The translations under genes and the position numbers were made by a program. Source: Sulfurimonas sp. (GTDB lineage Bacteria > Campylobacterota > Campylobacteria > Campylobacterales > Sulfurimonadaceae). From it: 64,000 nucleotides of DNA. Positions 1-64,000 of this stretch are shown here, piece by piece. Location: the NCBI RefSeq assembly GCF_026196735.1, contig NZ_JAPHUF010000012.1, positions 372,001 to 436,000 on the forward strand, read 5' to 3'. Positions within the stretch are counted from its first letter, which is position 1; the number at the start of each line of letters is the position of its first letter. The notes below the pieces were generated by a model. The model searched no databases, was not told the origin of the DNA, and saw nothing but the letters and a program-made list of their open reading frames with translations.

Positions 1-997
1 GAATATGGTAGTTAAATACATGTGAAATATCATTTACATGTATACCGCGAGCAGCAACATCGGTTGCAACAAGAACTTTTACTGAATTTTGTTTAAAACC
101 TTTGATGACGGTTTCGCGCTGACGCTGCTCCATATCTCCATGAAGGCCGTTAGCAAGGTAGCCGGCGTTTGATAAAACATTTGAGAGTCTGTCAACTTCA
201 CTTTTTGTTCTACAAAATACTACAGATTTTTTTGTAGTCTCAGAATCCATAAGACGGATGATAGCATCATCTCTTTCAGACTCTTCGATTACATAATACT
301 CTTGTTCTATATCTGTATTTGTAGTTTCACCCTGAGTGATAGAGATGAATTCCGGGTTATCCAAGATTCTCTCAGCAAGAAGCTTGATAGGTTTAGGCAT
401 AGTAGCCGAAAATAGAAGTGTTTGGCGATTTGTCGGCAGATATGAAAATATTTCATTGATATCATCCAAAAATCCCATGTCTAGCATCTCATCAGCTTCA
501 TCAAGAACAACAACACTTGGTGTAAAGTCTTTTATCATCTCTTTTTTAAGAATGTCCAAAAGACGGCCAGGAGTTGCAACAACTATGCTAGCGCCTCTTT
601 CGATAAGGTCGATTTGTCTCTTATATGAGCTTCCGCCGTAAACTGTTGTAGTTCTAGCGCCTAAGCCTCTTCCGTATTTGAAAAGTTCATCACTTACTTG
701 AGTCGCAAGTTCACGAGTCGGAGTAATAACTAAAATCTCAACTCCATTGTTTCTTTTCATATTGTTAAGTGCGGGAAGTCCGAATGCTGCTGTTTTACCT
801 GTACCTGTATGTGCCTGACCGACTATGTCGCGACCCTCTAGTATGAATGGTATTGCTGCTTCTTGAATAGGGCTTGGAACTGTAAATCCAGCCTCTTTGA
901 CAGCTCTTTGGATGTCACTACTTAAACCTAAATCAGCAAATGTGATTAGTGGCTTTTCATTAATTTGTTCTTCGTTTGTTTGTGCATTTTCTTGCAT
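1..997 (-). CDS. DEAD-box ATP-dependent RNA helicase (partial, C-terminus outside window)
   Basis: ATP-dependent RNA helicase that remodels RNA duplexes in ribosome assembly or mRNA decay. The 332 visible residues carry the family motifs in order: a Q-motif region (FADLGLS...PSPIQ), motif I AHTGTGKT, PTRELA, TPGR, DEAD, SAT, then the start of helicase domain 2 (VFCRTKSEVDRL, LVATDVAARGI). The last visible residues lie just before the expected HRIGRTGR motif, so the reading frame leaves the window at its left edge. Two adjacent ATGs occur (first bases 1000 and 997). The AAAGGA ribosome site is better spaced for the inner one, so 997 was chosen. Which of the several bacterial DEAD-box paralogs (RhlE, CsdA or other) this is cannot be told without the tail. 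Confidence 0.93.
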   Translation of the reverse strand, partial: MQENAQTNEEQINEKPLITFADLGLSSDIQRAVKEAGFTVPSPIQEAAIPFILEGRDIVGQAHTGTGKTAAFGLPALNNMKRNNGVEILVITPTRELATQVSDELFKYGRGLGARTTTVYGGSSYKRQIDLIERGASIVVATPGRLLDILKKEMIKDFTPSVVVLDEADEMLDMGFLDDINEIFSYLPTNRQTLLFSATMPKPIKLLAERILDNPEFISITQGETTNTDIEQEYYVIEESERDDAIIRLMDSETTKKSVVFCRTKSEVDRLSNVLSNAGYLANGLHGDMEQRQRETVIKGFKQNSVKVLVATDVAARGIHVNDISHVFNYHI

Positions 998-1234
998 CAT
1001 AATCCTTTAAACTCAGGAGATGATACAAGTCTGCCAAGTTGACAGAGCACCTTCCCCTAAAGTATTTCGCGAATTATATCTAAATATACCATGATTTTAA
1101 TTTAAATAAATTATATTTGAAATTACTTAAGTTTATATTGTGTAGAAAATGATTGGTTTTTAAGTTTTGATGTATTGTTTTAGAACATATCTCATTTTTT
1201 TGTAAGTAAAACATATTTTAGATATCATACATGT

Positions 1235-1423
1235 ATGAAAATACAAACCCAATATATATACGAAAAGACATGGACAACAACGAAAGAGAGTGACCTTTTA
1301 AGAATGATAGAAGAAGAGGTTGGTGATGCAGATCCAAAAGGCACACTTGAGTACATTAAAGAGGCTATAAAAGGTGGCAAAGTCATAACTGTTGGCGAAT
1401 GCAGATTTAGAGAAGAAAGGTAA
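1235..1423 (+). CDS. Small conserved-looking hypothetical protein, 62 aa
   Basis: I do not recognise a family. The product is a short soluble protein with charged helical character (SDLLRMIEEEVGD, TLEYIKEAIKGGKVI) and no signal peptide or membrane segment. Its stop at 1421-1423 directly abuts the GTG that can start the MscS gene, which suggests translational coupling in one operon with the channel and DoxX genes. A TACATGTA octamer overlaps its start codon (1228-1235). It may be real because of this tight packing and because the frame is open to an ATG just after a long AT-rich gap. The opposite-strand frames here were judged shadows. Confidence 0.55.
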   Translation: MKIQTQYIYEKTWTTTKESDLLRMIEEEVGDADPKGTLEYIKEAIKGGKVITVGECRFREER

Positions 1424-2284
1424 GTGAACAAGATGGATAAAGTGGAAGATGGACTTGAAAAAGAACTCGAAGCCGTAGGACATTTTTACAATGTAGTTAT
1501 AGAGTTTATAACTAACTACAGCTTTCAAATAGTTGGTGCAATAATTATATTGCTCATTGGTGTTGTAGCTTCAAAGTACATTCATAGGTATGTATTAAAA
1601 TTATTACTTAAAACAACTATCGATGAGACTTTAGGTGGTTTCATTGCTAATTTTGTAAGATTTTTAGTAGTTGCAATGATGGCAATTTTGGCACTTGGCA
1701 AGCTGGGAATATCAATCGCTCCGTTTGTTGCAGCACTTGGTGCTATATCTTTGACTGCCGGTTTAGCTTTACAGGGAAGTGTTTCCAATTTTGCCGCTGG
1801 AATAGTTCTCATAGCGACTAAGCCATTTAAGATTGGCGATACAATTAGGGTTCACGACACCTATGGCGAAGTAGAAGAGATTAAACTTGCTTATACTATT
1901 TTGGTAAATGAAGACAAAGAACAGATAACTATACCAAACAAATATATGATAGGAGATGTTTTAGTAAACTCCTATAGCTACAGAATAGTAGAGGGAAGTG
2001 TCGGCATCGCGTATGACAGCGAGGTTGTAAATGCGATAAATATAATAAAAGATGCATTATCTACATGTAAAGAAGTCTCAGATGAAAATGAACCTATTAT
2101 CGGCATTGAAAACTTTGGAGATAGTTCAATAAATATCGGTTACAGATACTGGGTTCCAACAAATAAGTTTTTTAAGATACAGTATGAAGTAAATTTAAAT
2201 GTATTGCAAGCTCTAAATGATGCAAAAATTACTATACCTTTTCCTCAAAGAGAAATTCGTATGTTGGGAGACAATAATAAATGA
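1424..2284 (+). CDS. MscS-family small-conductance mechanosensitive channel
   Basis: Membrane tension-gated channel that releases solutes on osmotic downshift. The 286-residue product has the length and layout of E. coli MscS: an N-terminal helix, TM segments near residues 30-50, 70-90 and 95-125, and a gly/ala-rich pore helix (FVAALGAISLTAGLALQGSVSNFAAGI). The cytoplasmic beta domain follows (ATKPFKIGDTIRV, then ITIPN). The start is uncertain. GTG at 1424 sits three bases after an AAAGG ribosome site, while ATG at 1433 is twelve bases away. The stop overlaps the ATG of the next gene by four bases (ATGA), so the two are translationally coupled. Confidence 0.92.
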   Translation: MNKMDKVEDGLEKELEAVGHFYNVVIEFITNYSFQIVGAIIILLIGVVASKYIHRYVLKLLLKTTIDETLGGFIANFVRFLVVAMMAILALGKLGISIAPFVAALGAISLTAGLALQGSVSNFAAGIVLIATKPFKIGDTIRVHDTYGEVEEIKLAYTILVNEDKEQITIPNKYMIGDVLVNSYSYRIVEGSVGIAYDSEVVNAINIIKDALSTCKEVSDENEPIIGIENFGDSSINIGYRYWVPTNKFFKIQYEVNLNVLQALNDAKITIPFPQREIRMLGDNNK

Positions 2285-2661
2285 ATGATATAGCAAAACT
2301 AGTTTTAAGACTCACAGTTGGAGTGATGATCCTTTTTCATGGAGTTGACAAAATCATAAACGGCATTGGTGGAGTAAAGCATTTAACTGTCAATGCAGGC
2401 TTACCTGAATTTTTTGCCTATGGGGTTTATTTTGGTGAGATTGTTGTGCCGATTTTGATAATACTTGGTGTTTATGCAAGAATAGCTTCTTTAGTATTGG
2501 CATTTAACATGTTGGTTGCAATCTTTTTAGCATACGGCGGTTCACTGTTTACTTTAGGCAAACATGGCGCACCATTGTTTGAGCTTCCGTTTTTATATCT
2601 TATAATGTCAGTAATTATATTTATGATTGGCAGCGGAAAGTACGCTGTAAACAGTAAATAA
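2281..2661 (+). CDS. DoxX-family membrane protein
   Basis: Four-helix integral membrane protein of the DoxX/DUF417-like group. It has 126 residues with the characteristic early segment LRLTVGVMILFHGVDKIINGIGG and three more hydrophobic helices (about residues 45-65, 66-90 and 100-120). Family members are linked to redox stress or respiratory complexes in different bacteria; no specific role can be read here. It overlaps the MscS gene by four bases, so it is part of that operon. A short gap with a hairpin-bearing repeat separates it from the convergent pssA. Confidence 0.85.
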   Translation: MNDIAKLVLRLTVGVMILFHGVDKIINGIGGVKHLTVNAGLPEFFAYGVYFGEIVVPILIILGVYARIASLVLAFNMLVAIFLAYGGSLFTLGKHGAPLFELPFLYLIMSVIIFMIGSGKYAVNSK

Positions 2662-2675
2662 AGACATAGTTATCT

Positions 2676-2750
2676 GACGCGAAGCGTCAAGCTTTAGTAA
2701 CTCAGCGTTTTAGCGTAGCTTGATGGGCTTTGCTCATTAAGCGTATTAAA
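2676..2750. repeat. Intergenic hairpin-bearing repeat-like segment
   Basis: The gap between the convergent doxX-like and pssA genes contains a perfect hairpin GACGC-GAA-GCGTC (2676-2688) followed by AGCTTTAGTAACTCAG. The same arrangement, a short GC hairpin then AGCTTTAGTGATTGAG, recurs upstream of miaB at 24172-24199. The segment also contains TGGGCTTTGC, shared with the tpiA-fabI element near 17720. It may act as a terminator for either gene or be a small dispersed repeat. Only short identities support the relationship. Confidence 0.4.
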
Positions 2751-2751
2751 T

Positions 2752-3309
2752 TTATGGATGGGGAACTTTGATGTTAGAATTCAAACTCCATCCAATTACA
2801 GCCATAAGAGCTATAACACTAATAGCCGGCAAAAACCCATAAGCAGCACCCAAGTAAACAAGCCAAAGTAAAATCGCGCCTAGAGGTGTTGGAACACCCG
2901 TAAAAAACTTGTCTACCTCTCCGGCGTCAGTGTTTATATTGAAATGTATAAGTCTTCTGAGTCCAGAAATCACAAAGTAAATACTAACTACAGAAGCTAT
3001 TATAATCCAGATACCAGAGAGCGAAGTTGCATAAACTGCTTGAAAAACTAAAAAAACAGGAACAAGCACAAAACTCAAAAAATCTGCAAAGCTGTCTAGT
3101 TGAACTCCAAATTCGTTTGATAGGTTGTATTTTCTAGCAATCTTACCATCAAAAATATCAAAAGCACCGCCAATCCAAGCTAAAATTATTGCAACAAAAA
3201 AGTTGTTTTGAGTAATAAAGTAAGTTGCCATAAGACCTGCTGTTATGTTTACAAATGTAAACATATTTGCCAAGTTGAAATGTGATGTGCTTGTAAATAG
3301 AAATTTCAT
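2752..3309 (-). CDS. pssA: CDP-diacylglycerol--serine O-phosphatidyltransferase
   Basis: Membrane enzyme that makes phosphatidylserine from CDP-diacylglycerol and serine, the first step to phosphatidylethanolamine. The 185-residue protein has the complete CDP-alcohol phosphotransferase signature between about residues 51 and 76: D-x2-DG-x2-AR-x8-G-x3-D-x3-D (DIFDGKIAR, then G, D, SFAD). Several transmembrane helices surround it. SFADFLSFVLVP after the signature and a downstream RLARF-like segment (GLRRLIHFN) favour the PssA branch over PgsA. It is short relative to many PssA proteins, but this length is normal for the bacterial type II enzyme. Confidence 0.85.
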   Translation of the reverse strand: MKFLFTSTSHFNLANMFTFVNITAGLMATYFITQNNFFVAIILAWIGGAFDIFDGKIARKYNLSNEFGVQLDSFADFLSFVLVPVFLVFQAVYATSLSGIWIIIASVVSIYFVISGLRRLIHFNINTDAGEVDKFFTGVPTPLGAILLWLVYLGAAYGFLPAISVIALMAVIGWSLNSNIKVPHP

Positions 3310-3476
3310 TAATCGCCTTTATTTTAGAATTATATCCAACAAAATATTTAATAATCTAACTTATTTAGTAAAAGAAGTATTTATGATATATTAATCACAT
3401 AAATATATTATAGGGACAAGTAGGTTTTTATTTGTTGTTAAATAATATATAACATGATGTAAAAAAGGGGGATTAT

Positions 3477-5108
3477 ATGAGCTGGGTAAATAATTTCAAA
3501 ATAAGTCAAATATTGGTAATTGCTGCCGGTATGATAATGATACTACTAATTGCAAGTACTGTGGTAAATAATAGTAGTATAAATACAATAGAAGAAGAAT
3601 CTACGACGCAGATAGAAGAGATTTTACCAAATCTTTTTGATTTATTAGAGTTGCAGTTAAATATTGTTCAAGTACAGCAGTGGCTTACAGATGTTTCAGC
3701 TACAAGAGCAGCGGAAGGGTTTGACGATGGCTTTGACGAAGCAAGCAGCTATTTTGACAAAGCTAACAATGTTATCGACAGACTAATTGCTATGCATGCA
3801 GAGCTAAATGAAGCTGAGATGGTTAGTGAACTCACAATGTTTAAAAAAGATATGAAAGAGTATTATGATGTTGGAGTAAAGATGGCAACTTCATATGTTA
3901 AAAATGGACCAGAAGAAGGAAACAAGTTAATGCTTGTTCTTGACCCTTTTGCGGCAAAACTATCTAAGCAGTTGGATGTATGGATAAAAGCACATAAAGA
4001 AGAGTCCAATGCAGCAGCAGTTGAAATCAATCATAATATTCACGACTTGAAAATACAAAGCTTGATATTTTCGATTATCTTAATGATTGTCGTTATATTT
4101 GGATTTTTCATGATTTATACTATTCTTGGTTCTATAAAAACGATAGAGCTTTATTTAAATAAGCTGGCAACACTTGATTTTACTACAAAACTAAGGTTAA
4201 ACGGCAAAAATGAAATTGCCACTATTGCCCAAAACTTATCTTCGGTAATCAGTTCTATAACAAGTTTTATAGCTGAGGCAAAAAAATCATCTGATGAAAA
4301 CACCGCAATTTCACATGAACTTTCTACTACTGCTGTTGTTGTCGGTCAAAAAGTTGAAGAGGTTATTTCTATTGTTGATCAGGTTAACCAAAAAGCTAAG
4401 TCAATTATAAGTGAGGTAGCTGTCTCTATCTCAGAAGCTGTTGATGGTCGACAAAATACTGCCAGAGCAAATGATAATCTAGCTGAAGCTACAAAAGATA
4501 TCATCCGTTTAACTTCAGATGTTCAGGATGCTGCAAACATTGAGGTAGAGATGGCAGGAAAAATAAATCAACTAAAGAGCGAGGCAGAGCAAGTAAAAGA
4601 GGTCTTGAATGTTATAGCTGACATAGCTGACCAAACAAACCTGCTTGCATTAAATGCAGCAATTGAAGCGGCGCGTGCAGGGGAACACGGTCGTGGTTTT
4701 GCTGTTGTTGCAGATGAGGTTAGAAAACTAGCTGAGAGAACACAAAAAAGCCTTGTGGAGATACAATCTACTATAAATGTTATTGTGCAGTCTATTATGG
4801 ATGCTAGTGGAGAGATGAATAAAAACTCTGAAAATATTCAACTCTTAGCAGATGTTTCATCTGCGGTTGAGATTAAAATCAGTGCAACTGTAGAGATAAT
4901 GGATGAAGCAGCAAAATCTAATGAAAAAACTGTTGAAGATTTTAGCAATACCAATAATCTAGTTGAAGCTATTTCAGTAGATATAGATAATGCTAACAAA
5001 ATTGTATCTTCAAATGCAAGAAGCATAGAAGAGATAGCGGGTGCAGCAGACCATTTAAATAGTATGACGGAAAATTTAAATCATAAAATGGAACAGTTTA
5101 GGGTATAG
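3477..5108 (+). CDS. Methyl-accepting chemotaxis protein
   Basis: Transmembrane chemoreceptor signalling to CheA/CheW. TM1 spans about residues 11-30 and TM2 about 196-217, with a roughly 165-residue periplasmic helical ligand region between. A weak HAMP-like linker follows. The cytoplasmic hairpin tip at about residues 378-425 contains the near-invariant core [20 protein letters not shown] and [18 protein letters not shown]. No PAS, Cache or CHEMPTAXIS pentapeptide tail is visible. The start is preceded by a strong AAAAAGGGGG ribosome site at 3463-3472. The tip is almost identical to the receptor at 45262-46923, although the ligand regions differ. The ligand is unknown. Confidence 0.95.
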
Positions 5109-5125
5109 ATGAAATTAAGATAAAA

Positions 5126-5152
5126 TAATATTGATAACACTTATCAATATTA
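5126..5152. promoter_or_regulatory. Perfect 12-bp inverted repeat, possible operator or terminator
   Basis: TAATATTGATAA, spacer CAC, then TTATCAATATTA: a perfect palindrome between the chemoreceptor stop and the porin promoter. The GATAA/TTATC core resembles Fur half sites but has a three-base spacer rather than one. It lies about 15 bp upstream of a better Fur box (5167-5181). It could be a second Fur or other repressor site. With no GC pairs it is a poor terminator. Confidence 0.45.
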
Positions 5153-5166
5153 AGAGAAGTATAAGT

Positions 5167-5181
5167 TGATATTGATTATCA
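5167..5181. promoter_or_regulatory. Fur box upstream of porin
   Basis: TGATATTGATTATCA matches the 7-1-7 Fur consensus TGATAAT-N-ATTATCA at 14 of 15 positions (counting the spacer as free). It ends about 34 bases before the porin start codon, a normal repressor position. An almost identical site precedes feoA (6419-6433). This predicts iron repression of the porin. Confidence 0.75.
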
Positions 5182-5215
5182 TTTTGTATGCTTAATAAAA
5201 TAAAGGGTTTGTACA

Positions 5216-6400
5216 ATGAATAAATTACTAAAAATAAGTGCAATTTCAGTTTTAGCATCATGCAGTATGCTTAATGCTGCAGATATAGCACAAATGTTTG
5301 AAAATGCGAAGGTGTCCGGAGAGCTTAGGTCTGTATATGCCGGGTATAAACAAGAAAAAGCAGGTGAGAGCGATACATATGCAACAGCTTTTGGGGGAGA
5401 GCTAAAGTATGAACTCGCAGAGTTGAATGGTTTTAGCGCAGCTGCAGCATTTAGAATATCACATGATATCGGTGCACTTACAGGAGAAGAGGGTAAGCAA
5501 AATGCTGAGTTATCTTCTAGCGATGGTGAATATACAGTTCTTAGTGAGGCTTATCTAAACTATAAAAATGGTGATTTTAACTTTCGCGGTGGTCGTCAGG
5601 TTATCGATACTCCTTTAGCCGATAGTGATGACATCAGAATGATTCCAAATACTTTTGAGGCGTATATTGCCACATATGAACTTCCCAATTTTATTTTTAT
5701 GGTTGGTAATTTGCAAGATTGGCAAGGAGTAGATGCCGGTTTGGACGATGAATGGGTTAAGACAGGAGAGGATGGAACATGGTTTGGTAGTGTAACTTAC
5801 ACTGCAGACAACATAGAAGCGAGCGCTTGGTACTATAACATCACAAAACAACTTAACGCTGCTTACTTTGATGCTAGTTATAACTACAATATTAATGATG
5901 ATGTCTCAATTCTTGGGGCTGCTCAGTATTTAAGTCAAAGTGAAATAAGCAATAGTGGAGAAGAAGCTAGTATATATGGTCTATTGGCTGAGTTTTCAGC
6001 TTACGACTTAGGAGTTTCTCTTGCTTATAATCATTCACAAAAACAAAGTGGCAAGACAAGCTTTAGCGGATTTGGTGGAGGTACGCTCTTTAGCAATATG
6101 GATATTATGATATTGGATGAAATAACTGCAGATAGGGATTCTAGGGCAATTGTAGCCGGTCTTAGTTATGAAATTGGAGACTTGACTCTTACATATGCTT
6201 ACGGTGATTTTGACGGTGATGCTGACAGTATAGGAGATAAAGCCAATGTTGTAGAACAAGATATTGGTTTTGAATATAGTATAATTGCAGGTAAACTTGG
6301 AGTTTCGGGAATATATGTTATTTCAGAAGATAAAGAGAGTTTAGATAAAACAGACTTTGATTGGGATCGTTTTCAACTGATGGTAGCTTACAGTTTTTAA
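5216..6400 (+). CDS. Outer-membrane porin, iron-regulated (OprD/Campylobacterota porin type)
   Basis: Predicted outer-membrane beta-barrel of 394 residues. A signal peptide (MNKLLKISAISVLASCSMLNA) is cleaved near residue 21, alternating beta strands follow, and the C-terminal residue is Phe (LMVAYSF), the usual barrel-assembly signal. The internal motif GRQVIDTPLADSDDIRMIPN and NTFEA also occurs, diverged, in the porins at 12358 and 20155, so these form a paralogous family. The Fur box just upstream and the feoAB genes downstream suggest a role in ferrous iron or iron-linked solute entry. The transported solute cannot be read from sequence. Confidence 0.85.
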   Translation: MNKLLKISAISVLASCSMLNAADIAQMFENAKVSGELRSVYAGYKQEKAGESDTYATAFGGELKYELAELNGFSAAAAFRISHDIGALTGEEGKQNAELSSSDGEYTVLSEAYLNYKNGDFNFRGGRQVIDTPLADSDDIRMIPNTFEAYIATYELPNFIFMVGNLQDWQGVDAGLDDEWVKTGEDGTWFGSVTYTADNIEASAWYYNITKQLNAAYFDASYNYNINDDVSILGAAQYLSQSEISNSGEEASIYGLLAEFSAYDLGVSLAYNHSQKQSGKTSFSGFGGGTLFSNMDIMILDEITADRDSRAIVAGLSYEIGDLTLTYAYGDFDGDADSIGDKANVVEQDIGFEYSIIAGKLGVSGIYVISEDKESLDKTDFDWDRFQLMVAYSF

Positions 6401-6418
6401 ATTAAACTACTTTTAATA

Positions 6419-6433
6419 TGATATTGGTTATCA
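6419..6433. promoter_or_regulatory. Fur box upstream of feoA
   Basis: TGATATTGGTTATCA fits TGATAAT-N-ATTATCA with two differences outside the spacer. It is centred 33 bases before the feoA ATG. It shares 14 of 15 bases with the porin Fur box at 5167-5181, so both promoters probably answer to the same repressor. Confidence 0.75.
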
Positions 6434-6458
6434 TTATAAAAAATAATGAGATATAAAC

Positions 6459-6713
6459 ATGCCTGATAAAGAAAATAATGAAAACATTAAAACATTAGAC
6501 AATTGTAAAAAAGGCTCTGTAGTAAAAGTTTTAAAACTAAATGCAGACAGAGATTTAAAACAGAGGCTTATCTCTTTTGGAATAATGAAAGAAGCAGTTA
6601 TAGAAGTACTCGAACATGCTCCGGCTAAAAGTACAATAGAAGTAAAAGTCGGAAAAATGAGGATAGCTCTTCGTGCTCAAGAAGCAGGCTTAATAGAGGT
6701 TCAAAAATTATGA
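6459..6713 (+). CDS. feoA: Ferrous iron transport protein A
   Basis: Small cytoplasmic SH3-like partner of the FeoB ferrous iron permease. The 84-residue product contains the FeoA pattern of a hydrophobic core with RLISFGIMKEAVIEVLEHAP and a final RIALRAQEAGLIEV strand. Its TGA overlaps the feoB ATG (ATGA), giving translational coupling. The Fur box at 6419-6433 predicts iron repression of the pair. A charged N-terminal extension of about 15 residues precedes the domain. Confidence 0.93.
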   Translation: MPDKENNENIKTLDNCKKGSVVKVLKLNADRDLKQRLISFGIMKEAVIEVLEHAPAKSTIEVKVGKMRIALRAQEAGLIEVQKL

Positions 6714-8851
6714 ATATACAAGCAAAAACTTGTCCTATAACAGCCAAACATATTAAGATAGCATTAGTCGGACAGCCAAATGTCGGTAAAAGTATGCTCA
6801 TCAACTCTATCTCAAATGCACATCTACATGTAGGGAATTTTACCGGTGTAACGGTTGAGAAAAGTGAAGTTCTTTTTGACTATAAAGACTACCACTTTAC
6901 TGTTGTTGATTTGCCTGGAACTTATGCATTAAATGAGTATACAATCGAGGAGAGAGTTACTAGCGAGTACTTGTCTGCTGAGGATTATGACCTAATTATA
7001 AATGTAGTTGATTCTACAAACTTGGAAAAAAATCTTCAACTGACTTCTGAACTTATGAGTGTTGGCAAGAAAATGGTTGTAGCCCTAAACATGAGTGATG
7101 AAGCTGACAGAGAAGGCATAGAAATAGATGAGAAATACATGTCTCAACTTCTTGGTTTTGCTTGTGTAAAAGTCTCCGCTGTAACAAAATCAGGAATAGA
7201 AGATCTTATCGAGGCTATTATAAGTGAGTACGAAAATGAAAGTTTAGAGCATAAACTTATTTTTAGTGAAGCAGTAGAACAGGAGATTTCTGAAATTGTA
7301 AAGTACCTGACTAAGCACAAATATCAAGATGAGAATTTATACAGAAATATAGCGATAAATCTTTTAAAAAATAACAAAAGTACTTATGCAAAACTCCATG
7401 ATAACCCTATATGGACGGAACTGCAGCCAATTCTACTAGAAGCAACTAAACATGTCGAACTACATCATGATTCTGATGATATTAAAGAGGCTTTTGCTTC
7501 AGAGTATGCATCATTTAACAGGGGAGTCGTTGCAGAGGTTTTAAAGCAAAACAAAGAGCCTGAGAAAAAAACTCTTACAGATAAAATAGACAGTGTTTTA
7601 ATAAATCAAATATTTGGTATACCGATATTTTTATTTTTTATGTGGGGATTGTTTCAGCTTACTTTTGAAATAGGTGCAATTCCTATGGAGTATCTAGATG
7701 CCTTGTTTGGATGGTTTGGTGATACAGTCGGTGCGACTATATCAAACGATGATATTCGTTCGTTGGTCGTAGATGGGATTATTGCAGGTGTTGGTGCTGT
7801 TGTGCTTTTTGTACCAAATATCGTCATACTTTTTATAGGTATTGCTCTGCTTGAGAGTACAGGCTACATGTCAAGAGTTGCGTTTTTGCTTGATGGATTT
7901 TTTCATAAATTTGGACTTCATGGACAATCGTTTATACCTCTTGTCACCGGTTTTGGCTGTTCTATTCCCGCTTATATGTCAGCTAGAATACTCAAAAACG
8001 ATAGAGACAGACTTTTAACTCTGTTTATTATAGGTTTTATGAGTTGTGGAGCCAGACTTCCGGTTTATGTACTCTTTGCAGGCGCATTTTTCTCCCCTGA
8101 GAAAGCAGGAACCATTTTATTTGCCATTTATATAAGTGGCGCAATGATTGGGCTAATAGCAGCAAAAGTACTTAAATTAACAGCCTTTAAGGGTGTGGAT
8201 GAGCCATTTGTTATGGAGATGCCAAAATATAGACTGCCGTCTTTTAAACTTATGTGGCATACGGTTATGACAAAGACTTGGATGTATTTAAAAAAGGCCG
8301 GTACTTTTATCGCAGCAGCTTCAATGTTAGTATGGTTTTTAAGTAACTACCCTAAAAACTTGGTTTTACAAGAGAGTTTTCAAACTAAAATAGAGAGTAC
8401 TGCAAGTGAAAAAGAAAAAGCTCAATTGCAAAATGCTCTCTCTCAAGCAATGCTTGAACAGAGTTATTTAGGAACAATCGGTAAGTTTTCTATGCCTATT
8501 TTTGAACCGCTTGGCTTTGATTGGAAAATGAGTGTAGCACTTCAAACTGGACTTGCTGCAAAAGAAGTAGTTGTTTCAACACTGGGAGTCTTGTACTCAT
8601 TGGGCGATGATGTAGATGAGAAGAACAACTCTTTGATAAATGTTATATCTAAAAACATACCATTTGCATCAGCTGTGGCATTTATAGTAGTTATCATGGT
8701 TTATCTGCCATGTTTGGCTGCTTCAGTTGTCTTTACTCGTGAAGCTGGCGGAATAAAATATTTCTTTTATCTTCTTGGTTTCACATCTGTTGTAGCTTAC
8801 TCGCTTGCGTTCATTGCCTTTAATGTCACATCAATGTTTTTTATTAACTAG
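6710..8851 (+). CDS. feoB: Ferrous iron transport protein B
   Basis: Inner-membrane Fe(II) permease with an N-terminal G domain. Visible motifs are G1 GQPNVGKS (residues 21-28), a switch region with GNFTGVTVEK, G3 DLPGTYAL and G4 NMSD. The following helical domain leads to two Gate-type membrane repeats, including GFGCSIPAYMSARIL and GFMSCGARLPVYVLFAGAFF, whose Cys residues line the proposed pore. At 713 residues it has the expected length for a FeoB without a FeoC fusion. It is coupled to feoA. The two-component genes start 30 bases after it. Confidence 0.97.
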   Translation: MNIQAKTCPITAKHIKIALVGQPNVGKSMLINSISNAHLHVGNFTGVTVEKSEVLFDYKDYHFTVVDLPGTYALNEYTIEERVTSEYLSAEDYDLIINVVDSTNLEKNLQLTSELMSVGKKMVVALNMSDEADREGIEIDEKYMSQLLGFACVKVSAVTKSGIEDLIEAIISEYENESLEHKLIFSEAVEQEISEIVKYLTKHKYQDENLYRNIAINLLKNNKSTYAKLHDNPIWTELQPILLEATKHVELHHDSDDIKEAFASEYASFNRGVVAEVLKQNKEPEKKTLTDKIDSVLINQIFGIPIFLFFMWGLFQLTFEIGAIPMEYLDALFGWFGDTVGATISNDDIRSLVVDGIIAGVGAVVLFVPNIVILFIGIALLESTGYMSRVAFLLDGFFHKFGLHGQSFIPLVTGFGCSIPAYMSARILKNDRDRLLTLFIIGFMSCGARLPVYVLFAGAFFSPEKAGTILFAIYISGAMIGLIAAKVLKLTAFKGVDEPFVMEMPKYRLPSFKLMWHTVMTKTWMYLKKAGTFIAAASMLVWFLSNYPKNLVLQESFQTKIESTASEKEKAQLQNALSQAMLEQSYLGTIGKFSMPIFEPLGFDWKMSVALQTGLAAKEVVVSTLGVLYSLGDDVDEKNNSLINVISKNIPFASAVAFIVVIMVYLPCLAASVVFTREAGGIKYFFYLLGFTSVVAYSLAFIAFNVTSMFFIN

Positions 8852-8881
8852 TTATTAGTTCATATCTGTTAAGATTCATGT

Positions 8882-9544
8882 ATGAAAAAAATATTAATGA
8901 TTGAAGATGACTTAGAACTAGCGGAGATATTGACAGAATATCTTGAACAATTCAAGTTTGAGGTTATCACTGAAGATGACCCTTTTAAAGCAGTAAGTAT
9001 ATTAAAGTTAGAGCCTTTTGATCTAGTTATACTTGACTTAACTCTTCCGGGAATGGATGGGCTAGAGGTTTGTGAAGCTATTCGTGAGAGACAAGATATC
9101 CCTATAATTATCTCATCAGCAAGAAGCGATGTTACAGATAAGGTTAAAGCGCTTGAACTTGGTGCCGATGACTACCTGCCAAAACCTTATGACCCAAGAG
9201 AACTCGAAGCTAGAATACACTCGGTATTAAGACGCTACGAGGCAAAATCTCAAGAAAAACAAGAATCAAAAAGCGACTTTAAATGCGATGTGTCTTCTAT
9301 GGTGATTTTATATAAAGGCAGAAACATAGACCTTACAAATGCAGAGTTTGGAATTTTATCATATATGATTCAAAAACAAGGTCTAGTGGTATCAAGAGAA
9401 GATTTGATTCATAATGTAAATGCCATCAATGAGGACTCATCGAACAAGAGTATAGATGTTATGGTTGGAAGAATTAGAAATAAACTTGGAGATAAATCTC
9501 TCATAGAGTCTGTTCGAGGTGTAGGGTACAAACTTCTTAAATGA
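8882..9544 (+). CDS. OmpR/PhoB-family response regulator (ArsR-like of Campylobacterota)
   Basis: DNA-binding response regulator of 220 residues. The receiver domain (1-120) has the acidic pair EDD near residue 8, the phospho-acceptor Asp in LVILDLTLPGMDG, and Lys in LPKPYDP. A winged-helix output domain follows (residues 130-220; SVRGVGYKLLK end). The stop overlaps the start of the sensor kinase gene by four bases. Its position directly after feoB suggests it may respond to metal, acid or envelope state, but this is inference. It belongs to the same family as the regulator at 34418. Confidence 0.93.
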   Translation: MKKILMIEDDLELAEILTEYLEQFKFEVITEDDPFKAVSILKLEPFDLVILDLTLPGMDGLEVCEAIRERQDIPIIISSARSDVTDKVKALELGADDYLPKPYDPRELEARIHSVLRRYEAKSQEKQESKSDFKCDVSSMVILYKGRNIDLTNAEFGILSYMIQKQGLVVSREDLIHNVNAINEDSSNKSIDVMVGRIRNKLGDKSLIESVRGVGYKLLK

Positions 9545-10815
9545 AAAAACACGCTGTTCTTTTAACTGTACTTTTTGCACTTATAGTTACTATTGTAAGT
9601 GTAAGTTTAGTCTTTTGGGAAGTTTTCAAATTAAATAAACAGCGTTATATAAATCATATTTTTACAAAACATGAGATTATCACACAAATTTATCGTCAAC
9701 ATGAGCAGAAATTTACCTCACATATTATGCTAGAGGCAAACTTGGCTGTTTATAGTTTTGTTTTGGAAAAGAGCGATATAGAAAAAAACTTTATTATAAA
9801 AAATGCCAAAGTTTTAAAAGAAAAAGACTTTAAGAATGTTAATGCTTCTTTAATGATGTCAAGAGAAGGTTTATATACTAAAAAAACTGTTACAGACTTA
9901 ACTGCTACAATGCTTGAGTTAAATAAAAATATATATTTTCATATAAAATCTCCAACAGGTTCAGTACTTATACTAGATGAGGAGCTGAAGCCATATAAAT
10001 ACTACTCTTTAGCTTATTCATATTTGACAATTATACTTATTATCTCTTTTTCCTTTGTACTAATACTACAGAGACTAAGACCTCTTATAAGACTTAGAAA
10101 AAAGATAGCACTCTACGGTGATGGAGATATGAATATATCTTTTAAAACAAAAGGCTGTGATGAGATAGCTCTTGTATCGAATGAACTTGAGGCCACTAGA
10201 GGAAAAATAAACAGTATCTTAGAGTCAAGGACTCTGTTTTTACGAAATATTATGCATGAGCTTAAAACACCTATTGCAAAAGGAACTATTGCAACTCAAA
10301 TGTTAGAATCTCAAAAACAAAGAGATAGATTCAGTTCAATATTTGGTCGTTTAGAATCATTGGTAAACGAATTTGCCCTGATAGAAGAAGTTACAAGCGT
10401 TAATGATAAAACAGATTTTAAAGAGTACAGGCTGGTTGATATTATTGATGGTGCTATTGATATGGCTATGGTCGATAAAAGTTGCGTAAGAGTTGATATT
10501 GACGGGAGTTATAAGATAAATGCAAATTATAGACTTTATACCACAGCAATAAAAAATATGATAGATAACGGAATTAAATACTCAACTGATGCACATGTAA
10601 AAATTTTAATGATAAATAATGAGCTATGCTTTGAAAGTCATGGCGAGTGTATAAAGCATCCTTTGCAGTATTATATAGAGCCATTTACCAAAGACAATCC
10701 ATCAAAAAACAGTTTTGGTTTAGGATTATATTTAGTTGATTCAATCTTAAAAGCTCACGATCAGGTTCTTGCTCATGAGTATGAAAACGGTGTAAATCGT
10801 TTTATTTTTGCATAA
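9541..10815 (+). CDS. Sensor histidine kinase (ArsS-like)
   Basis: Membrane sensor kinase, 424 residues. TM1 spans about residues 5-25 and TM2 about 158-180, with a roughly 130-residue periplasmic sensor and a HAMP region between TM2 and the H-box. The phospho-acceptor motif is HELKTPIAKG. The ATPase domain has an N-box (MIDNGIKYS) and a G2 box (NSFGLGLYLV). The usual G1 motif DxGxGI is replaced by SHGECI, a departure I recall from ArsS-type kinases of Helicobacter and Campylobacter. It is coupled to the upstream regulator gene. The signal is unknown; the iron-linked neighbours are the only hint. Confidence 0.92.
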   Translation: MKKHAVLLTVLFALIVTIVSVSLVFWEVFKLNKQRYINHIFTKHEIITQIYRQHEQKFTSHIMLEANLAVYSFVLEKSDIEKNFIIKNAKVLKEKDFKNVNASLMMSREGLYTKKTVTDLTATMLELNKNIYFHIKSPTGSVLILDEELKPYKYYSLAYSYLTIILIISFSFVLILQRLRPLIRLRKKIALYGDGDMNISFKTKGCDEIALVSNELEATRGKINSILESRTLFLRNIMHELKTPIAKGTIATQMLESQKQRDRFSSIFGRLESLVNEFALIEEVTSVNDKTDFKEYRLVDIIDGAIDMAMVDKSCVRVDIDGSYKINANYRLYTTAIKNMIDNGIKYSTDAHVKILMINNELCFESHGECIKHPLQYYIEPFTKDNPSKNSFGLGLYLVDSILKAHDQVLAHEYENGVNRFIFA

Positions 10816-10838
10816 GTTTTTAATTGTAAACTAAGAGA

Positions 10839-12281
10839 ATGGATAAAAATATTAAATTTACCGTTGTTGTGTTTTTTGCTATATCATTTTTCTCTTTTGG
10901 ATGGTTAAGTCATACTGCATATGAACCTGTGCATAAAATTGAGATGCCATCGATATTAGATAAAATAAAAAAAAGTAAAATTTTAAATGTAGTATTGTTA
11001 AACTCACCATCAACTTACTATATCGGCTCAGATGGACCTAAAGGTTTTGAGTATGATTTATTATCTGATTATGCCAAACATTTGGGCGTAGAGTTGAAAG
11101 TTACTACGGCAAATACAGTAAAAGAGGCCATAGAGCTTAGTGCAAATCCAGAGATTCATATAACATCTGCTTCTTTGGCTAAAACAAAAGCAAGAGAAAA
11201 AAAGTTTAATTTTGGACCTTCGTATTTTGAAGTACAAGAGCAGGTAATCTGTAGCAGAAAGATGTTATGGGATGGTGTGTTTCCAAAAGATGTCGAAGAT
11301 TTGGCCGGACTTAAGATAATTGTAGGCGAAGATACAAGTTACAGCGAAACAATAAAACAATTGCAAGAAGATGGTTTTGATATAAACGCTACATATACAT
11401 CAGAGTTTTCAACAGAAGAGCTGTTATCAAAAGTTGCTTACAACGAGATAGACTGCACCATCGCTGACTCAAACATATTTGCACTAAACCAGAGATACTA
11501 TCCAAATATAGCACTTGCATTTGCAATAAGTTCCCGTGAGCAATTAGCATGGGTTTTGACTCCAGGTTCTAAAGAGCTTGAAGCTGACATGTACTCTTGG
11601 TTAAATACCTTTAATCAAAGTGGAAAAATGGCTAGATTAAAAGACCACTACTACAGTTATGCACTCTTTTTTGATTACTACAATACAAATATGTTTTACA
11701 AGAGAATAGACACAAGACTACCTAAGTATAAAAAATATTTTGAAAAATATGCTCAAATGTATGATATTCCATCTTCTGTTTTAGCAGCACAATCTTATCA
11801 GGAATCTCACTGGAATCCAAAAGCAAAAAGCTACACAGGAGTCAGGGGATTGATGATGCTAACCAGAGCAACAGCAAAGCAACTAGGTGTAAAAAATAGA
11901 CTTGACCCAGAGCAAAGTATAAGGGGTGGGGCGAGACATTTAAACCAAATGATAAAATATGTTCCAGAAGAAGTACAGGGTGAGGATCGTTTAAAGTTTG
12001 CCTTAGCAGCTTATAATGTCGGAATGGGGCATATACATGATGCTCAAAAGCTTGCTGAAAAAATGGGTCTTAATCAAAATGTTTGGAATGATTTGAAAAA
12101 AGCTTTACCACTACTTTCTCAAAAAAAATATTATAAAAACTTAAAACATGGATATGCAAGAGGTAGCGAGCCTGTTAGGTATGTGGACTCCATATATGAT
12201 TATAAAGATATTTTAGAAAAAAGTGCTTTAGAAAAGAGTGCTAACGAAATATATTCTGATAAAGATGATGTAAAAAAATAA
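10839..12281 (+). CDS. MltF-like membrane-bound lytic murein transglycosylase
   Basis: Periplasmic peptidoglycan lytic transglycosylase with an N-terminal membrane anchor (about residues 5-27). An SBP_bac_3-type solute-binding domain (about 45-265) is followed by a C-terminal SLT lysozyme-like domain. The catalytic Glu is in [14 protein letters not shown], followed by [17 protein letters not shown] and the AAYNVGMGH motif. This two-domain architecture is that of E. coli MltF. It follows the kinase by 23 bases, so it may share the operon. That would tie wall remodelling to the same stimulus, which is inference. Confidence 0.9.
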
Positions 12282-12286
12282 CTCTT

Positions 12287-12305
12287 TTAGATTTAGTAAA
12301 TCTAA
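12287..12305. terminator. AT-rich inverted repeat after mltF-like gene
   Basis: TTAGATTT-AGT-AAATCTAA is a perfect 8-bp stem with a three-base loop starting six bases after the stop codon. It lacks GC pairs and a following T-run, so it would be a weak terminator at best. It could also be an operator for the downstream porin. Confidence 0.3.
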
Positions 12306-12357
12306 GATTAAGATATAAAATAATAAGATAAATTTTTAATAATTATCAAGGTTAATA

Positions 12358-13818
12358 ATGAATAATTTAGTTAAAGCACTTCTAGTAACAGTGGTTTTAT
12401 ATTCTCCTCTATCACTAAGTGCCGATGATGTTAAATCGTCTATAAAAGCTAACGGAATGCCGGTGTATTTTGATAAACCCGGTTTGGCAGACAGTTTTAA
12501 AGATATGTTTAGAGAAGGCAAGTTTTACGGACGATTAAGAAATAATAATTTTTATCATAGATGGGCTAAAGAAGACGCAGACCACACTGATCACATGATA
12601 AATGGATTTGGCGTTTCACTGGTGTATAACAGCGCAGAGTTTTTAGATTTTGATTTTGGAGTCGGTCTTTATTCGTCAACGGCAATATTTGATGATAATA
12701 AAGTTCCTACAAGTCATCTAAAGCCAGGCAAAGATCTTATAAGCAGATATGACTATGAAAATGATGGAGATAAGTATATGGCTGTTTTAGGTCAGGCTTA
12801 TGTGAAATATAGCGGGATTGATGATACGGATATCATCCTCGGTCGTCAACTTGTAGAGAGTTTTTATGTGCATTCAAATGATACGAAAATGATACCTAAT
12901 ACATTTGACGGTGTTTTAGTGCAAACAAATGTAATGCCAGATACAAATCTTCAAGTCGCATACTTGGTAAAACAGAAACTGCGTGACCATACAAAAACCC
13001 ACTCAGTTTTAATGTATGACGATACAAATGTGGCAGAATTTTCAAACTGGAATGCAAATGATGACTCAGCGATGCATAAGGGACTTAGCTATACAGCTCT
13101 AAAAGCAGCGGGCAAACCGACAGATGCTCCATTGATTTTAGCAGATTTTAAAAATAAATCTATCGATAATCTAAAAATCGACGGCTCCTTTTACACGGTT
13201 CCTGAACTTTTATCACAAGGTATGTTGGAGCTTAACTATAAGTATAAATTTGATGGGTTTTCACTATCTCCAGGTTTTAGGTATATAAATCAGTTTGATA
13301 ATGGTGCCGGCTCGGTTGGCGGTGCTTCACTCTCCGGTCTGTCAAATACTGCTGGATATAAAGATCCCACATCGCTTGATTCGCAAATGATTGCAGCTAG
13401 ATTAGTAGCTAAAAAGGATGCCTATAAGATAAACTTGGGCTATAGTTATATACTTGATGAAGCTGACTTGGTGACTCCGTGGAGAGGTTTTCCAACAGCA
13501 GGTTATACTCGTTCAATGGGTATATACAACTGGTTTGCAAATACAAAAAGTTATAGACTTGAAGTAGTTAGAAATACAAATAAGACAGCAGTATATAGAG
13601 ATCCTTTTGTGCAAGCTTCTGTACTTTATATAGATGGTGATGAAGATAAGATATCTGCAAAAGATGAACTTTATTATTATTTAGGTGTCATACAAAATAT
13701 ACCTAGCTTTCCAAGTCTGCAATACAAACTCAGACTTGGATATGCTCAGTTTATGGACTCAGTAGATAATGACTTTAACTATTTAGACTCAAGATTCGAG
13801 CTAAATTACATGTTTTAA
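12358..13818 (+). CDS. Outer-membrane porin (second paralog)
   Basis: Predicted beta-barrel of 486 residues with an N-terminal signal peptide (MNNLVKALLVTVVLYSPLSLSA). Many amphipathic strands rich in Tyr and Asp follow, and the C-terminus is LNYMF with terminal Phe. The segment ILGRQLVESFYVHSNDTKM then MIPNTFDGV aligns with the GRQ...PNTFEA motif of the porins at 5216 and 20155. No clear Fur box precedes it; an AT-rich stretch with GATAAATTTTTAATAATTATC lies 15-35 bases upstream. It closes the iron-linked cluster. The substrate is unknown. Confidence 0.83.
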   Translation: MNNLVKALLVTVVLYSPLSLSADDVKSSIKANGMPVYFDKPGLADSFKDMFREGKFYGRLRNNNFYHRWAKEDADHTDHMINGFGVSLVYNSAEFLDFDFGVGLYSSTAIFDDNKVPTSHLKPGKDLISRYDYENDGDKYMAVLGQAYVKYSGIDDTDIILGRQLVESFYVHSNDTKMIPNTFDGVLVQTNVMPDTNLQVAYLVKQKLRDHTKTHSVLMYDDTNVAEFSNWNANDDSAMHKGLSYTALKAAGKPTDAPLILADFKNKSIDNLKIDGSFYTVPELLSQGMLELNYKYKFDGFSLSPGFRYINQFDNGAGSVGGASLSGLSNTAGYKDPTSLDSQMIAARLVAKKDAYKINLGYSYILDEADLVTPWRGFPTAGYTRSMGIYNWFANTKSYRLEVVRNTNKTAVYRDPFVQASVLYIDGDEDKISAKDELYYYLGVIQNIPSFPSLQYKLRLGYAQFMDSVDNDFNYLDSRFELNYMF

Positions 13819-13819
13819 A

Positions 13820-14155
13820 TTATAGTGCTTGGCCTTCTGCTCCATCAGCTAAATCGCTTAAAAAAGTTTCCATGTCGTATTTGACTCTATACTCTGGAGT
13901 CATAATATGAATAAGAATATCACCCAAATCTACAACAATCCAGTCTCCGCTTTCATCAATATGATTAAAAGTCTCTTCCGGTTTAAGGTTATTTTTCATA
14001 TGATCTAGTAAAGCTGTTGTATGTTTTGGACCAAGTGATGAAGCGATTATTGCATAATCAACAAAGTAATTTTTTTCACGAAGGTCAAAAACTTCAATGC
14101 TTTCTGCTTTGTTTTTATCTAAAACTTGTGTTATTCTTTCTATTCTGTTTTGCAA
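13820..14155 (-). CDS. rsfS: Ribosomal silencing factor RsfS
   Basis: Binds ribosomal protein uL14 and blocks joining of the 30S and 50S subunits during starvation. The 111-residue product carries the RsfS/Iojap/YbeB core: DLREKNYFVDYAIIASSLGPKHTTALLDH and GDWIVVDLGDILIHIMTPEYR. The start overlaps the end of nadD by 16 bases. The nadD-rsfS order is widely conserved in bacteria. It converges on the upstream porin with one base between the stops and no obvious terminator. Confidence 0.93.
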   Translation of the reverse strand: MQNRIERITQVLDKNKAESIEVFDLREKNYFVDYAIIASSLGPKHTTALLDHMKNNLKPEETFNHIDESGDWIVVDLGDILIHIMTPEYRVKYDMETFLSDLADGAEGQAL

Positions 14156-14688
14156 TTTATTTCCTTATAGTATTTATATATATCTTGTGCGCATTTTTTA
14201 GGTAATTTCGAGATTTCTATATCTTCTCTCAGTCTTGTTGATGAAATGTTTTCATCAATATCCAATCTTAAAAATTCTGATGGAATCTCAATGCCGTCTC
14301 TTGGAGCAATCACAAAAGTAACCAGCTCTTTGAGTTCATCATAGCTATGCCATTTGTGAAGCAAAGCAAGATTGTCAGCACCTAGGCAGAGGTATATTTT
14401 TTTATAACTCTTTAGAAGATGCTTAACAGTTGTTATAGTTGTAACAGCTTTTTTTTGCTCTACTTCATAGCTTGAAATCTCAACATTTTTATAATCACTA
14501 AAAATCTTTTTTAGCCATTTTACTCTAAGAGAAGAGGGGGCATAAAATTTGGATTTAAAAGGATTTAAAAATGTTGGCATTACGATAACTTTATCAATAT
14601 CTTTAAAATTACATAAAGATTTAACAATAGCTTCATGACCGATATGCGGTGGGTCAAAAGAGCCACCAAAAAGTGCAATGGTTTCCAT
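14140..14688 (-). CDS. nadD: Nicotinate-nucleotide adenylyltransferase
   Basis: Converts nicotinate mononucleotide and ATP to deamido-NAD in NAD synthesis. The 182-residue protein begins with the nucleotidyltransferase motif GGSFDPPHIGHEAIV (residues 8-22, HxGH) and ends with the second motif ISSTRLRE (SxTxxR). It sits upstream of rsfS and overlaps it. It is divergent from gap with a 71-bp shared promoter gap, so NAD synthesis and an NAD-dependent enzyme flank the same region. Confidence 0.93.
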   Translation of the reverse strand: METIALFGGSFDPPHIGHEAIVKSLCNFKDIDKVIVMPTFLNPFKSKFYAPSSLRVKWLKKIFSDYKNVEISSYEVEQKKAVTTITTVKHLLKSYKKIYLCLGADNLALLHKWHSYDELKELVTFVIAPRDGIEIPSEFLRLDIDENISSTRLREDIEISKLPKKCAQDIYKYYKEINCKTE

Positions 14689-14759
14689 ATTTAAAGCGAA
14701 TTATAGCTAAGTTTTGATAAAATAGCTGAATTTTAATTTTTAATCATATAGGAAATTTC

Positions 14760-15761
14760 ATGGCACTTAAAATAGCAATTAATGGTTTTGGTAGAATCGG
14801 TCGTTGTGTAGCTCGTATAGCTGCATGTAGAGACGATGTTGAGATAGTAGCTATCAACGATATGGCAAGCATGGATATGATGCTGTATTTACTCAAAAAC
14901 GACTCAGTTCACGGAACTTTTAATAGTAATATAGAACAAATTGATGATGAAAACATCAGTATTGATGGACAAAATATTAGAGTTTTTTCTGACCGTGATC
15001 CAAAAAATCTTAAATTTGCTGATTGTGGTGCTGATATGGTTTTAGAGTGTACAGGTGTTTTCTTAACTCAAGAATCAGCTCAAATGCATATTGATAACGG
15101 AGTTCCTAAAGTTCTTTTTTCTGCACCTTCAAAAGACAAAGAGACAGCAACATTTGTAATGGGTGTGAATGAGAACTTGTATGCAGGACAAAAAATAGTT
15201 TCCAATGCTTCATGTACGACTAACTGCCTAGGTCCTGTTGCTAAAGTTTTAGATGACGCTTTTGGTATTGAAAAAGGTCTTATGACAACTATCCACTCAT
15301 ATACTAATGACCAAAATATTTTGGATGTTAAACACTCCAAAGATAAACGCCGCGCAAGAGCAGGAGCTATCAATATGATTCCTACAACGACAGGGGCGGC
15401 AAAGGCTATCGGACTTGTTCTTCCTCAGCTTGTTGGAAAACTTCACGGACAGAGTGTTCGTGTTCCGACTCCCAATGTCTCTATGGTTGATTTAAATGTA
15501 GTCGTTAAAAAGAAAACTTCAAAAGAGGAAGTTACTGCTATATTTAATGAAATGGCAGACACAAGTTTAAAAGGTCTTTTACTGATGGATAAAGAGATGA
15601 GAGTATCTCAGGACTTCGTTGGCAGCACATACAGCTCAATTGTTGCAGAGGATTTAACTCAGGTTATCGATGGTGATATGGTTAAAGTTATGGCTTGGTA
15701 TGATAATGAATGGGGCTATTCTTCAAGATTGATTGATATGGCTCTTCACATCAGTAAATAG
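14760..15761 (+). CDS. gap: Glyceraldehyde-3-phosphate dehydrogenase, type I
   Basis: Interconverts glyceraldehyde 3-phosphate and 1,3-bisphosphoglycerate. The 333 residues start with the NAD-binding motif INGFGRIGR. The catalytic Cys lies in SNASCTTNCLGP. An Asp at the end of beta-2 (AINDMASMDMM) favours NAD over NADP. The sugar-phosphate site motif HGQSVRVPTPNVS and the C-terminal WYDNEWGYSSRL are intact. It is first in a tight operon with pgk and tpiA. In a CO2-fixing member of this phylum the operon would run mainly in the gluconeogenic direction from the reductive TCA cycle, which is inference. Confidence 0.97.
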   Translation: MALKIAINGFGRIGRCVARIAACRDDVEIVAINDMASMDMMLYLLKNDSVHGTFNSNIEQIDDENISIDGQNIRVFSDRDPKNLKFADCGADMVLECTGVFLTQESAQMHIDNGVPKVLFSAPSKDKETATFVMGVNENLYAGQKIVSNASCTTNCLGPVAKVLDDAFGIEKGLMTTIHSYTNDQNILDVKHSKDKRRARAGAINMIPTTTGAAKAIGLVLPQLVGKLHGQSVRVPTPNVSMVDLNVVVKKKTSKEEVTAIFNEMADTSLKGLLLMDKEMRVSQDFVGSTYSSIVAEDLTQVIDGDMVKVMAWYDNEWGYSSRLIDMALHISK

Positions 15762-15769
15762 GATAGAGT

Positions 15770-16969
15770 TTGGAATTATTAAATATTAAAAATTTAGATA
15801 TTTCTCGTAAGAAAGTTTTTATTAGATGTGATTTTAATGTACCTATGGATGAGTTTGCAAACATCTCTGATGACAGAAGAATTCGTTCTGCCATCTCTAC
15901 AATAAACTATTGTCTAGATCAAAACTGTGCTGTTATTTTAGCATCTCATCTTGGTCGTCCAAAGGGTGAAGTAAATGAAAAATATTCACTAATACCGGTT
16001 GCAAGAAGAATTCAGCACCTCTTAAAAAGAGAAGTTATAATGGCCGCTGATGTTGTAGGTGAAGACGCAATGAGTAAAGTCAAAGCTCTAAAAACTTGTG
16101 AAGTTTTACTTTTAGAAAATCTTCGTTTTGAACCAGGTGAGACAGAAAATGACAAAGTGTTATCTGAAAAATTGGCTTCAATGGCTGATTTTTATATTAA
16201 TGATGCATTTGGCGTAAGTCATCGTGCACATGCTTCAGTTGAGGGAATTACACATTATTTTGATGACAACCACAAAGCTGCAGGATTTTTACTTCAAAAA
16301 GAGATTCAGTTTTTTGGCAAACTTATTCAAGAGCCTGTTCGTCCATTTGCAGCTATAGTTGGCGGTTCAAAAGTTTCGGGTAAACTTGAGGCGCTTATAA
16401 ATTTACTTCCTAGAGTTGATAAAGTTCTTATCGGTGGCGGTATGGCTTTTACATTTTTAAAACAGATGGGTTATGATGTAGGAAATTCGCTTGTAGAAGA
16501 TGATTTACTGCAAGATGCTCAACATGTGATGGATGAGGCTAAAAAACTTGGAGTAAAGTTTTATCTGCCTGTTGATGTTGTAGCTGCTGAGAAATTTTCA
16601 GAAGATTCTGTGAGCAAAGTAACATCTGCCCAAGAGATACCAAATGGCTGGATGGGACTTGATATAGGACCTGCAACGGTAAGACTTTATAGAGAAGTTT
16701 TAGCTGATGTTCAAACTGTTCTTTGGAATGGACCGATGGGTGTTTATGAGATGGATAAATTTTCTCGCGGCTCAAACAAAATAGCTCACTTTGTGGCAGA
16801 TAGTTATGCAACAACTGTGGTTGGTGGTGGAGACACAGCTGACTTGGTTCAACGCATAGGTGTTGACGATGAGATAAGTTTTATATCTACCGGTGGAGGT
16901 GCTTCACTAGAACTGCTTGAAGGCAAAGTTCTACCTGGCGTAGCACCACTAATAATTCAAGAGGGATAG
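15770..16969 (+). CDS. pgk: Phosphoglycerate kinase
   Basis: Transfers phosphate between 1,3-bisphosphoglycerate and ADP. Visible signatures are [22 protein letters not shown], the hinge/nucleotide segments ILPRVDK-like [20 protein letters not shown], and the final GGGDTADLV and [13 protein letters not shown]. Its 399 residues match the family. The best start is TTG at 15770, six bases after AGGA, because it gives the normal N-terminus [19 protein letters not shown]. It lies eight bases after gap and two bases before tpiA. Confidence 0.97.
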
Positions 16970-16971
16970 TT

Positions 16972-17682
16972 ATGATAATTGCAGCAAATTTAAAAACAAA
17001 TCTAACTCGTTTGCAAACAACAGAGTATATGAATGAAATAGAGAGCTTTTTAAAAACTAAGAACATAAATCAAGAAGTTTTAGTATTTCCTGCAATGTCT
17101 AGTTTAAACTCACATGTCGGAAATGTTATAGTTGGTGCACAAAATGCATACGGGGTACAAAATGGTGCATTTACCGGTGAAATAGGTAAAGATCATTTAG
17201 ATGAGTTTGGTATAAATACTATTCTTATTGGACATAGTGAGCGTCGCCATATCTTAGGTGAGACACAAGATGCTGTAGTTGAAAAATTTAACTTTTATAA
17301 AGAGTTAGGGTTCAAGATAGTTTATTGTATCGGTGAATCACTTCAAATTAGAGAAGCCGGCAATAAAATAATGATGAATTATTTAAACTCTCAGTTTGAG
17401 GGAATTGATTTAGAGTATGAAAACTTAATTGTAGCGTATGAGCCAGTTTGGGCAATTGGAACTGGACTTACTCCTACACTAGAAGATATTACTACAATTC
17501 ATAAAGAGTTAAAGTCAGGATTTAAAGCACCTCTTCTTTATGGAGGAAGCGTGAAGGTTACAAACGCAAAAGATGTTTTGGCTCTTGATGGAGTTGATGG
17601 AGTGTTGGTCGGAAGTGCTGCTCTTTATGCAGAACATTTTTGTACTATGATAGAATATGCTCAAAATTTAGAAGTGAACTAG
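16972..17682 (+). CDS. tpiA: Triosephosphate isomerase
   Basis: Interconverts dihydroxyacetone phosphate and glyceraldehyde 3-phosphate. Motifs present are the N-terminal Asn/Lys (AANLKTN), the catalytic His in GHSERR, the catalytic Glu in VAYEPVWAIGTG, and the phosphate-binding GGSVK and GVLVGSAAL. At 236 residues it is slightly short compared with the usual 250, as in other Campylobacterota enzymes. It is the last gene of the gap-pgk-tpiA operon. A structured repeat element lies between it and fabI. Confidence 0.96.
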   Translation: MIIAANLKTNLTRLQTTEYMNEIESFLKTKNINQEVLVFPAMSSLNSHVGNVIVGAQNAYGVQNGAFTGEIGKDHLDEFGINTILIGHSERRHILGETQDAVVEKFNFYKELGFKIVYCIGESLQIREAGNKIMMNYLNSQFEGIDLEYENLIVAYEPVWAIGTGLTPTLEDITTIHKELKSGFKAPLLYGGSVKVTNAKDVLALDGVDGVLVGSAALYAEHFCTMIEYAQNLEVN

Positions 17683-17691
17683 ATTAAATTT

Positions 17692-17802
17692 TAGTAAAAG
17701 AAAAAAGCATCTAGATGCGTGGGCTTTGCGCCGAGCAAAACCTAGTGTTAACGAGGTGGCGGAATCAGCGTGCCCCATTGTGGGTATACTTCCGGTACCG
17801 TA
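17692..17802 (+). repeat. Structured intergenic repeat, copy A (tpiA-fabI)
   Basis: GC-richer segment in an AT-rich genome. It begins with TTAGTA, then a palindrome GCATCTAGATGC (17707-17718) and TGGGCTTTGCGCCGAG. A 64-base core at 17739-17802 is about 86 percent identical to the minus strand of 42901-42966. The core ends in the palindrome CGGTACCG, replaced in copy B by CGATATCG, a paired change that keeps the symmetry. Both copies lie between two co-directional genes in the sense of transcription. This points to a structured RNA or a small dispersed palindromic element. Confidence 0.7.
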
Positions 17803-17826
17803 TTAAACAATAGAAGGAGAATATAA

Positions 17827-18648
<822 letters not shown>

Positions 18649-18664
18649 CCTCTATACAAATATA

Positions 18665-18694
18665 AATTCAACTCTTTTTATCAAGAGTTGAATT
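18665..18694 (+). terminator. Hairpin downstream of fabI
   Basis: AATTCAACTCTT, loop TTTATC, AAGAGTTGAATT: a perfect 12-bp stem 17 bases after the fabI stop. There is no long T-run immediately after, only a T-rich stretch, so termination may be moderate. No gene lies in the next 130 bases until the TorF-type porin. Confidence 0.6.
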
Positions 18695-18827
18695 CTCCAT
18701 ATTTTCTAAACAAACATTTCTTTTAAAATTTAATTAGAACTTTTAGATAGTTGATGAATAATTACTCAATCAATTACATTTATAGTGTGACAAATATGAC
18801 ATAATTCTTTAATAAACATTAAAGGAT

Positions 18828-19493
18828 ATGAATATGAAACTTATAAAACTTAGTTTAGCGGCAGCGTTGATAACAACAATAGTATTTGCTGAGGAAGAGA
18901 AATCTGAGATTGGAATTAGTGCGAACATGGCTATAACAAGTAACTATGTATGGAGGGGAATGACTCAAACCCAAGACTCTCCTGCCGTGCAAGGTGGAGT
19001 TGATTTAGACTACAAAGGTTTTTATGTAGGAGTGTGGGGTTCTAATGTCAACTTCAATACTGATGTGTCAGTGGAGTTGGATTTTTATGGTGGATATACT
19101 TCAGAAATTGCTGGCATAGGTTTTGATATTGGTTTCATTGAATATGCATATCCAAAAGATTCAGAGGCTAGTAATTTTGGTGAAGCATATATCGGATTAA
19201 GTAAAGATTGGGATAAATTTGGAGTAAGTGCAAAATATAGTTTTGGTGTTGAAACAAATACATTGGACCCAGAAGATTATGTTGAGGTTGGAGCTAGTGC
19301 TGTTTTACCATATGAAGTTGAGTTAGCGGTTGGTTATGGCGATTATGATAATACTGGTACAAATTACTCAGTTGGATTAAGTAAATCATTTGAAAAATTT
19401 GATCTTGGCTTAGCATATATTGATTTTAACCACGATACAGATTCTACAGCTGATGAAGATAATGTCGTTGCTACAATTAGCTTTAGTTTTTAA
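18828..19493 (+). CDS. TorF-family putative porin
   Basis: Outer-membrane beta-barrel of 221 residues matching the family called TorF or TIGR02001-type. A signal peptide (MNMKLIKLSLAAALITTIVFA) is followed by the family hallmark TSNYVWRGMTQTQDSPAVQGG. Antiparallel strands such as YKGFYVGVWGSNVNF come next, and the C-terminus TISFSF ends in Phe. An inner start at the second Met (18834) is also possible. The channel substrate is unknown. A very strong bidirectional terminator follows. Confidence 0.88.
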   Translation: MNMKLIKLSLAAALITTIVFAEEEKSEIGISANMAITSNYVWRGMTQTQDSPAVQGGVDLDYKGFYVGVWGSNVNFNTDVSVELDFYGGYTSEIAGIGFDIGFIEYAYPKDSEASNFGEAYIGLSKDWDKFGVSAKYSFGVETNTLDPEDYVEVGASAVLPYEVELAVGYGDYDNTGTNYSVGLSKSFEKFDLGLAYIDFNHDTDSTADEDNVVATISFSF

Positions 19494-19504
19494 GATAGTT
19501 AGAG

Positions 19505-19543
19505 AAAAGATAAGAGAAGGTTTTAACCCTCTCTTATCTTTTT
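19505..19543. terminator. Strong bidirectional Rho-independent terminator
   Basis: AAAAGATAAGAGA-x-GG pairs with CC-x-TCTCTTATCTTTT around a TTTTAA-containing loop (19505-19542). This is a 15-pair stem with one mismatch, a T-run after the right arm and an A-run before the left arm. It therefore works in both directions, ending the TorF-type porin gene and the convergent lipoprotein gene. The stop codon of the latter lies inside the right arm. Confidence 0.85.
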
Positions 19544-20010
19544 GTTGTGCCTATAACCGGCATATCATTTATCTTCTTAGTATGAGAGTCTTCATCATCT
19601 GAGACATGTGTGCTGCTGTAAACAGACATCTTGTCTACATACTCTTGCAGGGTAAACGCTCTATCCTCTTCTTGATATTTTTTTTGAACTTCTTTTTGTT
19701 TTTTAACTTGTTCTTTAGTCATCTCTTTTAAGACAACACCGGTTTTTGCCTCAACTAATTTTGCTGAACCATCTTCGTTTGGAACTATTTTCACTTTTGT
19801 ATCTGCTGTTGGTGCTTCTGTACCGGATACAATCGGATTCCACTCATTTTTTAGCCAGCTATCAAGCATATTTTGCATTGCTGCAGGTTTTTTTTCTTTT
19901 TTGCCTGCGACAGCATTTACGGCTTTATTTTGAGATGGATTTGCTCCATCAACCTGAGAACATGAATTTAGCATAAGTGCTACGGGGATAAGTAATAGTA
20001 ATTTTTTCAT
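19534..20010 (-). CDS. Putative lipoprotein, unknown function
   Basis: Secreted lipoprotein of 158 residues. The signal MKKLLLLIPVALMLNSC has a lipobox-like LNSC with Cys at residue 17. The mature part is hydrophilic and Lys-rich, with a predicted coiled-coil-like stretch (EMTKEQVKKQKEVQKKYQEEDRAF) and a conserved-looking segment MLDSWLKNEWNPIVSG. I do not recognise a family. It converges on the TorF-type porin and its own promoter region faces that of the porin at 20155. Asp is absent from the +2 position (Ser), so outer-membrane sorting is plausible. Confidence 0.75.
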   Translation of the reverse strand: MKKLLLLIPVALMLNSCSQVDGANPSQNKAVNAVAGKKEKKPAAMQNMLDSWLKNEWNPIVSGTEAPTADTKVKIVPNEDGSAKLVEAKTGVVLKEMTKEQVKKQKEVQKKYQEEDRAFTLQEYVDKMSVYSSTHVSDDEDSHTKKINDMPVIGTTKR

Positions 20011-20154
20011 AATGAAAGTATATCAAATATTGTCAGAATTATGTTACATTATTGGAAAATATTCTAAATTGATTAATGTTTAATCATAAGTTTAGTTTAA
20101 ATTAAAGAAATAAATGACATAATAGTGACAATATTAAAGTTTGGGAGAACAAAT

Positions 20155-21504
20155 ATGAAATTAACAAAATTAAGTTTAATAGCAGCAATGCTAATAGGTT
20201 CAAGTGCGTTTGCAATTGAAAATACAAAAGTTTCTGGTGATGTAAAATTGTTTTACGGAACAATGGATAGTGATACTGGTACATACTTAGGAAACAAAAC
20301 TTCACTGTTTGATGCTGAGGGTGCTTATGGAAATATTGCAGTTGATTTAGAGTTGACTACGGACCTTACTAAAGGTGTTTCTGCCGGTGCAAAAGGTACT
20401 TATATTACTACCTTAGGTTTAGAGAATAATCTAGTAGATAATACTTGGTCAAATTCTCATGGAATTACATCAAATACTAGTTCTAGTTTTGGTAACCCAC
20501 CGACAACAGGTCTTCAACTTGATGACGCATTTTATCTTGGTGAGTTATGGATTGCAGGAACTGCTTTTGATACAACTTTAAAAGTGGGTCGTCAAGCTTT
20601 AGATACTCCATTGGCATTTACAGAGACTTGGGGTATTGATCAAAATACTTTTGAAGCGGTAGTTTTAATCAATCAAAGTATTCCTGATACTACTTTAGTT
20701 GCTACATATGTTGGTAAGTCAAATGGGTCTGCTGATGATCTTGCAACATTAGCTCTAGATGGATCTAACAATTATGTATCTGGTAGTTTAAATAATATTT
20801 CTGGTGCTCAAGCTGGTGTAGTTGCACAAGACGGTAAGTTTAATACATTTGGTACTGATGGTGTTTATGTTGTTGGTGCTATCAATAACTCTTTCAAGCC
20901 ACTTACTGTTCAAGCATGGTACTACAGCTTACAGCAAATGGCAGAAGCTGTTTGGGTTCAAGCTGATTTAAACATGGAAGGAATCTTAGCTGGTGTTCAG
21001 TATACCGAAGTAGATGTTGATAAGTTATTCTCTGGTGTTGATGAAGATGAAGCTTATGCTGCTATGCTAGGTTACGAGATGAAAGATGTTGCTACATTTA
21101 AAGTTGCATACTCTTCAGTTGATGACAGAGGTACTATTGGTGTAGGTAATGTTGCTACTGGTTCTCGTACTGGTACAGGTAACTCTAACCAATCAAAACT
21201 TTATACTGAAATGTGGTGGGCTTACGGTAATGTATCAGCAACTGGCGCAGACTCTTACTCTTTTACTGCAGAAGGTACTGCTGCTGGTGTTAATCTTTTA
21301 TTAGGTTATTACTATGCTGATATAGATCCAACTGGTACTGCTAATGATGCAGAAACTACTGAAATAGCTTTAGTTGCTTCTAAATCTTTTGGACCACTAG
21401 ATACATCTTTAGCTCTTATTCACAATGAATTTGATGATAATTCAGTTGGTGGTGTTGATGAAGATGTTAACACTTTACAAGTATATTTAACATATAACTT
21501 CTAG
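20155..21504 (+). CDS. Outer-membrane porin (third paralog)
   Basis: Predicted 449-residue beta-barrel. The start at 20155 follows a GGGAG ribosome site and gives a clean signal peptide (MKLTKLSLIAAMLIGSSAFA). An upstream in-frame ATG at 20125 would add ten non-signal residues and was rejected. The segment LKVGRQALDTPLAFTETWGI then QNTFEAVVL matches the GRQ...DTPL...NTFEA motif of the porins at 5216 and 12358. The C-terminus is VYLTYNF, ending in Phe. Codon use is very regular and the sequence Gly/Thr-rich, consistent with a highly expressed porin. The substrate is not readable. Confidence 0.87.
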   Translation: MKLTKLSLIAAMLIGSSAFAIENTKVSGDVKLFYGTMDSDTGTYLGNKTSLFDAEGAYGNIAVDLELTTDLTKGVSAGAKGTYITTLGLENNLVDNTWSNSHGITSNTSSSFGNPPTTGLQLDDAFYLGELWIAGTAFDTTLKVGRQALDTPLAFTETWGIDQNTFEAVVLINQSIPDTTLVATYVGKSNGSADDLATLALDGSNNYVSGSLNNISGAQAGVVAQDGKFNTFGTDGVYVVGAINNSFKPLTVQAWYYSLQQMAEAVWVQADLNMEGILAGVQYTEVDVDKLFSGVDEDEAYAAMLGYEMKDVATFKVAYSSVDDRGTIGVGNVATGSRTGTGNSNQSKLYTEMWWAYGNVSATGADSYSFTAEGTAAGVNLLLGYYYADIDPTGTANDAETTEIALVASKSFGPLDTSLALIHNEFDDNSVGGVDEDVNTLQVYLTYNF

Positions 21505-21522
21505 TCGCGTTACCCTTTTATA

Positions 21523-21607
21523 AACTCATTGTCCTTATCCCCATTGGGATGATGAGTCCTCCTTTTATAGTCCATTTTCCTCTTTCCTGTTTTGTTGGAA
21601 AATGGAC
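21523..21607 (+). terminator. Two hairpins downstream of the third porin
   Basis: First hairpin: ACTCATTGTCC at about 21523-21534 pairs, with two G-T wobbles, with GGATGATGAGT near 21546-21557. Second hairpin: GTCCATTTTCC (21570-21580) pairs perfectly with GGAAAATGGAC (21597-21607) around a 16-base T-rich loop. Together they probably end the porin transcript and isolate the ABC permease gene 50 bases further on. Confidence 0.6.
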
Positions 21608-21653
21608 TTCATTATCTTCTCACTAAAGACTTTTTTTAGATATAATTTTTACA

Positions 21654-22613
21654 ATGAATAAACTAATCAAAAAAATATCTTATATACTCTTTATGTTAAT
21701 CTTAATCTCTATTATCTCATTTTTAGCAATTCATGCTGCACCAAACAGTTTTTTTGCAGCGGGTGAGCTTAATCCAAATATGACCAAAGAGGCCATAGCC
21801 GCTCTAAAAGCTGTTTATGGACTTGATAAATCGCTCTCACAGCAGTATATAGATTGGGTTATAAATATTTTTTCTTTAAATTTTGGTATCTCTTTTGTAA
21901 GCGGTCAAGATGTAAGTTCTGAAATATTTAAACGACTTCCTGTAACTTTGATCATGAATATTACAGCTCTAATTGCCGTATTTGTCATCTCTTTATACCT
22001 CGGTATAAAAGCAGCAATAAATTATGAAAAAAAATCTGACTATATAATTCGTCAAATATCATTGGTTTCTTTTTCAATGCCGTCATTTTATTTGGCACTT
22101 CTTTTTATAATCTTTTTCTCACTAAACCTAGATATGTTTCCAATTTCAGGACTTCATTCAATTGAGCCAAAAGTCGGTATTGCTTACTATATTGACATGG
22201 CTTGGCATCTGGTTTTACCTGTTGGCGTTATGATATTTGTAGGTCTTGGCAGCATGATAATATATGTTCGCTCACTTACACTTGAGATACTAAAAAGTGA
22301 TTACTATTATTTTGCACTCTCTCGCGGTTTAGATAAAAAAACACTGTTGCGTTATTATATTATTCCAAATTTACTTCCTCCAATTGTGACACTTTTAGGA
22401 CTTTCACTTCCGGGGCTAATTGGCGGTAGTGTTATTTTGGAGTCTATTTTTGGTATTGAGGGAATGGGACAGCTGTTTTTCATGAGTGCAATGAGTAGGG
22501 ATTATCCGATAATCATGGGTACTTTGATGATTACAGCGTTTTTGACACTTTTGGGGAACATGATTGCAGATTTAATCTTACTAAGATTAAATCCGTATAC
22601 TAAGCGTGGTTAA
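21654..22613 (+). CDS. ABC transporter permease, DppB/OppB type (orphan)
   Basis: Inner-membrane permease subunit of a peptide/nickel-type ABC importer. The 319 residues contain the DppB-like N-terminal TM helix and the periplasmic segment PNMTKEAIAALKAVYGLDKSLSQQYIDW. Five further helices follow, with the ATPase-contact EAA-like loop around ALSRGLDKKTLLRYYIIPNLLPP. The binding protein, partner permease and ATPases are not nearby. Either the other subunits are elsewhere or the gene is a lone remnant. Its stop overlaps the convergent nusA stop by four bases. Confidence 0.88.
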   Translation: MNKLIKKISYILFMLILISIISFLAIHAAPNSFFAAGELNPNMTKEAIAALKAVYGLDKSLSQQYIDWVINIFSLNFGISFVSGQDVSSEIFKRLPVTLIMNITALIAVFVISLYLGIKAAINYEKKSDYIIRQISLVSFSMPSFYLALLFIIFFSLNLDMFPISGLHSIEPKVGIAYYIDMAWHLVLPVGVMIFVGLGSMIIYVRSLTLEILKSDYYYFALSRGLDKKTLLRYYIIPNLLPPIVTLLGLSLPGLIGGSVILESIFGIEGMGQLFFMSAMSRDYPIIMGTLMITAFLTLLGNMIADLILLRLNPYTKRG

Positions 22614-23743
22614 TTAAACAGTGCCTCTAGTGCATCAACACCATCTTTTGCTTCTTCAATCGTACCATCTTCGCTTGTTGTAGCATCAGTCTCAACCAGT
22701 TCAATGTTTAATCCACTAAGCATTGAAGCTAGACGGATATTTATACCGCTTTTACCGATAGCTTTTGACTTTTGGTCAGCAGGAAGAGTAATAATAGCTT
22801 TTTGGGCTTCACCATCTTCATTTTTAACAATTTCAACATGTGAAATAATAGCCGGAGCCATAATCCTTGAGATGAAAAGTTCAGGAATAGTAGTATATTC
22901 AATACAATCTATGTTTTCACCGATTAACTCAGCACTAACAGCATTGATACGAACACCTTTAACACCAACCGTTGCTCCAACAGCATCGACTTGAGGATGT
23001 GTACTTAAAAGTGCAACTTTTGCTCTCTCACCCGGAATTCTTGCACTTCCTTCTATGATTACGGCACCATCGGCTATTTCAGGAACCTCAAGCGCTAAAA
23101 GCTCTTCTAAAAATTTAGGACTTGTTCGAGAGAGTTCTATCTGCATACCATTTTCTTTGTCCATGTTAACACGGCGAACAACAGCTTTTAAATGGTCTCC
23201 AACTTCAAACACTTCACCTTTAATACGGCTTTTCATTGGAAGTACGGCACGAACTTCATCAACTTCAATATATGTATTGTTTTGAGCGTCAACTCTTGTT
23301 ACACGACCTGTAACGAGTGTGCCAATTTTAGACTGATATTTATTATATAGCTCATCTTCTACTAATCTTTGAACATGATATTCTATTTCACGATGAAGCT
23401 GAGACGCAGCAGTTCTACCATACTCTTGTAGCTCGTGTGGTATTTGAAGCTGGTCATCAAGCTCTACTTGATCATCATACTCTCTAGCATCAGTAATAGA
23501 GATAAACGCAGGTGCAATCTCTTCATCTTGAAGTCTTTCATCATCATCAGCGACAACAGTAATAATTTGAATAATGTCTAGTGTTTTTGTTTGATCATTT
23601 ACAACCGCTTCAAAAGCAAATTTGTTGCCAATTACTCTTTTTGCTGTTTGTATAAATGCTGTTTTTAAAGAATTTAATACTTGGTCTGGTTTGAGACCTT
23701 TTTCATGTGCAATTGCTTCAGCAATATCTAAAATTTTTTCCAT
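22610..23743 (-). CDS. nusA: Transcription termination/antitermination protein NusA
   Basis: RNA-polymerase-bound elongation factor modulating pausing and termination. In its 377 residues are the N-terminal polymerase-binding domain (about 1-125), an S1 domain (IGTLVTGRVTRVDAQNNTYIEVDEVRAVLP), and two KH domains. These contain ELSRTSPKFLEELLALEVPEIADGAVIIEG, the GERAKVALLS segment, and SKAIGKSGINIRLASMLSG (GxxG). No C-terminal acidic repeats are present, as is usual for this phylum, although a short acidic tail is seen. It overlaps the ABC permease gene tail to tail. Confidence 0.95.
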   Translation of the reverse strand: MEKILDIAEAIAHEKGLKPDQVLNSLKTAFIQTAKRVIGNKFAFEAVVNDQTKTLDIIQIITVVADDDERLQDEEIAPAFISITDAREYDDQVELDDQLQIPHELQEYGRTAASQLHREIEYHVQRLVEDELYNKYQSKIGTLVTGRVTRVDAQNNTYIEVDEVRAVLPMKSRIKGEVFEVGDHLKAVVRRVNMDKENGMQIELSRTSPKFLEELLALEVPEIADGAVIIEGSARIPGERAKVALLSTHPQVDAVGATVGVKGVRINAVSAELIGENIDCIEYTTIPELFISRIMAPAIISHVEIVKNEDGEAQKAIITLPADQKSKAIGKSGINIRLASMLSGLNIELVETDATTSEDGTIEEAKDGVDALEALFN

Positions 23744-23906
23744 TAATGTGTCCTTGTTAGGGTTGTCTCATAAAAAACAGTGCTAAAAATAATTTGGATT
23801 TCTTATGAAGTGTGACATTATACCCAAATAGCATAAAATCAACTTTAATGCGATTTTTAGTAGAATTTAACTACAATGCAAGATAATTAGATACAAGGAA
23901 AAATTA

Positions 23907-24152
23907 ATGGAATTAAAATTTGCAAGAACTGATATTGACACAAAACCAAAGAAAGCTGATTTAGCAAAGATAGAAGCAAGCGTAGAAAAAGAGGAGAGTG
24001 TGATATTTTATTTTGACAGAGAAAACTCTCATAAAGATTTATTAGAACTTCAAGATCATTTTGAAGCAAAAGGTAAAAGTTTTTATATGAGTGAAGTTAA
24101 ATATGGACTTTCTGATAACGAGTACATGTACCAAGTCCATATTATTAATTAG
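23907..24152 (+). CDS. HP0268-family nuclease-like small protein
   Basis: Small protein of 81 residues resembling Helicobacter pylori HP0268, which has been described as a SMR-like nicking endonuclease and purine-preferring RNase. The shared pattern is FYFDRENSHKDLLELQDHFEAKGKSFYMSEVKYG, ending in MYQVHII. As in H. pylori, the next gene is miaB, so the neighbourhood is conserved. The start follows an AAGGAAAAATTA ribosome region. A TACATGTA octamer lies within its coding sequence near the end (24123-24130). Confidence 0.82.
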   Translation: MELKFARTDIDTKPKKADLAKIEASVEKEESVIFYFDRENSHKDLLELQDHFEAKGKSFYMSEVKYGLSDNEYMYQVHIIN

Positions 24153-24160
24153 GAAATAAA

Positions 24161-24235
24161 ATGATTACTCTCGCCAAAGGCGTAGCTTTAGTGATTGAGG
24201 ATAATTTGGACGAGTTCAAATTATACGAGAATTGA
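24161..24235 (+). promoter_or_regulatory. Structured miaB leader with possible 24-codon upstream ORF
   Basis: Between the HP0268-family gene and miaB lie two hairpins. The first is CGCC-AAA-GGCG (24172-24182). The second is ATAATTTGGA, loop CGAG, TTCAAATTAT (24201-24224, one G-T pair), which ends seven bases before the miaB TTG start. A short frame begins ATG at 24161, five bases after AGGAAA. It ends with TGA at 24233-24235, overlapping the TTG of miaB (ATTGA). It could be a leader peptide coupled to miaB, or the frame could be accidental within a structured 5' region. The hairpin plus AGCTTTAGT also occurs near 2676. Confidence 0.4.
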
Positions 24236-25530
24236 AGAAATTATTTATTGAAACATTAGGTTGCGCTATGAATTCTCGTGACTCTGAGCATATAATTGCT
24301 CAGTTGACAGAGAAAGAGGGTTATGAAACAACTGATGATATGCCCTCTGCTGACCTTATCCTAATAAATACATGTTCAGTTAGAGAAAAGCCCGTCTCTA
24401 AACTTTTTTCTGAACTGGGTGTTTTTAACAAAAAGAAAAAAGAGGGTGCCAAGATAGGTGTTTGCGGTTGTACTGCATCACATCTTGGTGAAGAAATAAT
24501 CAAAAGAGCTCCTTATGTCAATTTTGTTTTGGGTGCAAGAAATGTATCCAAGATTACTGAAGTTCTGCATAAAGATAAAGCTGTTGAAGTAGACATTAAT
24601 TATGATGAGAGTGAGTTTGCTTTTGATGATTTTAGAACATCACCTTACAAGGCTTTCATAAACATATCCATAGGTTGTGACAAGGCTTGTACTTATTGTA
24701 TTGTTCCAAAAACTCGCGGTGATGAGATATCAATTCCTGATGCTTTGATATTGCGTGAAGCAAAAAGAGCGGTTGATAATGGCGCAAAAGAAGTTTTTCT
24801 TTTGGGGCAAAATGTAAATAATTACGGTCGCCGCTTCTCCGGAGAACATGAAAAAGTCAATTTCTCTGAACTTCTTCGCAGACTTAGCAAAATAGATAAA
24901 CTTGAGAGAATTCGTTTTACTTCCCCGCACCCTTTTCATATGGATGATGAGTTTATAGAAGAGTTTGCAAGTAACCCTAAAATATGCAAATCTATGCATA
25001 TGCCACTTCAAAGCGGTTCAACAAAAGTCTTAAAAGATATGAAACGCGGATATACAAAAGAGTGGTTTTTAGACCGTGTTGAAAAACTTAGAAGTATGTG
25101 TCCTGAAGTTAGCATAAGTACAGATATTATTGTTGCTTTTCCAGGTGAGAGTGATGAGGACTTTGAAGATACACTTGATGTTATGAGAAAAGTCAGGTTT
25201 GATCAGATTTTCTCTTTTAAGTACTCTCCGCGACCTGAGACTGAAGCTGAACATTTTACAAATGTTGTAGATGAGGATGTCGCATCTTTTAGATTGACAA
25301 CTCTGCAAAATCTTCATACGGATATTTTAGATGAGAAAAATGCCGCGCAGCTTTCAAAAACATATCGTGTATATTTTGAAGATTTAAACAAAGATTATTT
25401 TGTTAGCGGAAGAAGTGACAATAATCTTGTAATTAAAGTCAAAGGTTCGGATGAGCTTTTAGGCAAGTTTAAAGATGTGAAAATCACAACAATAGGCCGA
25501 ACTATCTTTACTGGAGAAGTTGTTGGGTAA
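24232..25530 (+). CDS. miaB: tRNA-2-methylthio-N6-dimethylallyladenosine synthase MiaB
   Basis: Radical-SAM methylthiotransferase that adds a methylthio group to i6A37 of tRNAs. The 432 residues show the N-terminal UPF0004 domain with cluster Cys at about residues 11, 48 and 78-80. The radical SAM motif is [15 protein letters not shown], and a C-terminal TRAM domain ends the protein. TTG at 24232 is the only start that gives the family N-terminus [20 protein letters not shown], and it is preceded by a hairpin. Its last bases overlap the acyltransferase gene by 11. A paralog, rimO, lies at 30442. Confidence 0.95.
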
Positions 25531-26146
25531 AAAACTCTTTCGTGCCATTGCACTAATAATCGTGCCGTTTTTAGGGGCACTTTTTATTAGACTTATCTAC
25601 TTAACAAACAAAAAAGAGCTAGAACCTGCAGTAGTAGAAAGTGATACCCCTCTCATCTTTGCTTGCTGGCACGGAGAGCTTTTAATGCTTCCTTACCTTT
25701 ATCAGCGATACAGAAAAGTTCCACATGCCAAAGTTTTAATATCAAGTCATTTTGACGGTCAGCTGATATCAAAAACTATTGAGTATTTTGGACTTGATAC
25801 CATTGCAGGCTCTACCAACAGAAATGCTGCTAAGGTTTTGATTCAAGGGATTCGTGCTCTAAAAGATGGATACGACATAGGAATTACACCTGATGGTCCA
25901 AAAGGTCCTAGGCATCAAGTTGCGGATGGTATAATAGTCATGGCGCAAAAGACTGGTACAAAAATTGTTTTGATTAGAATGTTGCCGACAAAATACTGGC
26001 AATTTAATAGTTGGGATAAGTTTACGGTTCCAAAGCCATTTGGTACTCTTAAATATTATGCTACACTACCAATAGATGTAACAGGTATGGAGCTAGAAGA
26101 AGCAAGAACTTTACTGCAAGAGAGGTTGCAAAATTATGAAGCCTAA
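25520..26146 (+). CDS. Lysophospholipid acyltransferase family protein (DUF374)
   Basis: Membrane-associated acyltransferase-like protein of 208 residues. One N-terminal TM helix is followed by the DUF374 core: [15 protein letters not shown] (H-x-G near the catalytic position), [27 protein letters not shown] and [14 protein letters not shown]. The likely role is acyl transfer to a lipid A-like or phospholipid acceptor; the substrate is not established for this subfamily. Starts are TTG at 25520 or 25523 after GGAG. The latter has better spacing. It overlaps miaB by 8-11 bases and the next gene by 11. Confidence 0.88.
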
Positions 26147-26594
26147 AGTACTTATTTTAGTTATTGCGGCAGTTTTGCTGTTTATCATGGGTGCGTATTT
26201 TTTAATAAATCCATCTTATGAAAAATCATTAAGAGCTAAATATTATTATGAAATTGGAGACTATAGAGAAGCTTACTCGCTTGCAAAAGAAGCCTTTAGT
26301 ATAGACTTGTATAATCGTATGGCAGCAACTATTATGGCTCAGTCTACAACATCTTTAAAGTATGTTAAGTACATAGAAGATGCTGAGAAATATATGAAAG
26401 ATATAGATTCAATAGCAGAACAAAAAGAGATATCTAGCGCCGATAAAGCCAAAATAAGACTTATGTGTGAGATTATGCTTAGTGCATATATTAAGCTAGC
26501 CCCAAGTGTTATAACTGATGATGAGCTAGTTGAAAAAGCTGCCAAATATCATGACAAATTTGAGAATCTCCTTGAAAAAGTTAACAAGTACTAA
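26136..26594 (+). CDS. Membrane-anchored helical protein, unknown function
   Basis: I do not recognise a named family. The 152 residues begin with one TM helix (VLILVIAAVLLFIMGAYFLI). A periplasmic helical region with a TPR-like first repeat follows (LRAKYYYEIGDYREAYSLAKEAFSIDLYNRMA). The overlap of 11 bases with the acyltransferase and about 40 with the recombinase gene places it firmly in the operon. Such TPR-like single-pass proteins often act as scaffolds, but no partner can be named here. Confidence 0.72.
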   Translation: MKPKVLILVIAAVLLFIMGAYFLINPSYEKSLRAKYYYEIGDYREAYSLAKEAFSIDLYNRMAATIMAQSTTSLKYVKYIEDAEKYMKDIDSIAEQKEISSADKAKIRLMCEIMLSAYIKLAPSVITDDELVEKAAKYHDKFENLLEKVNKY

Positions 26595-27411
26595 ACTCAA
26601 AGAGTTTTTAGTGTACCTCGATGAGATAAGAGGTTACTCTGATTTGACCATTAAAAGTTATGATGAATCTTTAAAAGAAGCACTTGACTATATTGAGATA
26701 ATACAAGAAGATAAGCATATAGTTTTTAATTTAATGCCTTATCGAATATTTGTTTCTTCCCTTAATCCTAAGACAATAAGTAAAAAACTCAGTGCAATTC
26801 GTTCATTTACAGGGTATCTAAACGATAACGGCACCAAAGTTATTTTAAAAGCAGACGAGAGTGTGAAAGTTGCAAAAACTCTGCCAAAACCTATTTTACA
26901 CAAATACATAGTTGAAGCACTTTCTCATTGTGACTTATTTGAAAAATTGCTTGTTACAATGTTGTATACTTTAGGTCTTAGAATATCTGAATTATCTTCT
27001 CTAAAAGTAGTTGATATATCAAGTGACTGGGTTAGAGTTTTGGGAAAGGGAAACAAACAAAGAGATTTACCACTTTTACCAATAACCAAATCATTGCTAG
27101 ATGAGTATTTTAGTGCCTCTAATCAAAAAAAGTTTATTTTTGAGAAAAATGGCGAAAAATTAAGCGAAAACAGTCTAAGATATATCATTAAAAAAGTCTT
27201 TAGAAGAGTTGGGTTAAAAGTAACTCCTCATCAACTTCGTCACTCTTATGCATCAGAGTTATTAAACGGTAATGCTTCTATTGCCGATGTTAGTGAGTTG
27301 TTGGGGCATTCTTCTATGGCAACGACACAGATATATACAAAATTGGGCAGTGCATTGAAACAGAAAAACTATAATACAGCGCATCCACTTTGTGGAGTGA
27401 ATAATTTATGA
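26551..27411 (+). CDS. xerH: XerC/XerD/XerH-type tyrosine recombinase
   Basis: Site-specific recombinase, probably the single Xer enzyme resolving chromosome dimers at a dif site, as in Campylobacterota. The N-terminal SAM-like DNA-binding domain (LKEFLVYLDEIRGYSDLTIKSYDESL) precedes the catalytic domain. All catalytic residues are visible: Arg in TLGLRISELS, Lys in GKGNKQRDLPL, H-x2-R in HQLRHSYASELL, His in LLGHSSMATT, and Tyr in QIYTKL. The start is uncertain: ATG 26551 was chosen, with TTG at 26530 or 26572 as alternatives. It overlaps the preceding gene, and the next gene starts in its stop (ATGA). Confidence 0.88.
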   Translation: MTNLRISLKKLTSTKLKEFLVYLDEIRGYSDLTIKSYDESLKEALDYIEIIQEDKHIVFNLMPYRIFVSSLNPKTISKKLSAIRSFTGYLNDNGTKVILKADESVKVAKTLPKPILHKYIVEALSHCDLFEKLLVTMLYTLGLRISELSSLKVVDISSDWVRVLGKGNKQRDLPLLPITKSLLDEYFSASNQKKFIFEKNGEKLSENSLRYIIKKVFRRVGLKVTPHQLRHSYASELLNGNASIADVSELLGHSSMATTQIYTKLGSALKQKNYNTAHPLCGVNNL

Positions 27412-28415
27412 TAAATAAAATTTTAGAGACTTTGTATTCAAAAGTTTTTATAAATATTATTGTTAAAAATGAACAGAGTGTTGTTTATGTGGAGGTGTGC
27501 TCTGGTGCCGATGTTACAAGCAGGGTAGAAAAAACATTTGACACTACCAGTATAAATTCAAAAATGTATGAGTTTGTTAATGCATATAAAAAAGAGTCAC
27601 CGTATTATTATATTTCAGTCTTAGATAAATCTCCGTCTCAAGGCGCAATTCCTACATGTACAAGTACGCAAATGGCAAAATATGTCAATATGAGTTCAGC
27701 AAAGTATATATGTCATGCTTCAAATACTTGGGCTACCTATACACAGGACTATGATCTAAATGCACTAGTAAATGATTATAAAAGTTTAGGTATTGATTTT
27801 GTATTTTCTCCTTTTATTGTTATGAGTAGGTTTTTTGAAGATAAAATAAACTCTACACTGTCAATGTTTATACTTGTTGAAGAAAATCATCTCTCTTTGG
27901 GTATATTTGATAACTCCAAATTATTGTATGGCGATCATTTAAATATGGGCTATGAACAAAATGAAGAGGACATGCTTATCGAGTCATCCATAGATGATGA
28001 TGCTTTGTTAGAGATAGATGATATAGACATAGATGAAATAGATATAGATGAAGAGTCTGAATCATTAAATGACTTTTCAAACATTGAAGACCTTGATATT
28101 ATTGATGATATTGATGAATTTTCTGAAGCACAAGATATTCAAGAGATAGTACAAGAAAAAGATGACAGTTTAAGTACCGAGGGGTTTAACGAAGACTATA
28201 AAAGATTCTCTTTGATACAAAATTCTTTGGGAGTATTTTACAAAGATGAAAAATATGAAAGTAAATTTATTGAGACAGTCTATATTGCAGATGCTGTTGG
28301 AGTTAGCAAAGACCTTAAAGGTTATTTGGAAGAAGAGATGTTTTTAAATGTTTATATACGAAAAATAAACCTTAGCTCAGAGCTTTCAGAACTAGCAAAA
28401 GCGGAGCTAAAATGA
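27408..28415 (+). CDS. PilM/GspL-like protein with acidic insert
   Basis: Cytoplasmic protein of 335 residues with probable ASKHA (actin-like) fold of the PilM/GspL group. The C-half strand pattern FILVEENHLSLGIFDNSKLLYGDHLNMG mimics the PilM phosphate-2 region. No ATP-site motif is perfect, so nucleotide binding may be lost. A roughly 70-residue insert (about residues 190-260) consists largely of Asp, Glu and Ile (such as DIDIDEIDIDEESES). It is coupled by ATGA overlaps to both neighbours. The next two genes look like PilN and PilO, which supports the call. Certainty is moderate. Confidence 0.6.
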   Translation: MINKILETLYSKVFINIIVKNEQSVVYVEVCSGADVTSRVEKTFDTTSINSKMYEFVNAYKKESPYYYISVLDKSPSQGAIPTCTSTQMAKYVNMSSAKYICHASNTWATYTQDYDLNALVNDYKSLGIDFVFSPFIVMSRFFEDKINSTLSMFILVEENHLSLGIFDNSKLLYGDHLNMGYEQNEEDMLIESSIDDDALLEIDDIDIDEIDIDEESESLNDFSNIEDLDIIDDIDEFSEAQDIQEIVQEKDDSLSTEGFNEDYKRFSLIQNSLGVFYKDEKYESKFIETVYIADAVGVSKDLKGYLEEEMFLNVYIRKINLSSELSELAKAELK

Positions 28416-28936
28416 AATATAGTTATTTAAAACCAAGAACAAAAACGGCTCTGACAAAAGAGATACAGCTTCTTTTTACTTTTTTCAGTGTTACTATTCT
28501 TATGCTTTTTATAACATATGCTTTTTTACTATTTCGAGATTACAGATTTGAGCAAGATAGGATTACGATAAGTCAAAAAAAAGAGGATTTACGACTAGGT
28601 ATTTCTAAAATGAATAAACAAATCGCATTGATAGAAAAACAAAGCATGCTCTCTGAAAAAGTCTTTACAAAAAATAGTGTTTTAAAAGACAGCATTAACA
28701 ATTTGTTTGATTTGGTTCCCGGTCGTATTACTCTTTCTCAGGTTCAAATAAAAGAAGACGGACTTGTACTTTATGGAGTTACGCCAAATAAAGATGTCTA
28801 TAACTTTATGCTTCAAGCACCTCTGCGCTCCATTTTTCATAGAACATATAGTAGTTTTTACCCTGCTGATAACGGATGGCTTAGATTTGTATCTACAAAC
28901 TATATAGACGAAGAGGAGATAGAAAGTGAAAATTGA
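28412..28936 (+). CDS. PilN-like inner-membrane protein
   Basis: The 174-residue protein has a short cytoplasmic N-terminus, one TM helix (about residues 24-43), and a coiled coil (RITISQKKEDLRLGISKMNKQIALIEKQ). A ferredoxin-like periplasmic domain contains LVPGRITLSQVQIKEDGLVLYGVTPNKDVYNFM, the pattern found in PilN (ip-gv-l--l----l-l-G-a). In type IV pilus or type II secretion platforms PilN binds PilM in the cytoplasm and PilO in the periplasm. It overlaps the next gene by 11 bases. The family call rests on layout and pattern rather than strong identity. Confidence 0.6.
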   Translation: MKYSYLKPRTKTALTKEIQLLFTFFSVTILMLFITYAFLLFRDYRFEQDRITISQKKEDLRLGISKMNKQIALIEKQSMLSEKVFTKNSVLKDSINNLFDLVPGRITLSQVQIKEDGLVLYGVTPNKDVYNFMLQAPLRSIFHRTYSSFYPADNGWLRFVSTNYIDEEEIESEN

Positions 28937-29465
28937 TTTTACAAGACAAAACCTTTATCTTTTAGGACTTTCTATATTGTTACTAATCTTTGTTCTAATA
29001 TTTTCATTTTCTGTTTTAATCCCAAAAGGTAAAGAGTATAGAGTTAAAAGAAACGATTTAAGAAAAGATAAGCTTGAGTTAAAACAGATAAGTAATTTTT
29101 CTGATGAGACTGTAGATACGCTTCAGAAACTTCAAACTGATAACAGACATATAATTACGGCATTTGATACCGAATTTAATGTCCAAAGATTTGAAAAACA
29201 ACATAAAAGCTTTTTCTCTTCTTTGAAGCTCTCTAAAAAATCTAGAATTGCCAATGAGGATGACTTTACGGTATATGAGGTAAATACAACTTCACAAATT
29301 AGCTCACCAAAAAGTTTTTACAACTTTTTAGACGCAGTAAATAAAAGTGACTGGATTATCGGGGTTAATTTTCCTATAAACTTTAAAAGAGAAGGTGAGA
29401 TTATCAGCTCATCTTTTACTATGAAAGTTTATGGCAAATACGATAACTCAAATAGCAGTAAATAA
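28926..29465 (+). CDS. PilO-like inner-membrane protein
   Basis: The 179 residues have one TM helix (about residues 10-32, LYLLGLSILLLIFVLIFSFSVLI), then a coiled coil (KEYRVKRNDLRKDKLELKQISN) and a small periplasmic alpha/beta domain. This is the topology of PilO/GspM. Third of a PilM-PilN-PilO-like set, it may be part of the platform for a DNA-uptake or pilus machine whose secretin and ATPases are elsewhere. Its 3' end overlaps the convergent tilS by 18 bases. Confidence 0.58.
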   Translation: MKIDFTRQNLYLLGLSILLLIFVLIFSFSVLIPKGKEYRVKRNDLRKDKLELKQISNFSDETVDTLQKLQTDNRHIITAFDTEFNVQRFEKQHKSFFSSLKLSKKSRIANEDDFTVYEVNTTSQISSPKSFYNFLDAVNKSDWIIGVNFPINFKREGEIISSSFTMKVYGKYDNSNSSK

Positions 29466-30449
29466 CTCTTTTATCTTTTGGAAAACTTCTCTGTTTTCAT
29501 AAAAATAGGGACGAAGTTTTGGTTCTATTTTTAAAATTCTCATCTGCTCTTTAAACTCTTTTGTCATGTTTATTTTTTGGGAACTAAAGGGTGCTATAAA
29601 AACAAAATCACTGTTTTGAACTACTACGAACTTTCGTCCTACAACTAGAGTTTCTTTTGTTTTTAGAAGTTCTCTCTCGTTTGATGTCAGCATGTATTTT
29701 TGTGACTTTAAATATTTGTCAATAGCATAGATATTACTTCTTACATTATTGGAGTTATTAAAGTAAGCAAAATTGTCAATACTCTTTACTTTTATATCCC
29801 CAATTAAAGCATCTCTGTCTTCATCTATATACTTAAAACTCTTTTTTATGCCATCTAAGTGCTCTTTTAAAAGAGGATTGGAGTATTTGTGTCTAAAGCT
29901 GTTTCTTTTTATGCCCTCATCCAGATTGCTCTTATCTTCGAAGTATTTAATGTCATTGGTGTTTAAATATTCTAAAAGCTCATTTTTATCTACATGTAAA
30001 AGAGGGCGGATTAGTTTATAGTTTTCTCTAAGCTCTATCGTTTTCATACCTGCAAGCTCAGCGCAGCCGGCACCTTTACAAAATTGCATAAGCATCCACT
30101 CAAATCTATCTCCCAAATGATGAGCAGTTAACAGGTTGTCATATCTGTGCTCTTTAATAAGCTCTTCAAAGAAATCGTACCTTATCTCTCTTGCATTTGA
30201 TTCAAAATTTGTGTCAATTTTTTGTGCATCTAAAAGATGACATGTAGAGTTATGTTGTTTAGCTAACTCTTTGGCGTAAGCCACTTCATCTTGGCTTTGT
30301 TTCCTTGAGCCATAATTGACGATTGCAATGTCAAACTTGATGTTATGTTGAGTTAGAAGAAAAAATAGAGCAGTTGAATCCACTCCGGCAGAAAAAGCTA
30401 AAAGATTCTTTTTGTCTTTTAACTCAGAGAGTGTGCTATTTTCAAGCAT
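29448..30449 (-). CDS. tilS: tRNA(Ile)-lysidine synthase
   Basis: Modifies C34 of the CAU tRNA to lysidine so that it reads AUA. The N-terminal P-loop pyrophosphatase motif is LLAFSAGVDSTALFFLL (residues 16-32; SAGVDS in place of SGGxDS). A family motif LTAHHLGDRFEWMLMQFCKGAG follows. At 333 residues it is a short form without the large C-terminal domain, normal in this phylum. It overlaps the end of rimO by eight bases, a pairing also known from Campylobacter. Confidence 0.93.
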   Translation of the reverse strand: MLENSTLSELKDKKNLLAFSAGVDSTALFFLLTQHNIKFDIAIVNYGSRKQSQDEVAYAKELAKQHNSTCHLLDAQKIDTNFESNAREIRYDFFEELIKEHRYDNLLTAHHLGDRFEWMLMQFCKGAGCAELAGMKTIELRENYKLIRPLLHVDKNELLEYLNTNDIKYFEDKSNLDEGIKRNSFRHKYSNPLLKEHLDGIKKSFKYIDEDRDALIGDIKVKSIDNFAYFNNSNNVRSNIYAIDKYLKSQKYMLTSNERELLKTKETLVVGRKFVVVQNSDFVFIAPFSSQKINMTKEFKEQMRILKIEPKLRPYFYENREVFQKIKELFTAI

Positions 30450-31755
30450 TGTCTACTGTTGCAGTTAAGATATTTCCGACGATGCCGGTGATCTTTGCTT
30501 TGTAGATTTTGCCAAACTCCAAGTCTTCATCTTTGACCCTGTCGTTGACATAGATCTCACCGTCGATCTCAGGTGCCCATATAGTCTCTTTTGCGCTTAA
30601 AAGATACTCATGCTCATCACTCTCGCCATCAATGATAATATCAACTTCTTTGCCAATTTCAGCTTTAAGTGATTTTTCCAGACATTCAGAAGCGATTTGA
30701 CCAAGTATATCTGCGCGCTCGGCTATAACTTTAGCAGAAATTTTTTCACTCATATCATAAGCAGGAGTGGTCTCTTCATCTGAGTATGAAAATACATTTA
30801 TGCGGTCAAATCCAAAGCTTGAAGCAAATTCACACATCTCATCAAACATGCTCTCAGTTTCACCGGGGTGTCCGACTATAAAACTGGTGCGTAAAAAAGA
30901 GTTAGGAAGTGATTTCATATACTCTAAAAGTTCAAGAGTCTGCGCTTTACCAAAACCTCTTTTCATTATGCGAAACATCTCATCATTTATGTGCTGAATA
31001 GGCATGTCAAAGTAGTTATGAAAAATCTTGCTTTTGCCGATGTTTTTAAGTAGTGAGATAGTTGTTGTAGAAGGGTAAAGATAAAGGATTCTGGCACTTT
31101 TAACACCCTCTATAAGCTCTATGCGCTGGATAAGAAGACTTAGACCGTCTTTGATGTTTTGGTCACGCAAGTAAGAGCTTGAATCTTGAGAAACAAAAGA
31201 AAAATCATAATACCCCTTTGCCACAAGGCCCTCAACTTCTGTGGCAATTGAGTCAAGATTTCTAGAGTTGAGCTTGCCTTTAAATGATGGGATAGCACAA
31301 AAACTACACGCTTGATTACAACCCTCTGAGAGTTTTATGTAAGCGTGGTAAGATGAACCGGTTACTACACGCTCAGCTCCATCTATTAAGAATACTTCAT
31401 CAGAGAAACGGCTCTCTTTTTGTGCTAAAAGTTCATCAATCCTGTCATAATCACCGACACCTGTAAAGATGTCAACTTCAGGCATATCTGCAGCTAACTC
31501 TTCACGATATCTCTCGCTCAAACATCCCGCCACAACTAAAAGACTGTCTTGTTTTCTGGCGTCGTGCAGGTTTAGTATGGTATTTATAGACTCTTCTTTT
31601 GCCGCATCAATAAAGCCACATGTATTTACTATGATTACATCTGCATTTTCATTATCATCACTCAGTTCAAAGTTTTGAAGTCTACCCATCATTACTTCTG
31701 TATCAACCAGGTTTTTTGTACATCCAAGAGATACTATGTGAAGTTTATTGCTCAT
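30442..31755 (-). CDS. rimO: Ribosomal protein uS12 methylthiotransferase RimO
   Basis: Radical-SAM methylthiotransferase acting on Asp88 of ribosomal protein S12. Its 437 residues show the UPF0004 domain (SLGCTKNLVDTEVMMGRL, NTCGFIDAAKEES, GCLSERY), the SAM-cluster motif CNQACSFCAIPSFKG and a C-terminal TRAM domain. The residues CTKNLVDTE and IPSFKGK separate RimO from MiaB. It lies in an operon with tilS. A YcaO protein, in E. coli a RimO accessory factor, is encoded at 48719. Confidence 0.95.
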   Translation of the reverse strand: MSNKLHIVSLGCTKNLVDTEVMMGRLQNFELSDDNENADVIIVNTCGFIDAAKEESINTILNLHDARKQDSLLVVAGCLSERYREELAADMPEVDIFTGVGDYDRIDELLAQKESRFSDEVFLIDGAERVVTGSSYHAYIKLSEGCNQACSFCAIPSFKGKLNSRNLDSIATEVEGLVAKGYYDFSFVSQDSSSYLRDQNIKDGLSLLIQRIELIEGVKSARILYLYPSTTTISLLKNIGKSKIFHNYFDMPIQHINDEMFRIMKRGFGKAQTLELLEYMKSLPNSFLRTSFIVGHPGETESMFDEMCEFASSFGFDRINVFSYSDEETTPAYDMSEKISAKVIAERADILGQIASECLEKSLKAEIGKEVDIIIDGESDEHEYLLSAKETIWAPEIDGEIYVNDRVKDEDLEFGKIYKAKITGIVGNILTATVDNA

Positions 31756-31801
31756 TATTACTACTTTATAAATATTTTTCGTATTATACTATAATGTCGA
31801 G

Positions 31802-32956
31802 ATGAAAATATATGATGTAATTATCTTGGGTGCCGGGGCAAGTGGTTTGATGTGTGCCTCGCACCTTGATAAAAAATTCACTGCAGCGCTCGTAGATGTA
31901 AACTCTAAAGTTGCACAAAAGCTCAAGATTTCCGGTGGAGGAAAGTGCAATATCACAAATGTACATGTAAGCCAAGAGAACTATGACGGCAATGGGGAAT
32001 TTATATCTTATACTTTAAATGATTTTTCTAAAGATGATTTACTTGAGTATTTACATGTAAACGGCGTAGAGCCTGTTATCCGCAAAAATCGTTACTACTT
32101 CTGCAGAGATTCATCTGATGAGATTATAAATATTTTAAAAAAACAGACTCTACATGTAGATATGCTTTTAAATAGAGATATATTACATGTAAGTAAAAAA
32201 AATGACATCTTTGAAGTAAAAACATCGAGTGGAGTTTTAAAAACAAAAAGACTTATTGTGGCAACCGGCGGTAAAAGTTTTGCCAATCTTGGTGCAAGTG
32301 ATATCGGTCTGGAGATTGCAAAAGACTTTGATATCAAAGTTAAAGATTTTACTCCGGCACTTGTCGGTCTGACTGTTCAAAAAGATCAGTTTTGGATGAA
32401 AGAGCTCAGCGGTCTTAGCTGTTATGTAAATATAAAAGTAGAAGATAAGATTTTAAAAGAAGAGATGCTTTTTGCACATAAGGGCATAAGCGGACCGGCT
32501 GTTCTTTCAGCATCACTTTACTGGAAGAAAGGAAATATAGCTATTGATTTTTTGCCAAGTAAGAGTATTTTAGAGCTTATCAATGGAAGTAAAAAAATGG
32601 TTAGTTCTGTTATCCCTCTGCCAAAAAGACTATCACGCGAGATATTAAAAGCTCTACATGTAGAAGATGTAGAGTGTAAAAAACTAAGCCAAGAGTCTAA
32701 GAAAAACTTACAAAAGATTCATAACTATGAGTTCGCTCCGGCAGGTAATTTTGGTTTTACTAAAGCTGAAGTATGCCGTGGCGGTGTACTCAGCGATGAG
32801 TTAAACTTTGCGACATTTGAGTCTTTACATGTAGAAAACTTACACTTTATAGGCGAGGTCATAGATGTGACAGGCGAGCTTGGCGGATACAATTTTCAGT
32901 GGGCATTTAGCAGCGCGGTAACTTGTGCAAGAGCGATAAATGCTACTAGGGCTTAA
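31802..32956 (+). CDS. NAD(P)/FAD-dependent oxidoreductase, HI0933/BaiN family
   Basis: Flavoprotein of 384 residues with an N-terminal FAD-binding motif (DVIILGAGASGLMCA), KISGGGKCNITN, and a C-terminal GGYNFQWAFSSA that contacts FAD. The family has largely unknown substrates; some members reduce steroid double bonds. The gene is odd in holding six TACATGTA octamers (31962, 32052, 32151, 32184, 32655 and 32826), all read in the same frame as x-His-Val (mostly Leu-His-Val). It stands alone, divergent from rimO with a 46-base gap. Confidence 0.9.
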   Translation: MKIYDVIILGAGASGLMCASHLDKKFTAALVDVNSKVAQKLKISGGGKCNITNVHVSQENYDGNGEFISYTLNDFSKDDLLEYLHVNGVEPVIRKNRYYFCRDSSDEIINILKKQTLHVDMLLNRDILHVSKKNDIFEVKTSSGVLKTKRLIVATGGKSFANLGASDIGLEIAKDFDIKVKDFTPALVGLTVQKDQFWMKELSGLSCYVNIKVEDKILKEEMLFAHKGISGPAVLSASLYWKKGNIAIDFLPSKSILELINGSKKMVSSVIPLPKRLSREILKALHVEDVECKKLSQESKKNLQKIHNYEFAPAGNFGFTKAEVCRGGVLSDELNFATFESLHVENLHFIGEVIDVTGELGGYNFQWAFSSAVTCARAINATRA

Positions 32957-33283
32957 TCAGTAAAGCTTAGAGTTCATATTGAACTTATCGTAGTAGACAT
33001 CAATCATCTCTTTTAACAGCTTGTCATCCAAGCTTGTTTTTTCTTTTATGCCAAACCTATTTAGATATCCGACAGGCAGAATTGATTTTTCAAATGTAGG
33101 GTTTTTGAGATACTCAAATATCGCTTTTTTGATTTTTTTTTCGCTGCTGTATTTTAGAGTATATTTTTTCATCATCATATTAAATTTAAAATCATCTCCG
33201 TGACAATTTAAACAGTTTTGCTCAAATGAAGATGCACCCAAAATAGACGAAAATAAAATTATAAATATAGTTGTTCTTACCAT
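32957..33283 (-). CDS. Small periplasmic c-type cytochrome-like protein
   Basis: The 108-residue product has a signal peptide (about residues 1-18) and one heme c attachment site, CLNCH (NCLNCHGDDF, residues 24-28). Two Met-rich clusters are possible distal ligands (NMMMKKY). The domain lacks the full class I cytochrome c fold signature. It is the last gene of the two-component operon, overlapping the kinase stop by seven bases. This suggests a redox or metal-sensing accessory for the kinase, but that link is inference. Confidence 0.75.
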   Translation of the reverse strand: MVRTTIFIILFSSILGASSFEQNCLNCHGDDFKFNMMMKKYTLKYSSEKKIKKAIFEYLKNPTFEKSILPVGYLNRFGIKEKTSLDDKLLKEMIDVYYDKFNMNSKLY

Positions 33284-34425
33284 GTCAATATAACCTTTGT
33301 ACCTTTGTTGATAACGGATTTAATATCAATTTTTATATCATACTCATCTATAATAGATTTGATGATGTCATAGCCGATTCCAAATCCGCCTTGAGTTTTA
33401 TCGAACCTGCGATATCTCTCAAAAATTTTATTTATTTCATCCTCGCTCATCCCTTTGCCTTCATCAGAAACACTTAGTAATGTTGAGGTTAAAGTGATAT
33501 TTATATTAGTCTCTTTATCTGTATATTTAATGGCATTAGAGAGTATATTGTCAATCAAACGCTCTATTTTTTGCTTGTCTGCATTGAAATATACATTTTC
33601 TTCTATCTCTGCATGTATGTTTAGTTTTTTAATATTTGCCATATGCGTAAAATAGTGTATTCTTTGATTTAACATGTCAGATAAATTCAGCTCTTCGTTT
33701 TGAGATGAGACTTGATGGTTTAGCAGAAGGTAAACCAAGTCCTGATACAAGTTTGAGACGGTAGTAGAAGCCGTTTTTATTCTTTGGAGTTTTTTCATGG
33801 ATTTTTCATCACAGTTTTGTGGATCGAGTGTCTCAATATTGGCAAGAATTGTTGTAATTGGAGTATTTAACTCATGCGTTGTGTCTTTGATGAAGTTATC
33901 CAGAAGCCGTAGATTGTCTCTTAATGGTTTTAACACAAGTTTTACTAAGAAAAAAGAAGTAATTATAGTAATAATTATTACTACTATTGCAAGAGTGACT
34001 AACTCATTTAAAATATTCATAGGGGTGGTTTTTTTCTCTATCACTGTGTATGCAGCACCAAGATAGTAAGGTTGAAGTGAAGATATATAATATGAATTGG
34101 AACCAATAAAGAAAAATTCTTTATCCAAATCTGTTACTTGTGTTTTAAGTGTTGAAAAAATCAAGTTTTTATCTATATCGTAAATAGCACTGTTGAAATC
34201 TTTAAATCTTGGATATTCATATTTTTCATCACTGCTTTCATGAACAGATAAAAGTTTATCCTCAAGTGTCAAGCTGTACTCTTTTAGAAGCTCTTTTTCA
34301 CTGTGTGTGAGCTGCTCTTGTTTGTAAAAATAGTAACTGGTAAAAAGTGTTGCAATCAAAAGCAGGGTAGAGCTTAAGTAAAGAGCAAGCACATAAATTA
34401 TAGTTTGTTTTTCGCTCTTATACAA
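33277..34425 (-). CDS. Sensor histidine kinase
   Basis: Membrane sensor kinase of 382 residues. TM1 spans about residues 10-30 and TM2 about 137-160, with a roughly 105-residue periplasmic sensor domain between. The H-box is DTTHELNTPITTILANIE, the N-box NILSNAIKYTDKE, and G boxes are DEGKGMSEDEINKIF and GGFGIGYDIIK. Its start overlaps the regulator gene by eight bases. Together with the regulator it likely controls the adjacent TolC exporter and small proteins through the repeated promoter motif described below. The signal is unknown. Confidence 0.94.
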   Translation of the reverse strand: MYKSEKQTIIYVLALYLSSTLLLIATLFTSYYFYKQEQLTHSEKELLKEYSLTLEDKLLSVHESSDEKYEYPRFKDFNSAIYDIDKNLIFSTLKTQVTDLDKEFFFIGSNSYYISSLQPYYLGAAYTVIEKKTTPMNILNELVTLAIVVIIITIITSFFLVKLVLKPLRDNLRLLDNFIKDTTHELNTPITTILANIETLDPQNCDEKSMKKLQRIKTASTTVSNLYQDLVYLLLNHQVSSQNEELNLSDMLNQRIHYFTHMANIKKLNIHAEIEENVYFNADKQKIERLIDNILSNAIKYTDKETNINITLTSTLLSVSDEGKGMSEDEINKIFERYRRFDKTQGGFGIGYDIIKSIIDEYDIKIDIKSVINKGTKVILTW

Positions 34426-35074
34426 GTTTATAACCTACTTTTTTTATACTTAGTATATTTTCTTTTCCTAAATGTTTACGCAAGTTTTTTATGTATGTTC
34501 TTAAACTCATTTCACTGTGGGGCTTATCAAATGACCAGACATTTTGGTAAATATCTTCAAATGATACACACTCATTTTTATGTTTTAAAAGTAATTTTAA
34601 AAGTAGAACTTCTTTTGGATTTAGCAATATTTTTTCGTTATCAACTATAAGTTTAGTTGTTTGAGTATCAAAATATATATCTTTAGTTACAAGAACAAGA
34701 GCATCTTGCGATTTAAATTCTCTTTTTAAAAGTGCTTTTATGCGAAACAGCAACTCCTTTAAAGCAAAAGGTTTTTTTATATAATCATCAGCACCGGATG
34801 TATAACCTTGAGATAAATCATCAATACTGTTGAGTGAAGTTGTGAAAATAGCAGGAGTTGATATGCCGGCCTCTCTTAGCTCTTTTAGCAAAGCAAATCC
34901 GTTAATCTGTGGAACATTTACATCAAGTAAAAACATATCAAAATTCTGTTTAAAAATAGTTTCTAAGGCTTCATTTCCATCATAAACAGCAACAATGTCA
35001 AAGCCTTCATCTATCAGAAACTCTTCAACCGTTTCTGATAAATCTATGTCATCTTCTAAGTATAAAATTTTCAT
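34418..35074 (-). CDS. OmpR/PhoB-family response regulator
   Basis: The 218-residue protein has a receiver domain with an acidic pair (LEDDIDLSE), the phospho-acceptor Asp in MFLLDVNVPQINGF, and Lys in YIKKPFALKE. A winged-helix domain follows (SLRTYIKNLRKHLGKENI to VGYKLV). OmpR-family regulators bind direct repeats spaced 10 or 11 bp. Three such repeats at 11-bp period lie upstream of the 101-aa, 82-aa and TolC genes. It probably shares a transcript with the upstream 101-aa gene, 23 bases away. Confidence 0.94.
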   Translation of the reverse strand: MKILYLEDDIDLSETVEEFLIDEGFDIVAVYDGNEALETIFKQNFDMFLLDVNVPQINGFALLKELREAGISTPAIFTTSLNSIDDLSQGYTSGADDYIKKPFALKELLFRIKALLKREFKSQDALVLVTKDIYFDTQTTKLIVDNEKILLNPKEVLLLKLLLKHKNECVSFEDIYQNVWSFDKPHSEMSLRTYIKNLRKHLGKENILSIKKVGYKLV

Positions 35075-35097
35075 AAAAAATTATACCTAAAAAACTA

Positions 35098-35403
35098 TTA
35101 TGCATATACTAAAAAACCTTCAGTTTCTGCTTCATTGACATCAGCCTTAGTCAAAATATCAAGAAGTGTTTGAGTGTATTCTTCAGCACTCATAGCAGAA
35201 GCATCTACCTCTTTCATTTGGGTAACTGCCGCCATTCTCTCTTCTTCACTCATAGAGCTAAGACTTTCTTTCATGGTATCTCTATCTTGGGTAGATAAAC
35301 TCTGCATGATATCTCTCATACCGCCTTGACCCTGACCTCCGCCAGAACCATCCATTTTTCTCATCTGCATTTGCTGCATTGAGCTATATGAACCTACATC
35401 CAT
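35098..35403 (-). CDS. Small Met/Gly-rich protein of the two-component operon, 101 aa
   Basis: No family recognised. The N-terminus is Met/Gln-rich and then Gly-rich (MQQMQMRKMDGSGGGQGQGG). The rest is an acidic helical segment with a CpxP/Spy-like flavour (DRDTMKESLSSMSEEERMAAVTQMKEV). No clear signal peptide is seen. A perfect AAGGAG site lies ahead of the ATG. A direct-repeat operator and TATACT -10 precede it, so it probably starts the operon that continues with the response regulator, kinase and cytochrome. The Met-rich start could bind Cu(I), which is speculation. Confidence 0.65.
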   Translation of the reverse strand: MDVGSYSSMQQMQMRKMDGSGGGQGQGGMRDIMQSLSTQDRDTMKESLSSMSEEERMAAVTQMKEVDASAMSAEEYTQTLLDILTKADVNEAETEGFLVYA

Positions 35404-35432
35404 TTTGTCTCCTTTTTTACTAAAGATAAAAA

Positions 35433-35466
35433 AGTATATGTAATAAATGTGAAAAAATCGTGAATT
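35433..35466 (-). promoter_or_regulatory. Direct-repeat promoter of 101-aa/regulator/kinase operon
   Basis: Read on the minus strand: AATTCACG, three bases, TTTTCACA (35448-35466), nine bases, then TATACT (35433-35438) as a -10. The same geometry is found at 35777-35810 and 40109-40142. The repeat sits 45-63 bases before the 101-aa start codon and where the -35 would be, as for an activated promoter. This implies autoregulation by the encoded response regulator. Confidence 0.65.
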
Positions 35467-35500
35467 CTTACTTTTGAGAACGATTTTTGCTTGTAGTTAG

Positions 35501-35749
35501 TTATCTACGACCGCCTCCGCCGCCTTTAGAGCCTTTATATTGATTTCCTGTTCCGTCTTGGGGACCTGAACTTCCTGCATTCTCATTTCCTTTTCTGTAC
35601 CTGTTTTGTTTTTTTTCACCGGAGCCTTGATTATTTTGATTCATAGAGCGCTCTTGTATCTGTTGCATTTTTGCTTCATGTTCTGCAAAGCTGTCCTCTG
35701 CAAAACAGATACTCGCTGCCAACACTGAGAGTAGTAAAATTTTTTTCAT
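35501..35749 (-). CDS. Small secreted glycine/asparagine-rich protein, 82 aa
   Basis: A signal peptide (MKKILLLSVLAASICFA) is followed by an exported region of about 65 residues, low-complexity and basic. It is rich in Gly, Asn, Gln and Lys and ends SKGGGGGRR. No family recognised. It lies downstream of the exporter ATPase gene but has its own direct-repeat promoter, so it can be induced strongly and separately. It might be a periplasmic stress protein or a substrate of the exporter; neither can be shown from sequence. The ribosome site AAGGA is eight bases before the start. Confidence 0.65.
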   Translation of the reverse strand: MKKILLLSVLAASICFAEDSFAEHEAKMQQIQERSMNQNNQGSGEKKQNRYRKGNENAGSSGPQDGTGNQYKGSKGGGGGRR

Positions 35750-35776
35750 CGGTAAATCCTTATTTTTATTTTCTCT

Positions 35777-35810
35777 ATTATGATGATAATCTGTGAAATA
35801 TTTGTGAAAT
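35777..35810 (-). promoter_or_regulatory. Direct-repeat promoter of 82-aa secreted protein
   Basis: Minus strand: ATTTCACA, three bases, ATTTCACA (35792-35810, two perfect copies at 11-bp period), nine bases, then CATAAT (35777-35782). It is located 43-61 bases upstream of the 82-aa gene, between it and the ATPase stop. This is the best-matching of the three sites and defines the consensus. Confidence 0.7.
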
Positions 35811-35814
35811 GAAA

Positions 35815-36528
35815 TTACAATATTTGTTTCTCATCTGAATCATGAAAAACTATGCCTCTGTTTTGTATTTTCATTATTCTGTCACAGTATGGAAGGATTC
35901 TTTCATCATGCGTAACTGTGATGATTGCAACATTTTGCTCGGATGCAATCTTTTTAAGCATTTTTATAACACTAACAGCTCTCTCACCGTCTAATGCAGC
36001 CGTTGGCTCATCTGCAAGGATTATCTCAGGATTGTTTGCAAGTGCGCGTGCAATCGCAACTCTTTGGTTTTGTCCTCCTGATAGTTGTGATGACATGTTG
36101 TATGCTTTGTCGTCTATTTCGAGGTATTTTAAAAGCTCCATGGCCTTCTTTTGAGCATCTTTTTCACTTACTTTATTTGCTTGAGGAAGAAGTGTTATGT
36201 TTTCTAAAACATTTAAAAATGGTATTAGATAGTGCGCTTGAAATATAAAACCAATCTTCTCTCTTCGAATGCGACGAGTATCTTTTGCCATCCATTTGTC
36301 TTTGTAGACCATGTCTTCTCCAAGCCAAATTTCTCCGCTTGTCGGCTCTATTACACAGCCTATCATCATCAAAAGAGTTGTTTTTCCTGCACCGCTTGGC
36401 GCAATGAGTGCAACAACTTCGCCTTTTTTTATTTCAAATGAGGCATTTTCAATAACCTTAACAAGGTTTTCATCTTTTCCAAAATTTTTGACTAAGTTTT
36501 TGACTTTAATGGCGATTTGTTGATTCAT
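35815..36528 (-). CDS. ABC exporter ATP-binding protein, MacB/LolD type
   Basis: The 237-residue ATPase has Walker A APSGAGKTT, a Q-loop (IGFIFQAHYLIPFLNVLENI), signature LSGGQNQRVAIARAL, Walker B IILADEPTAALD and the H-loop His (VTHDE). The Q-loop spacing and signature match LolD/MacB ATPases, which pair with FtsX-like permeases. It abuts the permease gene with no gap. Walker A starts with AP in place of GP, a small deviation. It energises the exporter formed with the next three gene products. Confidence 0.93.
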   Translation of the reverse strand: MNQQIAIKVKNLVKNFGKDENLVKVIENASFEIKKGEVVALIAPSGAGKTTLLMMIGCVIEPTSGEIWLGEDMVYKDKWMAKDTRRIRREKIGFIFQAHYLIPFLNVLENITLLPQANKVSEKDAQKKAMELLKYLEIDDKAYNMSSQLSGGQNQRVAIARALANNPEIILADEPTAALDGERAVSVIKMLKKIASEQNVAIITVTHDERILPYCDRIMKIQNRGIVFHDSDEKQIL

Positions 36529-37674
36529 TTATCCTCCGATTGCTTGTGCAGGATCTGCACTTATTACTTTTTTTACACCTACAAAAGAGGCCAATATAGA
36601 AGCAACAATAATTACGCCAAAAAGTGTCCACGCATCAGGAATTTCTAATACAACTAATTTTGGGAACTTATCGTAAGTGAAATGTGAAAATATATTTCCA
36701 AAAATAAAAGCGAAAATACCAAGCAGCAGAGTCTCTTTAATAATCATATTTATAATCAAGCTGTTTGGCAGGCCCATAAGTTTCATAATGGCTATCTCTT
36801 TCATTTTCTCTAGAGTCATCGTATATATGATAAGTGCGATAATAATCGTTGAAACAACAACGAGTATAGCTGTAAAAAGTCCTATCTGCTTTGAAGATTT
36901 TTCTATCAGGTTTTTTGTCAATATATCTTTTTGCTGCTGCGCCGTATATACATTTTTATGTTGCCATTTTCTTATACTCTGTGCCACTTCATTTACATCA
37001 TATCCATCTTTAATCGTTGCAAGAACAGTGTTTACCATCAATGATTCAGAGTTTTTTACTCCTCTGGCTTCGTTGTTATGAATCTCTTTGTTTGAGTACA
37101 AAAATTGCAGCTCCTGAGCATCTTTTAAGCTGATGTATACCAATGGGTCTCCACCTGATGATACGGTGTTACGCGTGATACCGACAACTGTATAAAAATT
37201 TCTTCCAAGTTTGATTTTATCTTCGAGTTTAAAGCCGGTCTTGTCAGTTACTACAATCTCATAGTGATTAGTTTTTAGCACACGCCCAGCTATCAATCTG
37301 TCCTTGTTTATTGGATTGATTGTTCCATAAACATCATATCCGACTGCAAAAACACGAACAGGCTTGATTTCATGAGGAAGCTGAATGTTTTGAAAAGTCA
37401 TAGCTTCACTTTTATCTATGCCGTCTACAACGAAGATAATATTTTTAAGATCTTCATGAACTCTGGAAGATTCCGCAAAAGGTCCCATTGTATTTTCTTG
37501 GACAATCCATAAATCAGCATTGATATCGTTGAGTAATATCTCCGCTTCAGCGACCATGCCACGATAAACACCAATCATAATAAGAACAATTCCAAGTAAC
37601 ATTCCGACACCCATGGCAGTAACAATAAACTTGCCAAGAGTGTGCTCAATATCCCTTGCAGCTAAATTTATCAT
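36529..37674 (-). CDS. ABC exporter permease, FtsX/MacB_PCD type (DevC-like)
   Basis: The 381-residue membrane protein has an N-terminal TM helix (about 15-40), a periplasmic MacB-like domain of about 220 residues and three C-terminal TM helices. It contains the FtsX motif EKMKEIAIMKLMGLPNSLI. The topology is that of DevC or MacB without a fused ATPase. The four-base overlap with the adaptor gene marks a single operon. The substrate is not readable; relatives export peptides, macrolides or glycolipids. Confidence 0.9.
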   Translation of the reverse strand: MINLAARDIEHTLGKFIVTAMGVGMLLGIVLIMIGVYRGMVAEAEILLNDINADLWIVQENTMGPFAESSRVHEDLKNIIFVVDGIDKSEAMTFQNIQLPHEIKPVRVFAVGYDVYGTINPINKDRLIAGRVLKTNHYEIVVTDKTGFKLEDKIKLGRNFYTVVGITRNTVSSGGDPLVYISLKDAQELQFLYSNKEIHNNEARGVKNSESLMVNTVLATIKDGYDVNEVAQSIRKWQHKNVYTAQQQKDILTKNLIEKSSKQIGLFTAILVVVSTIIIALIIYTMTLEKMKEIAIMKLMGLPNSLIINMIIKETLLLGIFAFIFGNIFSHFTYDKFPKLVVLEIPDAWTLFGVIIVASILASFVGVKKVISADPAQAIGG

Positions 37675-38816
37675 CTATATATCTTCATTCCATCGCGGAG
37701 CGGTTTGTTGCTGCTTGTATACAAAAGCAGTTCACTGTCGGCGTTGATCCCTGATGAAACGGCGGCTTCATTATCACTTTTTGCTAAAATAGATATTGGT
37801 TTAAAATTGGCAGTTGTACCATTTGCCACCCAAACACCTTTTTTGCCATTTCTTGTAACAATTAACTTAAGAGGAATTTTCAAAACATTTTCATATTTGG
37901 CTACTTTAATTGAAACTTCTGCCTGCTCATTTATGTAAAACGGAGTAGGAACGACATCAAAACCGACAGCTACTTCTCTTTCAAGCGTTACGGCATTACT
38001 TATGGCTACTACTCTTTGAATAGTTCCGGTTAATGCTGTATTAGGCTGAGACCTAAGTTTTATTGAGGCTTTTTGCATCAGTTTAACTTTGTCTGATAAG
38101 CGCTCATCAATATTTACTTTTACCCATAATGTTTTTGGGTCTACAATTTTAAAGATTGTAGTTGAAGGTAGAACATATTGTGCAGCTTGGGCCTCTTTTG
38201 CAATAATATATCCGTCTACAGGAGAGTAGATTTTAAGTCTTTGTATTTTGGTTGCTATTGCTTCTATACTCTTTTTAAGGCGTGATTTTTCTGATGATGC
38301 AGAAGCTATCTGCGAGTTAGCGGCATTTATCTGTGCATTGATGTTTTGAAGATCGCTTTTTGCCTTATCGTACTCTGCTTGAGTTGCAAACTTCTGCTCC
38401 ATAAGCTTTTTGTAACGCTCGTAAGTTGCCAACAGAAGCACTTTTTGAGCTTCGAGACTCTCTAAAGTGCTTTTTGCAGCATCAACTTCATGTTCTGCCC
38501 TTTGTAAAGCAAGTTTTGCCTCATCGTGAAGCATTGGTAATTCAACCGGGTCTATGCTGATAAGAAGTTCTCCTTTTTTTACCCACATTCCCTCGTCAAA
38601 GTATATGTTTTGTATCTTTCCGCCGCTTTGCGCTGTAATGTTATATATATTTTTTGCATCGACATTTCCAATACCGCGTATTGTTACATTTAAGTCTCCG
38701 GTAACAGGTTTAGTAGTTGCAAAAGTTGATTTTACAACATAAACTTTGTTGTAAAAAATAGCTCCGCCTAAAATGATAAGAAGTGTTATAATTGTATATT
38801 TTAGCAATTTGCTCAT
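37671..38816 (-). CDS. Periplasmic adaptor (membrane fusion) protein, HlyD/MacA type
   Basis: The 381-residue adaptor bridges an inner-membrane ABC permease and a TolC channel. An N-terminal anchor helix (residues 7-24) precedes split lipoyl half-motifs (GKIQNIYFDEGMWVKKGELLISIDP and KIYSPVDGYIIAKEAQ) and a long coiled-coil hairpin between them. Beta-barrel and membrane-proximal domains follow. The coiled coil contains many Ala, Glu and Lys heptads (about residues 90-190). It overlaps both neighbours by four bases. Confidence 0.92.
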   Translation of the reverse strand: MSKLLKYTIITLLIILGGAIFYNKVYVVKSTFATTKPVTGDLNVTIRGIGNVDAKNIYNITAQSGGKIQNIYFDEGMWVKKGELLISIDPVELPMLHDEAKLALQRAEHEVDAAKSTLESLEAQKVLLLATYERYKKLMEQKFATQAEYDKAKSDLQNINAQINAANSQIASASSEKSRLKKSIEAIATKIQRLKIYSPVDGYIIAKEAQAAQYVLPSTTIFKIVDPKTLWVKVNIDERLSDKVKLMQKASIKLRSQPNTALTGTIQRVVAISNAVTLEREVAVGFDVVPTPFYINEQAEVSIKVAKYENVLKIPLKLIVTRNGKKGVWVANGTTANFKPISILAKSDNEAAVSSGINADSELLLYTSSNKPLRDGMKIYR

Positions 38817-40075
38817 TTAGTTTGTCCTTGTAAATAGTCTAGTCTATTGATGATTTTAATAACCGCGAATTTGGCTTCTAACAAGCCCAATTCTGCATAG
38901 AGATTTGTTGAAGTTGCGTCAAGTATTTCTATGTATGTTGAGAGCCCTTCTTTGTATCTTGCTTGGACTATCTCTTTTGTTAGCATTGAAGACTCTATCA
39001 AAGCTTTTTTTGCTTTAATAGTGTGCTTGTATCTATCAAAATCAATTATTAAATTTTCAAGTTCTTCTTGGATTAAGAGTTTTTTTGAGTTATATGACTC
39101 TTTTGCCTGTTTTTTTGATATAAGTGCTTCTTGTGTTTGCGCACTAATCCTTCCGCCGCTGTAAATAGGAATATTGATACTGATACCGACCAATGAGGTA
39201 TCGTACTCATTTATGGAATCCTGATGTGTGTATGATGCAACTGCGTCTATTGAACCGTAGTTTTGAGCTTTTGTTGCACTGTATATAAGGTCGTTTCTCT
39301 CTATCTCTTCTTTAGAACTCTTTAGCGTAAAGTTTTTTTCTAAGATATCTTGAAAAAGTAAATCTTCATTTTGCAGAGCTTGATTGTTTTGCAATGCAGT
39401 GTTGTCAACGAGCTTTGTTTCAAAGTCTACTTTTTCTCCCATATATAAAGAGAGTGTAGAAAGCGCTTTGTTTAGGTCAGCTTTTGTTATAGCCAGAGTA
39501 TCCTCAGCAATATACATTGCACTTAGTATGCTTGTTGCGTCTGCCTCGGTTTTTAGACCCTCTTTAACAAGAGCTTGTGCCTGTTTGTAAAGCTCGTTTT
39601 TTGTCTGCAGATCTTTTTGTCTTGCTTTTAGTGCATTGGTTTGAAAGAGTGCTAAATTATATAGATTTTTTACATTGTAAATAAGAAGAGCTTTTGCATC
39701 GTCTAAAGAGATGTTGGCAATGTTTTCATTTTTTTTAGAAGCTTTTATATTTGATGTGGTTCGTGAAAAATCATATATTTTTTGATTTATTTTTGCATCA
39801 AATTGCCAATTGTCATCTTCTATTGTTTTAAATTGACCGTTTTGCGGCATAACAAATGTGTTGATAGGATTGTACTGCGCACCGATATTAATCTGCGGCA
39901 AATAATCAGCTTTTGCTATATCCACAAGATGTCCGCTTTGTTCAACATTTAGAGTCAAGTTTTTTATATCTGGATGATTTTTGAGTGTTTTGTCAATACA
40001 CTCATCAAGTGTTAATTCCTTGGCGCTCAATAAAAAAACAAAAACATATAAATACAGGGTTAAAAATTTTGTCAT
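38813..40075 (-). CDS. TolC-family outer-membrane efflux protein
   Basis: The 420-residue channel protein has a signal peptide (about 1-18) and two OEP repeats. The first begins LTLDECIDKTLKNHPDIKNL; conserved features NIPIYSGGRISAQTQEA and YKEGLSTYIEILDA lie in the second repeat. It is the first gene of the exporter operon, so all components are transcribed from the promoter at 40109-40142. Its last four bases overlap the adaptor start. Confidence 0.92.
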   Translation of the reverse strand: MTKFLTLYLYVFVFLLSAKELTLDECIDKTLKNHPDIKNLTLNVEQSGHLVDIAKADYLPQINIGAQYNPINTFVMPQNGQFKTIEDDNWQFDAKINQKIYDFSRTTSNIKASKKNENIANISLDDAKALLIYNVKNLYNLALFQTNALKARQKDLQTKNELYKQAQALVKEGLKTEADATSILSAMYIAEDTLAITKADLNKALSTLSLYMGEKVDFETKLVDNTALQNNQALQNEDLLFQDILEKNFTLKSSKEEIERNDLIYSATKAQNYGSIDAVASYTHQDSINEYDTSLVGISINIPIYSGGRISAQTQEALISKKQAKESYNSKKLLIQEELENLIIDFDRYKHTIKAKKALIESSMLTKEIVQARYKEGLSTYIEILDATSTNLYAELGLLEAKFAVIKIINRLDYLQGQTK

Positions 40076-40108
40076 ATGTATCTTTCATAGTATTAAAATA
40101 GTGTATGT

Positions 40109-40142
40109 ATTATAGTCAAGTTTTGTGGAATTATTGTGAAAT
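40109..40142 (-). promoter_or_regulatory. Direct-repeat promoter of the TolC exporter operon
   Basis: Minus strand: ATTTCACA, three bases, ATTCCACA (40124-40142), nine bases, then TATAAT (40109-40114). It lies 49-67 bases ahead of the TolC start codon. Spacer lengths are identical to those of the promoters at 35433 and 35777, so the three units probably answer to the same regulator, presumably the adjacent response regulator. Confidence 0.68.
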
Positions 40143-40239
40143 TGAAGTTATTCTACATGTAGTTATATATAAATGATAATAAGTAAAAAGACAGTAGGTT
40201 CAAACTGCTTAATACAGCGTAAGTCGGTTTATTATGTAG

Positions 40240-40314
40240 TGGTGCTCAATATTGGACTTGAACCAATGACTTCTTCCATGTCATGGAAGCACTCTACCAC
40301 TGAGTTAATCGAGC
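40240..40314 (-). tRNA. tRNA-Val (anticodon GAC)
   Basis: A complete cloverleaf of 75 nt on the minus strand. The acceptor arm GCTCGAT pairs with ATTGAGC (one G-T). The D arm is ACTC-AGTGGTA-GAGT and the anticodon stem CTTCC/GGAAG, with loop ATGACAT, hence anticodon GAC after the invariant T33. The T arm is ATTGG-TTCAAGT-CCAAT. Discriminator A is followed by an encoded CCA. It lies alone between the exporter promoter and pckA. Confidence 0.95.
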
Positions 40315-40432
40315 AAGGGCGTAATTTTATCAAAAAATACTTAAATTAAATTTTCTTTTTAAGCAATAAAAGAAGTTTCTAAATTTTTCAATCAGGACTA
40401 TATATTTACTTTTAATTTAGGTTTATTAAGTG

Positions 40433-40438
40433 TATAAT
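40433..40438 (+). promoter_or_regulatory. Probable -10 element of pckA
   Basis: TATAAT preceded by G at -2 and an AT-rich region 36-41 bases before the pckA ATG. A canonical -35 is not evident, as is common for sigma-70 promoters in Campylobacterota. Confidence 0.45.
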
Positions 40439-40473
40439 TTCGAAATAATTAAAAAGTACCCAAAAGGTAAGTT

Positions 40474-42057
40474 ATGAACTTAACTGAGTTAGAAGAAATA
40501 GGTCTCAAAAATGTTGGTAATGTTTATCATAATCTGAGTTATGACGAATTGATTCAGCATGAGCTTGAGAATGATGAATGTGCTCTTACAAAAAAAGGTG
40601 CAACAGCTGTTGACACCGGTATCTTTACCGGCCGTAGTCCCAAAGATAAGTATTTTGTAGACCGTGAGCCATCAAATAAACACATTGCCTGGGGCGATGT
40701 GAACAAAAAAATTTCTTCTGAAATTTTTAATGAACTTTTAGTTGTTGCCCAAGAGCAGCTATCAAACAAAGATCTTTATGTGACAGATGTATTTTGTGGT
40801 TCAAGTGCCGCTTCAAAAAGATCAGTTCGTTTTGTTTCTGAGATTGCTTGGCAGTCTCACTTTGTTAAAAATATGTTTATTCGTCCTACTCCGCCAGAGC
40901 TGGAAGTTTTCAAATCAGACTTTACGGTTTTAAATGCCTGTAAAGCTGTGAATGACAAATGGAAAGAGCACGGAATGAATTCTGAAGTGTTTGTACTGTT
41001 TGATATAGAAAATAATATAGCTATTATTGGTGGTACATGGTATGGTGGAGAGATGAAAAAAGGAATTTTTTCAATGATGAACTACTGGCTGCCACTGGAG
41101 AATAAATTACCTATGCACTGTTCTGCGAATGTCGGTAAAAGAGGTGATACGGCACTTTTCTTTGGACTAAGCGGAACCGGTAAAACTACTTTGTCAACCG
41201 ACCCTAATCGTGCTTTAATCGGTGATGATGAGCATGGTTGGGATAATTACGGTGTGTTTAACTTTGAGGGTGGATGCTACGCAAAAGTAATCAACCTTGA
41301 CGGCAAAAGTGAACCTGAAATTTACAATGCTATTAGAACTGATGCTCTTTTAGAAAATGTTGTGATGTATGGTGATGGTGAAGTGGATTACGAGGATAGT
41401 TCAAAAACTGAGAACACCCGTGTTTCTTACCCGATTGAGCATATTGAAAATCATGCACCTAGTTTAAGTGCAGGCCACCCTGAAAACATCATCTTTTTAA
41501 CAGCTGATGCATTTGGTGTATTGCCTCCTGTTTCAAAACTTACAAAAGAGCAGGCAATGTACTACTTCTTAAGTGGATATACTGCTAAAGTTGCCGGAAC
41601 AGAGCGTGGTATTACTGAGCCTGTTGCAACATTTAGTGCTTGTTTTGGTGAAGCGTTTTTACCACTGCATCCAACAGTTTATGCAAAACTTCTTGGCGAA
41701 AAAATCGATGAACATGGTGTTAATGTTTATCTTGTTAACACTGGCTGGACAGGTGGAGCTTATGGTGTAGGGCATAGAATGAGCATCAAAGATACTCGCG
41801 CTTGTATTAATGCTATTTTAGACGGAAGCATTAAAGAGAGTGAGTTTGATGTTACTAAAACATTTAGACTACATGTTCCAAAAACTCTTGGTAATATAAA
41901 TCCAGAGATATTAAATCCTCGTAATGCCTGGAAAGATAAAGAAGAGTTTGATAAAACTAGAGATGAATTGGCTGAGATGTTTATTGAAAACTATAAAAAA
42001 TATCAAGATGGAGAGCATGAAGACTTCTCCCCATACGGACCAATCGTAGGCTCTTAA
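40474..42057 (+). CDS. pckA: Phosphoenolpyruvate carboxykinase (ATP)
   Basis: Converts oxaloacetate and ATP to phosphoenolpyruvate and CO2. The 527 residues contain the substrate motif [11 protein letters not shown], the Mn-binding region around [18 protein letters not shown], and the kinase-1 P-loop [11 protein letters not shown]. Kinase-2-like LIGDDEHGW and the adenine-site region [12 protein letters not shown] then follow, as expected for the ATP type. In an rTCA autotroph it could link the cycle to gluconeogenesis with gap-pgk-tpiA, which is inference. It is a single-gene unit. Confidence 0.96.
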
Positions 42058-42075
42058 AACTTCATCTTCACAGCA

Positions 42076-42215
42076 TTTTGCACAAAAAACCAACACGGCA
42101 GGCTTTATAGCCTAGCCTTAGTTGGATATTTTGCACAAACTGCAGCAAATCTAACAAATCATTTGTGCATTTTCTGCGTTGCTACGCTCGTGGTGCACAA
42201 TAGTGCACTTCCTCC
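42076..42215. repeat. Compound inverted/direct repeat region after pckA
   Basis: The 230-base gap holds a long imperfect hairpin. CCAAC (42090-42094), GGC and GGCT pair with AGCC, GCC and GTTGG (42121-42125). The direct repeat TTTTGCACAAA flanks the hairpin at 42076-42086 and 42129-42139. A partial inverted copy (ATTTGTGCATTTTC) and GTGCAC-AATA-GTGCAC follow. The hairpin can terminate pckA. Flanking direct repeats look like those of a small inserted palindromic unit. No gene is seen here. Confidence 0.5.
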
Positions 42216-42289
42216 TTATGCGCCTTGAAATTACATTACTCTTTAAATTTTACTATGACTTAAATCTAACAAATTCTTCGTATGCTTGC

Positions 42290-42850
42290 TTACTTTTTCT
42301 TTGTTGCCTTGTGCATATAAAGCCATAAAGCCCCAGCAAAAACTACAAGAATTATTGGTGCTATCCAAGGTTTGTCGCCAACAACTTCAGCAGCTTTTAC
42401 CAAAGCACCCCCAGAGTAGTAGCTTCCAAATCCAAATACTAAAGCCCAAACTGCTGAACTAAGTACATTTAAAATAGCAAACTTTTTAAAGTCATATTTT
42501 GTAAGTCCGATAGCAATCGGTATAAGAGTTTTAATCCCATAAACAAATTTTTGTATTAAAATTATCCAAGAGCCGTTTTTTTTCATCATTACATGTGCAA
42601 GTGCAAGTTTTCGTCTATGTTTACGAAGCCCGTTCATCATTACACCTTTTTGGTATCTTGCCATATAAAAAAGCAAAACATCACCAAGTGCATTTGCAAT
42701 AAAGGCTATTACTATAACTAAAGTCAAATCCATTTTGCCCATAAAAGAGAGTACGCCAGCACCGATAAGAGCTATAAATCCACCACCAAGAGAGTAGAGA
42801 AAAAGTCCTATATATCCATAAGTTTCTAAATTACTAAAAGTATCTTCCAT
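42290..42850 (-). CDS. DedA-family membrane protein
   Basis: Integral membrane protein of the DedA/VTT superfamily, implicated in flipping undecaprenyl phosphate or phosphatidylethanolamine and in proton-gradient homeostasis. It has 186 residues with the VTT core FALGDVLLFYMARYQKG, then FVYGIKTLIPIAIGLTKYDFKKFAILN (the family R/G-x-P pattern is weak here, with Lys in place of Arg). Hydrophobic helices flank it. The structured repeat copy B lies just upstream, between it and uvrB. Confidence 0.85.
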   Translation of the reverse strand: MEDTFSNLETYGYIGLFLYSLGGGFIALIGAGVLSFMGKMDLTLVIVIAFIANALGDVLLFYMARYQKGVMMNGLRKHRRKLALAHVMMKKNGSWIILIQKFVYGIKTLIPIAIGLTKYDFKKFAILNVLSSAVWALVFGFGSYYSGGALVKAAEVVGDKPWIAPIILVVFAGALWLYMHKATKKK

Positions 42851-42900
42851 AATTATCCTTAATTTGATTAATCAAATGAAGGAAACCTTCATCTAATATG

Positions 42901-43026
42901 TACGATATCGGAAGTATACCCACAAAGGGGGCACGCTGATTCCGCTATCTACGCTAACGCTAGGTTCTACCCTCAAGGGGCACCGAGGTCTTCGGCAGAG
43001 AGCCCATTGCACTAGTGCAATTTGTA
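42901..43026 (-). repeat. Structured intergenic repeat, copy B (uvrB-dedA)
   Basis: The minus strand of this gap matches the tpiA-fabI element. The order is TTAGTA, palindrome TTGCACTAGTGCAA, TGGGCT, an extra GCCGA...TCGG and CCTC...GAGG hairpin region, then the 66-base core (42901-42966) about 86 percent identical to 17739-17802. The terminal palindrome is CGATATCG against CGGTACCG in copy A. As with copy A it lies between co-directional genes in the sense of transcription. It is followed, ahead of dedA, by a hairpin ATGAAGG-TTT-CCTTCAT and a palindrome TTTGATTAATCAAA. Confidence 0.7.
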
Positions 43027-45009
43027 CTAAAGTTTTTTAATTTTTGTTATTTCATCACGAAGTCTGGCTGCCTCTTCAAAGTTTAATTCACGAGCAGCTT
43101 CTTTCATTTTAAGAGAAAGTTCTTTGACCATCGCTTTTCTCTCTGATGCTGGCATTTTATCCATTTTTTTGTGTTTTTGGTAAATATCACCATAATCTTC
43201 AACTTTTAGATTCTCATCAAGAGAGCGTTTTGTAGTTTTTGGAGTTATGCCGTGCTTTTTGTTATGAGCATCTTGAATCTCTCTTCTGGCAGTAGTTGTC
43301 TCTATCGCTCTTTGCATTGAGCCTGTTATTTTGTTGGCATATAAAATAACCCTGCCGTTTTCATTTCTGGCTCCACGGCCAATTGTCTGAATGAGTGCCG
43401 TTTCACTTCGTAAAAATCCTTCTTTGTCTGCATCTAAAATAGCGACTAAAGAGACTTCAGGAAGGTCTAAACCTTCACGAAGCAGGTTTATGCCTATAAG
43501 TACATCAAACTCACCAAGTCTTAAAGAACGAATAATCTGGTTTCTCTCAATCGTGTCAATATCAGAGTGCATATACTGAACTTTTATCCCTAAATCTGCC
43601 AAGTATGTTGTAAGTGCTTCTGCCATCTTTTTCGTGAGTACTGTTATGAGTACGCGCTCATCTTTAGCTGTGATTTTTTTAATCTCATCATGTATATCTT
43701 CAACTTGATTATCTGAGCTTTTTATCTCTATGACAGGGTCAAGCAATCCTGTCGGGCGGATAATTTGCTTTGCTACAACACTAGACATGTCAAGTTCATA
43801 CTCTGCTGGTGTCGCTGATACAAAAAGATAGTGTGGAGCTTTGTTTATGTACTCCTCTGCTTTTAAAGGTCTGTTATCCAAAGCACTTGGAAGCCTAAAT
43901 CCATAATCAACAAGAACCTCTTTTCTAGCTCTATCACCTGCATACATCCCTCGATACTGCGGAAGTGAAACATGAGACTCATCAACAATTACAAGATAAT
44001 CTTTATGATTTACTTCAAAGTAATCAAGCAGTGTAAAGGGAGCTTCACCTGGTTTTTTGTCTGTCAGTAGTCTTGAGTAGTTTTCAACTCCCTTGCACAT
44101 TCCGGTAGTTTGGAGCATCTCTAAGTCAAATTCAACTCTCTGTTTTAGTCTTTGGTACTCTACAAGTTTTCCCTCTTTTTGAAAGTATGCAAGTCTATCA
44201 TCAAGCTCTTCTTCTATGCGTTTTATTGCAATAGCCATCTTCTCCTGTCCGACGCTAAACTGTGATGTTGCATAGATGGTAAACTGTTTATGGTCTTCAA
44301 GTCGCTTATTGTCAATGATATCAAAAGTATAAATTGCTTCAATCTCATCACCAAAGAACTCAATGCGAATGGCTTCTTGTTCAAAATATGGCGGATAAAC
44401 ATCAATACTTTCACCATTTACGCGAATATGTCCACTGTCAAAATATGAATCGTTTCTACTGTAGCCCATCTCTACAAGACGAAGCAGAAGTTTTTTTTGA
44501 GATATCTCATCGCCAATAGCGATGGACTGAACCATATTTTGATACTCCTGGGGGTCACCTAAACCGTAGTTTGCAGATACAGAAGCTATGACTATAACAT
44601 CATCATAAGAGAGAAGATTAGCAGTTGAAGAGAGCCTCATGCGCTCTAGTTCATCATTGATGGCACTGTCTTTTTCTATAAACAAATCTTGACGGGGTAT
44701 ATAAGCCTCAGGTTGATAATAATCGTAATAACTGACAAAATACTCAACATGATTATTTGGAAAAAATTGTCTAAACTCACTATATAGCTGAGCAGCTAAT
44801 GTCTTATTGTGCGTCATGATGATGGTTGGCATCTTGACTTTTTCTATTACACTAGCCATAGTGTATGTTTTACCGCTGCCTGTTACACCTTCAAGTGTTT
44901 GGTAGCGATTGCCTTTTAGTATGGAGTCACTCAAGGCTTTTATGGCTTGTGGCTGGTCCCCGGCAGGAGAGTAGTCTGATTTTACTTTAAAATTGGCTTC
45001 TTTTTTCAT
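43027..45009 (-). CDS. uvrB: UvrABC system protein B
   Basis: DNA-damage verification helicase of nucleotide excision repair. Its 660 residues show the N-terminal GDQPQAI, Walker A GVTGSGKT and the beta-hairpin region with [12 protein letters not shown]. Helicase motifs [17 protein letters not shown] and QTIGRGARN come next, and the C-terminal UVR domain ([24 protein letters not shown]) binds UvrC. Length is normal. It has a 252-base AT-rich upstream gap shared with the divergent chemoreceptor; no LexA-type box was recognised there. Confidence 0.97.
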
Positions 45010-45261
45010 TGATGGAATTATAGCTGATTAGCATTAATACAATGGACGGTTTTAGTTTCTATTTTCTGAGTAATTTGTGCGAAGTATAAAAACAATACAA
45101 TAACAAATATGTTTTGGTGACAATATCAATAGATTTATGTTCCGTCAGGTAACATTGTCTGTGTTTTATCCACTATAATTTAACATACTAGTATAATAAT
45201 ATTTTATAACACAATAGTCTTTAGTATAATTAATATATATAATCAAAGAACAAGGCAATAT

Positions 45262-46923
45262 ATGACATTAGCAACGAAAATAAAATTGAGTTTTTTAACA
45301 ATATTGACTGTAACGGCTATTCAATCAGTGGTAGTATACAATGGTGTTTCTTCGATAGGTTCCGAGTTGGAGGAGATTGCAGACTATCAGGTTCCGATAA
45401 ATACTTTGGTGATGGAGTTAGAAAAAGACATACTCAAAGAAGAGGTGTTGACTTATGAGTTGCTATTTTACTCCAAAGATGTAAATTCTGAAAAATTTTC
45501 TGATATTGAACATAAGATAGAAGAGATAGAAAAAGAGACTGACAAAAAAATTGCAGAAGCTTTAAAGACTATTGATGCTGCTGTAAAGCACTCGCGTGAA
45601 CCTAAGATAAAAGCAAAATATCAAGAGATGGAAGAGATTTTTAAGAAGATTGATTCTCATCAAAAAGAGTTTGAAGCCTTGTTAAAAGAGTTAGAACATG
45701 ATCTCTCAAGTGCCGAACATGAAAAGATACAAAAGCATACGAAAATGGTTGAGGAGATACTTCAAATAATGGATGCCGAGATAACTGAGATAGTTTCTAT
45801 AATTGAGCATCTTTTAGAAGAGTCAATGCAGCAGGCTCTTGAACATGAGCGCAGCTTGATTAAGATTATAGTTATTGTTCTTGTGCTTTTATTTATCTCT
45901 ATATTGGTTATTGGGTATGTTATTACATCTCAATTTACTAAAACTATCTCTAAAATACAAAACTATATTCAGCATATATCTTCTAGTAATGATTTAAGTA
46001 AAAATCTAAATGTAGACTCAAGTGATGAAGTCGGCATGATGGCAAAAGATTTAAATACTCTGATAGTGTCTTTAAAAAATCTGATAGAAAATACAAAAAA
46101 ACTCTCTGAAGAGAATTCTTCAATATCTCATGAATTATCTACGACAGCAAATAGAGTTGGGCATAATGTTGAAAATTCTGTAGTGATAGTAGGAGAGGCA
46201 ACCAGCCAAGCCCAAGAGATAAAAACTGAAATTATAGATGTAGTAGCAGAGGCGCAAGAGAGTAAAAAAGAGATAATCAAAGCAAATGAAAACCTGGCAA
46301 CTGCAAGAGGTGATATTATAACTTTGACATCAAAGGTGCATGAGACGGTAAAAGTTGAAGTAGAACTTTCTCAAAATATGCAGACACTGTCTCGTGAGGC
46401 AAGTGAAGTAAAAACTATTTTGGTTGTTATAGAAGATATAGCTGAACAGACAAATCTTTTGGCATTAAACGCAGCCATTGAAGCAGCAAGAGCAGGTGAA
46501 CACGGAAGAGGTTTTGCTGTTGTTGCCGATGAGGTAAGAAAACTTGCTGAGAGAACTCAAAAATCATTGGCAGAGATAAACACTACTATTAGTGTTGTTG
46601 TTCAGTCGATTATTGATGCTTCTTCAAGAATGAGTGCTAATTCAGAAGAAGTTCAGGAGTTGGTAAATATTGCGCAAGGCGTTGAAGATAGAATTAATGT
46701 TACAGTCGATATTGTTAATGAGGCAGTTAAAGCTAGCGACCATACTGTAGAAGATTTTGAGAGAACCGGTAAAAATGTAGAGATAATTGTTGGAAAAATT
46801 GAAGAGATAAACAGCATATCTGCGGTAAATGCCAGAAATGTTGAAGAGATAGCAGCAGCTGCCGAACATCTCAATACTTTGACGAATGAATTAAACTCCA
46901 AACTTGAAGTTTTTAACACTTAA
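45262..46923 (+). CDS. Methyl-accepting chemotaxis protein
   Basis: Chemoreceptor of 553 residues. TM1 spans about residues 8-27 and TM2 about 200-222, with a very charged, Glu/Lys-rich helical periplasmic region between (four-helix-bundle type). A HAMP-like region leads to the signalling domain, whose tip (about residues 392-437) has [20 protein letters not shown] and [18 protein letters not shown]. The cytoplasmic part closely resembles the receptor at 3477 while the sensor part does not. It converges with the phosphatase-kinase gene, leaving only two bases between the stops. Confidence 0.95.
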
Positions 46924-46925
46924 AA

Positions 46926-48563
46926 TTAAGAATTTATGTATAAAAGCAATAGTATGTTTATCAGAGTCATTATTATAAATGCAGTTTTATAAAATGTGAG
47001 TGGTGAACGCTCTATAAGCGTAGCGTTTTTACAAAAGAACGGTTTTACATTTTGTGGAGATTTTAGCTCATAACTCATTTCAGAATAATGCTCGTATCTA
47101 AGCTCTTTATCTATAGAGATTGCGCGAAGAATCACGCTGTCAAGCCAAGCGGGAATGTTTTTATTGTATACGCTTGGTTTTTTAGCCTCTTTAAATGAGG
47201 GTGATTGAAATGGTTCTATCTCTTTATAAGGGTATTTGCCCGTTAAAGAGAGATAGAGCGTGACCCCAATTGAGAATATTTCACTTGATTCACTTATGGA
47301 CTCACCTTGAAATCTTTGTGGAGATAAAAAACTTGGAGTTCCGGCCTTTGTATTTGTTGAAAATATTTCTGTTATGCTCCCAAAATCTATGATTTTAAAT
47401 TCTAAATTCTCATCATTGTCTTTTGAAATCATTATGTTTGGTGGTTTTATGTCGCCATGCACTAAATCATATCTAAGTAAAAACTGTGACATATCCAGAA
47501 GTGTTGAAGCTAATTCAACCGCATCATCTATAGTAATTTGTTTATGAGATAAGTAGTTGTCTAAATCTTCACCATGAAAAAGCTGCATGACATAGTAACG
47601 AGCAGTTCTGTTTTTTGGTATTACTGCTTTTGGGAAAAATTTTGCCTTGAGTCTTTTAGCATTCCAAGCCTCTTTTACGAACAGATCTAAGATTGTCTCA
47701 TCATCTATCGCTTCAACAGGAGCAAATTTAATAACATATTTTTTTGTTTTTTTAGAACATAGCCAAGTCCTGCCATTTTGAATAAGCGGTGCCTCAAGTC
47801 TGTAGCCGTCTATGATTTGGTCTTTTTTTAAACTCTGAGGTATTTCTATTTTTTGCTGCTTAAGTATTTCAAGTTCATTTGCTTTTAGTACTTCGATAAC
47901 TACAGCAGTTGTGTCATCAGGAAGCTTGTCTTCCATAAGCTTACTTGCTTTTTTTACTAGAGTAGATGCTCCTAAGTTGATATCTGTCTCTAAGCAATTA
48001 TCACTCATAATATTGTATAGACCATCACTGCACAGTAGAATCTTGTCATTTTTTTGGATGATGTTTTCAAAATAGTAAATTTCTATATCTTTATGAATTC
48101 CAACAGCTTGAGTCAAGACATCTTCATAGCCATCTTCATTCATTGAGTGGTCAAAAGACAACTGATTTAATACCTTATCTCTAAGAAGATATACTCTAGA
48201 GTCTCCAACATTTGCACCATAGAGTTTGTTTCCCTCTATAACTACAATAGCAAGAGTTGTGACAAGTTCGGCTCTCTCGTAGTTGACAATAGATTCTTGA
48301 TAAAGAATCTCGTTTATTGATTTAACAAAAGTTTTTATTGACTTCTCAACACTCCATGTTTTTGGACGAATTTTAAAGTTGTTCATCAAGTAAGTAGTGA
48401 CTCTTTTAGCAGCTTGGGCACCTTTATCAGCACTGCCAACACCATCACAAACTATGGCTACTGTTGTGTTGCCAATAGTCTTGATGTCGTAAAAATCATC
48501 ACCGACTAACTCTTTACCTTTTGCAAGAGAAAAGCCTGATGACTTTATGCTGTTTTTTTGCAT
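46926..48563 (-). CDS. Bifunctional PP2C-type phosphatase and Ser/Thr protein kinase
   Basis: Fusion of two opposing signalling enzymes in 545 residues. The N-terminal PP2C domain (about 1-230) shows GDDF, CDGVGSADKGAQAA, NVGDSRVYLLRD, LLCSDGLYNIM and the metal-binding DDTTAVVIE. The kinase domain (about 250-510) has a Lys in YVIKFAP, catalytic loop VHGDIKPPNIM (HGD rather than HRD) and DFG in KIIDFGSI. A single C-terminal TM helix anchors it. Such fusions often occur near nitrate assimilation genes; narK lies 8.6 kb away. Targets are unknown. Confidence 0.92.
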   Translation of the reverse strand: MQKNSIKSSGFSLAKGKELVGDDFYDIKTIGNTTVAIVCDGVGSADKGAQAAKRVTTYLMNNFKIRPKTWSVEKSIKTFVKSINEILYQESIVNYERAELVTTLAIVVIEGNKLYGANVGDSRVYLLRDKVLNQLSFDHSMNEDGYEDVLTQAVGIHKDIEIYYFENIIQKNDKILLCSDGLYNIMSDNCLETDINLGASTLVKKASKLMEDKLPDDTTAVVIEVLKANELEILKQQKIEIPQSLKKDQIIDGYRLEAPLIQNGRTWLCSKKTKKYVIKFAPVEAIDDETILDLFVKEAWNAKRLKAKFFPKAVIPKNRTARYYVMQLFHGEDLDNYLSHKQITIDDAVELASTLLDMSQFLLRYDLVHGDIKPPNIMISKDNDENLEFKIIDFGSITEIFSTNTKAGTPSFLSPQRFQGESISESSEIFSIGVTLYLSLTGKYPYKEIEPFQSPSFKEAKKPSVYNKNIPAWLDSVILRAISIDKELRYEHYSEMSYELKSPQNVKPFFCKNATLIERSPLTFYKTAFIIMTLINILLLLYINS

Positions 48564-48718
48564 GTTAAACTTTCTTTGTGTGAGTAATCGTCAATAGCGA
48601 TTTTAAATACTACCATAAGAGATTCTATAAGTAAAGTAATAACAATCTAAAGCAATCAAATTGGTAGTTTTAGATAAACTTACACTATATAAATATAAAT
48701 AATTTGAGAGTGGTTGAA

Positions 48719-50332
48719 ATGAACCTTTTATCTAAAAATGCTCCCCTAGAAGAGTCTATAGCAAAAATGAAAACTGTTTTAAGGGGTGTTGGATGTGAGA
48801 TGACTTTTTCTCAGCAAAAACATCCGCTAGAGCACTGCTTCTCCGTCAATCTTACATCTGTTGAGGCACCAAATCATATATACTCAAACGGAAAAGGAAT
48901 TCTTTTAGATGCCTCTGTTGCAAGTGCTCTTGGCGAGTATATAGAGCGACTTCAGACAAATAACTTTTTTATAGATTTTCATCTGCCAAAGAGAAAATAT
49001 TATCCCGATGAGCTTGCGTTTGAGTTTGGCGGTGAGTACCTGAGTGATGAATTACGAAAAATCTATAATCCAAACAAAGAACTAAGTGATAATGATTTAG
49101 TGGACTTTAACAGTGACTACGAAGACAAGGTCGTGGCACTTCCATTTGTAAATCAGACAACTAAAGAGAGAGTGTATATCCCGTTAAATATTTTGAGTAA
49201 TCTTTATGTCAGTAACGGTCTGGCAACAGGAAATACGCCTTTAGAAGCTAAAGTTCAAGCTCTGAGCGAGATTTTTGAGCGTTATGCAAAGATAGAGATA
49301 ATTAAAAACGGCTACGCACTTCCAACCTTTCCCGATGAACTTGTTAAATCATTTTCTAGAGTTTACAAAGATGTCTTAGCCCTAAGAGAGTTAGGTTACA
49401 TCGTAGAAGTTCTTGATGCTTCACTCGGAGGAAAATTTCCCGTTACAGCCATCTCACTTATTAACCCAAACAATTCCACTCTTTTTGTCTCTTTTGGTGC
49501 ACATCCGATTTTAGAGGTGTCGCTTGAGAGAACTATGACGGAGCTTATGCAGGGGCGCTCTTTAAAAAACTTGGACACCTTTGAAGTACCTACTTTTGAT
49601 ATGAGTTTAGTAGCGGATAGTTTTAACCTTGAGTCTCATTTTGTAGACTCAAACGGAAAACTTGGCTTTGGCTTTTTGAGCGCTAAAAAAAGCTTTGAGT
49701 ATTCGCCATTTTTATATGATGGAAATACGAGCGAGCAAGAGTACATGTACCTTATAAATATTTTAAAAAATATGAAAAAAGAGAGCTATCTAAGAGAGTA
49801 TGACTACCTCGGTTTTTACTCTTGTCAGATGATAGTTCCCAGTATCTCTGAAGTGTATCCGATTGAAGATTTGATATATAACAACAAAAATATCGGCAAA
49901 GAGATTCGTGATATGGTTTTAAACTTCACAGATTATGACCCGCAAGATATACTCATGAGTATTGAACAGCTCGAAGAGTCTTTAAATATGGAAAAATATA
50001 TCGGTGTGATATTCAAAGAGAACTTTAACATGTCAGAGTTCAAGGCACAGATTTATCTGCTTCTTGGAGAGATGGATGAAGCTTTAGAACTGCTCGAATA
50101 TGGAACCAATAAGTTGGGACATATTATAGTGGAGTTGACAAAAATGGAGGAGATGGAGCTTGATTTTAAAGAGTATGAGGATGCTTTGTATAATATCTTT
50201 ACACAGGAAAAAGTCCAAAAAGCATTGCGAATTCTTGACGGGGATGATTTTCTTATAGATACAACTCTTCATACAGATTACAACAATATGCTGGCTATGT
50301 ATGACAGATTGGAGAGTAAAAAAAATGTATAA
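48719..50332 (+). CDS. ycaO: YcaO-domain protein (RimO accessory factor type)
   Basis: ATP-dependent YcaO enzyme resembling E. coli YcaO. The 537 residues include the domain hallmark SNGKGILLDASVASALGEYIERLQ, TGNTPLEAKVQALSEIFERYAK and a C-terminal helical extension (about 440-537). E. coli YcaO supports RimO-dependent methylthiolation of S12, and rimO is present at 30442. No precursor peptide gene adjoins it, so a natural-product role is unlikely. ATG 48719 after GAGAGTGG was preferred to TTG 48704. It overlaps the methyltransferase start by eight bases. Confidence 0.88.
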   Translation: MNLLSKNAPLEESIAKMKTVLRGVGCEMTFSQQKHPLEHCFSVNLTSVEAPNHIYSNGKGILLDASVASALGEYIERLQTNNFFIDFHLPKRKYYPDELAFEFGGEYLSDELRKIYNPNKELSDNDLVDFNSDYEDKVVALPFVNQTTKERVYIPLNILSNLYVSNGLATGNTPLEAKVQALSEIFERYAKIEIIKNGYALPTFPDELVKSFSRVYKDVLALRELGYIVEVLDASLGGKFPVTAISLINPNNSTLFVSFGAHPILEVSLERTMTELMQGRSLKNLDTFEVPTFDMSLVADSFNLESHFVDSNGKLGFGFLSAKKSFEYSPFLYDGNTSEQEYMYLINILKNMKKESYLREYDYLGFYSCQMIVPSISEVYPIEDLIYNNKNIGKEIRDMVLNFTDYDPQDILMSIEQLEESLNMEKYIGVIFKENFNMSEFKAQIYLLLGEMDEALELLEYGTNKLGHIIVELTKMEEMELDFKEYEDALYNIFTQEKVQKALRILDGDDFLIDTTLHTDYNNMLAMYDRLESKKNV

Positions 50333-51524
50333 AGAGATAGACTTGCTTGTGAAGCCTGAATTTGTCCAGGAGTATAAAAACGGATATCCTTTGATATCAA
50401 AAGAGTCTATCTCAGACTGGTCTAAAGTCACAAAAGAGGGTGAGATAATAAACCTCGTAGATAATAAAAACAAATTTATTGCAAAAGGTTACTACGGCAT
50501 ACAAAATAAAGGCTATGGTTGGGTGCTGAGTGCAAAAAAAGATGAAAAGATAGATGTCGAGTATTTTAAAAAGAAAATAGAGTTTGCTATCAAGTATAGA
50601 AAAGATTTTTTTGATGATGAGAGTACTACAGCTTTTAGACTCTTTAACGGTGAGGGTGACGGAGTAGGCGGTTTAACTATAGACTATTTTGACGGTTTTT
50701 ATCTGCTTACATGGTACTCCATCGGTATATACGAGCAAAAAGAGGCGATACTAGAAGCTTTAAGATCTCTTGTAGATTTTAAAGGTATATACCAAAAGAA
50801 GAGATTTGACTCTAAGGGAATGTATCTTATAGATGGGGATGATTTTGTCTGCGGTGCTAAGGCTGAGGCTCCCATAGTAGTAAAAGAAAACGGCGCAAAC
50901 TTTGCCATCTATTTAGACGATGGACCGATGGTCGGAGTATTTTTAGACCAAAGAGATGTTAGAAAAACAATTCGCGATAAATACGCAAAAGGTAAAACTG
51001 TGCTAAACACTTTTTCTTACACAGGTGCCTTTTGTGTTTTTGCAGCTTTGGGCGGTTCAAGCAAGACTACAAGTGTTGATCTGGCAAACAGAAGCCGCGC
51101 TAAAACTCAGGAGCAGTTTCGTATAAATGACATAGATGTCCAAAGCCAAGATATCATCGTGGAGGATGTTTTCAACTACTTCAAATATGCTGTGAGAAAA
51201 AATTTGTTATTTGACATGGTAGTGCTTGATCCGCCGAGTTTTGCAAGAAGCAAAAAGCATACATTTTCTGCTTCAAAAGATTATGTAAACCTTCTAAAAG
51301 AAGCCATACAGATAACAAACAAAGGCGGTATCATAGTCGCTTCAACCAACTCCGCAAACTTTAGCATGATGACATTTAGAGACTTTATATTTAAAGCATT
51401 TAAAGAGTTAAAAGGCAAGTACAGAGTTGAGGAGAGTTTCTCGCTTCCAAAAGATTTTAGAGTTAATGATAAGTTTAAAGAGGGTGATTATCTCAAAGTT
51501 GTGTTTATAAGAAAAGATAAATAG
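50325..51524 (+). CDS. rlmI: RlmI-like 23S rRNA (cytosine-C5) methyltransferase
   Basis: Class I SAM-dependent rRNA methyltransferase of about 399 residues. An N-terminal PUA-like domain (LVKPEFVQEYKNGYPLISKESI) is followed by a central domain with FRLFNGEGDGVGGLTID and LDQRDVRKTIRD. The SAM-binding region is VLNTFSYTGAFCVFAALGGSSKTTSVDLA, and the catalytic Pro-Pro motif is VVLDPPSFARSK. ATG 50325, eight bases after GGAGAG, was preferred to an upstream ATG at 50301. It overlaps ycaO and is followed directly by the hydrolase gene. The exact rRNA position is inferred from homology. Confidence 0.88.
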   Translation: MYKEIDLLVKPEFVQEYKNGYPLISKESISDWSKVTKEGEIINLVDNKNKFIAKGYYGIQNKGYGWVLSAKKDEKIDVEYFKKKIEFAIKYRKDFFDDESTTAFRLFNGEGDGVGGLTIDYFDGFYLLTWYSIGIYEQKEAILEALRSLVDFKGIYQKKRFDSKGMYLIDGDDFVCGAKAEAPIVVKENGANFAIYLDDGPMVGVFLDQRDVRKTIRDKYAKGKTVLNTFSYTGAFCVFAALGGSSKTTSVDLANRSRAKTQEQFRINDIDVQSQDIIVEDVFNYFKYAVRKNLLFDMVVLDPPSFARSKKHTFSASKDYVNLLKEAIQITNKGGIIVASTNSANFSMMTFRDFIFKAFKELKGKYRVEESFSLPKDFRVNDKFKEGDYLKVVFIRKDK

Positions 51525-52163
51525 ATGAAAAAATATCTTCTGTTTGATAATGACGGTGTTTTAGTAGAGACTGAAAAATGGTACTATGAAGCCAATAAAA
51601 AATCTCTTCTTGAGATAGATGTCGAACTTAGTTTTGATGTCTATATGGAGATAATGGCTAGAGGCGGTACTGCTTGGGAAGTTGCTAAAAAGCAGGGGCA
51701 TAAACAACATGTCATTGATGAACAGCGTAGACGCAGAGATATATACTACAGAGAGTTTATCTCATCACAGCCCATAGAGATAGATGGTGTTGTTGATGTT
51801 TTAGAAGAACTCTCTAAAGAGTACAGTTTTGGGATTGTGACAACTTCAAGACGGGTTGATTTTGACCTTATACACAATGAAAGAGAGATAGTAAAATTTA
51901 TGGATTTTACACTTTGTGTAGAGGAGTACCCCCGCTCTAAACCGTATGCAGACCCATATCTCGCAGGTATGAAAAAGTTTAATGCCACTCACAAAGAGTG
52001 TCTTGTTATCGAAGATTCTCAAAGAGGACTTACTGCCGCAGTTAATGCAGGGATAGATTGTGCAGTAGTTCAAAATGCCTTTACAGCAACTCATGATTTT
52101 TCCAAGGCGACTTACAAGATAAAAAAACTCCAAGATTTGCCAAAACTGCTTAAATCTATATAA
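51525..52163 (+). CDS. HAD-superfamily phosphatase (beta-phosphoglucomutase/PGP-like)
   Basis: Soluble HAD hydrolase of 212 residues. Motif I is LLFDNDGVLVETE (with Asn in place of the first-usual residue, DNDG), motif II Thr lies in GIVTTSRR, and motif III/IV is RSKPYADPYLAGM and VIEDSQRGLTAAVNAGI. A helical cap lies between motifs I and II. The substrate is unknown. It starts immediately after the methyltransferase stop, so the three genes from 48719 form one operon. Confidence 0.88.
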   Translation: MKKYLLFDNDGVLVETEKWYYEANKKSLLEIDVELSFDVYMEIMARGGTAWEVAKKQGHKQHVIDEQRRRRDIYYREFISSQPIEIDGVVDVLEELSKEYSFGIVTTSRRVDFDLIHNEREIVKFMDFTLCVEEYPRSKPYADPYLAGMKKFNATHKECLVIEDSQRGLTAAVNAGIDCAVVQNAFTATHDFSKATYKIKKLQDLPKLLKSI

Positions 52164-52358
52164 ACCAAAAGCTTAGTTAAATTATATTTGATTTTATTGT
52201 TATGATTTAGATTTATAAAAGCTTTTATTTTATCAAAAACTGTTTATTTAAGTTATGAAATTAATATTAGTTTTATTTATATGAGGGTAAACTCTACATG
52301 TATTAAATGTCTATTGTTCAATAAATGTCGGCTAAAGATGTGAGAGGATTCTTTATTG

Positions 52359-53849
52359 ATGGAAGTTAAAAAACTTAAGTATCTTATCTTAATCACTATA
52401 ATGCCGGCACTTAGCATCATTTTTATATTTTCATATGCTTTTATACATGTACAAGAAGATATAGATGTTCACTCTTCTAAGATAGAAGCTCTTGGTATAA
52501 TCAAAGAAGTTGGAAATATTATTTTTGATGTTCAAAAAACAAGAGGTTTTGCTTGTCTGGAAAAACCAAATGAAAAATCTATAAAAAAATTGCAAACAAG
52601 TAGAGAAAATATTGTAAAAAATTTAACTCTACTAAGAGAAAAACTTGTTTTGATTAAAGATGACGCTTTAAAAAATGAGCTGTCTGAGTTTTTATACTCT
52701 GTTGAAGACGAATTTTTGGAGAATATGGATTTTAAGCAACTTACACAGATTATATACAAATTTATGTTCTTCTCTCATCGTATATCTTACTCTTTTGAAC
52801 TTCCTTTAAAATCTAATCTAAATGATTATCTCTTAACTAACAATATTATTTATCTGCTTCCTGAGATTATTGAGCATAACGGTCAGATTAGAGCTATAGC
52901 ATCTAACATAAATGATAGCAATTTTACACAAAATCAAAAAAAGACAGTTTTAACACAAATAGACAAAATTGAAGAAAAATTAAATAAACTAGAAGAAAAT
53001 TTGTTTTTATTGTACAAGAGTCCAAACCATGTTGAAATTAAAAAAAATCATAAAAAAATGATAGAGGCACAAAATAATATAACTAATTATGCTAAAAGTT
53101 GGCTCTTAGATAATAATATAACTGTTGAATCAAATGAAGCCTTTGAGTTAATGACAAAAAATATTGAAGCGATAATAGAACTATACAACTCGAATTTGGT
53201 TTTTTTAAACAAATCTTTAAAAGAAAATAGAAAATACTCGACTTATATCCTTTTTGGCGGATTTATGTCCATGTTGTTTGTTATATATGTAAATATACTT
53301 TTTTATTATAAAAATAGAAAATATGTCGATAAAATAGAAGAACTTACCATAACAGACAGCATGAGTGGTTTATACAACAGAAGGCATTTTGATGAAGTAT
53401 TTGAAAACAGTTTGAAAGTTCAACAAAGAACAAAGCAAACGCTAGTATTGATAATGTTGGATATTGACTTTTTTAAGACATATAATGACACCTACGGGCA
53501 TCAAGCCGGCGATATAGCAATAACAAAGGTAACAAAAAATTTAAAAAATGCTTTAAAAAGAGCTGGGGACATGGCATTTAGACTCGGTGGGGAAGAGTTT
53601 GGTGTTTTGTGCGGTGGAATGAGTGAATCGGAAGCTTTGGATTTTGCAAACAAAATAAGAGAAAATATTGAAAATGAAAAAATTGAGCACAGCGAGAGCG
53701 AAGTAAGTAAATATGTAACCGTTTCAATGGGAATAATTGTAGTTCAGCCAAATATTATGAACACTCCAAATGAAATATATAAATGCGCTGATAAAGCTCT
53801 TTATAAAGCGAAGGAAGAGGGGCGTAACAGGGTTGTAGTTTATAAATAA
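52359..53849 (+). CDS. Diguanylate cyclase with periplasmic NIT-like sensor domain
   Basis: Membrane c-di-GMP synthase of about 496 residues. TM1 spans about residues 7-26. A roughly 250-residue helical periplasmic domain contains KEVGNIIFDVQKTRGFACL, resembling the Q-x-RG signature of nitrate/nitrite-sensing NIT domains. TM2 spans about residues 290-312, followed by a GGDEF domain. The active site is GGEEF, and an RxxD inhibitory site (RAGD) precedes it at normal spacing, suggesting product inhibition. ATG 52359 and TTG 52356 are both possible starts. The NIT call is tentative. Confidence 0.88.
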   Translation: MEVKKLKYLILITIMPALSIIFIFSYAFIHVQEDIDVHSSKIEALGIIKEVGNIIFDVQKTRGFACLEKPNEKSIKKLQTSRENIVKNLTLLREKLVLIKDDALKNELSEFLYSVEDEFLENMDFKQLTQIIYKFMFFSHRISYSFELPLKSNLNDYLLTNNIIYLLPEIIEHNGQIRAIASNINDSNFTQNQKKTVLTQIDKIEEKLNKLEENLFLLYKSPNHVEIKKNHKKMIEAQNNITNYAKSWLLDNNITVESNEAFELMTKNIEAIIELYNSNLVFLNKSLKENRKYSTYILFGGFMSMLFVIYVNILFYYKNRKYVDKIEELTITDSMSGLYNRRHFDEVFENSLKVQQRTKQTLVLIMLDIDFFKTYNDTYGHQAGDIAITKVTKNLKNALKRAGDMAFRLGGEEFGVLCGGMSESEALDFANKIRENIENEKIEHSESEVSKYVTVSMGIIVVQPNIMNTPNEIYKCADKALYKAKEEGRNRVVVYK

Positions 53850-53911
53850 AACAACTTTTTCATAAATTAATTATGTTATAGTTTTATATATTTATAAATA
53901 GGGTGTGAGAT

Positions 53912-54835
53912 ATGGATTATCAATCAATTTTAAATGAAATAGCAGAAGAAATCGCCCCTTTGTTAAATGACGGGAAAGTCGCCAACTACATACCTGCGCT
54001 TGCCCAAGTAAAGCCAAACCAATTTGCTATGACGCTTACGCTTTTTGACGGAACTCAGCACAGTATAGGTCAGTCAGATACGCTGTTTTCTATTCAGAGT
54101 ATTTCAAAAGTTTTTACCTTTACTTTGGCACTGAAATTTTTTAGTACTGATTTATATAAACGAATTTCTCGTGAACCGTCCGGAAATCCATTTAACTCTC
54201 TTGTTCAGTTAGAATACGAACATGGCAAGCCGAGAAATCCATTCATCAATGCGGGTGCTATCATTGTTACAGATACATTGATAAATCATTTTGGCAGTTG
54301 TGAGCTTGCTTGTAAAGATATATTGGAGTTTATTAGAGAGATTTCCGATGACTTATCAATCAACTCAAATGATGTAGTCTCAACTTCTGAGATGGAGCAT
54401 GGACATAGAAATCTGGCTCTGGCAAACCTAATGAAGAGTTTTAACAATCTTGATAACAAAGTCGAAGATGTGGTCAGTACATATTTTAAGCATTGTGCTT
54501 TAGAGATGAATACGAAAATGCTTTCTCGCTCTATGCTTTACTTGGCAAATCATGGATCAGACCCTATAACGAAGCAGTGCTTTATAACTCCATCACAAGC
54601 AAAACGAATAAATGCGGTTATGCTTACCTGTGGGCATTATGACGCTTCTGGAGATTTTGCATTTCGTGTAGGATTGCCGGGAAAAAGTGGAGTAGGTGGA
54701 GGAATAGTCGCTGTTGTTCCAAAACTCATGGGCATAGCCGTCTGGTCACCGGGGCTGAATGCTCAGGGAAACTCTTTAGTCGGTACAAAAGCTTTAGAAC
54801 TTTTTACAGATAAAACAGGACTGTCTATATTTTAA
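53912..54835 (+). CDS. glsA: Glutaminase
   Basis: Hydrolyses glutamine to glutamate and ammonia. The 307-residue serine-dependent beta-lactamase-like enzyme has the catalytic S-x2-K in SIQSISKVFTF, NPFINAGAIIV, and a Tyr/Gly-rich terminal part with LPGKSGVGGGIVAVVP. Length equals that of E. coli YbaS/YneH. It stands alone; whether it serves acid tolerance or nitrogen recycling cannot be read. Confidence 0.94.
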   Translation: MDYQSILNEIAEEIAPLLNDGKVANYIPALAQVKPNQFAMTLTLFDGTQHSIGQSDTLFSIQSISKVFTFTLALKFFSTDLYKRISREPSGNPFNSLVQLEYEHGKPRNPFINAGAIIVTDTLINHFGSCELACKDILEFIREISDDLSINSNDVVSTSEMEHGHRNLALANLMKSFNNLDNKVEDVVSTYFKHCALEMNTKMLSRSMLYLANHGSDPITKQCFITPSQAKRINAVMLTCGHYDASGDFAFRVGLPGKSGVGGGIVAVVPKLMGIAVWSPGLNAQGNSLVGTKALELFTDKTGLSIF

Positions 54836-54859
54836 AATCTCAATAATATGAAAGATTGA

Positions 54860-55882
54860 TTATTTTGCTATCCACAAATGAGAGTACCAATACCACTTTG
54901 AATTTCCAGCAGGTGCGGTACATGTATATCTGTCTCTTGGCGGTACAATCGGTGTGTTCGCAATAATTTCAACCTCTTTTGGGGAAATCCACTCTACATT
55001 TATCTCTTTGCCGCTTGACATGTAACACTGTATATTTTTGATTTCTTCTGCTAACTTTATACGAAGTTTTGGAGGATTTTCTCCTGAGAGAACCGGCTCT
55101 ATCGGTGAAACAGACTTTATTGGCATCTGCAGAGTATTTAGTTTACTGGTGAAGCCATCAGGAGTCGCAAAAGCTTCTGCCATAGGAAATCTGCTTAAAG
55201 CCCTTAGGTTGCTATACTCTCCAATAGGTCCAGAAGTTTGAGTAACACCTATGTAACCAAGCTTTTTAAGTAACTCGGCCATTTTCATATTGTACTCACC
55301 AAACGGGTAGGAAAAAAGGCGTGGCTTTTCATTTGTACCAGCGCTAAACTCTTCTTGGAGTCGTTGCTGTGCTCTTTGTATCTCTTTGGTAATTCTTTTT
55401 GTCCATGCTTCATCTGTCTCAGTGTTTTTAGGAAGAAGAAATTCGTGAGTTAGTGCATGATTGGCAAATTCAGCACCGCCTGCTTGCATCTCTCTCATCT
55501 GCTCCCATGACATGTAGAATTTGGATTTGTTATCTACGGGATTTGTAGTAACAAAAACAGTAAAAGGGAACTTTTTACTTTTTAACATAGGATAAGCATT
55601 CGTGTAAGTGCTGATGTAAGCGTCATCTATAGTGAGTGCTACCGTTTTTGGCGGAATAGTTTTTTTGTCTATTATATGATTTACAATTTTTGAAAGCGGC
55701 CAGACTTTATAATCGTTTTTTTGGAGATAATCAAGCTGATATTTAAACTGCTCAAGAGTGATATTTGTGGAAGGGTACCTAGTCTCACCAAAACGATGGT
55801 ACATAAAGACAACTGCACTGTTGGCGAACAGAGGCATAGTAATAAAAAATACTAATCCCAGCAGGACTATTCTCAAATTCAT
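54860..55882 (-). CDS. Secreted polysaccharide deacetylase family protein
   Basis: NodB-type carbohydrate esterase of 340 residues. A signal peptide (about 1-22) is followed by FMYHRFGE, the catalytic Asp-Asp motif ALTIDDAYIS, the metal-binding HALTHEF (H-x3-H), and SYPFGEYN. A C-terminal beta domain of about 110 residues follows. It likely acts on peptidoglycan or an exopolysaccharide in the periplasm. It lies 12 bases after the glucosaminidase gene, so the two wall enzymes form an operon. Confidence 0.88.
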   Translation of the reverse strand: MNLRIVLLGLVFFITMPLFANSAVVFMYHRFGETRYPSTNITLEQFKYQLDYLQKNDYKVWPLSKIVNHIIDKKTIPPKTVALTIDDAYISTYTNAYPMLKSKKFPFTVFVTTNPVDNKSKFYMSWEQMREMQAGGAEFANHALTHEFLLPKNTETDEAWTKRITKEIQRAQQRLQEEFSAGTNEKPRLFSYPFGEYNMKMAELLKKLGYIGVTQTSGPIGEYSNLRALSRFPMAEAFATPDGFTSKLNTLQMPIKSVSPIEPVLSGENPPKLRIKLAEEIKNIQCYMSSGKEINVEWISPKEVEIIANTPIVPPRDRYTCTAPAGNSKWYWYSHLWIAK

Positions 55883-55894
55883 AAACTCATCCTT

Positions 55895-56572
55895 CTAGTC
55901 ATATTTTTTAAGTTTATTATATCTGATTATTTTGGCTAATTCTACGGTATATTTTTCTTTAAGTTCTGAGTATCTGTTTAGTTTTTTAATGATTTTAAAA
56001 ACATCATCACTTTCAAATCTAACTTTTCTAAACTCTTTATAGGCTTTGGCTCTGCCCATCATTCTATAGTAGGCTCTTATGGAGTCTTCAATAGAGTTAA
56101 ATTTCCTCAGCCATATTGTTTTCTTGCCGTCTCTCATCTCTTTAGCAGCTATTCTTGGCTTGTTCTTACTGTAGCTCCATATGCCAAATGTATTGTTTGC
56201 TTTTGTAAAAAATCTTGAAGTACCCCATGAACTCTCAATCGCGGCTTGTGCTAAGGCAATACTCGGGGGATGTGGCTTGAGTGCAAGTAGAAGTTCTTTA
56301 TCTGATTTAACTTTATATATTCTTTTTAATTCAGCAATATTTTTAGTATTTCTGCCTTGTTTGATATCTTTTGAGACAGTTATAAACTGCTCTTGAAGCT
56401 CTTTATATACTTTATTGATAGCAGGAACAACAAGTGCATAAAACCGCTTTTTTTTGGCGGATACACTCATTTTTTTGGGAACTACAGATGCAATGTACTT
56501 TGGCTCACTTTTTTTTGCTTCAAAAGCAAAGAGAGTTAGACTAAGTAAGATTGACATGTATAAATATTTCAT
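55895..56572 (-). CDS. Secreted N-acetylglucosaminidase-domain protein (Bax/FlgJ-like)
   Basis: The 225-residue protein has a signal peptide (about 1-16), a Lys-rich linker and a glucosaminidase (GH73-like) domain. Its catalytic Glu lies in LAQAAIESSWGTSRFFTKANNTFGIW. The pattern RDGKKTIWLRKFNSIEDSIRAYYRMMGR is typical of the Bax subgroup. It probably cleaves peptidoglycan glycan strands. It is encoded upstream of the deacetylase in the same transcript. Confidence 0.88.
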   Translation of the reverse strand: MKYLYMSILLSLTLFAFEAKKSEPKYIASVVPKKMSVSAKKKRFYALVVPAINKVYKELQEQFITVSKDIKQGRNTKNIAELKRIYKVKSDKELLLALKPHPPSIALAQAAIESSWGTSRFFTKANNTFGIWSYSKNKPRIAAKEMRDGKKTIWLRKFNSIEDSIRAYYRMMGRAKAYKEFRKVRFESDDVFKIIKKLNRYSELKEKYTVELAKIIRYNKLKKYD

Positions 56573-56686
56573 ATTTATATTATATAGGTATCAAGCTTAA
56601 ATAACTGATTTTGATATTGTTTAGGAGATGTTGGTTTTTAAAGCATATAATAAAACAATAATAATATAAATTAAAAGAGGTAAAGA

Positions 56687-57091
56687 ATGCTATTGATGGA
56701 ATTGAAAAATGAAGAGAAATTTGCCTTTTTAGGTCTTGCTTATTATGTTGCCAATATTGATGGGGAATTTGAAAAACAAGAGAAAGATATTATTGAGGAT
56801 TATTGCACAGAGATGGGGATTGACAATATAGAGTATAATATGAATGATTTTAATTTTGAAGAGACTCTAAGTAAAATAAAAACTCCCAAAAGTCAAAAAA
56901 TTGTTATTTTGGAGTTGATGATATTGATCCATTGTGATGATAAGTTCCATCGGTTTGAGCAAAATGTTATTGATAAGATAGCCAATTATTATGAAATACC
57001 TCAAAATAAGTTAAATATATATTCACAGTGGGGAAAAATGACATCAGCACTTTATTTGCAAGGTAAGATGTTTTTAGAAGAAGAAATCTAG
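56687..57091 (+). CDS. TerB-like helical protein
   Basis: Small cytoplasmic all-helical protein of 134 residues. The TerB-type pattern is visible: YVANIDGEFEKQEKDIIEDYCTEMGI in the first half and IHCDDKFHRFEQNVIDKIANYY in the second, each with acidic residues that could bind metal. The family role is unclear (tellurite resistance and membrane-linked stress). ATG at 56687 follows AGAGGTAAAGA; a second ATG at 56696 is possible. It stands alone, convergent with narK. Confidence 0.72.
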   Translation: MLLMELKNEEKFAFLGLAYYVANIDGEFEKQEKDIIEDYCTEMGIDNIEYNMNDFNFEETLSKIKTPKSQKIVILELMILIHCDDKFHRFEQNVIDKIANYYEIPQNKLNIYSQWGKMTSALYLQGKMFLEEEI

Positions 57092-57139
57092 GTGATGAAG
57101 CTTAGCACCTAGATATACAAGAGATTAGATTATATAGTT

Positions 57140-58420
57140 TTAGATTCTACCGCCAGCTGCAACACCCCAAGTAGTCCTCCATCTAGTTTTAACTAAAGAG
57201 ATACCCATGAGAGCTACTAAAACAAGTCCTGCAAATATCATAAACCCAGCTGAGTAACCATCAAAAGTTCCCTTTGACCAACCAAGTGTTTTGATAAGAA
57301 GAGTACCGCCGATACCGCCGGCTGCACCAACAAGACCAGTCATGATACCGATGTCTTTAGCAAACCTTTGAGGCACTAGTTGAAAAACTGCACCGTTTGC
57401 CATACCAAGGTTGGCCATAATAAGAAACAGTACCAATATAGCAATCCAAAATGGTAAAACAACAGTTGCGTTTAGCATTGCTAAAAGAGCAACAAGACCA
57501 AAGAAAATGTATAGAGATTTAATGCCGCCTAGTTTGTCGGCAGTTGCCCCGCCAAATGGACGCAAAACTGCACCTGCGAAGATACATAAAGCACCAAAGT
57601 AACCGGCTACAACTTTTACATTTGCTTCATCAAAAATATCAAGACCAATCGCTGACATGTCAACACTGTATGTGTTCATAAGGTAAACTTTCATATATCC
57701 TGCAAATCCTACAAATCCACCAAAAGAGATTGCATAAAATAGTGAAAACCACCATGTGTCTTTATCTTTAAGCAATTTACCGTAATCTTTTAACTTTTTA
57801 GGACGAGCAGTATAAATATCTGCCGGTGCATCTTTAGCAAGTAAAGCATAAGCGATGAAAGTAACGATAGCCATAATAGCACCAACTAAAAATACCGATT
57901 CCCATCCCCACAGCTCAGCAATTTTTGGAGCAAACAAGAAGTCTATTACAACACCGATGTTTCCGGCACCTGCAATACCAAGAACTATACCTTGAGACTT
58001 GGGTGGGTACCACTGACCGGCTTGTGGAAGTGCCACGGCAAAAGAAGCTCCTGCAAAACCAAGACCAAGTGCAACTACAAGCAGTGCGTTATATGTAATG
58101 CTCTCACCCATAAAGTAAGCTGTTAAAAGAGCTGCGATAACAACTGTTTGTGCCATTAAAGCTGTCATTTTAGCACCAAGCTTATCAACACCAAAGCCTA
58201 AAACAATTCGTAAAATTGCACCTGAAAGAATAGGAAGTGAAAGCAGAGTCGCTTTTTCCCCTGCTGTCATTATGTGACCGCCGAGCGCTAATGCTTCAGA
58301 AATCTCCGTACTCAATGGACCAAGCATTGTCCACACCATAAAACTCATATCAAAATACAAAAAAGCCATCAACAATGTTGGTGTATGTCCTTGTCCTTTT
58401 AAATCTCTTATTCCTGCCAT
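57140..58420 (-). CDS. narK: NarK-type nitrate/nitrite transporter (MFS)
   Basis: The 426-residue major facilitator protein has 12 predicted TM helices. NarK nitrate-signature-like segments are GLGFAGASFAVALPQAGQWYPPKSQGIVLGIAGAGNIGV and a second Gly-rich stretch GMANGAVFQLVPQRFAKDIGIMTGLVGAAGGIGG. Both substrate Arg regions are present (RIVLGFGVDKLG and RPFGGATADKLG). It sits downstream of a NO-reductase-like operon but in a separate unit, since a hairpin terminator lies between. It imports nitrate for the reductase at 62834 or for respiration. Confidence 0.93.
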   Translation of the reverse strand: MAGIRDLKGQGHTPTLLMAFLYFDMSFMVWTMLGPLSTEISEALALGGHIMTAGEKATLLSLPILSGAILRIVLGFGVDKLGAKMTALMAQTVVIAALLTAYFMGESITYNALLVVALGLGFAGASFAVALPQAGQWYPPKSQGIVLGIAGAGNIGVVIDFLFAPKIAELWGWESVFLVGAIMAIVTFIAYALLAKDAPADIYTARPKKLKDYGKLLKDKDTWWFSLFYAISFGGFVGFAGYMKVYLMNTYSVDMSAIGLDIFDEANVKVVAGYFGALCIFAGAVLRPFGGATADKLGGIKSLYIFFGLVALLAMLNATVVLPFWIAILVLFLIMANLGMANGAVFQLVPQRFAKDIGIMTGLVGAAGGIGGTLLIKTLGWSKGTFDGYSAGFMIFAGLVLVALMGISLVKTRWRTTWGVAAGGRI

Positions 58421-58519
58421 AAAAATCTCCCGTAATTTATTCTTGGAAAATTATAATACAAATTTGACATATTTATGACATTTTAATGATTAAAAAATAA
58501 GCAGGTATTAAAATTATAT

Positions 58520-58538
58520 ATGGTTAAATTTTAACCAT
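58520..58538. promoter_or_regulatory. Palindrome upstream of narK
   Basis: ATGGTTAAA-T-TTTAACCAT is a perfect 9-bp inverted repeat around one base, about 100 bases upstream of the narK start. It could be an operator for a nitrogen-oxide regulator. It does not match the TTAAC-N4-GTTAA pattern known for NssR or the FNR/CRP consensus. No gene lies within 58421-58627. Confidence 0.4.
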
Positions 58539-58550
58539 TATGAGAATAAT

Positions 58551-58598
58551 AGAAGTAATTAAGAAGTCCATGGCTAAAAAAACTTCTTAGTTACTTTT
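58551..58598 (-). terminator. Terminator hairpin after the NO-reductase-like operon
   Basis: AGTAATTAAGAAGT (58554-58567) pairs with ACTTCTTAGTTACT (58582-58595) with one G-T wobble, around a 14-base loop containing an A-run. T-rich sequence occurs on both sides. It follows the stop of the 58-aa gene by about 30 bases. A second hairpin, AGATAGGAAA-TAA-TTTCCTATCT (58611-58633), overlaps that gene's stop. Confidence 0.6.
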
Positions 58599-58627
58599 AT
58601 TTAGATGTAAAGATAGGAAATAATTTC

Positions 58628-58804
58628 CTATCTTGTTTTAGCATATCGTAATTCTTCATGTTTTACAATACTAAAAACTGCATACCAGAAACCGGCAATT
58701 ATTGTGCCTATCGCCATTAAAAGCATTGCATCGTTGTCTTTGATAATAAAGTTGGCAGCTACTGCAAATGCAATAACCAAGCTAATGTTTATAAAATATC
58801 TCAT
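58628..58804 (-). CDS. Small membrane protein of the NO-reductase-like operon, 58 aa
   Basis: No family recognised. The 58-residue product has two hydrophobic helices (about residues 5-23 and 29-47) with a short acidic turn (KDNDAM) and a basic C-terminus (SIVKHEELRYAKTR). The start at 58804 follows AAAGGA by six bases, begins two bases past the oxidase stop, and fits better than an upstream in-frame ATG at 58831. Its place suggests a small structural or assembly subunit of the enzyme above it. Confidence 0.6.
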   Translation of the reverse strand: MRYFINISLVIAFAVAANFIIKDNDAMLLMAIGTIIAGFWYAVFSIVKHEELRYAKTR

Positions 58805-58806
58805 CT

Positions 58807-60435
58807 TTAATCCTTTTGTTGTGTTAAACAATTGTTTGTATCTATTTGTGCTTTTTTGTAAATCCCAAATAGACCTTTTAGACCTATGCTCATGATGATG
58901 TTATACATAAATATAACAAAGGCTAACAACATCATTGCACCACATATTCCGGCTAGTATCATATAGGTATTGTATTCACCGTTATGGTAAATAGTTCGTC
59001 TGAGCATTCCATCAATACCAGCCATACCCATAAAAGCGCCCATACCTATTCCACCCACAAGATGTAACCAAAAGTGAGCATTTGCAAGTTTTTGACTATA
59101 AAGTTTTACTCCGTTTGTTAGAATTGGAAAAAGTACATATATTGCACTGTATAGAGTCATTGTCAGACCAACTAAGATAGCGACATGAGCATGATTACCA
59201 ATAACCCACTGAGTATTATGCAAGATTCTATTCATACCAAGGTCAGCTTGAATAATCCCGGCTGGAACTGCAAGCATGAAACCTAGTATTCCGCCAAGAA
59301 GAAACTTCAATTCATTGGTCATTTTAAGTGGTTTAGCTTTGTAAAGTGTAGTTAAAACAATAAATACAGCTATACCTTGAGTTACAAGTTCAAAAGCAGT
59401 AACAACCTCGCCTGAAAGCACTTTAAGAAAATTTGACTGCCCCTGATCACTCATAAGGTGGTGAGACCATACCGTCCATGAAACCACCATTTCTACGAAA
59501 AGTGCAGCCCTTGCAATGTTTTGCATATATAAATCTTTTCCTGAAATGAGCATTGCCAACAAATACCATGTACCGGCAACAAAAATAAGGACAAGCCCGT
59601 CAGCGACTAGATCTAGACCCCACCAGAACATATTTTTATATAGTAGAGCGTCTACCCATGAATGTTCTAGATTGAGACCCATTAGACCGCTTCCTATAAA
59701 ATAGATAAGGATTAAAACTCCAGCAGTCATAATAACGATAGCATTAAGACCAACATCAATAGTACCTCTGGCAATAGCAGCAATAGGAAGCGGAACTAAA
59801 TGTTTAGTATCTTTTTTTCTAAAGAAGTTAGCTATCGCCGTAATTCCAAGAGCAGACTTTAGAAGTCCCATAGACGGTTGTTGCTCCCAACCATCAGGTG
59901 TATATATAATAGTTTTAAATATGTTGTATGTGTATAGAAATGTACCTATCATAATGCTTACAATACCTAGTATATATACAATACCGCCTATTGCAGAAAA
60001 CTGTTCTGAATCAGCAGGCAGTGGCCAGTACATAGTATATAGCGGTGCATAAGAAAACAGAAATCCTGCCAACCACATAACAAATGTACCACTACCAATA
60101 GTTATCCAAGACCAGTTTGCCATTTTAAGAGAGTATATTGGTTTTTCCATTAAATATGGTGTTAAAAATAAAAATGCCCCAAAGACAATCATATAAGATG
60201 AACCAAAAATTCCAACCATTGGATGAACCGTCATAATAGAGAAAAAGTGTGTTTCATCAATAAATGGGAGAGGCGTAATCTCATACATTCTCATAAGCAT
60301 ACCTTCTATGGCGGATAAACCATAATATAACAGTCCAATTACAACAAATCGCATTGCAATTTTCTGCATAGGTGTCATGCCTTCGTGCTTGAGACCACCA
60401 TCATTTCCATTTATTAGTGTTTTCATAAAACTCAT
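58807..60435 (-). CDS. Heme-copper oxidase superfamily subunit I, NO-reductase-like (gNOR-like)
   Basis: The 542-residue multi-helix membrane protein is of the heme-copper superfamily. Heme ligands are His71 (VHPMVG) and His415/His417 (GNHAHVA). The binuclear-site pair is His325-His326 (VWSHHLMSD). Where cNOR has HLWVE in helix VI, this protein reads DLVAD (residues 275-279), so both the first metal His and the metal Glu are Asp. There is no HPEVY motif, so it is not an ordinary oxygen reductase. From memory, a His/Asp-type site like this was described for gNOR in Campylobacterota. It probably reduces NO to N2O using quinol. Confidence 0.8.
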   Translation of the reverse strand: MSFMKTLINGNDGGLKHEGMTPMQKIAMRFVVIGLLYYGLSAIEGMLMRMYEITPLPFIDETHFFSIMTVHPMVGIFGSSYMIVFGAFLFLTPYLMEKPIYSLKMANWSWITIGSGTFVMWLAGFLFSYAPLYTMYWPLPADSEQFSAIGGIVYILGIVSIMIGTFLYTYNIFKTIIYTPDGWEQQPSMGLLKSALGITAIANFFRKKDTKHLVPLPIAAIARGTIDVGLNAIVIMTAGVLILIYFIGSGLMGLNLEHSWVDALLYKNMFWWGLDLVADGLVLIFVAGTWYLLAMLISGKDLYMQNIARAALFVEMVVSWTVWSHHLMSDQGQSNFLKVLSGEVVTAFELVTQGIAVFIVLTTLYKAKPLKMTNELKFLLGGILGFMLAVPAGIIQADLGMNRILHNTQWVIGNHAHVAILVGLTMTLYSAIYVLFPILTNGVKLYSQKLANAHFWLHLVGGIGMGAFMGMAGIDGMLRRTIYHNGEYNTYMILAGICGAMMLLAFVIFMYNIIMSIGLKGLFGIYKKAQIDTNNCLTQQKD

Positions 60436-60448
60436 ATATACCTCCTCC

Positions 60449-61030
60449 TTATTTCATAGAGCGGATGTCGTCTTCTTGACAACCGCTTACTACTATTGCA
60501 TCTTCTATAATCATCTGTGTACCTTTTGGACCGGAATACTCAGTAGAACGAATGTAGTAAGTACCATTTTTAAGAAATTTCCACATTAAATCATTTCTAT
60601 TATCAGCAACTACTTGCATCTGAGTAACCATTGTATGGTCCTGTCTGAAAATCCCAAATCCATAAGTCAAGTCATTACTATATGCATCAAACACAACATA
60701 TTCATTACATGGAACTTGTAGTTGTGGTTCTTCTAAAACAATTTTATGATTCTCATAAGTAATTTTAAAAGTTTTTTCAGATTTTATGTTAGCTCTGTCT
60801 AAATCTATAGGTACCCAAGGCACAACATTGAAAGTTAAAAAGTGTAAACCAGTTCCAATAACCACTAAAACGCTTACATAACTCCAAAAGTAGACAGGTT
60901 TAACTACTTTTTTTGATTCTCCATCTTGTGTAATGCGATATGCATACCACCCAATAAGTGATATAGCTGCTAAAGCATAAATTGTATATACAAGCTTTAG
61001 TGTGCTTAATACATCAACTGAATCCGCCAT
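60449..61030 (-). CDS. Cupredoxin-fold subunit II lacking CuA ligands
   Basis: The 193-residue partner of the subunit above is oxidase subunit II-like. It has two N-terminal TM helices (about 12-31 and 47-70) and a periplasmic cupredoxin domain. In CuA proteins the final loop is C-x3-C-x3-H-x2-M. Here it is Ser162, Ser166, Gly170 and Met173 (GTYYIRSTEYSGPKGTQM), and the upstream His is Tyr123 (NDLTYGFGI). CuA is therefore absent, so cytochrome c is unlikely to donate through it; quinol is a likelier donor. It lies 13 bases upstream of subunit I. Confidence 0.82.
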   Translation of the reverse strand: MADSVDVLSTLKLVYTIYALAAISLIGWYAYRITQDGESKKVVKPVYFWSYVSVLVVIGTGLHFLTFNVVPWVPIDLDRANIKSEKTFKITYENHKIVLEEPQLQVPCNEYVVFDAYSNDLTYGFGIFRQDHTMVTQMQVVADNRNDLMWKFLKNGTYYIRSTEYSGPKGTQMIIEDAIVVSGCQEDDIRSMK

Positions 61031-61197
61031 ATATCTCTCCTACTAAATTAATGAGATAACTTTACCACTTTTTGTGATTTAATAAACCTATTAATTGTAT
61101 AATAATTAATCAATACAGTGATTATTAGTTTACATGTAGATTTTAAATTAATATTAAGTAAATATATTTAAAAGGTAGCTTGATTAAATTTTACTCA

Positions 61198-61215
61198 TGA
61201 TAATAATCAATATCA
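61198..61215. promoter_or_regulatory. Fur-like sequence upstream of the fused DmsB-DmsC gene
   Basis: TGATAATAATCAATATCA contains one good Fur half site (TGATAAT) and a weaker second one. It lies 54-71 bases before the 61269 start. It resembles the Fur boxes at 5167 and 6419 but is clearly weaker. A different repeat, TAATCA-N6-TGATTA (61107-61124), is also present in this 238-base gap, and a TACATGTA octamer is at 61131. Confidence 0.3.
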
Positions 61216-61268
61216 TTTATAGTTCTTGTATAATGACTCAATTAGTAAATCATTTGGAGATTTAAATT

Positions 61269-62837
61269 ATGCAAACACCTTTAGAGAGTTTTATAGACCA
61301 CAAGGCCGATACAGGAATGCAGTGTGGTAACTACTCTATAGATATTCCAAAGCTGCAAGAGGGTGAACAGTATAGGTTTCATTTCGATGCGACGGCTTGT
61401 GTAGGATGTCACTGCTGTGAAGTTGCATGTAATGAGCAAAACAACAACCCTGCAGATATAAAATGGAGAAGAGTAGGTGAGATAGAGGGTGGAGAATTTC
61501 CTGCTTTCTCGCAGCTTTTTAACTCTATGAGCTGTAATCACTGTATAGACCCTGAGTGTTTAAAAGGGTGTCCGACAAATTCTTATATAAAGATAGACGA
61601 GACTGGAATTGTCGTGCATGATGATGATACATGTATAGGTTGCCAGTACTGTACTTGGAACTGTCCTTATGAGGTTCCTGTATTTCATGAAGAGCGTAAG
61701 ATTGTAACAAAGTGTCATATGTGTCATGAGAGACTCGATGTCGGTCAAACTCCTGCCTGCGTTCAGGCTTGTCCGTCCGGAGCAATCGAGATTGAAGTTG
61801 TAAATGTTAAAGAGTGGCTAGATGGTGCAATAGATAGAGAAGCAAATATGCCTTTCTTGCCTGATGCTAGAATCACAAACTCTACTACAAGATACACACT
61901 ACCTGATAATTTGCCAGAGAACATGAAAGAGGTTGATGAGCATATACTTCGCCCCGCCCACTCTGAACTGCCGCTTGTTTTTATGACAGTTCTGACTCAA
62001 ATCTCTCTTGGTGGATTTTTAGCACTGTTTATGGGCAATGTTATGAGTCTGTTTGGATTTCCTGAGGTCAACTGGATAATGGCTCTTTTAGTTATGCTTC
62101 CCGCAGCCCTTGGACTTCCTCTTTCTGCTCTTCATCTAGGTCGTCCATTTTTGGCTCTAACTGCAATGAAAAACATAAAGACTTCATGGCTTTCCCGTGA
62201 AGCACTGGCTCTTGGAGTTTTTGTACTGCTTATGAATATTGTTGTTGTTTTATACTTTTTAGAAGTTTCTCAGACAATAATACTTTTAGTTGAGATTTTA
62301 ACATTGACATGTGGAGTTTTTGGAATCTATGCGCAAGCAATGATCTACCGTATAAAAGCTCGTCCGGCATGGGATAGAACTACAACAAATCTGAAATTTT
62401 TTGCAACTCTGCATGTAGGAATATTTTTACTTGCTTTTGTGGCTGTTATTTTAGGAATGCTTAAAGTTGCTTTTCCGCTTATAGCACTGGCAATGTTAGG
62501 CGCGATTTCACAGATGTTTTTTACATATGAAGATTTAAGAACACTAAAAAGTGAAACTAAAAATGAGTACCAGTTAAAAAGAACCGCAAGACTTTACGAT
62601 GAGAACTTTAAAAATATAAAACTGTTTCGTTTTATATCTATAGCTTTAGGTGGAATTATTCTGCCTCTATTAGTTATTGTACTGCTTAGTTCAGCTTCTT
62701 TTGCTGGAGCATCTTTAGTGATGTTTCTATCTTTAGTTCTTGTTTTTGCAAGTGAGATAAGTGATAGATTTTTATTTTATTCTACAGTTGTTCCTCTTGG
62801 AATGGCGGGTGGATTTTTTGTAGGAAAACAACGATGA
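61269..62837 (+). CDS. Fused DmsB-type ferredoxin and DmsC-type membrane anchor
   Basis: The 522-residue fusion carries an N-terminal four-cluster ferredoxin domain (about 1-190). Its Cys motifs include CVGCHCCEVAC, CNHCIDPECLKGCP, CIGCQYCTWNCP, CHMCHERL and CVQACP. The C-terminal part (about 225-522) has eight or so TM helices in DmsC style. The two parts are separate subunits in DMSO reductase. It would pass electrons from the quinol pool to the molybdenum enzyme, whose ATG overlaps this stop (ATGA). No Tat signal is present, so the Fe-S part should face the cytoplasm. Confidence 0.88.
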   Translation: MQTPLESFIDHKADTGMQCGNYSIDIPKLQEGEQYRFHFDATACVGCHCCEVACNEQNNNPADIKWRRVGEIEGGEFPAFSQLFNSMSCNHCIDPECLKGCPTNSYIKIDETGIVVHDDDTCIGCQYCTWNCPYEVPVFHEERKIVTKCHMCHERLDVGQTPACVQACPSGAIEIEVVNVKEWLDGAIDREANMPFLPDARITNSTTRYTLPDNLPENMKEVDEHILRPAHSELPLVFMTVLTQISLGGFLALFMGNVMSLFGFPEVNWIMALLVMLPAALGLPLSALHLGRPFLALTAMKNIKTSWLSREALALGVFVLLMNIVVVLYFLEVSQTIILLVEILTLTCGVFGIYAQAMIYRIKARPAWDRTTTNLKFFATLHVGIFLLAFVAVILGMLKVAFPLIALAMLGAISQMFFTYEDLRTLKSETKNEYQLKRTARLYDENFKNIKLFRFISIALGGIILPLLVIVLLSSASFAGASLVMFLSLVLVFASEISDRFLFYSTVVPLGMAGGFFVGKQR

Positions 62838-64000
62838 TTAGCAAATTAAAAGATTTTTTAGGTTTTGATATAAAAGCGGATAAGTATAAACTATCTTCAG
62901 ATCCGCAGTTTGGAATGATAAGTGATGAGAAGAAACCGGACAAATGGGTTTTTTCTACATGTGGATATTGTGGAGTTGGTTGTGGGCTGTATATCGGTGT
63001 TAAGGACGATAAAGCAGTATATACAAAAGGCAATCCTAAGCATGATGTGAACATGGGAACTCTGTGTCCAAAAGGTTTGAGTGAGCATCAGCTTATAAAT
63101 TCACCCCAGAGAGTGACTACGCCGCTTATAAAAAAGGGCGGAGAGTTGGTTTATGCTTCTTGGGAAGATGCATATACAAAAGTATCTGATGAGTTTAAGC
63201 ACATAGCTAATGAGCACGGGTCTAAAGCAGTAGGTGTTATATCAAGCGGACAGCTTTTGACAGAGGAATTTTACACTTTAGGAAAGTTTGTTCAGCTTGG
63301 ACTTCAAACAAATAACTATGACGGAAACACAACTTTGTGTATGGCATCTGCTGTTATGGGCTACAAACAGTCACTTGGCTCAGATGGACCTGTCGGTTCT
63401 TATGAAGATTTTGAAAAAGCAAATACGATTATTTTAATAGGTGCAAACATCCCTGATAATCATCCTATTTTAAAACTACATATTGCTAAAAATAAGAAAA
63501 AGCCTAAGATAATCGTAATAGACCCAAGAGCATCCAAGACCTCCCAAATGGCTGACATGTACATTCCGATAAAGCCAAGAACCGATCTTGCACTGTTTAA
63601 CGGACTTGCATATATCATAATGGAACAAGGCTGGGAGGATGAGGGTTATATAAAAGCAAACACTAACGGATACAAAGAACTAAAAAAGCATCTACAAAAT
63701 TATCCGCCTGGGGAAGTGGCAAACATAACCGGCATAGATGTTAAAACACTTTATGAGATTGCCCGTCAGTTTGCAGCTCAAGATGCAGTTTTGTCTGCTT
63801 GGACTATGGGAGTGAACCAATCTTTTATGGGGACAGATACTGTAAGCGCAATTATAAACCTGCATCTTTTAACAGGACAAATTGGAAAAGAAGGAGCAGG
63901 TCCTTTTTCCATAACTGGGCAGTGTAATGCTATGGGCACGAGAGAGAGCGGTTTTACATCTTCACTTCCGGGATATAGAAACTTTGGTGACATGTCAAGC
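62834..64000 (+). CDS. Molybdopterin oxidoreductase, NasA/NarB-type nitrate reductase (partial)
   Basis: The 389 visible residues run off the right edge. A [4Fe-4S] site is formed by Cys43, Cys46, Cys50 and Cys78 (TCGYCGVGC, GTLCPKG). The likely Mo ligand is Cys169 in NYDGNTTLCMASAVMGYK, matching the NasA/NarB pattern. TGQCNAMGTRESG also fits assimilatory nitrate reductases. No Tat signal, so cytoplasmic. It is coupled to the fused ferredoxin-anchor gene. A quinol-linked cytoplasmic nitrate reductase is the best reading, with formate dehydrogenase-like activity a weaker alternative. Confidence 0.85.
   Translation, partial: MISKLKDFLGFDIKADKYKLSSDPQFGMISDEKKPDKWVFSTCGYCGVGCGLYIGVKDDKAVYTKGNPKHDVNMGTLCPKGLSEHQLINSPQRVTTPLIKKGGELVYASWEDAYTKVSDEFKHIANEHGSKAVGVISSGQLLTEEFYTLGKFVQLGLQTNNYDGNTTLCMASAVMGYKQSLGSDGPVGSYEDFEKANTIILIGANIPDNHPILKLHIAKNKKKPKIIVIDPRASKTSQMADMYIPIKPRTDLALFNGLAYIIMEQGWEDEGYIKANTNGYKELKKHLQNYPPGEVANITGIDVKTLYEIARQFAAQDAVLSAWTMGVNQSFMGTDTVSAIINLHLLTGQIGKEGAGPFSITGQCNAMGTRESGFTSSLPGYRNFGDMSS

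Follow-up and report, generated by a model that had tools for sequence, protein, structure and literature searches.

A new small-protein family and an apparently secreted, tail-sharing protein between a MacAB-like exporter and an OmpR-type two-component system in a Sulfurimonas-type genome

Gene content of the locus

We analyzed a 64-kb stretch of DNA, hereafter the window, that corresponds to contig C7 of a 2.19-Mb Sulfurimonas-type genome; among named relatives, Sulfurimonas MAGs are nearest to the locus. A cluster encoded entirely on the minus strand has the order TolC-HlyD-FtsX-ABC-P82-P101-RR-HK-cytochrome c (Table 1). Its two small open reading frames (ORFs), P82 and P101, are sited between the ABC ATPase of an exporter and an OmpR-type response regulator (RR) and histidine kinase (HK) pair, and both lie where the first-pass annotation had placed them, with the lengths that it had given. 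The exporter as a whole (35815-40075) belongs to the MacB/FtsX type, with FtsX, MacB_PCD, adaptor and TolC matches that all exceed the Pfam cut-offs. It is like MacAB-TolC in combining an FtsX/MacB_PCD permease, an adaptor, a TolC channel and an ABC ATPase, but the ATPase and the permease are separate proteins here, as in DevBCA-type exporters.

A TATAAT-like element is located a few bases upstream of the RR start (window 35075-35100), and at the same spot in two related loci (L045 and L078). Judged from its sequence, the RR looks as if it had a promoter to itself and a transcript with hardly any leader. The order RR-HK-cytochrome (cf. window 32957-33283) also recurs in other families (L080, L081, L098-L100, L143), which suggests that the small cytochrome c-like protein is a redox partner of the sensor kinase.

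Table 1. Genes and sequence features of the cluster, with the basis of each assignment
Feature	Position in window	Strand	Basis
P82, 82 aa, signal-like N-terminus, basic Gly/Asn/Lys-rich C-terminal tail	35501-35749	-	ORF; homologues beside exporter
Putative Sec signal peptide, P82 residues 1-17	35699-35749	-	By eye and hydropathy score; inference
P82 tail module GPQDGTGNQYKGSKGGGGGRR, residues 62-82	35504-35566	-	Near-identical tail on L123 DUF1104 protein, same slot
P101, 101 aa, no signal peptide, new family	35098-35403	-	ORF; 42 homologues aligned
P101 helical core, residues 27-65, three helices	35209-35325	-	AF2 model; similarity to DUF1104 helices
P101 C-terminal Tyr-Ala, residues 100-101	35101-35106	-	Alignment of 42 homologues
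Tandem regulator box upstream of P82, TTCACAAATATTTCACA	35792-35808	-	Pattern search
Tandem regulator box upstream of P101, TTCACGATTTTTTCACA	35448-35464	-	Pattern search
Tandem regulator box upstream of TolC operon, TTCACAATAATTCCACA	40124-40140	-	Pattern search
OmpR-family response regulator (RR), presumed owner of the box	34418-35074	-	Response_reg and Trans_reg_C over cut-off; binding inferred
Sensor histidine kinase (HK)	33277-34425	-	HisKA and HATPase_c over cut-off
Small cytochrome c-like protein, one CxxCH	32957-33283	-	Sequence; sub-threshold cytochrome matches; after HK in relatives too
Exporter ABC ATPase	35815-36528	-	ABC_tran over cut-off
FtsX/MacB-type permease	36529-37674	-	FtsX and MacB_PCD over cut-off
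Periplasmic adaptor, HlyD/MacA type	37671-38816	-	HlyD_D23 and RND_mfp over cut-off
TolC-type outer-membrane channel	38813-40075	-	OEP over cut-off

A tandem promoter box upstream of both small genes

About 60 bp upstream of the P82 start, and again of the P101 start, lies a tandem box of the form TTCACA-N5-TTCACA. The P82 and P101 boxes match TTCACNNNNNNTTCACA exactly and the TolC box matches it with one mismatch; scored over 12 positions, the P82 box reaches 12/12, versus 11/12 for both P101 and TolC, which bears out the earlier observation that the strongest match belongs to the 82-aa gene. With up to one mismatch allowed, TTCACNNNNNNTTCACA occurs at only three places in the 64-kb window, upstream of P82, P101 and TolC. 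Because chance alone predicts a mean of 2.03 such boxes anywhere in the window, this count is not significant by itself; the evidence is the placement, since all three lie at promoter distance from cluster genes. Throughout the 2.19-Mb genome the exact pattern is found three times (reversed-pattern control, two), at the P82 and P101 promoters and inside a histidine-kinase ORF.

The position of the box is kept in relatives. Within the 130 bp searched upstream of each gene in the window and 11 further loci (where starts in L118, L120 and L123 are off by one to a few codons), 16/17 regions carry a best box scoring 10-12 of 12 at -56 to -66, and the sole miss is the RR of L078, a locus without a small gene at this place. 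If P101 directly follows a gene for P82 or for a DUF1104 protein, the box stands upstream of that first gene (L118, L120, L122, L123, L125, L143), and where P101 comes first it stands upstream of P101 (L119, L121, L124, L126). A box of at least 11/12 precedes 18/43 P101 genes versus 26/383 other ORFs of the same loci, a contrast that is conservative because the controls still include operon members and over-long P101 reading frames. The P101 count includes a variant, TTAAC(G/A)-N5-TTAACA, upstream of stand-alone P101 genes in other families. Among 10 further genomes the exact pattern occurs at 13 places (7 genomes with a match), about equal to the reversed-pattern control, so a wider regulon is not indicated in those genomes. 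From these sequence patterns, the membership of both small genes in the regulon of the exporter and the two-component system appears supported, a box at a conserved position preceding each of them, in agreement with the first-pass annotation, which had given each gene its own copy of the regulon promoter.

The nearest described regulatory parallel, by analogy, is the DccRS-MacABC regulon. The DccRS box is WTTCAC-N6-TTCACW and lies over the -35; dccRS adjoins groEL in C. jejuni. Passages in two reports link the OmpR-like DccRS regulator of C. jejuni with MacABC (Cj0606-Cj0608) and with periplasmic proteins (PMC11365321, PMC9449129). The likeness extends to an OmpR-like regulator with a MacABC-type exporter and periplasmic proteins and possibly to the tandem TTCAC-type box present here. 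The nearest RR relatives (in the f11 genomes searched) differ in lying behind genes for small secreted proteins, none of them by groEL. Orthology with DccRS was considered and left as a resemblance, as neither the box pattern in 10 genomes nor the RR neighborhood in nine gave it support.

Conservation beside orthologous exporters

The first-pass annotation would fall if neither ORF were conserved beside orthologous exporters; the genome-neighborhood comparison finds both conserved there. The order TolC-HlyD-FtsX-ABC-(P82)-P101-RR-HK is present in L120, L121, L122, L123 and L124; L118 and L119, at contig ends, have part of it. An intact P101 fills the interval from ABC to RR in the window and in L118 and L120-L124, and it stands immediately before RR in L119 and L126. 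P82 occupies the ABC-RR slot in the window, L045, L118, L120 and L122. Other arrangements occur: P101-RR-HK-cytochrome without the exporter (L126), exporter-RR-HK-P101 (L134), TolC-HlyD-RND-P101-RR-HK (L133), DUF1104-P101-RR-HK-cytochrome in an Aliarcobacter MAG (L143), and P101 near the exporter but divergent from it (L027). Both P82 and P101 are real genes, and they belong to a single cluster that is apparently under local regulation.

Neither small gene is essential to the system, since one relative (L078, genome G180) has exporter, RR and HK but neither of them, with 36 bp from ABC to RR, and another of the same genus (L045, genome G114) has lost P101. In the latter, the cluster is otherwise intact, P82 included, and P101 persists as a remnant (8262-8346) in which the first and last few codons are joined by an internal deletion. 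The FtsX permease is found in 50/199 genomes (E <=1e-60), far more than either small gene: P101 is present in 18/199 genomes of the order at E <=1e-3 (20 places) and in 20/397 genomes of a phylum sample (profile search), and the much rarer P82 has homologues in 3/199, one of the three being weak with an in-frame stop. The P82 match in G055 (E 7.7e-4), which has an in-frame TGA and lies inside another long ORF, was dropped.

P101 defines a new family

P101 has no signal sequence, and its 101 residues include 12 Met, 9 Gln and 9 Gly (pI 4.2). It is laid out as a Met/Gln N-terminus, a Gly linker, 'LSxEDR' helices and a C-terminal -YA. The first-pass description, Met/Gln-rich, then Gly-rich, then an acidic helix region, agrees with this composition and with an AF2 model that has helices at 27-35, 38-50, 53-65 and 73-93 (mean pLDDT 66.6, pTM 0.46). 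The 42 homologues align over the whole length, with M33, L36 and Y100 invariant and G19, G28, M29, Q34, R41, D67 and A101 kept in at least 90%, and the Met/Gln N-terminus is variable. Among the matches listed, no scanned member is claimed by a family over cut-off. P101 is a conserved new family without a Pfam or NCBIfam model.

In most distant genomes P101 stands alone, far from exporter and kinase. An RR or HK lies within 2.5 kb of P101 in 17/43 scored loci (18 if the window is added, its scored copy L048 having been truncated), which is a lower bound because many flanks end at contig ends; the chance expectation is about 4%, with 3 to 32 OmpR-type regulators per genome (mean ~12, 40 genomes). 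In family f18 (L036, L039, L043, L044), P101 is near groEL and convergent with a NosL-like/ABC cluster.

P101 is probably a distant relative, and not a member, of DUF1104 (PF06518), a family of uncharacterized secreted proteins in Campylobacterota. PF06518 is not among the matches listed for P101 or P82 at E up to 10. Compared as a profile, P101 scores 31.3 against DUF1104 in hhalign (63% probability), where 150 column shuffles reach at most 19.7, the reversed profile 16.3 and seven unrelated families at most 14.6. With the signal columns removed the score is 26.4 versus a null maximum of 22.1 (200 shuffles); it is 18.1 against nine tail-less members alone and 28.1 against the helical part of tailed members. 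The DUF1104 protein of L123 was modeled with helices at 24-30, 36-52 and 55-66 after its signal helix (pLDDT 71.8, pTM 0.46), and the aligned part of the two models has three helices in like order. The proteins also have in common an 'xxEDR...(S/T)xEER' helical pattern, but P101, which has no signal peptide, possesses an additional fourth helix and ends in -YA.

LTxxQ is the motif of Spy/CpxP proteins, which P101 resembles at its LSxEDR helix starts, and Metal_resist (PF13801) likewise is a clan of Spy-like chaperones. Matches to Metal_resist, all under cut-off, were obtained for 27/42 P101 homologues (best E 1.6e-4), and none is among the family matches listed for the window's own P101; at the profile level the hhalign score is 21.5 (null <=16.4). 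The CpxP/Spy likeness claimed for P101 at first pass is therefore retained in part: the weak Metal_resist matches and the DUF1104 score above its shuffled null speak for it, but the matches stay below cut-offs and P101 has no signal peptide. Sequence searches of the PDB with P101 gave a best E of 0.17, and Foldseek with the monomer model gave no fold match with E below 1 (best 1.7). Spy/CpxP chaperones form a cradle-shaped helical dimer, and the P101 model is of a monomer. The hnRNPQ acidic domain (VIA-align best Z 6.1, a value common for helical bundles according to the tool's own warning) was rejected; sub-threshold hits of this kind, including also Flagellinolysin and Barstar, were taken as chance or composition.

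P82 and the Gly/Arg tail

By eye and hydropathy score, the P82 N-terminus, MKKILLLSVLAASICFA followed by ED, resembles a Sec signal; of the 65 residues in the mature part, 13 are G, 7 N, 6 K and 8 Q (pI 9.5). P82 is a fast-evolving, basic and apparently Sec-secreted protein, much as the first-pass annotation described it (secreted and Gly/Asn/Lys-rich). Its homologues lie beside the exporter in L045, L118, L120 and L122, with a further one (L125) on a contig piece without exporter, and paralogues are found in L046, L120 and L121. A match to GRP (PF07172) at 21.0 bits, versus a cut-off of 30, is one of composition.

In L123 the place of P82 is taken by a DUF1104 protein (30.1 bits, versus a cut-off of 25) that ends in GPQDGTGNMYKGSNGGGGGGRR, almost P82's own tail; the shared pattern is GPQDGTGN.YKGS.GGGGGRR. 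P82 therefore has the slot and the C-terminal tail of this DUF1104 member but not the DUF1104 helices. The earlier statement that neither small protein resembles a known family remains true at family cut-offs but has to be qualified for P82, whose tail recurs on the DUF1104 protein that takes its slot in a sister genome.

Gly/Arg tails occur on unlike bodies, namely P82, DUF1104, EF-hand and cytochrome c. At 14/49 exporter loci, one of which (L102) looks spurious, a signal-bearing small protein with such a tail is encoded no more than 6 kb from the exporter; several loci (L102, L104, L108 and others) were scored by six-frame BLAST, as longest-ORF calling had missed FtsX. The control loci (407 kb) contain two tailed signal-bearing proteins, both P82 relatives, in loci chosen partly for holding those relatives. 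In another family, secreted EF-hand proteins with GRGMGRGRF-like tails adjoin the orthologous exporter (L096 4999-5502, L105 4907-5227, L108 4274-4609, L109 5077-5403).

A CpxP-like slot beside two-component systems

The place directly before an RR-HK pair is one that DUF1104 proteins often hold. DUF1104 was detected in 29/100 genomes (PF06518 search), and an RR or HK lies within 1.5 kb in 24/30 DUF1104 loci, versus 8/15 Metal_resist loci and 1/13 control loci; most RRs at the DUF1104 loci are 44-55% identical to the window's RR. P82 and P101, directly before the OmpR-type RR-HK pair, are in a DUF1104-like position. Similarly, among the nine best RR relatives in f11 and f14 genomes (44-50% identical), 8/9 directly follow a small signal-bearing ORF, that of G010:C3 having been found by raw translation and L232 being the exception. 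The window's genome has two further CpxP-like units, DUF1104-RR-HK (L179, G000:C5) and Metal_resist-RR-HK (L201, G000:C18). L229 has, at ~2150-2430 on the minus strand, a short ORF that is rich in Met/Lys/Asp and bears a signal; it directly precedes RR and has a TTCAC-type tandem repeat upstream.

The CpxP-CpxRA system of enterobacteria has a small periplasmic protein next to, and controlled by, its regulator-kinase pair. Here too a small secreted-type protein adjoins an RR-HK pair, with control presumed, but the cluster adds a MacAB-like exporter and a presumably cytoplasmic companion. The likeness to the Spy/CpxP clan is partly one of setting, a small protein adjoining an OmpR-type two-component system that presumably controls it, and it differs in that P101 is leaderless and P82, which has the putative signal peptide, is not helical by sequence.

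Discussion

P101 is a new small-protein family, and P82 is an apparently secreted protein that has its tail in common with others and takes up a CpxP-like slot. A 2025 review describes general periplasmic chaperones like Spy and Skp as unidentified in C. jejuni and H. pylori (PMC12428200). In many genomes of Campylobacterota, a class of small secreted proteins, DUF1104 together with tailed relatives like P82, adjoins two-component systems of a single clade, in the slot where a CpxP/Spy equivalent is to be expected. These concrete candidates, the promoter box and the small regulon are testable in culturable Sulfurimonas, and P101, linked to a like promoter even when it stands alone, becomes approachable in function.

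Our preferred reading, to which we give roughly an even chance, is that a local two-component system responding to envelope stress has P82 and P101 as its two dedicated small outputs, with P82 in a CpxP-like accessory slot and P101 as its cytoplasmic companion. We infer that the HK-RR pair (33277-35074) binds the TTCACA-N5-TTCACA box, tandem with an 11-bp period, and that this binding would switch on three units, the MacAB-TolC-like exporter, P82 and P101. P82 would be exported by Sec and occupy the slot held elsewhere by DUF1104 or another small secreted protein before RR-HK, most likely as a small basic periplasmic stress or feedback protein whose disordered Gly/Arg tail may bind damaged envelope material, and it might then be passed on to the exporter. 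P101, which has no leader and is presumably cytoplasmic, would be a relative or look-alike of the helical hairpins of DUF1104 and would be co-induced, and its conserved C-terminal -YA looks like a recognition or turnover tag. The genes with their order and conservation, the boxes, the slot, the tail sharing and the weak fold similarity come directly from the computation. In favor of this reading stand the genome-wide rarity and kept position of the box, the RR or HK genes near P101 and near DUF1104, the tail of the L123 protein and the DUF1104 profile score of P101. Against it stand the matches of P101 below every family cut-off, its stand-alone position in most distant genomes, the loci that have lost one or both small genes (L045, L078) and the lack of a comparable regulon in the 10 further genomes.

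Of the alternatives, the one with most in its favor, though we think it rather unlikely, is that P82 is cargo of the exporter, an idea also raised at first pass, reaching the periplasm by Sec and then being expelled with the Gly/Arg tail as recognition signal. P82 lies inside the exporter operon order and has the same box, and the proteins with Gly/Arg tails near the exporter (14/49 loci, one doubtful, versus two in the 407-kb control) could be read in the same way. According to PMC8277102, MacB pumps expel Sec-delivered periplasmic cargo up to ~10 kDa, from the periplasm and not from the cytoplasm, so P82, at 65 mature residues, fits as cargo too. Against this, 35/49 exporter loci show no tailed protein by the same criterion, so the exporter needs none, and the tails sit on unrelated bodies, some of them by a two-component system without exporter (L143, L008). 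Loading from the periplasm also weighs against a further proposal that we consider improbable: that P101 exits the cell without a signal peptide and that its conserved C-terminal -S.YA is a secretion signal. Y100 is invariant and A101 is kept in at least 90% of the 42 homologues, after a Ser-rich variable tail, and a YA ending is rare outside the family (49/1334 ORFs of the examined loci, nearly all listed ones being P101), but P101 genes are mostly far from any exporter that was found.

We see equally little chance that P82 and P101 bind copper or a similar metal in a metal-stress regulon, with Met-rich P101 in the cytoplasm and P82 in the periplasm. The 12 Met residues of P101, the Metal_resist matches of its homologues and the small cytochrome c after the kinase would favor such a role; the variability of the Met/Gln N-terminus does not, nor does composition, with no Cys in either protein, one His in P82 and none in P101, and the metal-binding function put forward at first pass is accordingly not supported. 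The Metal_resist matches say nothing for metal, since that clan also comprises Spy-like chaperones. That the ORFs are chance low-complexity reading frames is scarcely credible: P82 is of low complexity and has few close homologues, but frames, starts, upstream boxes and gene order are conserved in many loci, which already contradicts the idea.

A bolder reading, of P82 and P101 as a two-compartment stress pair built on one element, is a doubtful proposal at present. The element would be a D-G-[ST]-G segment with a glycine run, found in the secreted tail proteins (P82 and tailed DUF1104) and in the presumably cytoplasmic P101, through which a single client or partner could be bound in either compartment. 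The Gly/Arg tail, for its part, would act as a mobile tag that has passed among DUF1104, EF-hand and cytochrome c bodies and steers secreted proteins to the MacAB-like exporter. Counted over related and hence not independent sequences, D-G-[ST]-G with a glycine run occurs in 6/10 tailed DUF1104 proteins, versus 0.21 expected from shuffling, and in 21/42 P101 homologues, versus 0.34 expected.

Follow-up and report, generated by a model that had tools for sequence, protein, structure and literature searches.

What reaction is catalyzed by a heme-copper enzyme that carries two aspartates and no histidine in its metal-binding helix VI? The question is raised by a gene on the minus strand (58807..60435) of the window, i.e., the whole stretch of 64,000 nucleotides of Sulfurimonas DNA that was analyzed. 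Its product is quite likely gNOR, a two-subunit, membrane-bound, quinol-dependent NO reductase with an FeB site of the His2Asp2 type that probably contains iron.

Two invariant aspartates in helix VI

The gene translates into 542 amino acids followed by a stop codon, and Pfam COX1 (E=1.7e-51) and an AF2 model identify the product as subunit I, the catalytic subunit, of a heme-copper enzyme. Residues 271-280 read WWGLDLVADG, encoded by the minus-strand codons TGG TGG GGT CTA GAT CTA GTC GCT GAC GGG. Asp275 (GAT, 59611..59613) occupies the metal-ligand position of helix VI, and Asp279 (GAC, 59599..59601) lies four residues further on. Translation and alignments place the remaining two FeB/CuB ligands at His325-His326 (59458..59463), the high-spin heme ligand at His415 together with the low-spin heme ligand His417 (59185..59193), and the second low-spin heme ligand at His71 (60223..60225), all on the minus strand. 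The initial annotation, which had described a heme-copper subunit with Asp275 and Asp279 in helix VI, these two codons, five intact histidines and no HPEVY motif, was correct in each of these respects; the histidines are also conserved among homologues. Since subunit I reached no NCBIfam cut-off, it would receive a generic cytochrome oxidase label in standard annotation.

The AF2 model of subunit I (pLDDT 81.1, pTM 0.86) matches subunit I of the aa3 and bo3 enzymes with a TM-score of about 0.75, and its confidence is lower near helix VI (about 66 for residues 261-280). A search of solved structures revealed no close relative of gNOR; the top matches were subunit I of ba3, aa3 and cbb3.

Homologues were collected from 84,980 species genomes, which yielded 67 loci, and from 60 related genomes, which yielded additional ones. 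Asp275, Asp279, His71, His325 and His326 are invariant in all 74 full-length homologues aligned (74/74), as are His415 and His417 save for one masked row, even though pairwise identity between representatives goes down to about 53%. These 74 relatives were drawn from Campylobacterota, Bacteroidota, Aquificota, Actinomycetota and others. The hosts in the records include Sulfurimonas, Sulfurovum, Nitratiruptor, Persephonella, other Aquificota, many Bacteroidota, Chlorobiota, Actinomycetes and others, but individual host names may be wrong, as most records are metagenome bins. A later search in Actinomycetota and Bacteroidota gave 12 gNOR proteins spanning helix VI, a few of which overlap with the first set, and all read WWGLDL(I/V)ADG. 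Thus, the double aspartate is the rule of the whole family and not a local oddity.

Asp275 falls in the CuB/FeB histidine column of all reference families in a MAFFT alignment of the superfamily, and hhalign placed it on the ligand histidine of a group of actinobacterial HPVVY proteins (probability 99.9%, E=2.2e-33). The register was one residue off in a second MAFFT run and in hhalign against family C. Counted from the helix VI ligand, the HH pair follows after 50 residues in gNOR and family C, after 49 in A/B and after 51 in cNOR/qNOR, and the one-residue slips are attributed to the spacing of 50 in gNOR vs. 49 in A/B. One gNOR (L003) has a spacing of 51 due to one additional residue in the loop following helix VI. 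The possibility that a histidine elsewhere in helix VI contributes to the metal site was also considered; there is none anywhere in this helix of gNOR, and, as Leu274 cannot ligate a metal, Asp275 is the sole ligand candidate. Asp279, at +4, appears to match the position of the cross-linked tyrosine in oxidases and of the glutamate in cNOR/qNOR, but gap placement is less certain there.

The place of gNOR among heme-copper enzymes

The family was not new. gNOR (norGH) is credited to Sievert et al. (2008) and Hemp and Gennis (2008), as cited in PMC8756737. Table A4 of that paper, in which the gNOR entry is credited to Sievert et al. (2008), lists D as the active-site residue and Sulfurimonas, Sulfurovum and Persephonella as hosts; the enzyme is described as having two subunits, with a cupredoxin subunit II, and as lacking a conserved proton channel (PMC8756737). 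It has further been described as quinone-oxidizing and non-electrogenic (PMC8906906), and was still presented as proposed, not characterized, in a 2024 paper (PMC11388526). The window protein shares with the published gNOR the active-site aspartate in helix VI, the hosts, with Sulfurimonas, Sulfurovum and Persephonella homologues in one clade, the two subunits and the cupredoxin nature of subunit II, the comparison being one with the published description and not with labelled sequences. The table names a single aspartate, which is apparently the +4 residue (PMC8756737). The link to gNOR had already been drawn in the initial annotation, and the listed residue and host bear it out (PMC8756737). 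Judged by its sequence, the window protein is a typical member of this already named family, in which the double aspartate is not unusual. What is added here is the count of invariant residues, the pattern of CuA loss, the links to regulators and neighboring genes, and the co-occurrence table, with which Murali et al. (2024) may overlap.

In an IQ-TREE phylogeny, constructed without labelled eNOR, sNOR, bNOR and nNOR sequences, gNOR forms a single clade (support 100/100) beside the A and B oxygen reductases and apart from C, cNOR and qNOR, which agrees with the reported relationship of gNOR to B-family oxygen reductases (PMC11388526). Homologues from Persephonella (L057) and Sulfurovum (L061) fall in this clade; together with a second Persephonella locus (L063) and the Sulfurimonas loci, they are about 60-93% identical. 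When the actinobacterial HPVVY set was added, gNOR paired with it, but this pairing is weak (83/82) and joins long branches. These oxidase-like proteins (L164, L165, L167, L168, L169 and L172) are the closest outside group to gNOR by profile, share with it an HNTxW stretch ahead of the heme-ligand pair, and possibly represent a distinct oxygen reductase subfamily. Another divergent group, found in Pseudomonadota genomes (L147, L150, L152, L154 and L155), is cbb3-like and resembles CcoN, with the active-site motifs WWFAHN and AAHH.

The initial annotation had placed the aspartates at the positions of the histidine and glutamate of NO reductases. The positions stand, whereas the implied origin from an altered cNOR or qNOR does not. 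By eye, the helix VI layout WW-x-x-(H/D)-x-x-x-(E/D) is alike, and cNOR (NorBC) shares with gNOR the superfamily, the presumed reaction and a carboxylate near FeB. However, the helix VI histidine and glutamate of cNOR/qNOR are absent from gNOR, which is not placed with NorB but sits with the A/B oxygen reductases in the tree. Moreover, hhalign gave a probability of 3% against cNOR, albeit represented by just two sequences, vs. 99.9% against the nearest oxidase-like group, and subunit II is a cupredoxin, in contrast to the heme c subunit of cNOR. It is, therefore, highly improbable that gNOR is a canonical cNOR/qNOR-type enzyme in which histidine and glutamate were swapped for aspartates.

This placement brings up an oxygen reductase, i.e., a low-affinity or side-branch quinol oxidase with an odd site. 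The closest relatives by profile and tree, the A/B oxygen reductases and the HPVVY group, are indeed oxygen-reductase-like, and subunit II resembles its counterpart in the bo3 quinol oxidase. The A/B oxygen reductases have a cross-linked tyrosine four residues past the helix VI histidine. In gNOR, this histidine and tyrosine are both missing, so that the set of three histidine ligands of the A, B and C families is incomplete, and the reaction is presumed to be different; furthermore, among the relatives sampled, gNOR is found almost only together with NirS and cNOR. An oxygen-reducing function is, therefore, quite unlikely. As gNOR clusters with A/B and far from cNOR/qNOR, the derived changes would be histidine to aspartate and tyrosine to aspartate. 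Tentatively, and with a chance somewhat short of even, NO reduction by gNOR might have arisen independently, from an ancestor similar to the oxygen reductases, in which these two helix VI substitutions created a two-carboxylate heme/non-heme-iron site with a mechanism distinct from that of cNOR.

Subunit II and the predicted reaction

The gene for subunit II (60449..61030, minus strand) stops 13 bases upstream of that for subunit I. Its product contains two transmembrane helices and a cupredoxin domain with a weak match to CoxB (E=5.6e-5). Relative to CoxB, the CuA ligands are replaced: a histidine by Tyr123 and the cysteines by Ser162 and Ser166, whilst the second histidine is lost; Glu164 and Met173 are kept in the alignment. 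Subunit II adjoins subunit I in nearly all loci, and its homologues clustered in 61 loci, compared with 69 loci that have subunit I. Contig truncation or an antisense artefact accounts for some of the loci that lack a clustered subunit II, and a cluster that had looked like subunit II was rejected as antisense. In all 61 clear homologues, the CuA ligands are replaced, with serine at position 166 in 60 of them and alanine in the remaining one. The AF2 model (pLDDT 89.4) shows two long helices and a beta barrel, and its best fold match in the PDB is subunit II of the bo3 quinol oxidase. This protein, CyoA, likewise has a cupredoxin domain without CuA, whereas subunit I of bo3 is of the A type, with the helix VI histidine and tyrosine that gNOR does not have. 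Since the CuA ligands are replaced, electron entry via CuA is unlikely, which suggests quinol as the donor.

The cNOR site consists of heme b3 and FeB, the latter held by three histidines and a glutamate, and carboxylate-rich sites favor iron. From the established chemistry of cNOR, a site of two histidines and two carboxylates is envisaged for gNOR, and, as such a site suits iron better than copper, it would probably consist of a heme iron and FeB. The route, including substrate, donor, metal and the direction of proton flow, can then be predicted as follows. Electrons would probably come from quinol, i.e., menaquinol in the phylum of Sulfurimonas, and pass via the low-spin heme (His71/His417) to the high-spin heme (His415). 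Opposite the latter would lie the second metal, coordinated by His325, His326 and Asp275, and Asp279 would serve as either a fourth ligand or a proton donor. The reaction would be 2 NO + 2 e- + 2 H+ -> N2O + H2O, and proton pumping is likely absent. In part, the literature likewise predicts a quinol donor, the absence of pumping, and N2O and water as products (PMC8756737, PMC8906906).

Genomic context and regulation

The same Sulfurimonas genome encodes three heme-copper enzymes, i.e., the cbb3 subunit CcoN, a canonical cNOR NorB and gNOR; the separate cNOR carries WWVIHLWVEATWE. Genes for a cytochrome d1-type NirS and for NapA are also present, whilst NosZ of model TIGR04246 was not found in this assembly (G000), which is rated 100% complete. 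With NapA, NirS, cNOR and gNOR present but no nosZ of this type, N2O may be the end product. Among 60 related genomes, NirS and cNOR were both found in 19 of the 20 that carry gNOR vs. 9 of the 40 that do not (Fisher p=5e-8, uncorrected for kinship), some of the gNOR calls being fragments at contig ends. This context supports NO reduction by gNOR, which would probably clear NO arising from NirS or from nitrate/nitrite use, alongside the canonical cNOR. A Sulfurimonas with both enzymes would allow a direct test of the role of the His2Asp2 site. In sulfidic and low-oxygen waters, gNOR may also contribute N2O that would escape common norB surveys.

The neighboring genes point in part elsewhere. 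Downstream of gNOR lies a gene for a NarK-family nitrate/nitrite transporter (57140..58420, minus strand; TIGR00886, 224.6 bits, under the cut-off of 311.7). On the plus strand, the divergent neighbor encodes a DmsB-DmsC-like fusion of an Fe-S protein and a membrane anchor (61269..62837; Pfam Fer4_11 and DmsC), followed by the start of a gene for a NasA/NapA-like molybdopterin oxidoreductase (62834..64000), which extends beyond the window to 65125 in window numbering and of which a clustered relative matches the NasC/NasA models under the cut-off. A NirA-like gene is located further along. As such NarK-, NasA-, DmsBC- and NirA-like genes adjoin gNOR in several Campylobacterota, the enzyme could be imagined to catalyze another nitrogen-oxide reaction, e.g., NO dismutation, or to be protective in the context of nitrate assimilation instead of functioning in NO respiration. 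One genome (G058) would fit, as its gNOR (L159) is accompanied by NirA and NarK but by neither NirS nor cNOR. However, the neighborhood is not kept in other phyla, and gNOR co-occurs with NirS and cNOR, so such a function is unlikely and NO reduction is preferred. In L159 itself, gNOR lies beside NarK, a NirA-like protein and a PP2C-kinase fusion, which suggests a role outside denitrification for this particular gNOR, as judged from gene content.

Two gNOR sequences (L035 and L036), 74-77% identical to the window protein, are located on short contigs of gammaproteobacterial Woeseiaceae MAGs and may reflect misbinning or recent transfer; a search of 249 Pseudomonadota genomes gave no gNOR other than the one in the L035 genome. 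A search of a plasmid collection gave oxidases among the matches listed.

As to regulation, 18 loci carry, directly upstream of the subunit II gene and in the same orientation, a gene for an Rrf2-family regulator that contains a CX6CX5C motif, and a 19th (L082) has a CX6CX4C variant in this position. These loci (L041, L043, L045, L046, L048, L050, L052, L054, L058, L059, L060, L065, L066, L068, L070, L076, L077, L082 and L089) belong to Bacteroidota and a few others. The regulator may act on the gNOR operon as an NO or Fe-S sensor. Not all Rrf2 regulators are NO sensors, and the one that was tested against the NsrR model scored under the cut-off. Boxes resembling TTGAT-N4-ATCAA (FNR/DNR-type) were found upstream in 16 of 59 gNOR loci at p<=0.05, where about 3 would be expected from simple base shuffles. 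In the window, an FNR-like box at 61197-61210 was rejected as the gNOR promoter, as the window holds 7 matches vs. 7.5 expected and the box sits nearer to the divergent gene. Finally, about 20 loci of Campylobacterota and Aquificota, including L160 and L162, encode a membrane protein about 198 residues long downstream of subunit I; the one that was tested had no Pfam match.
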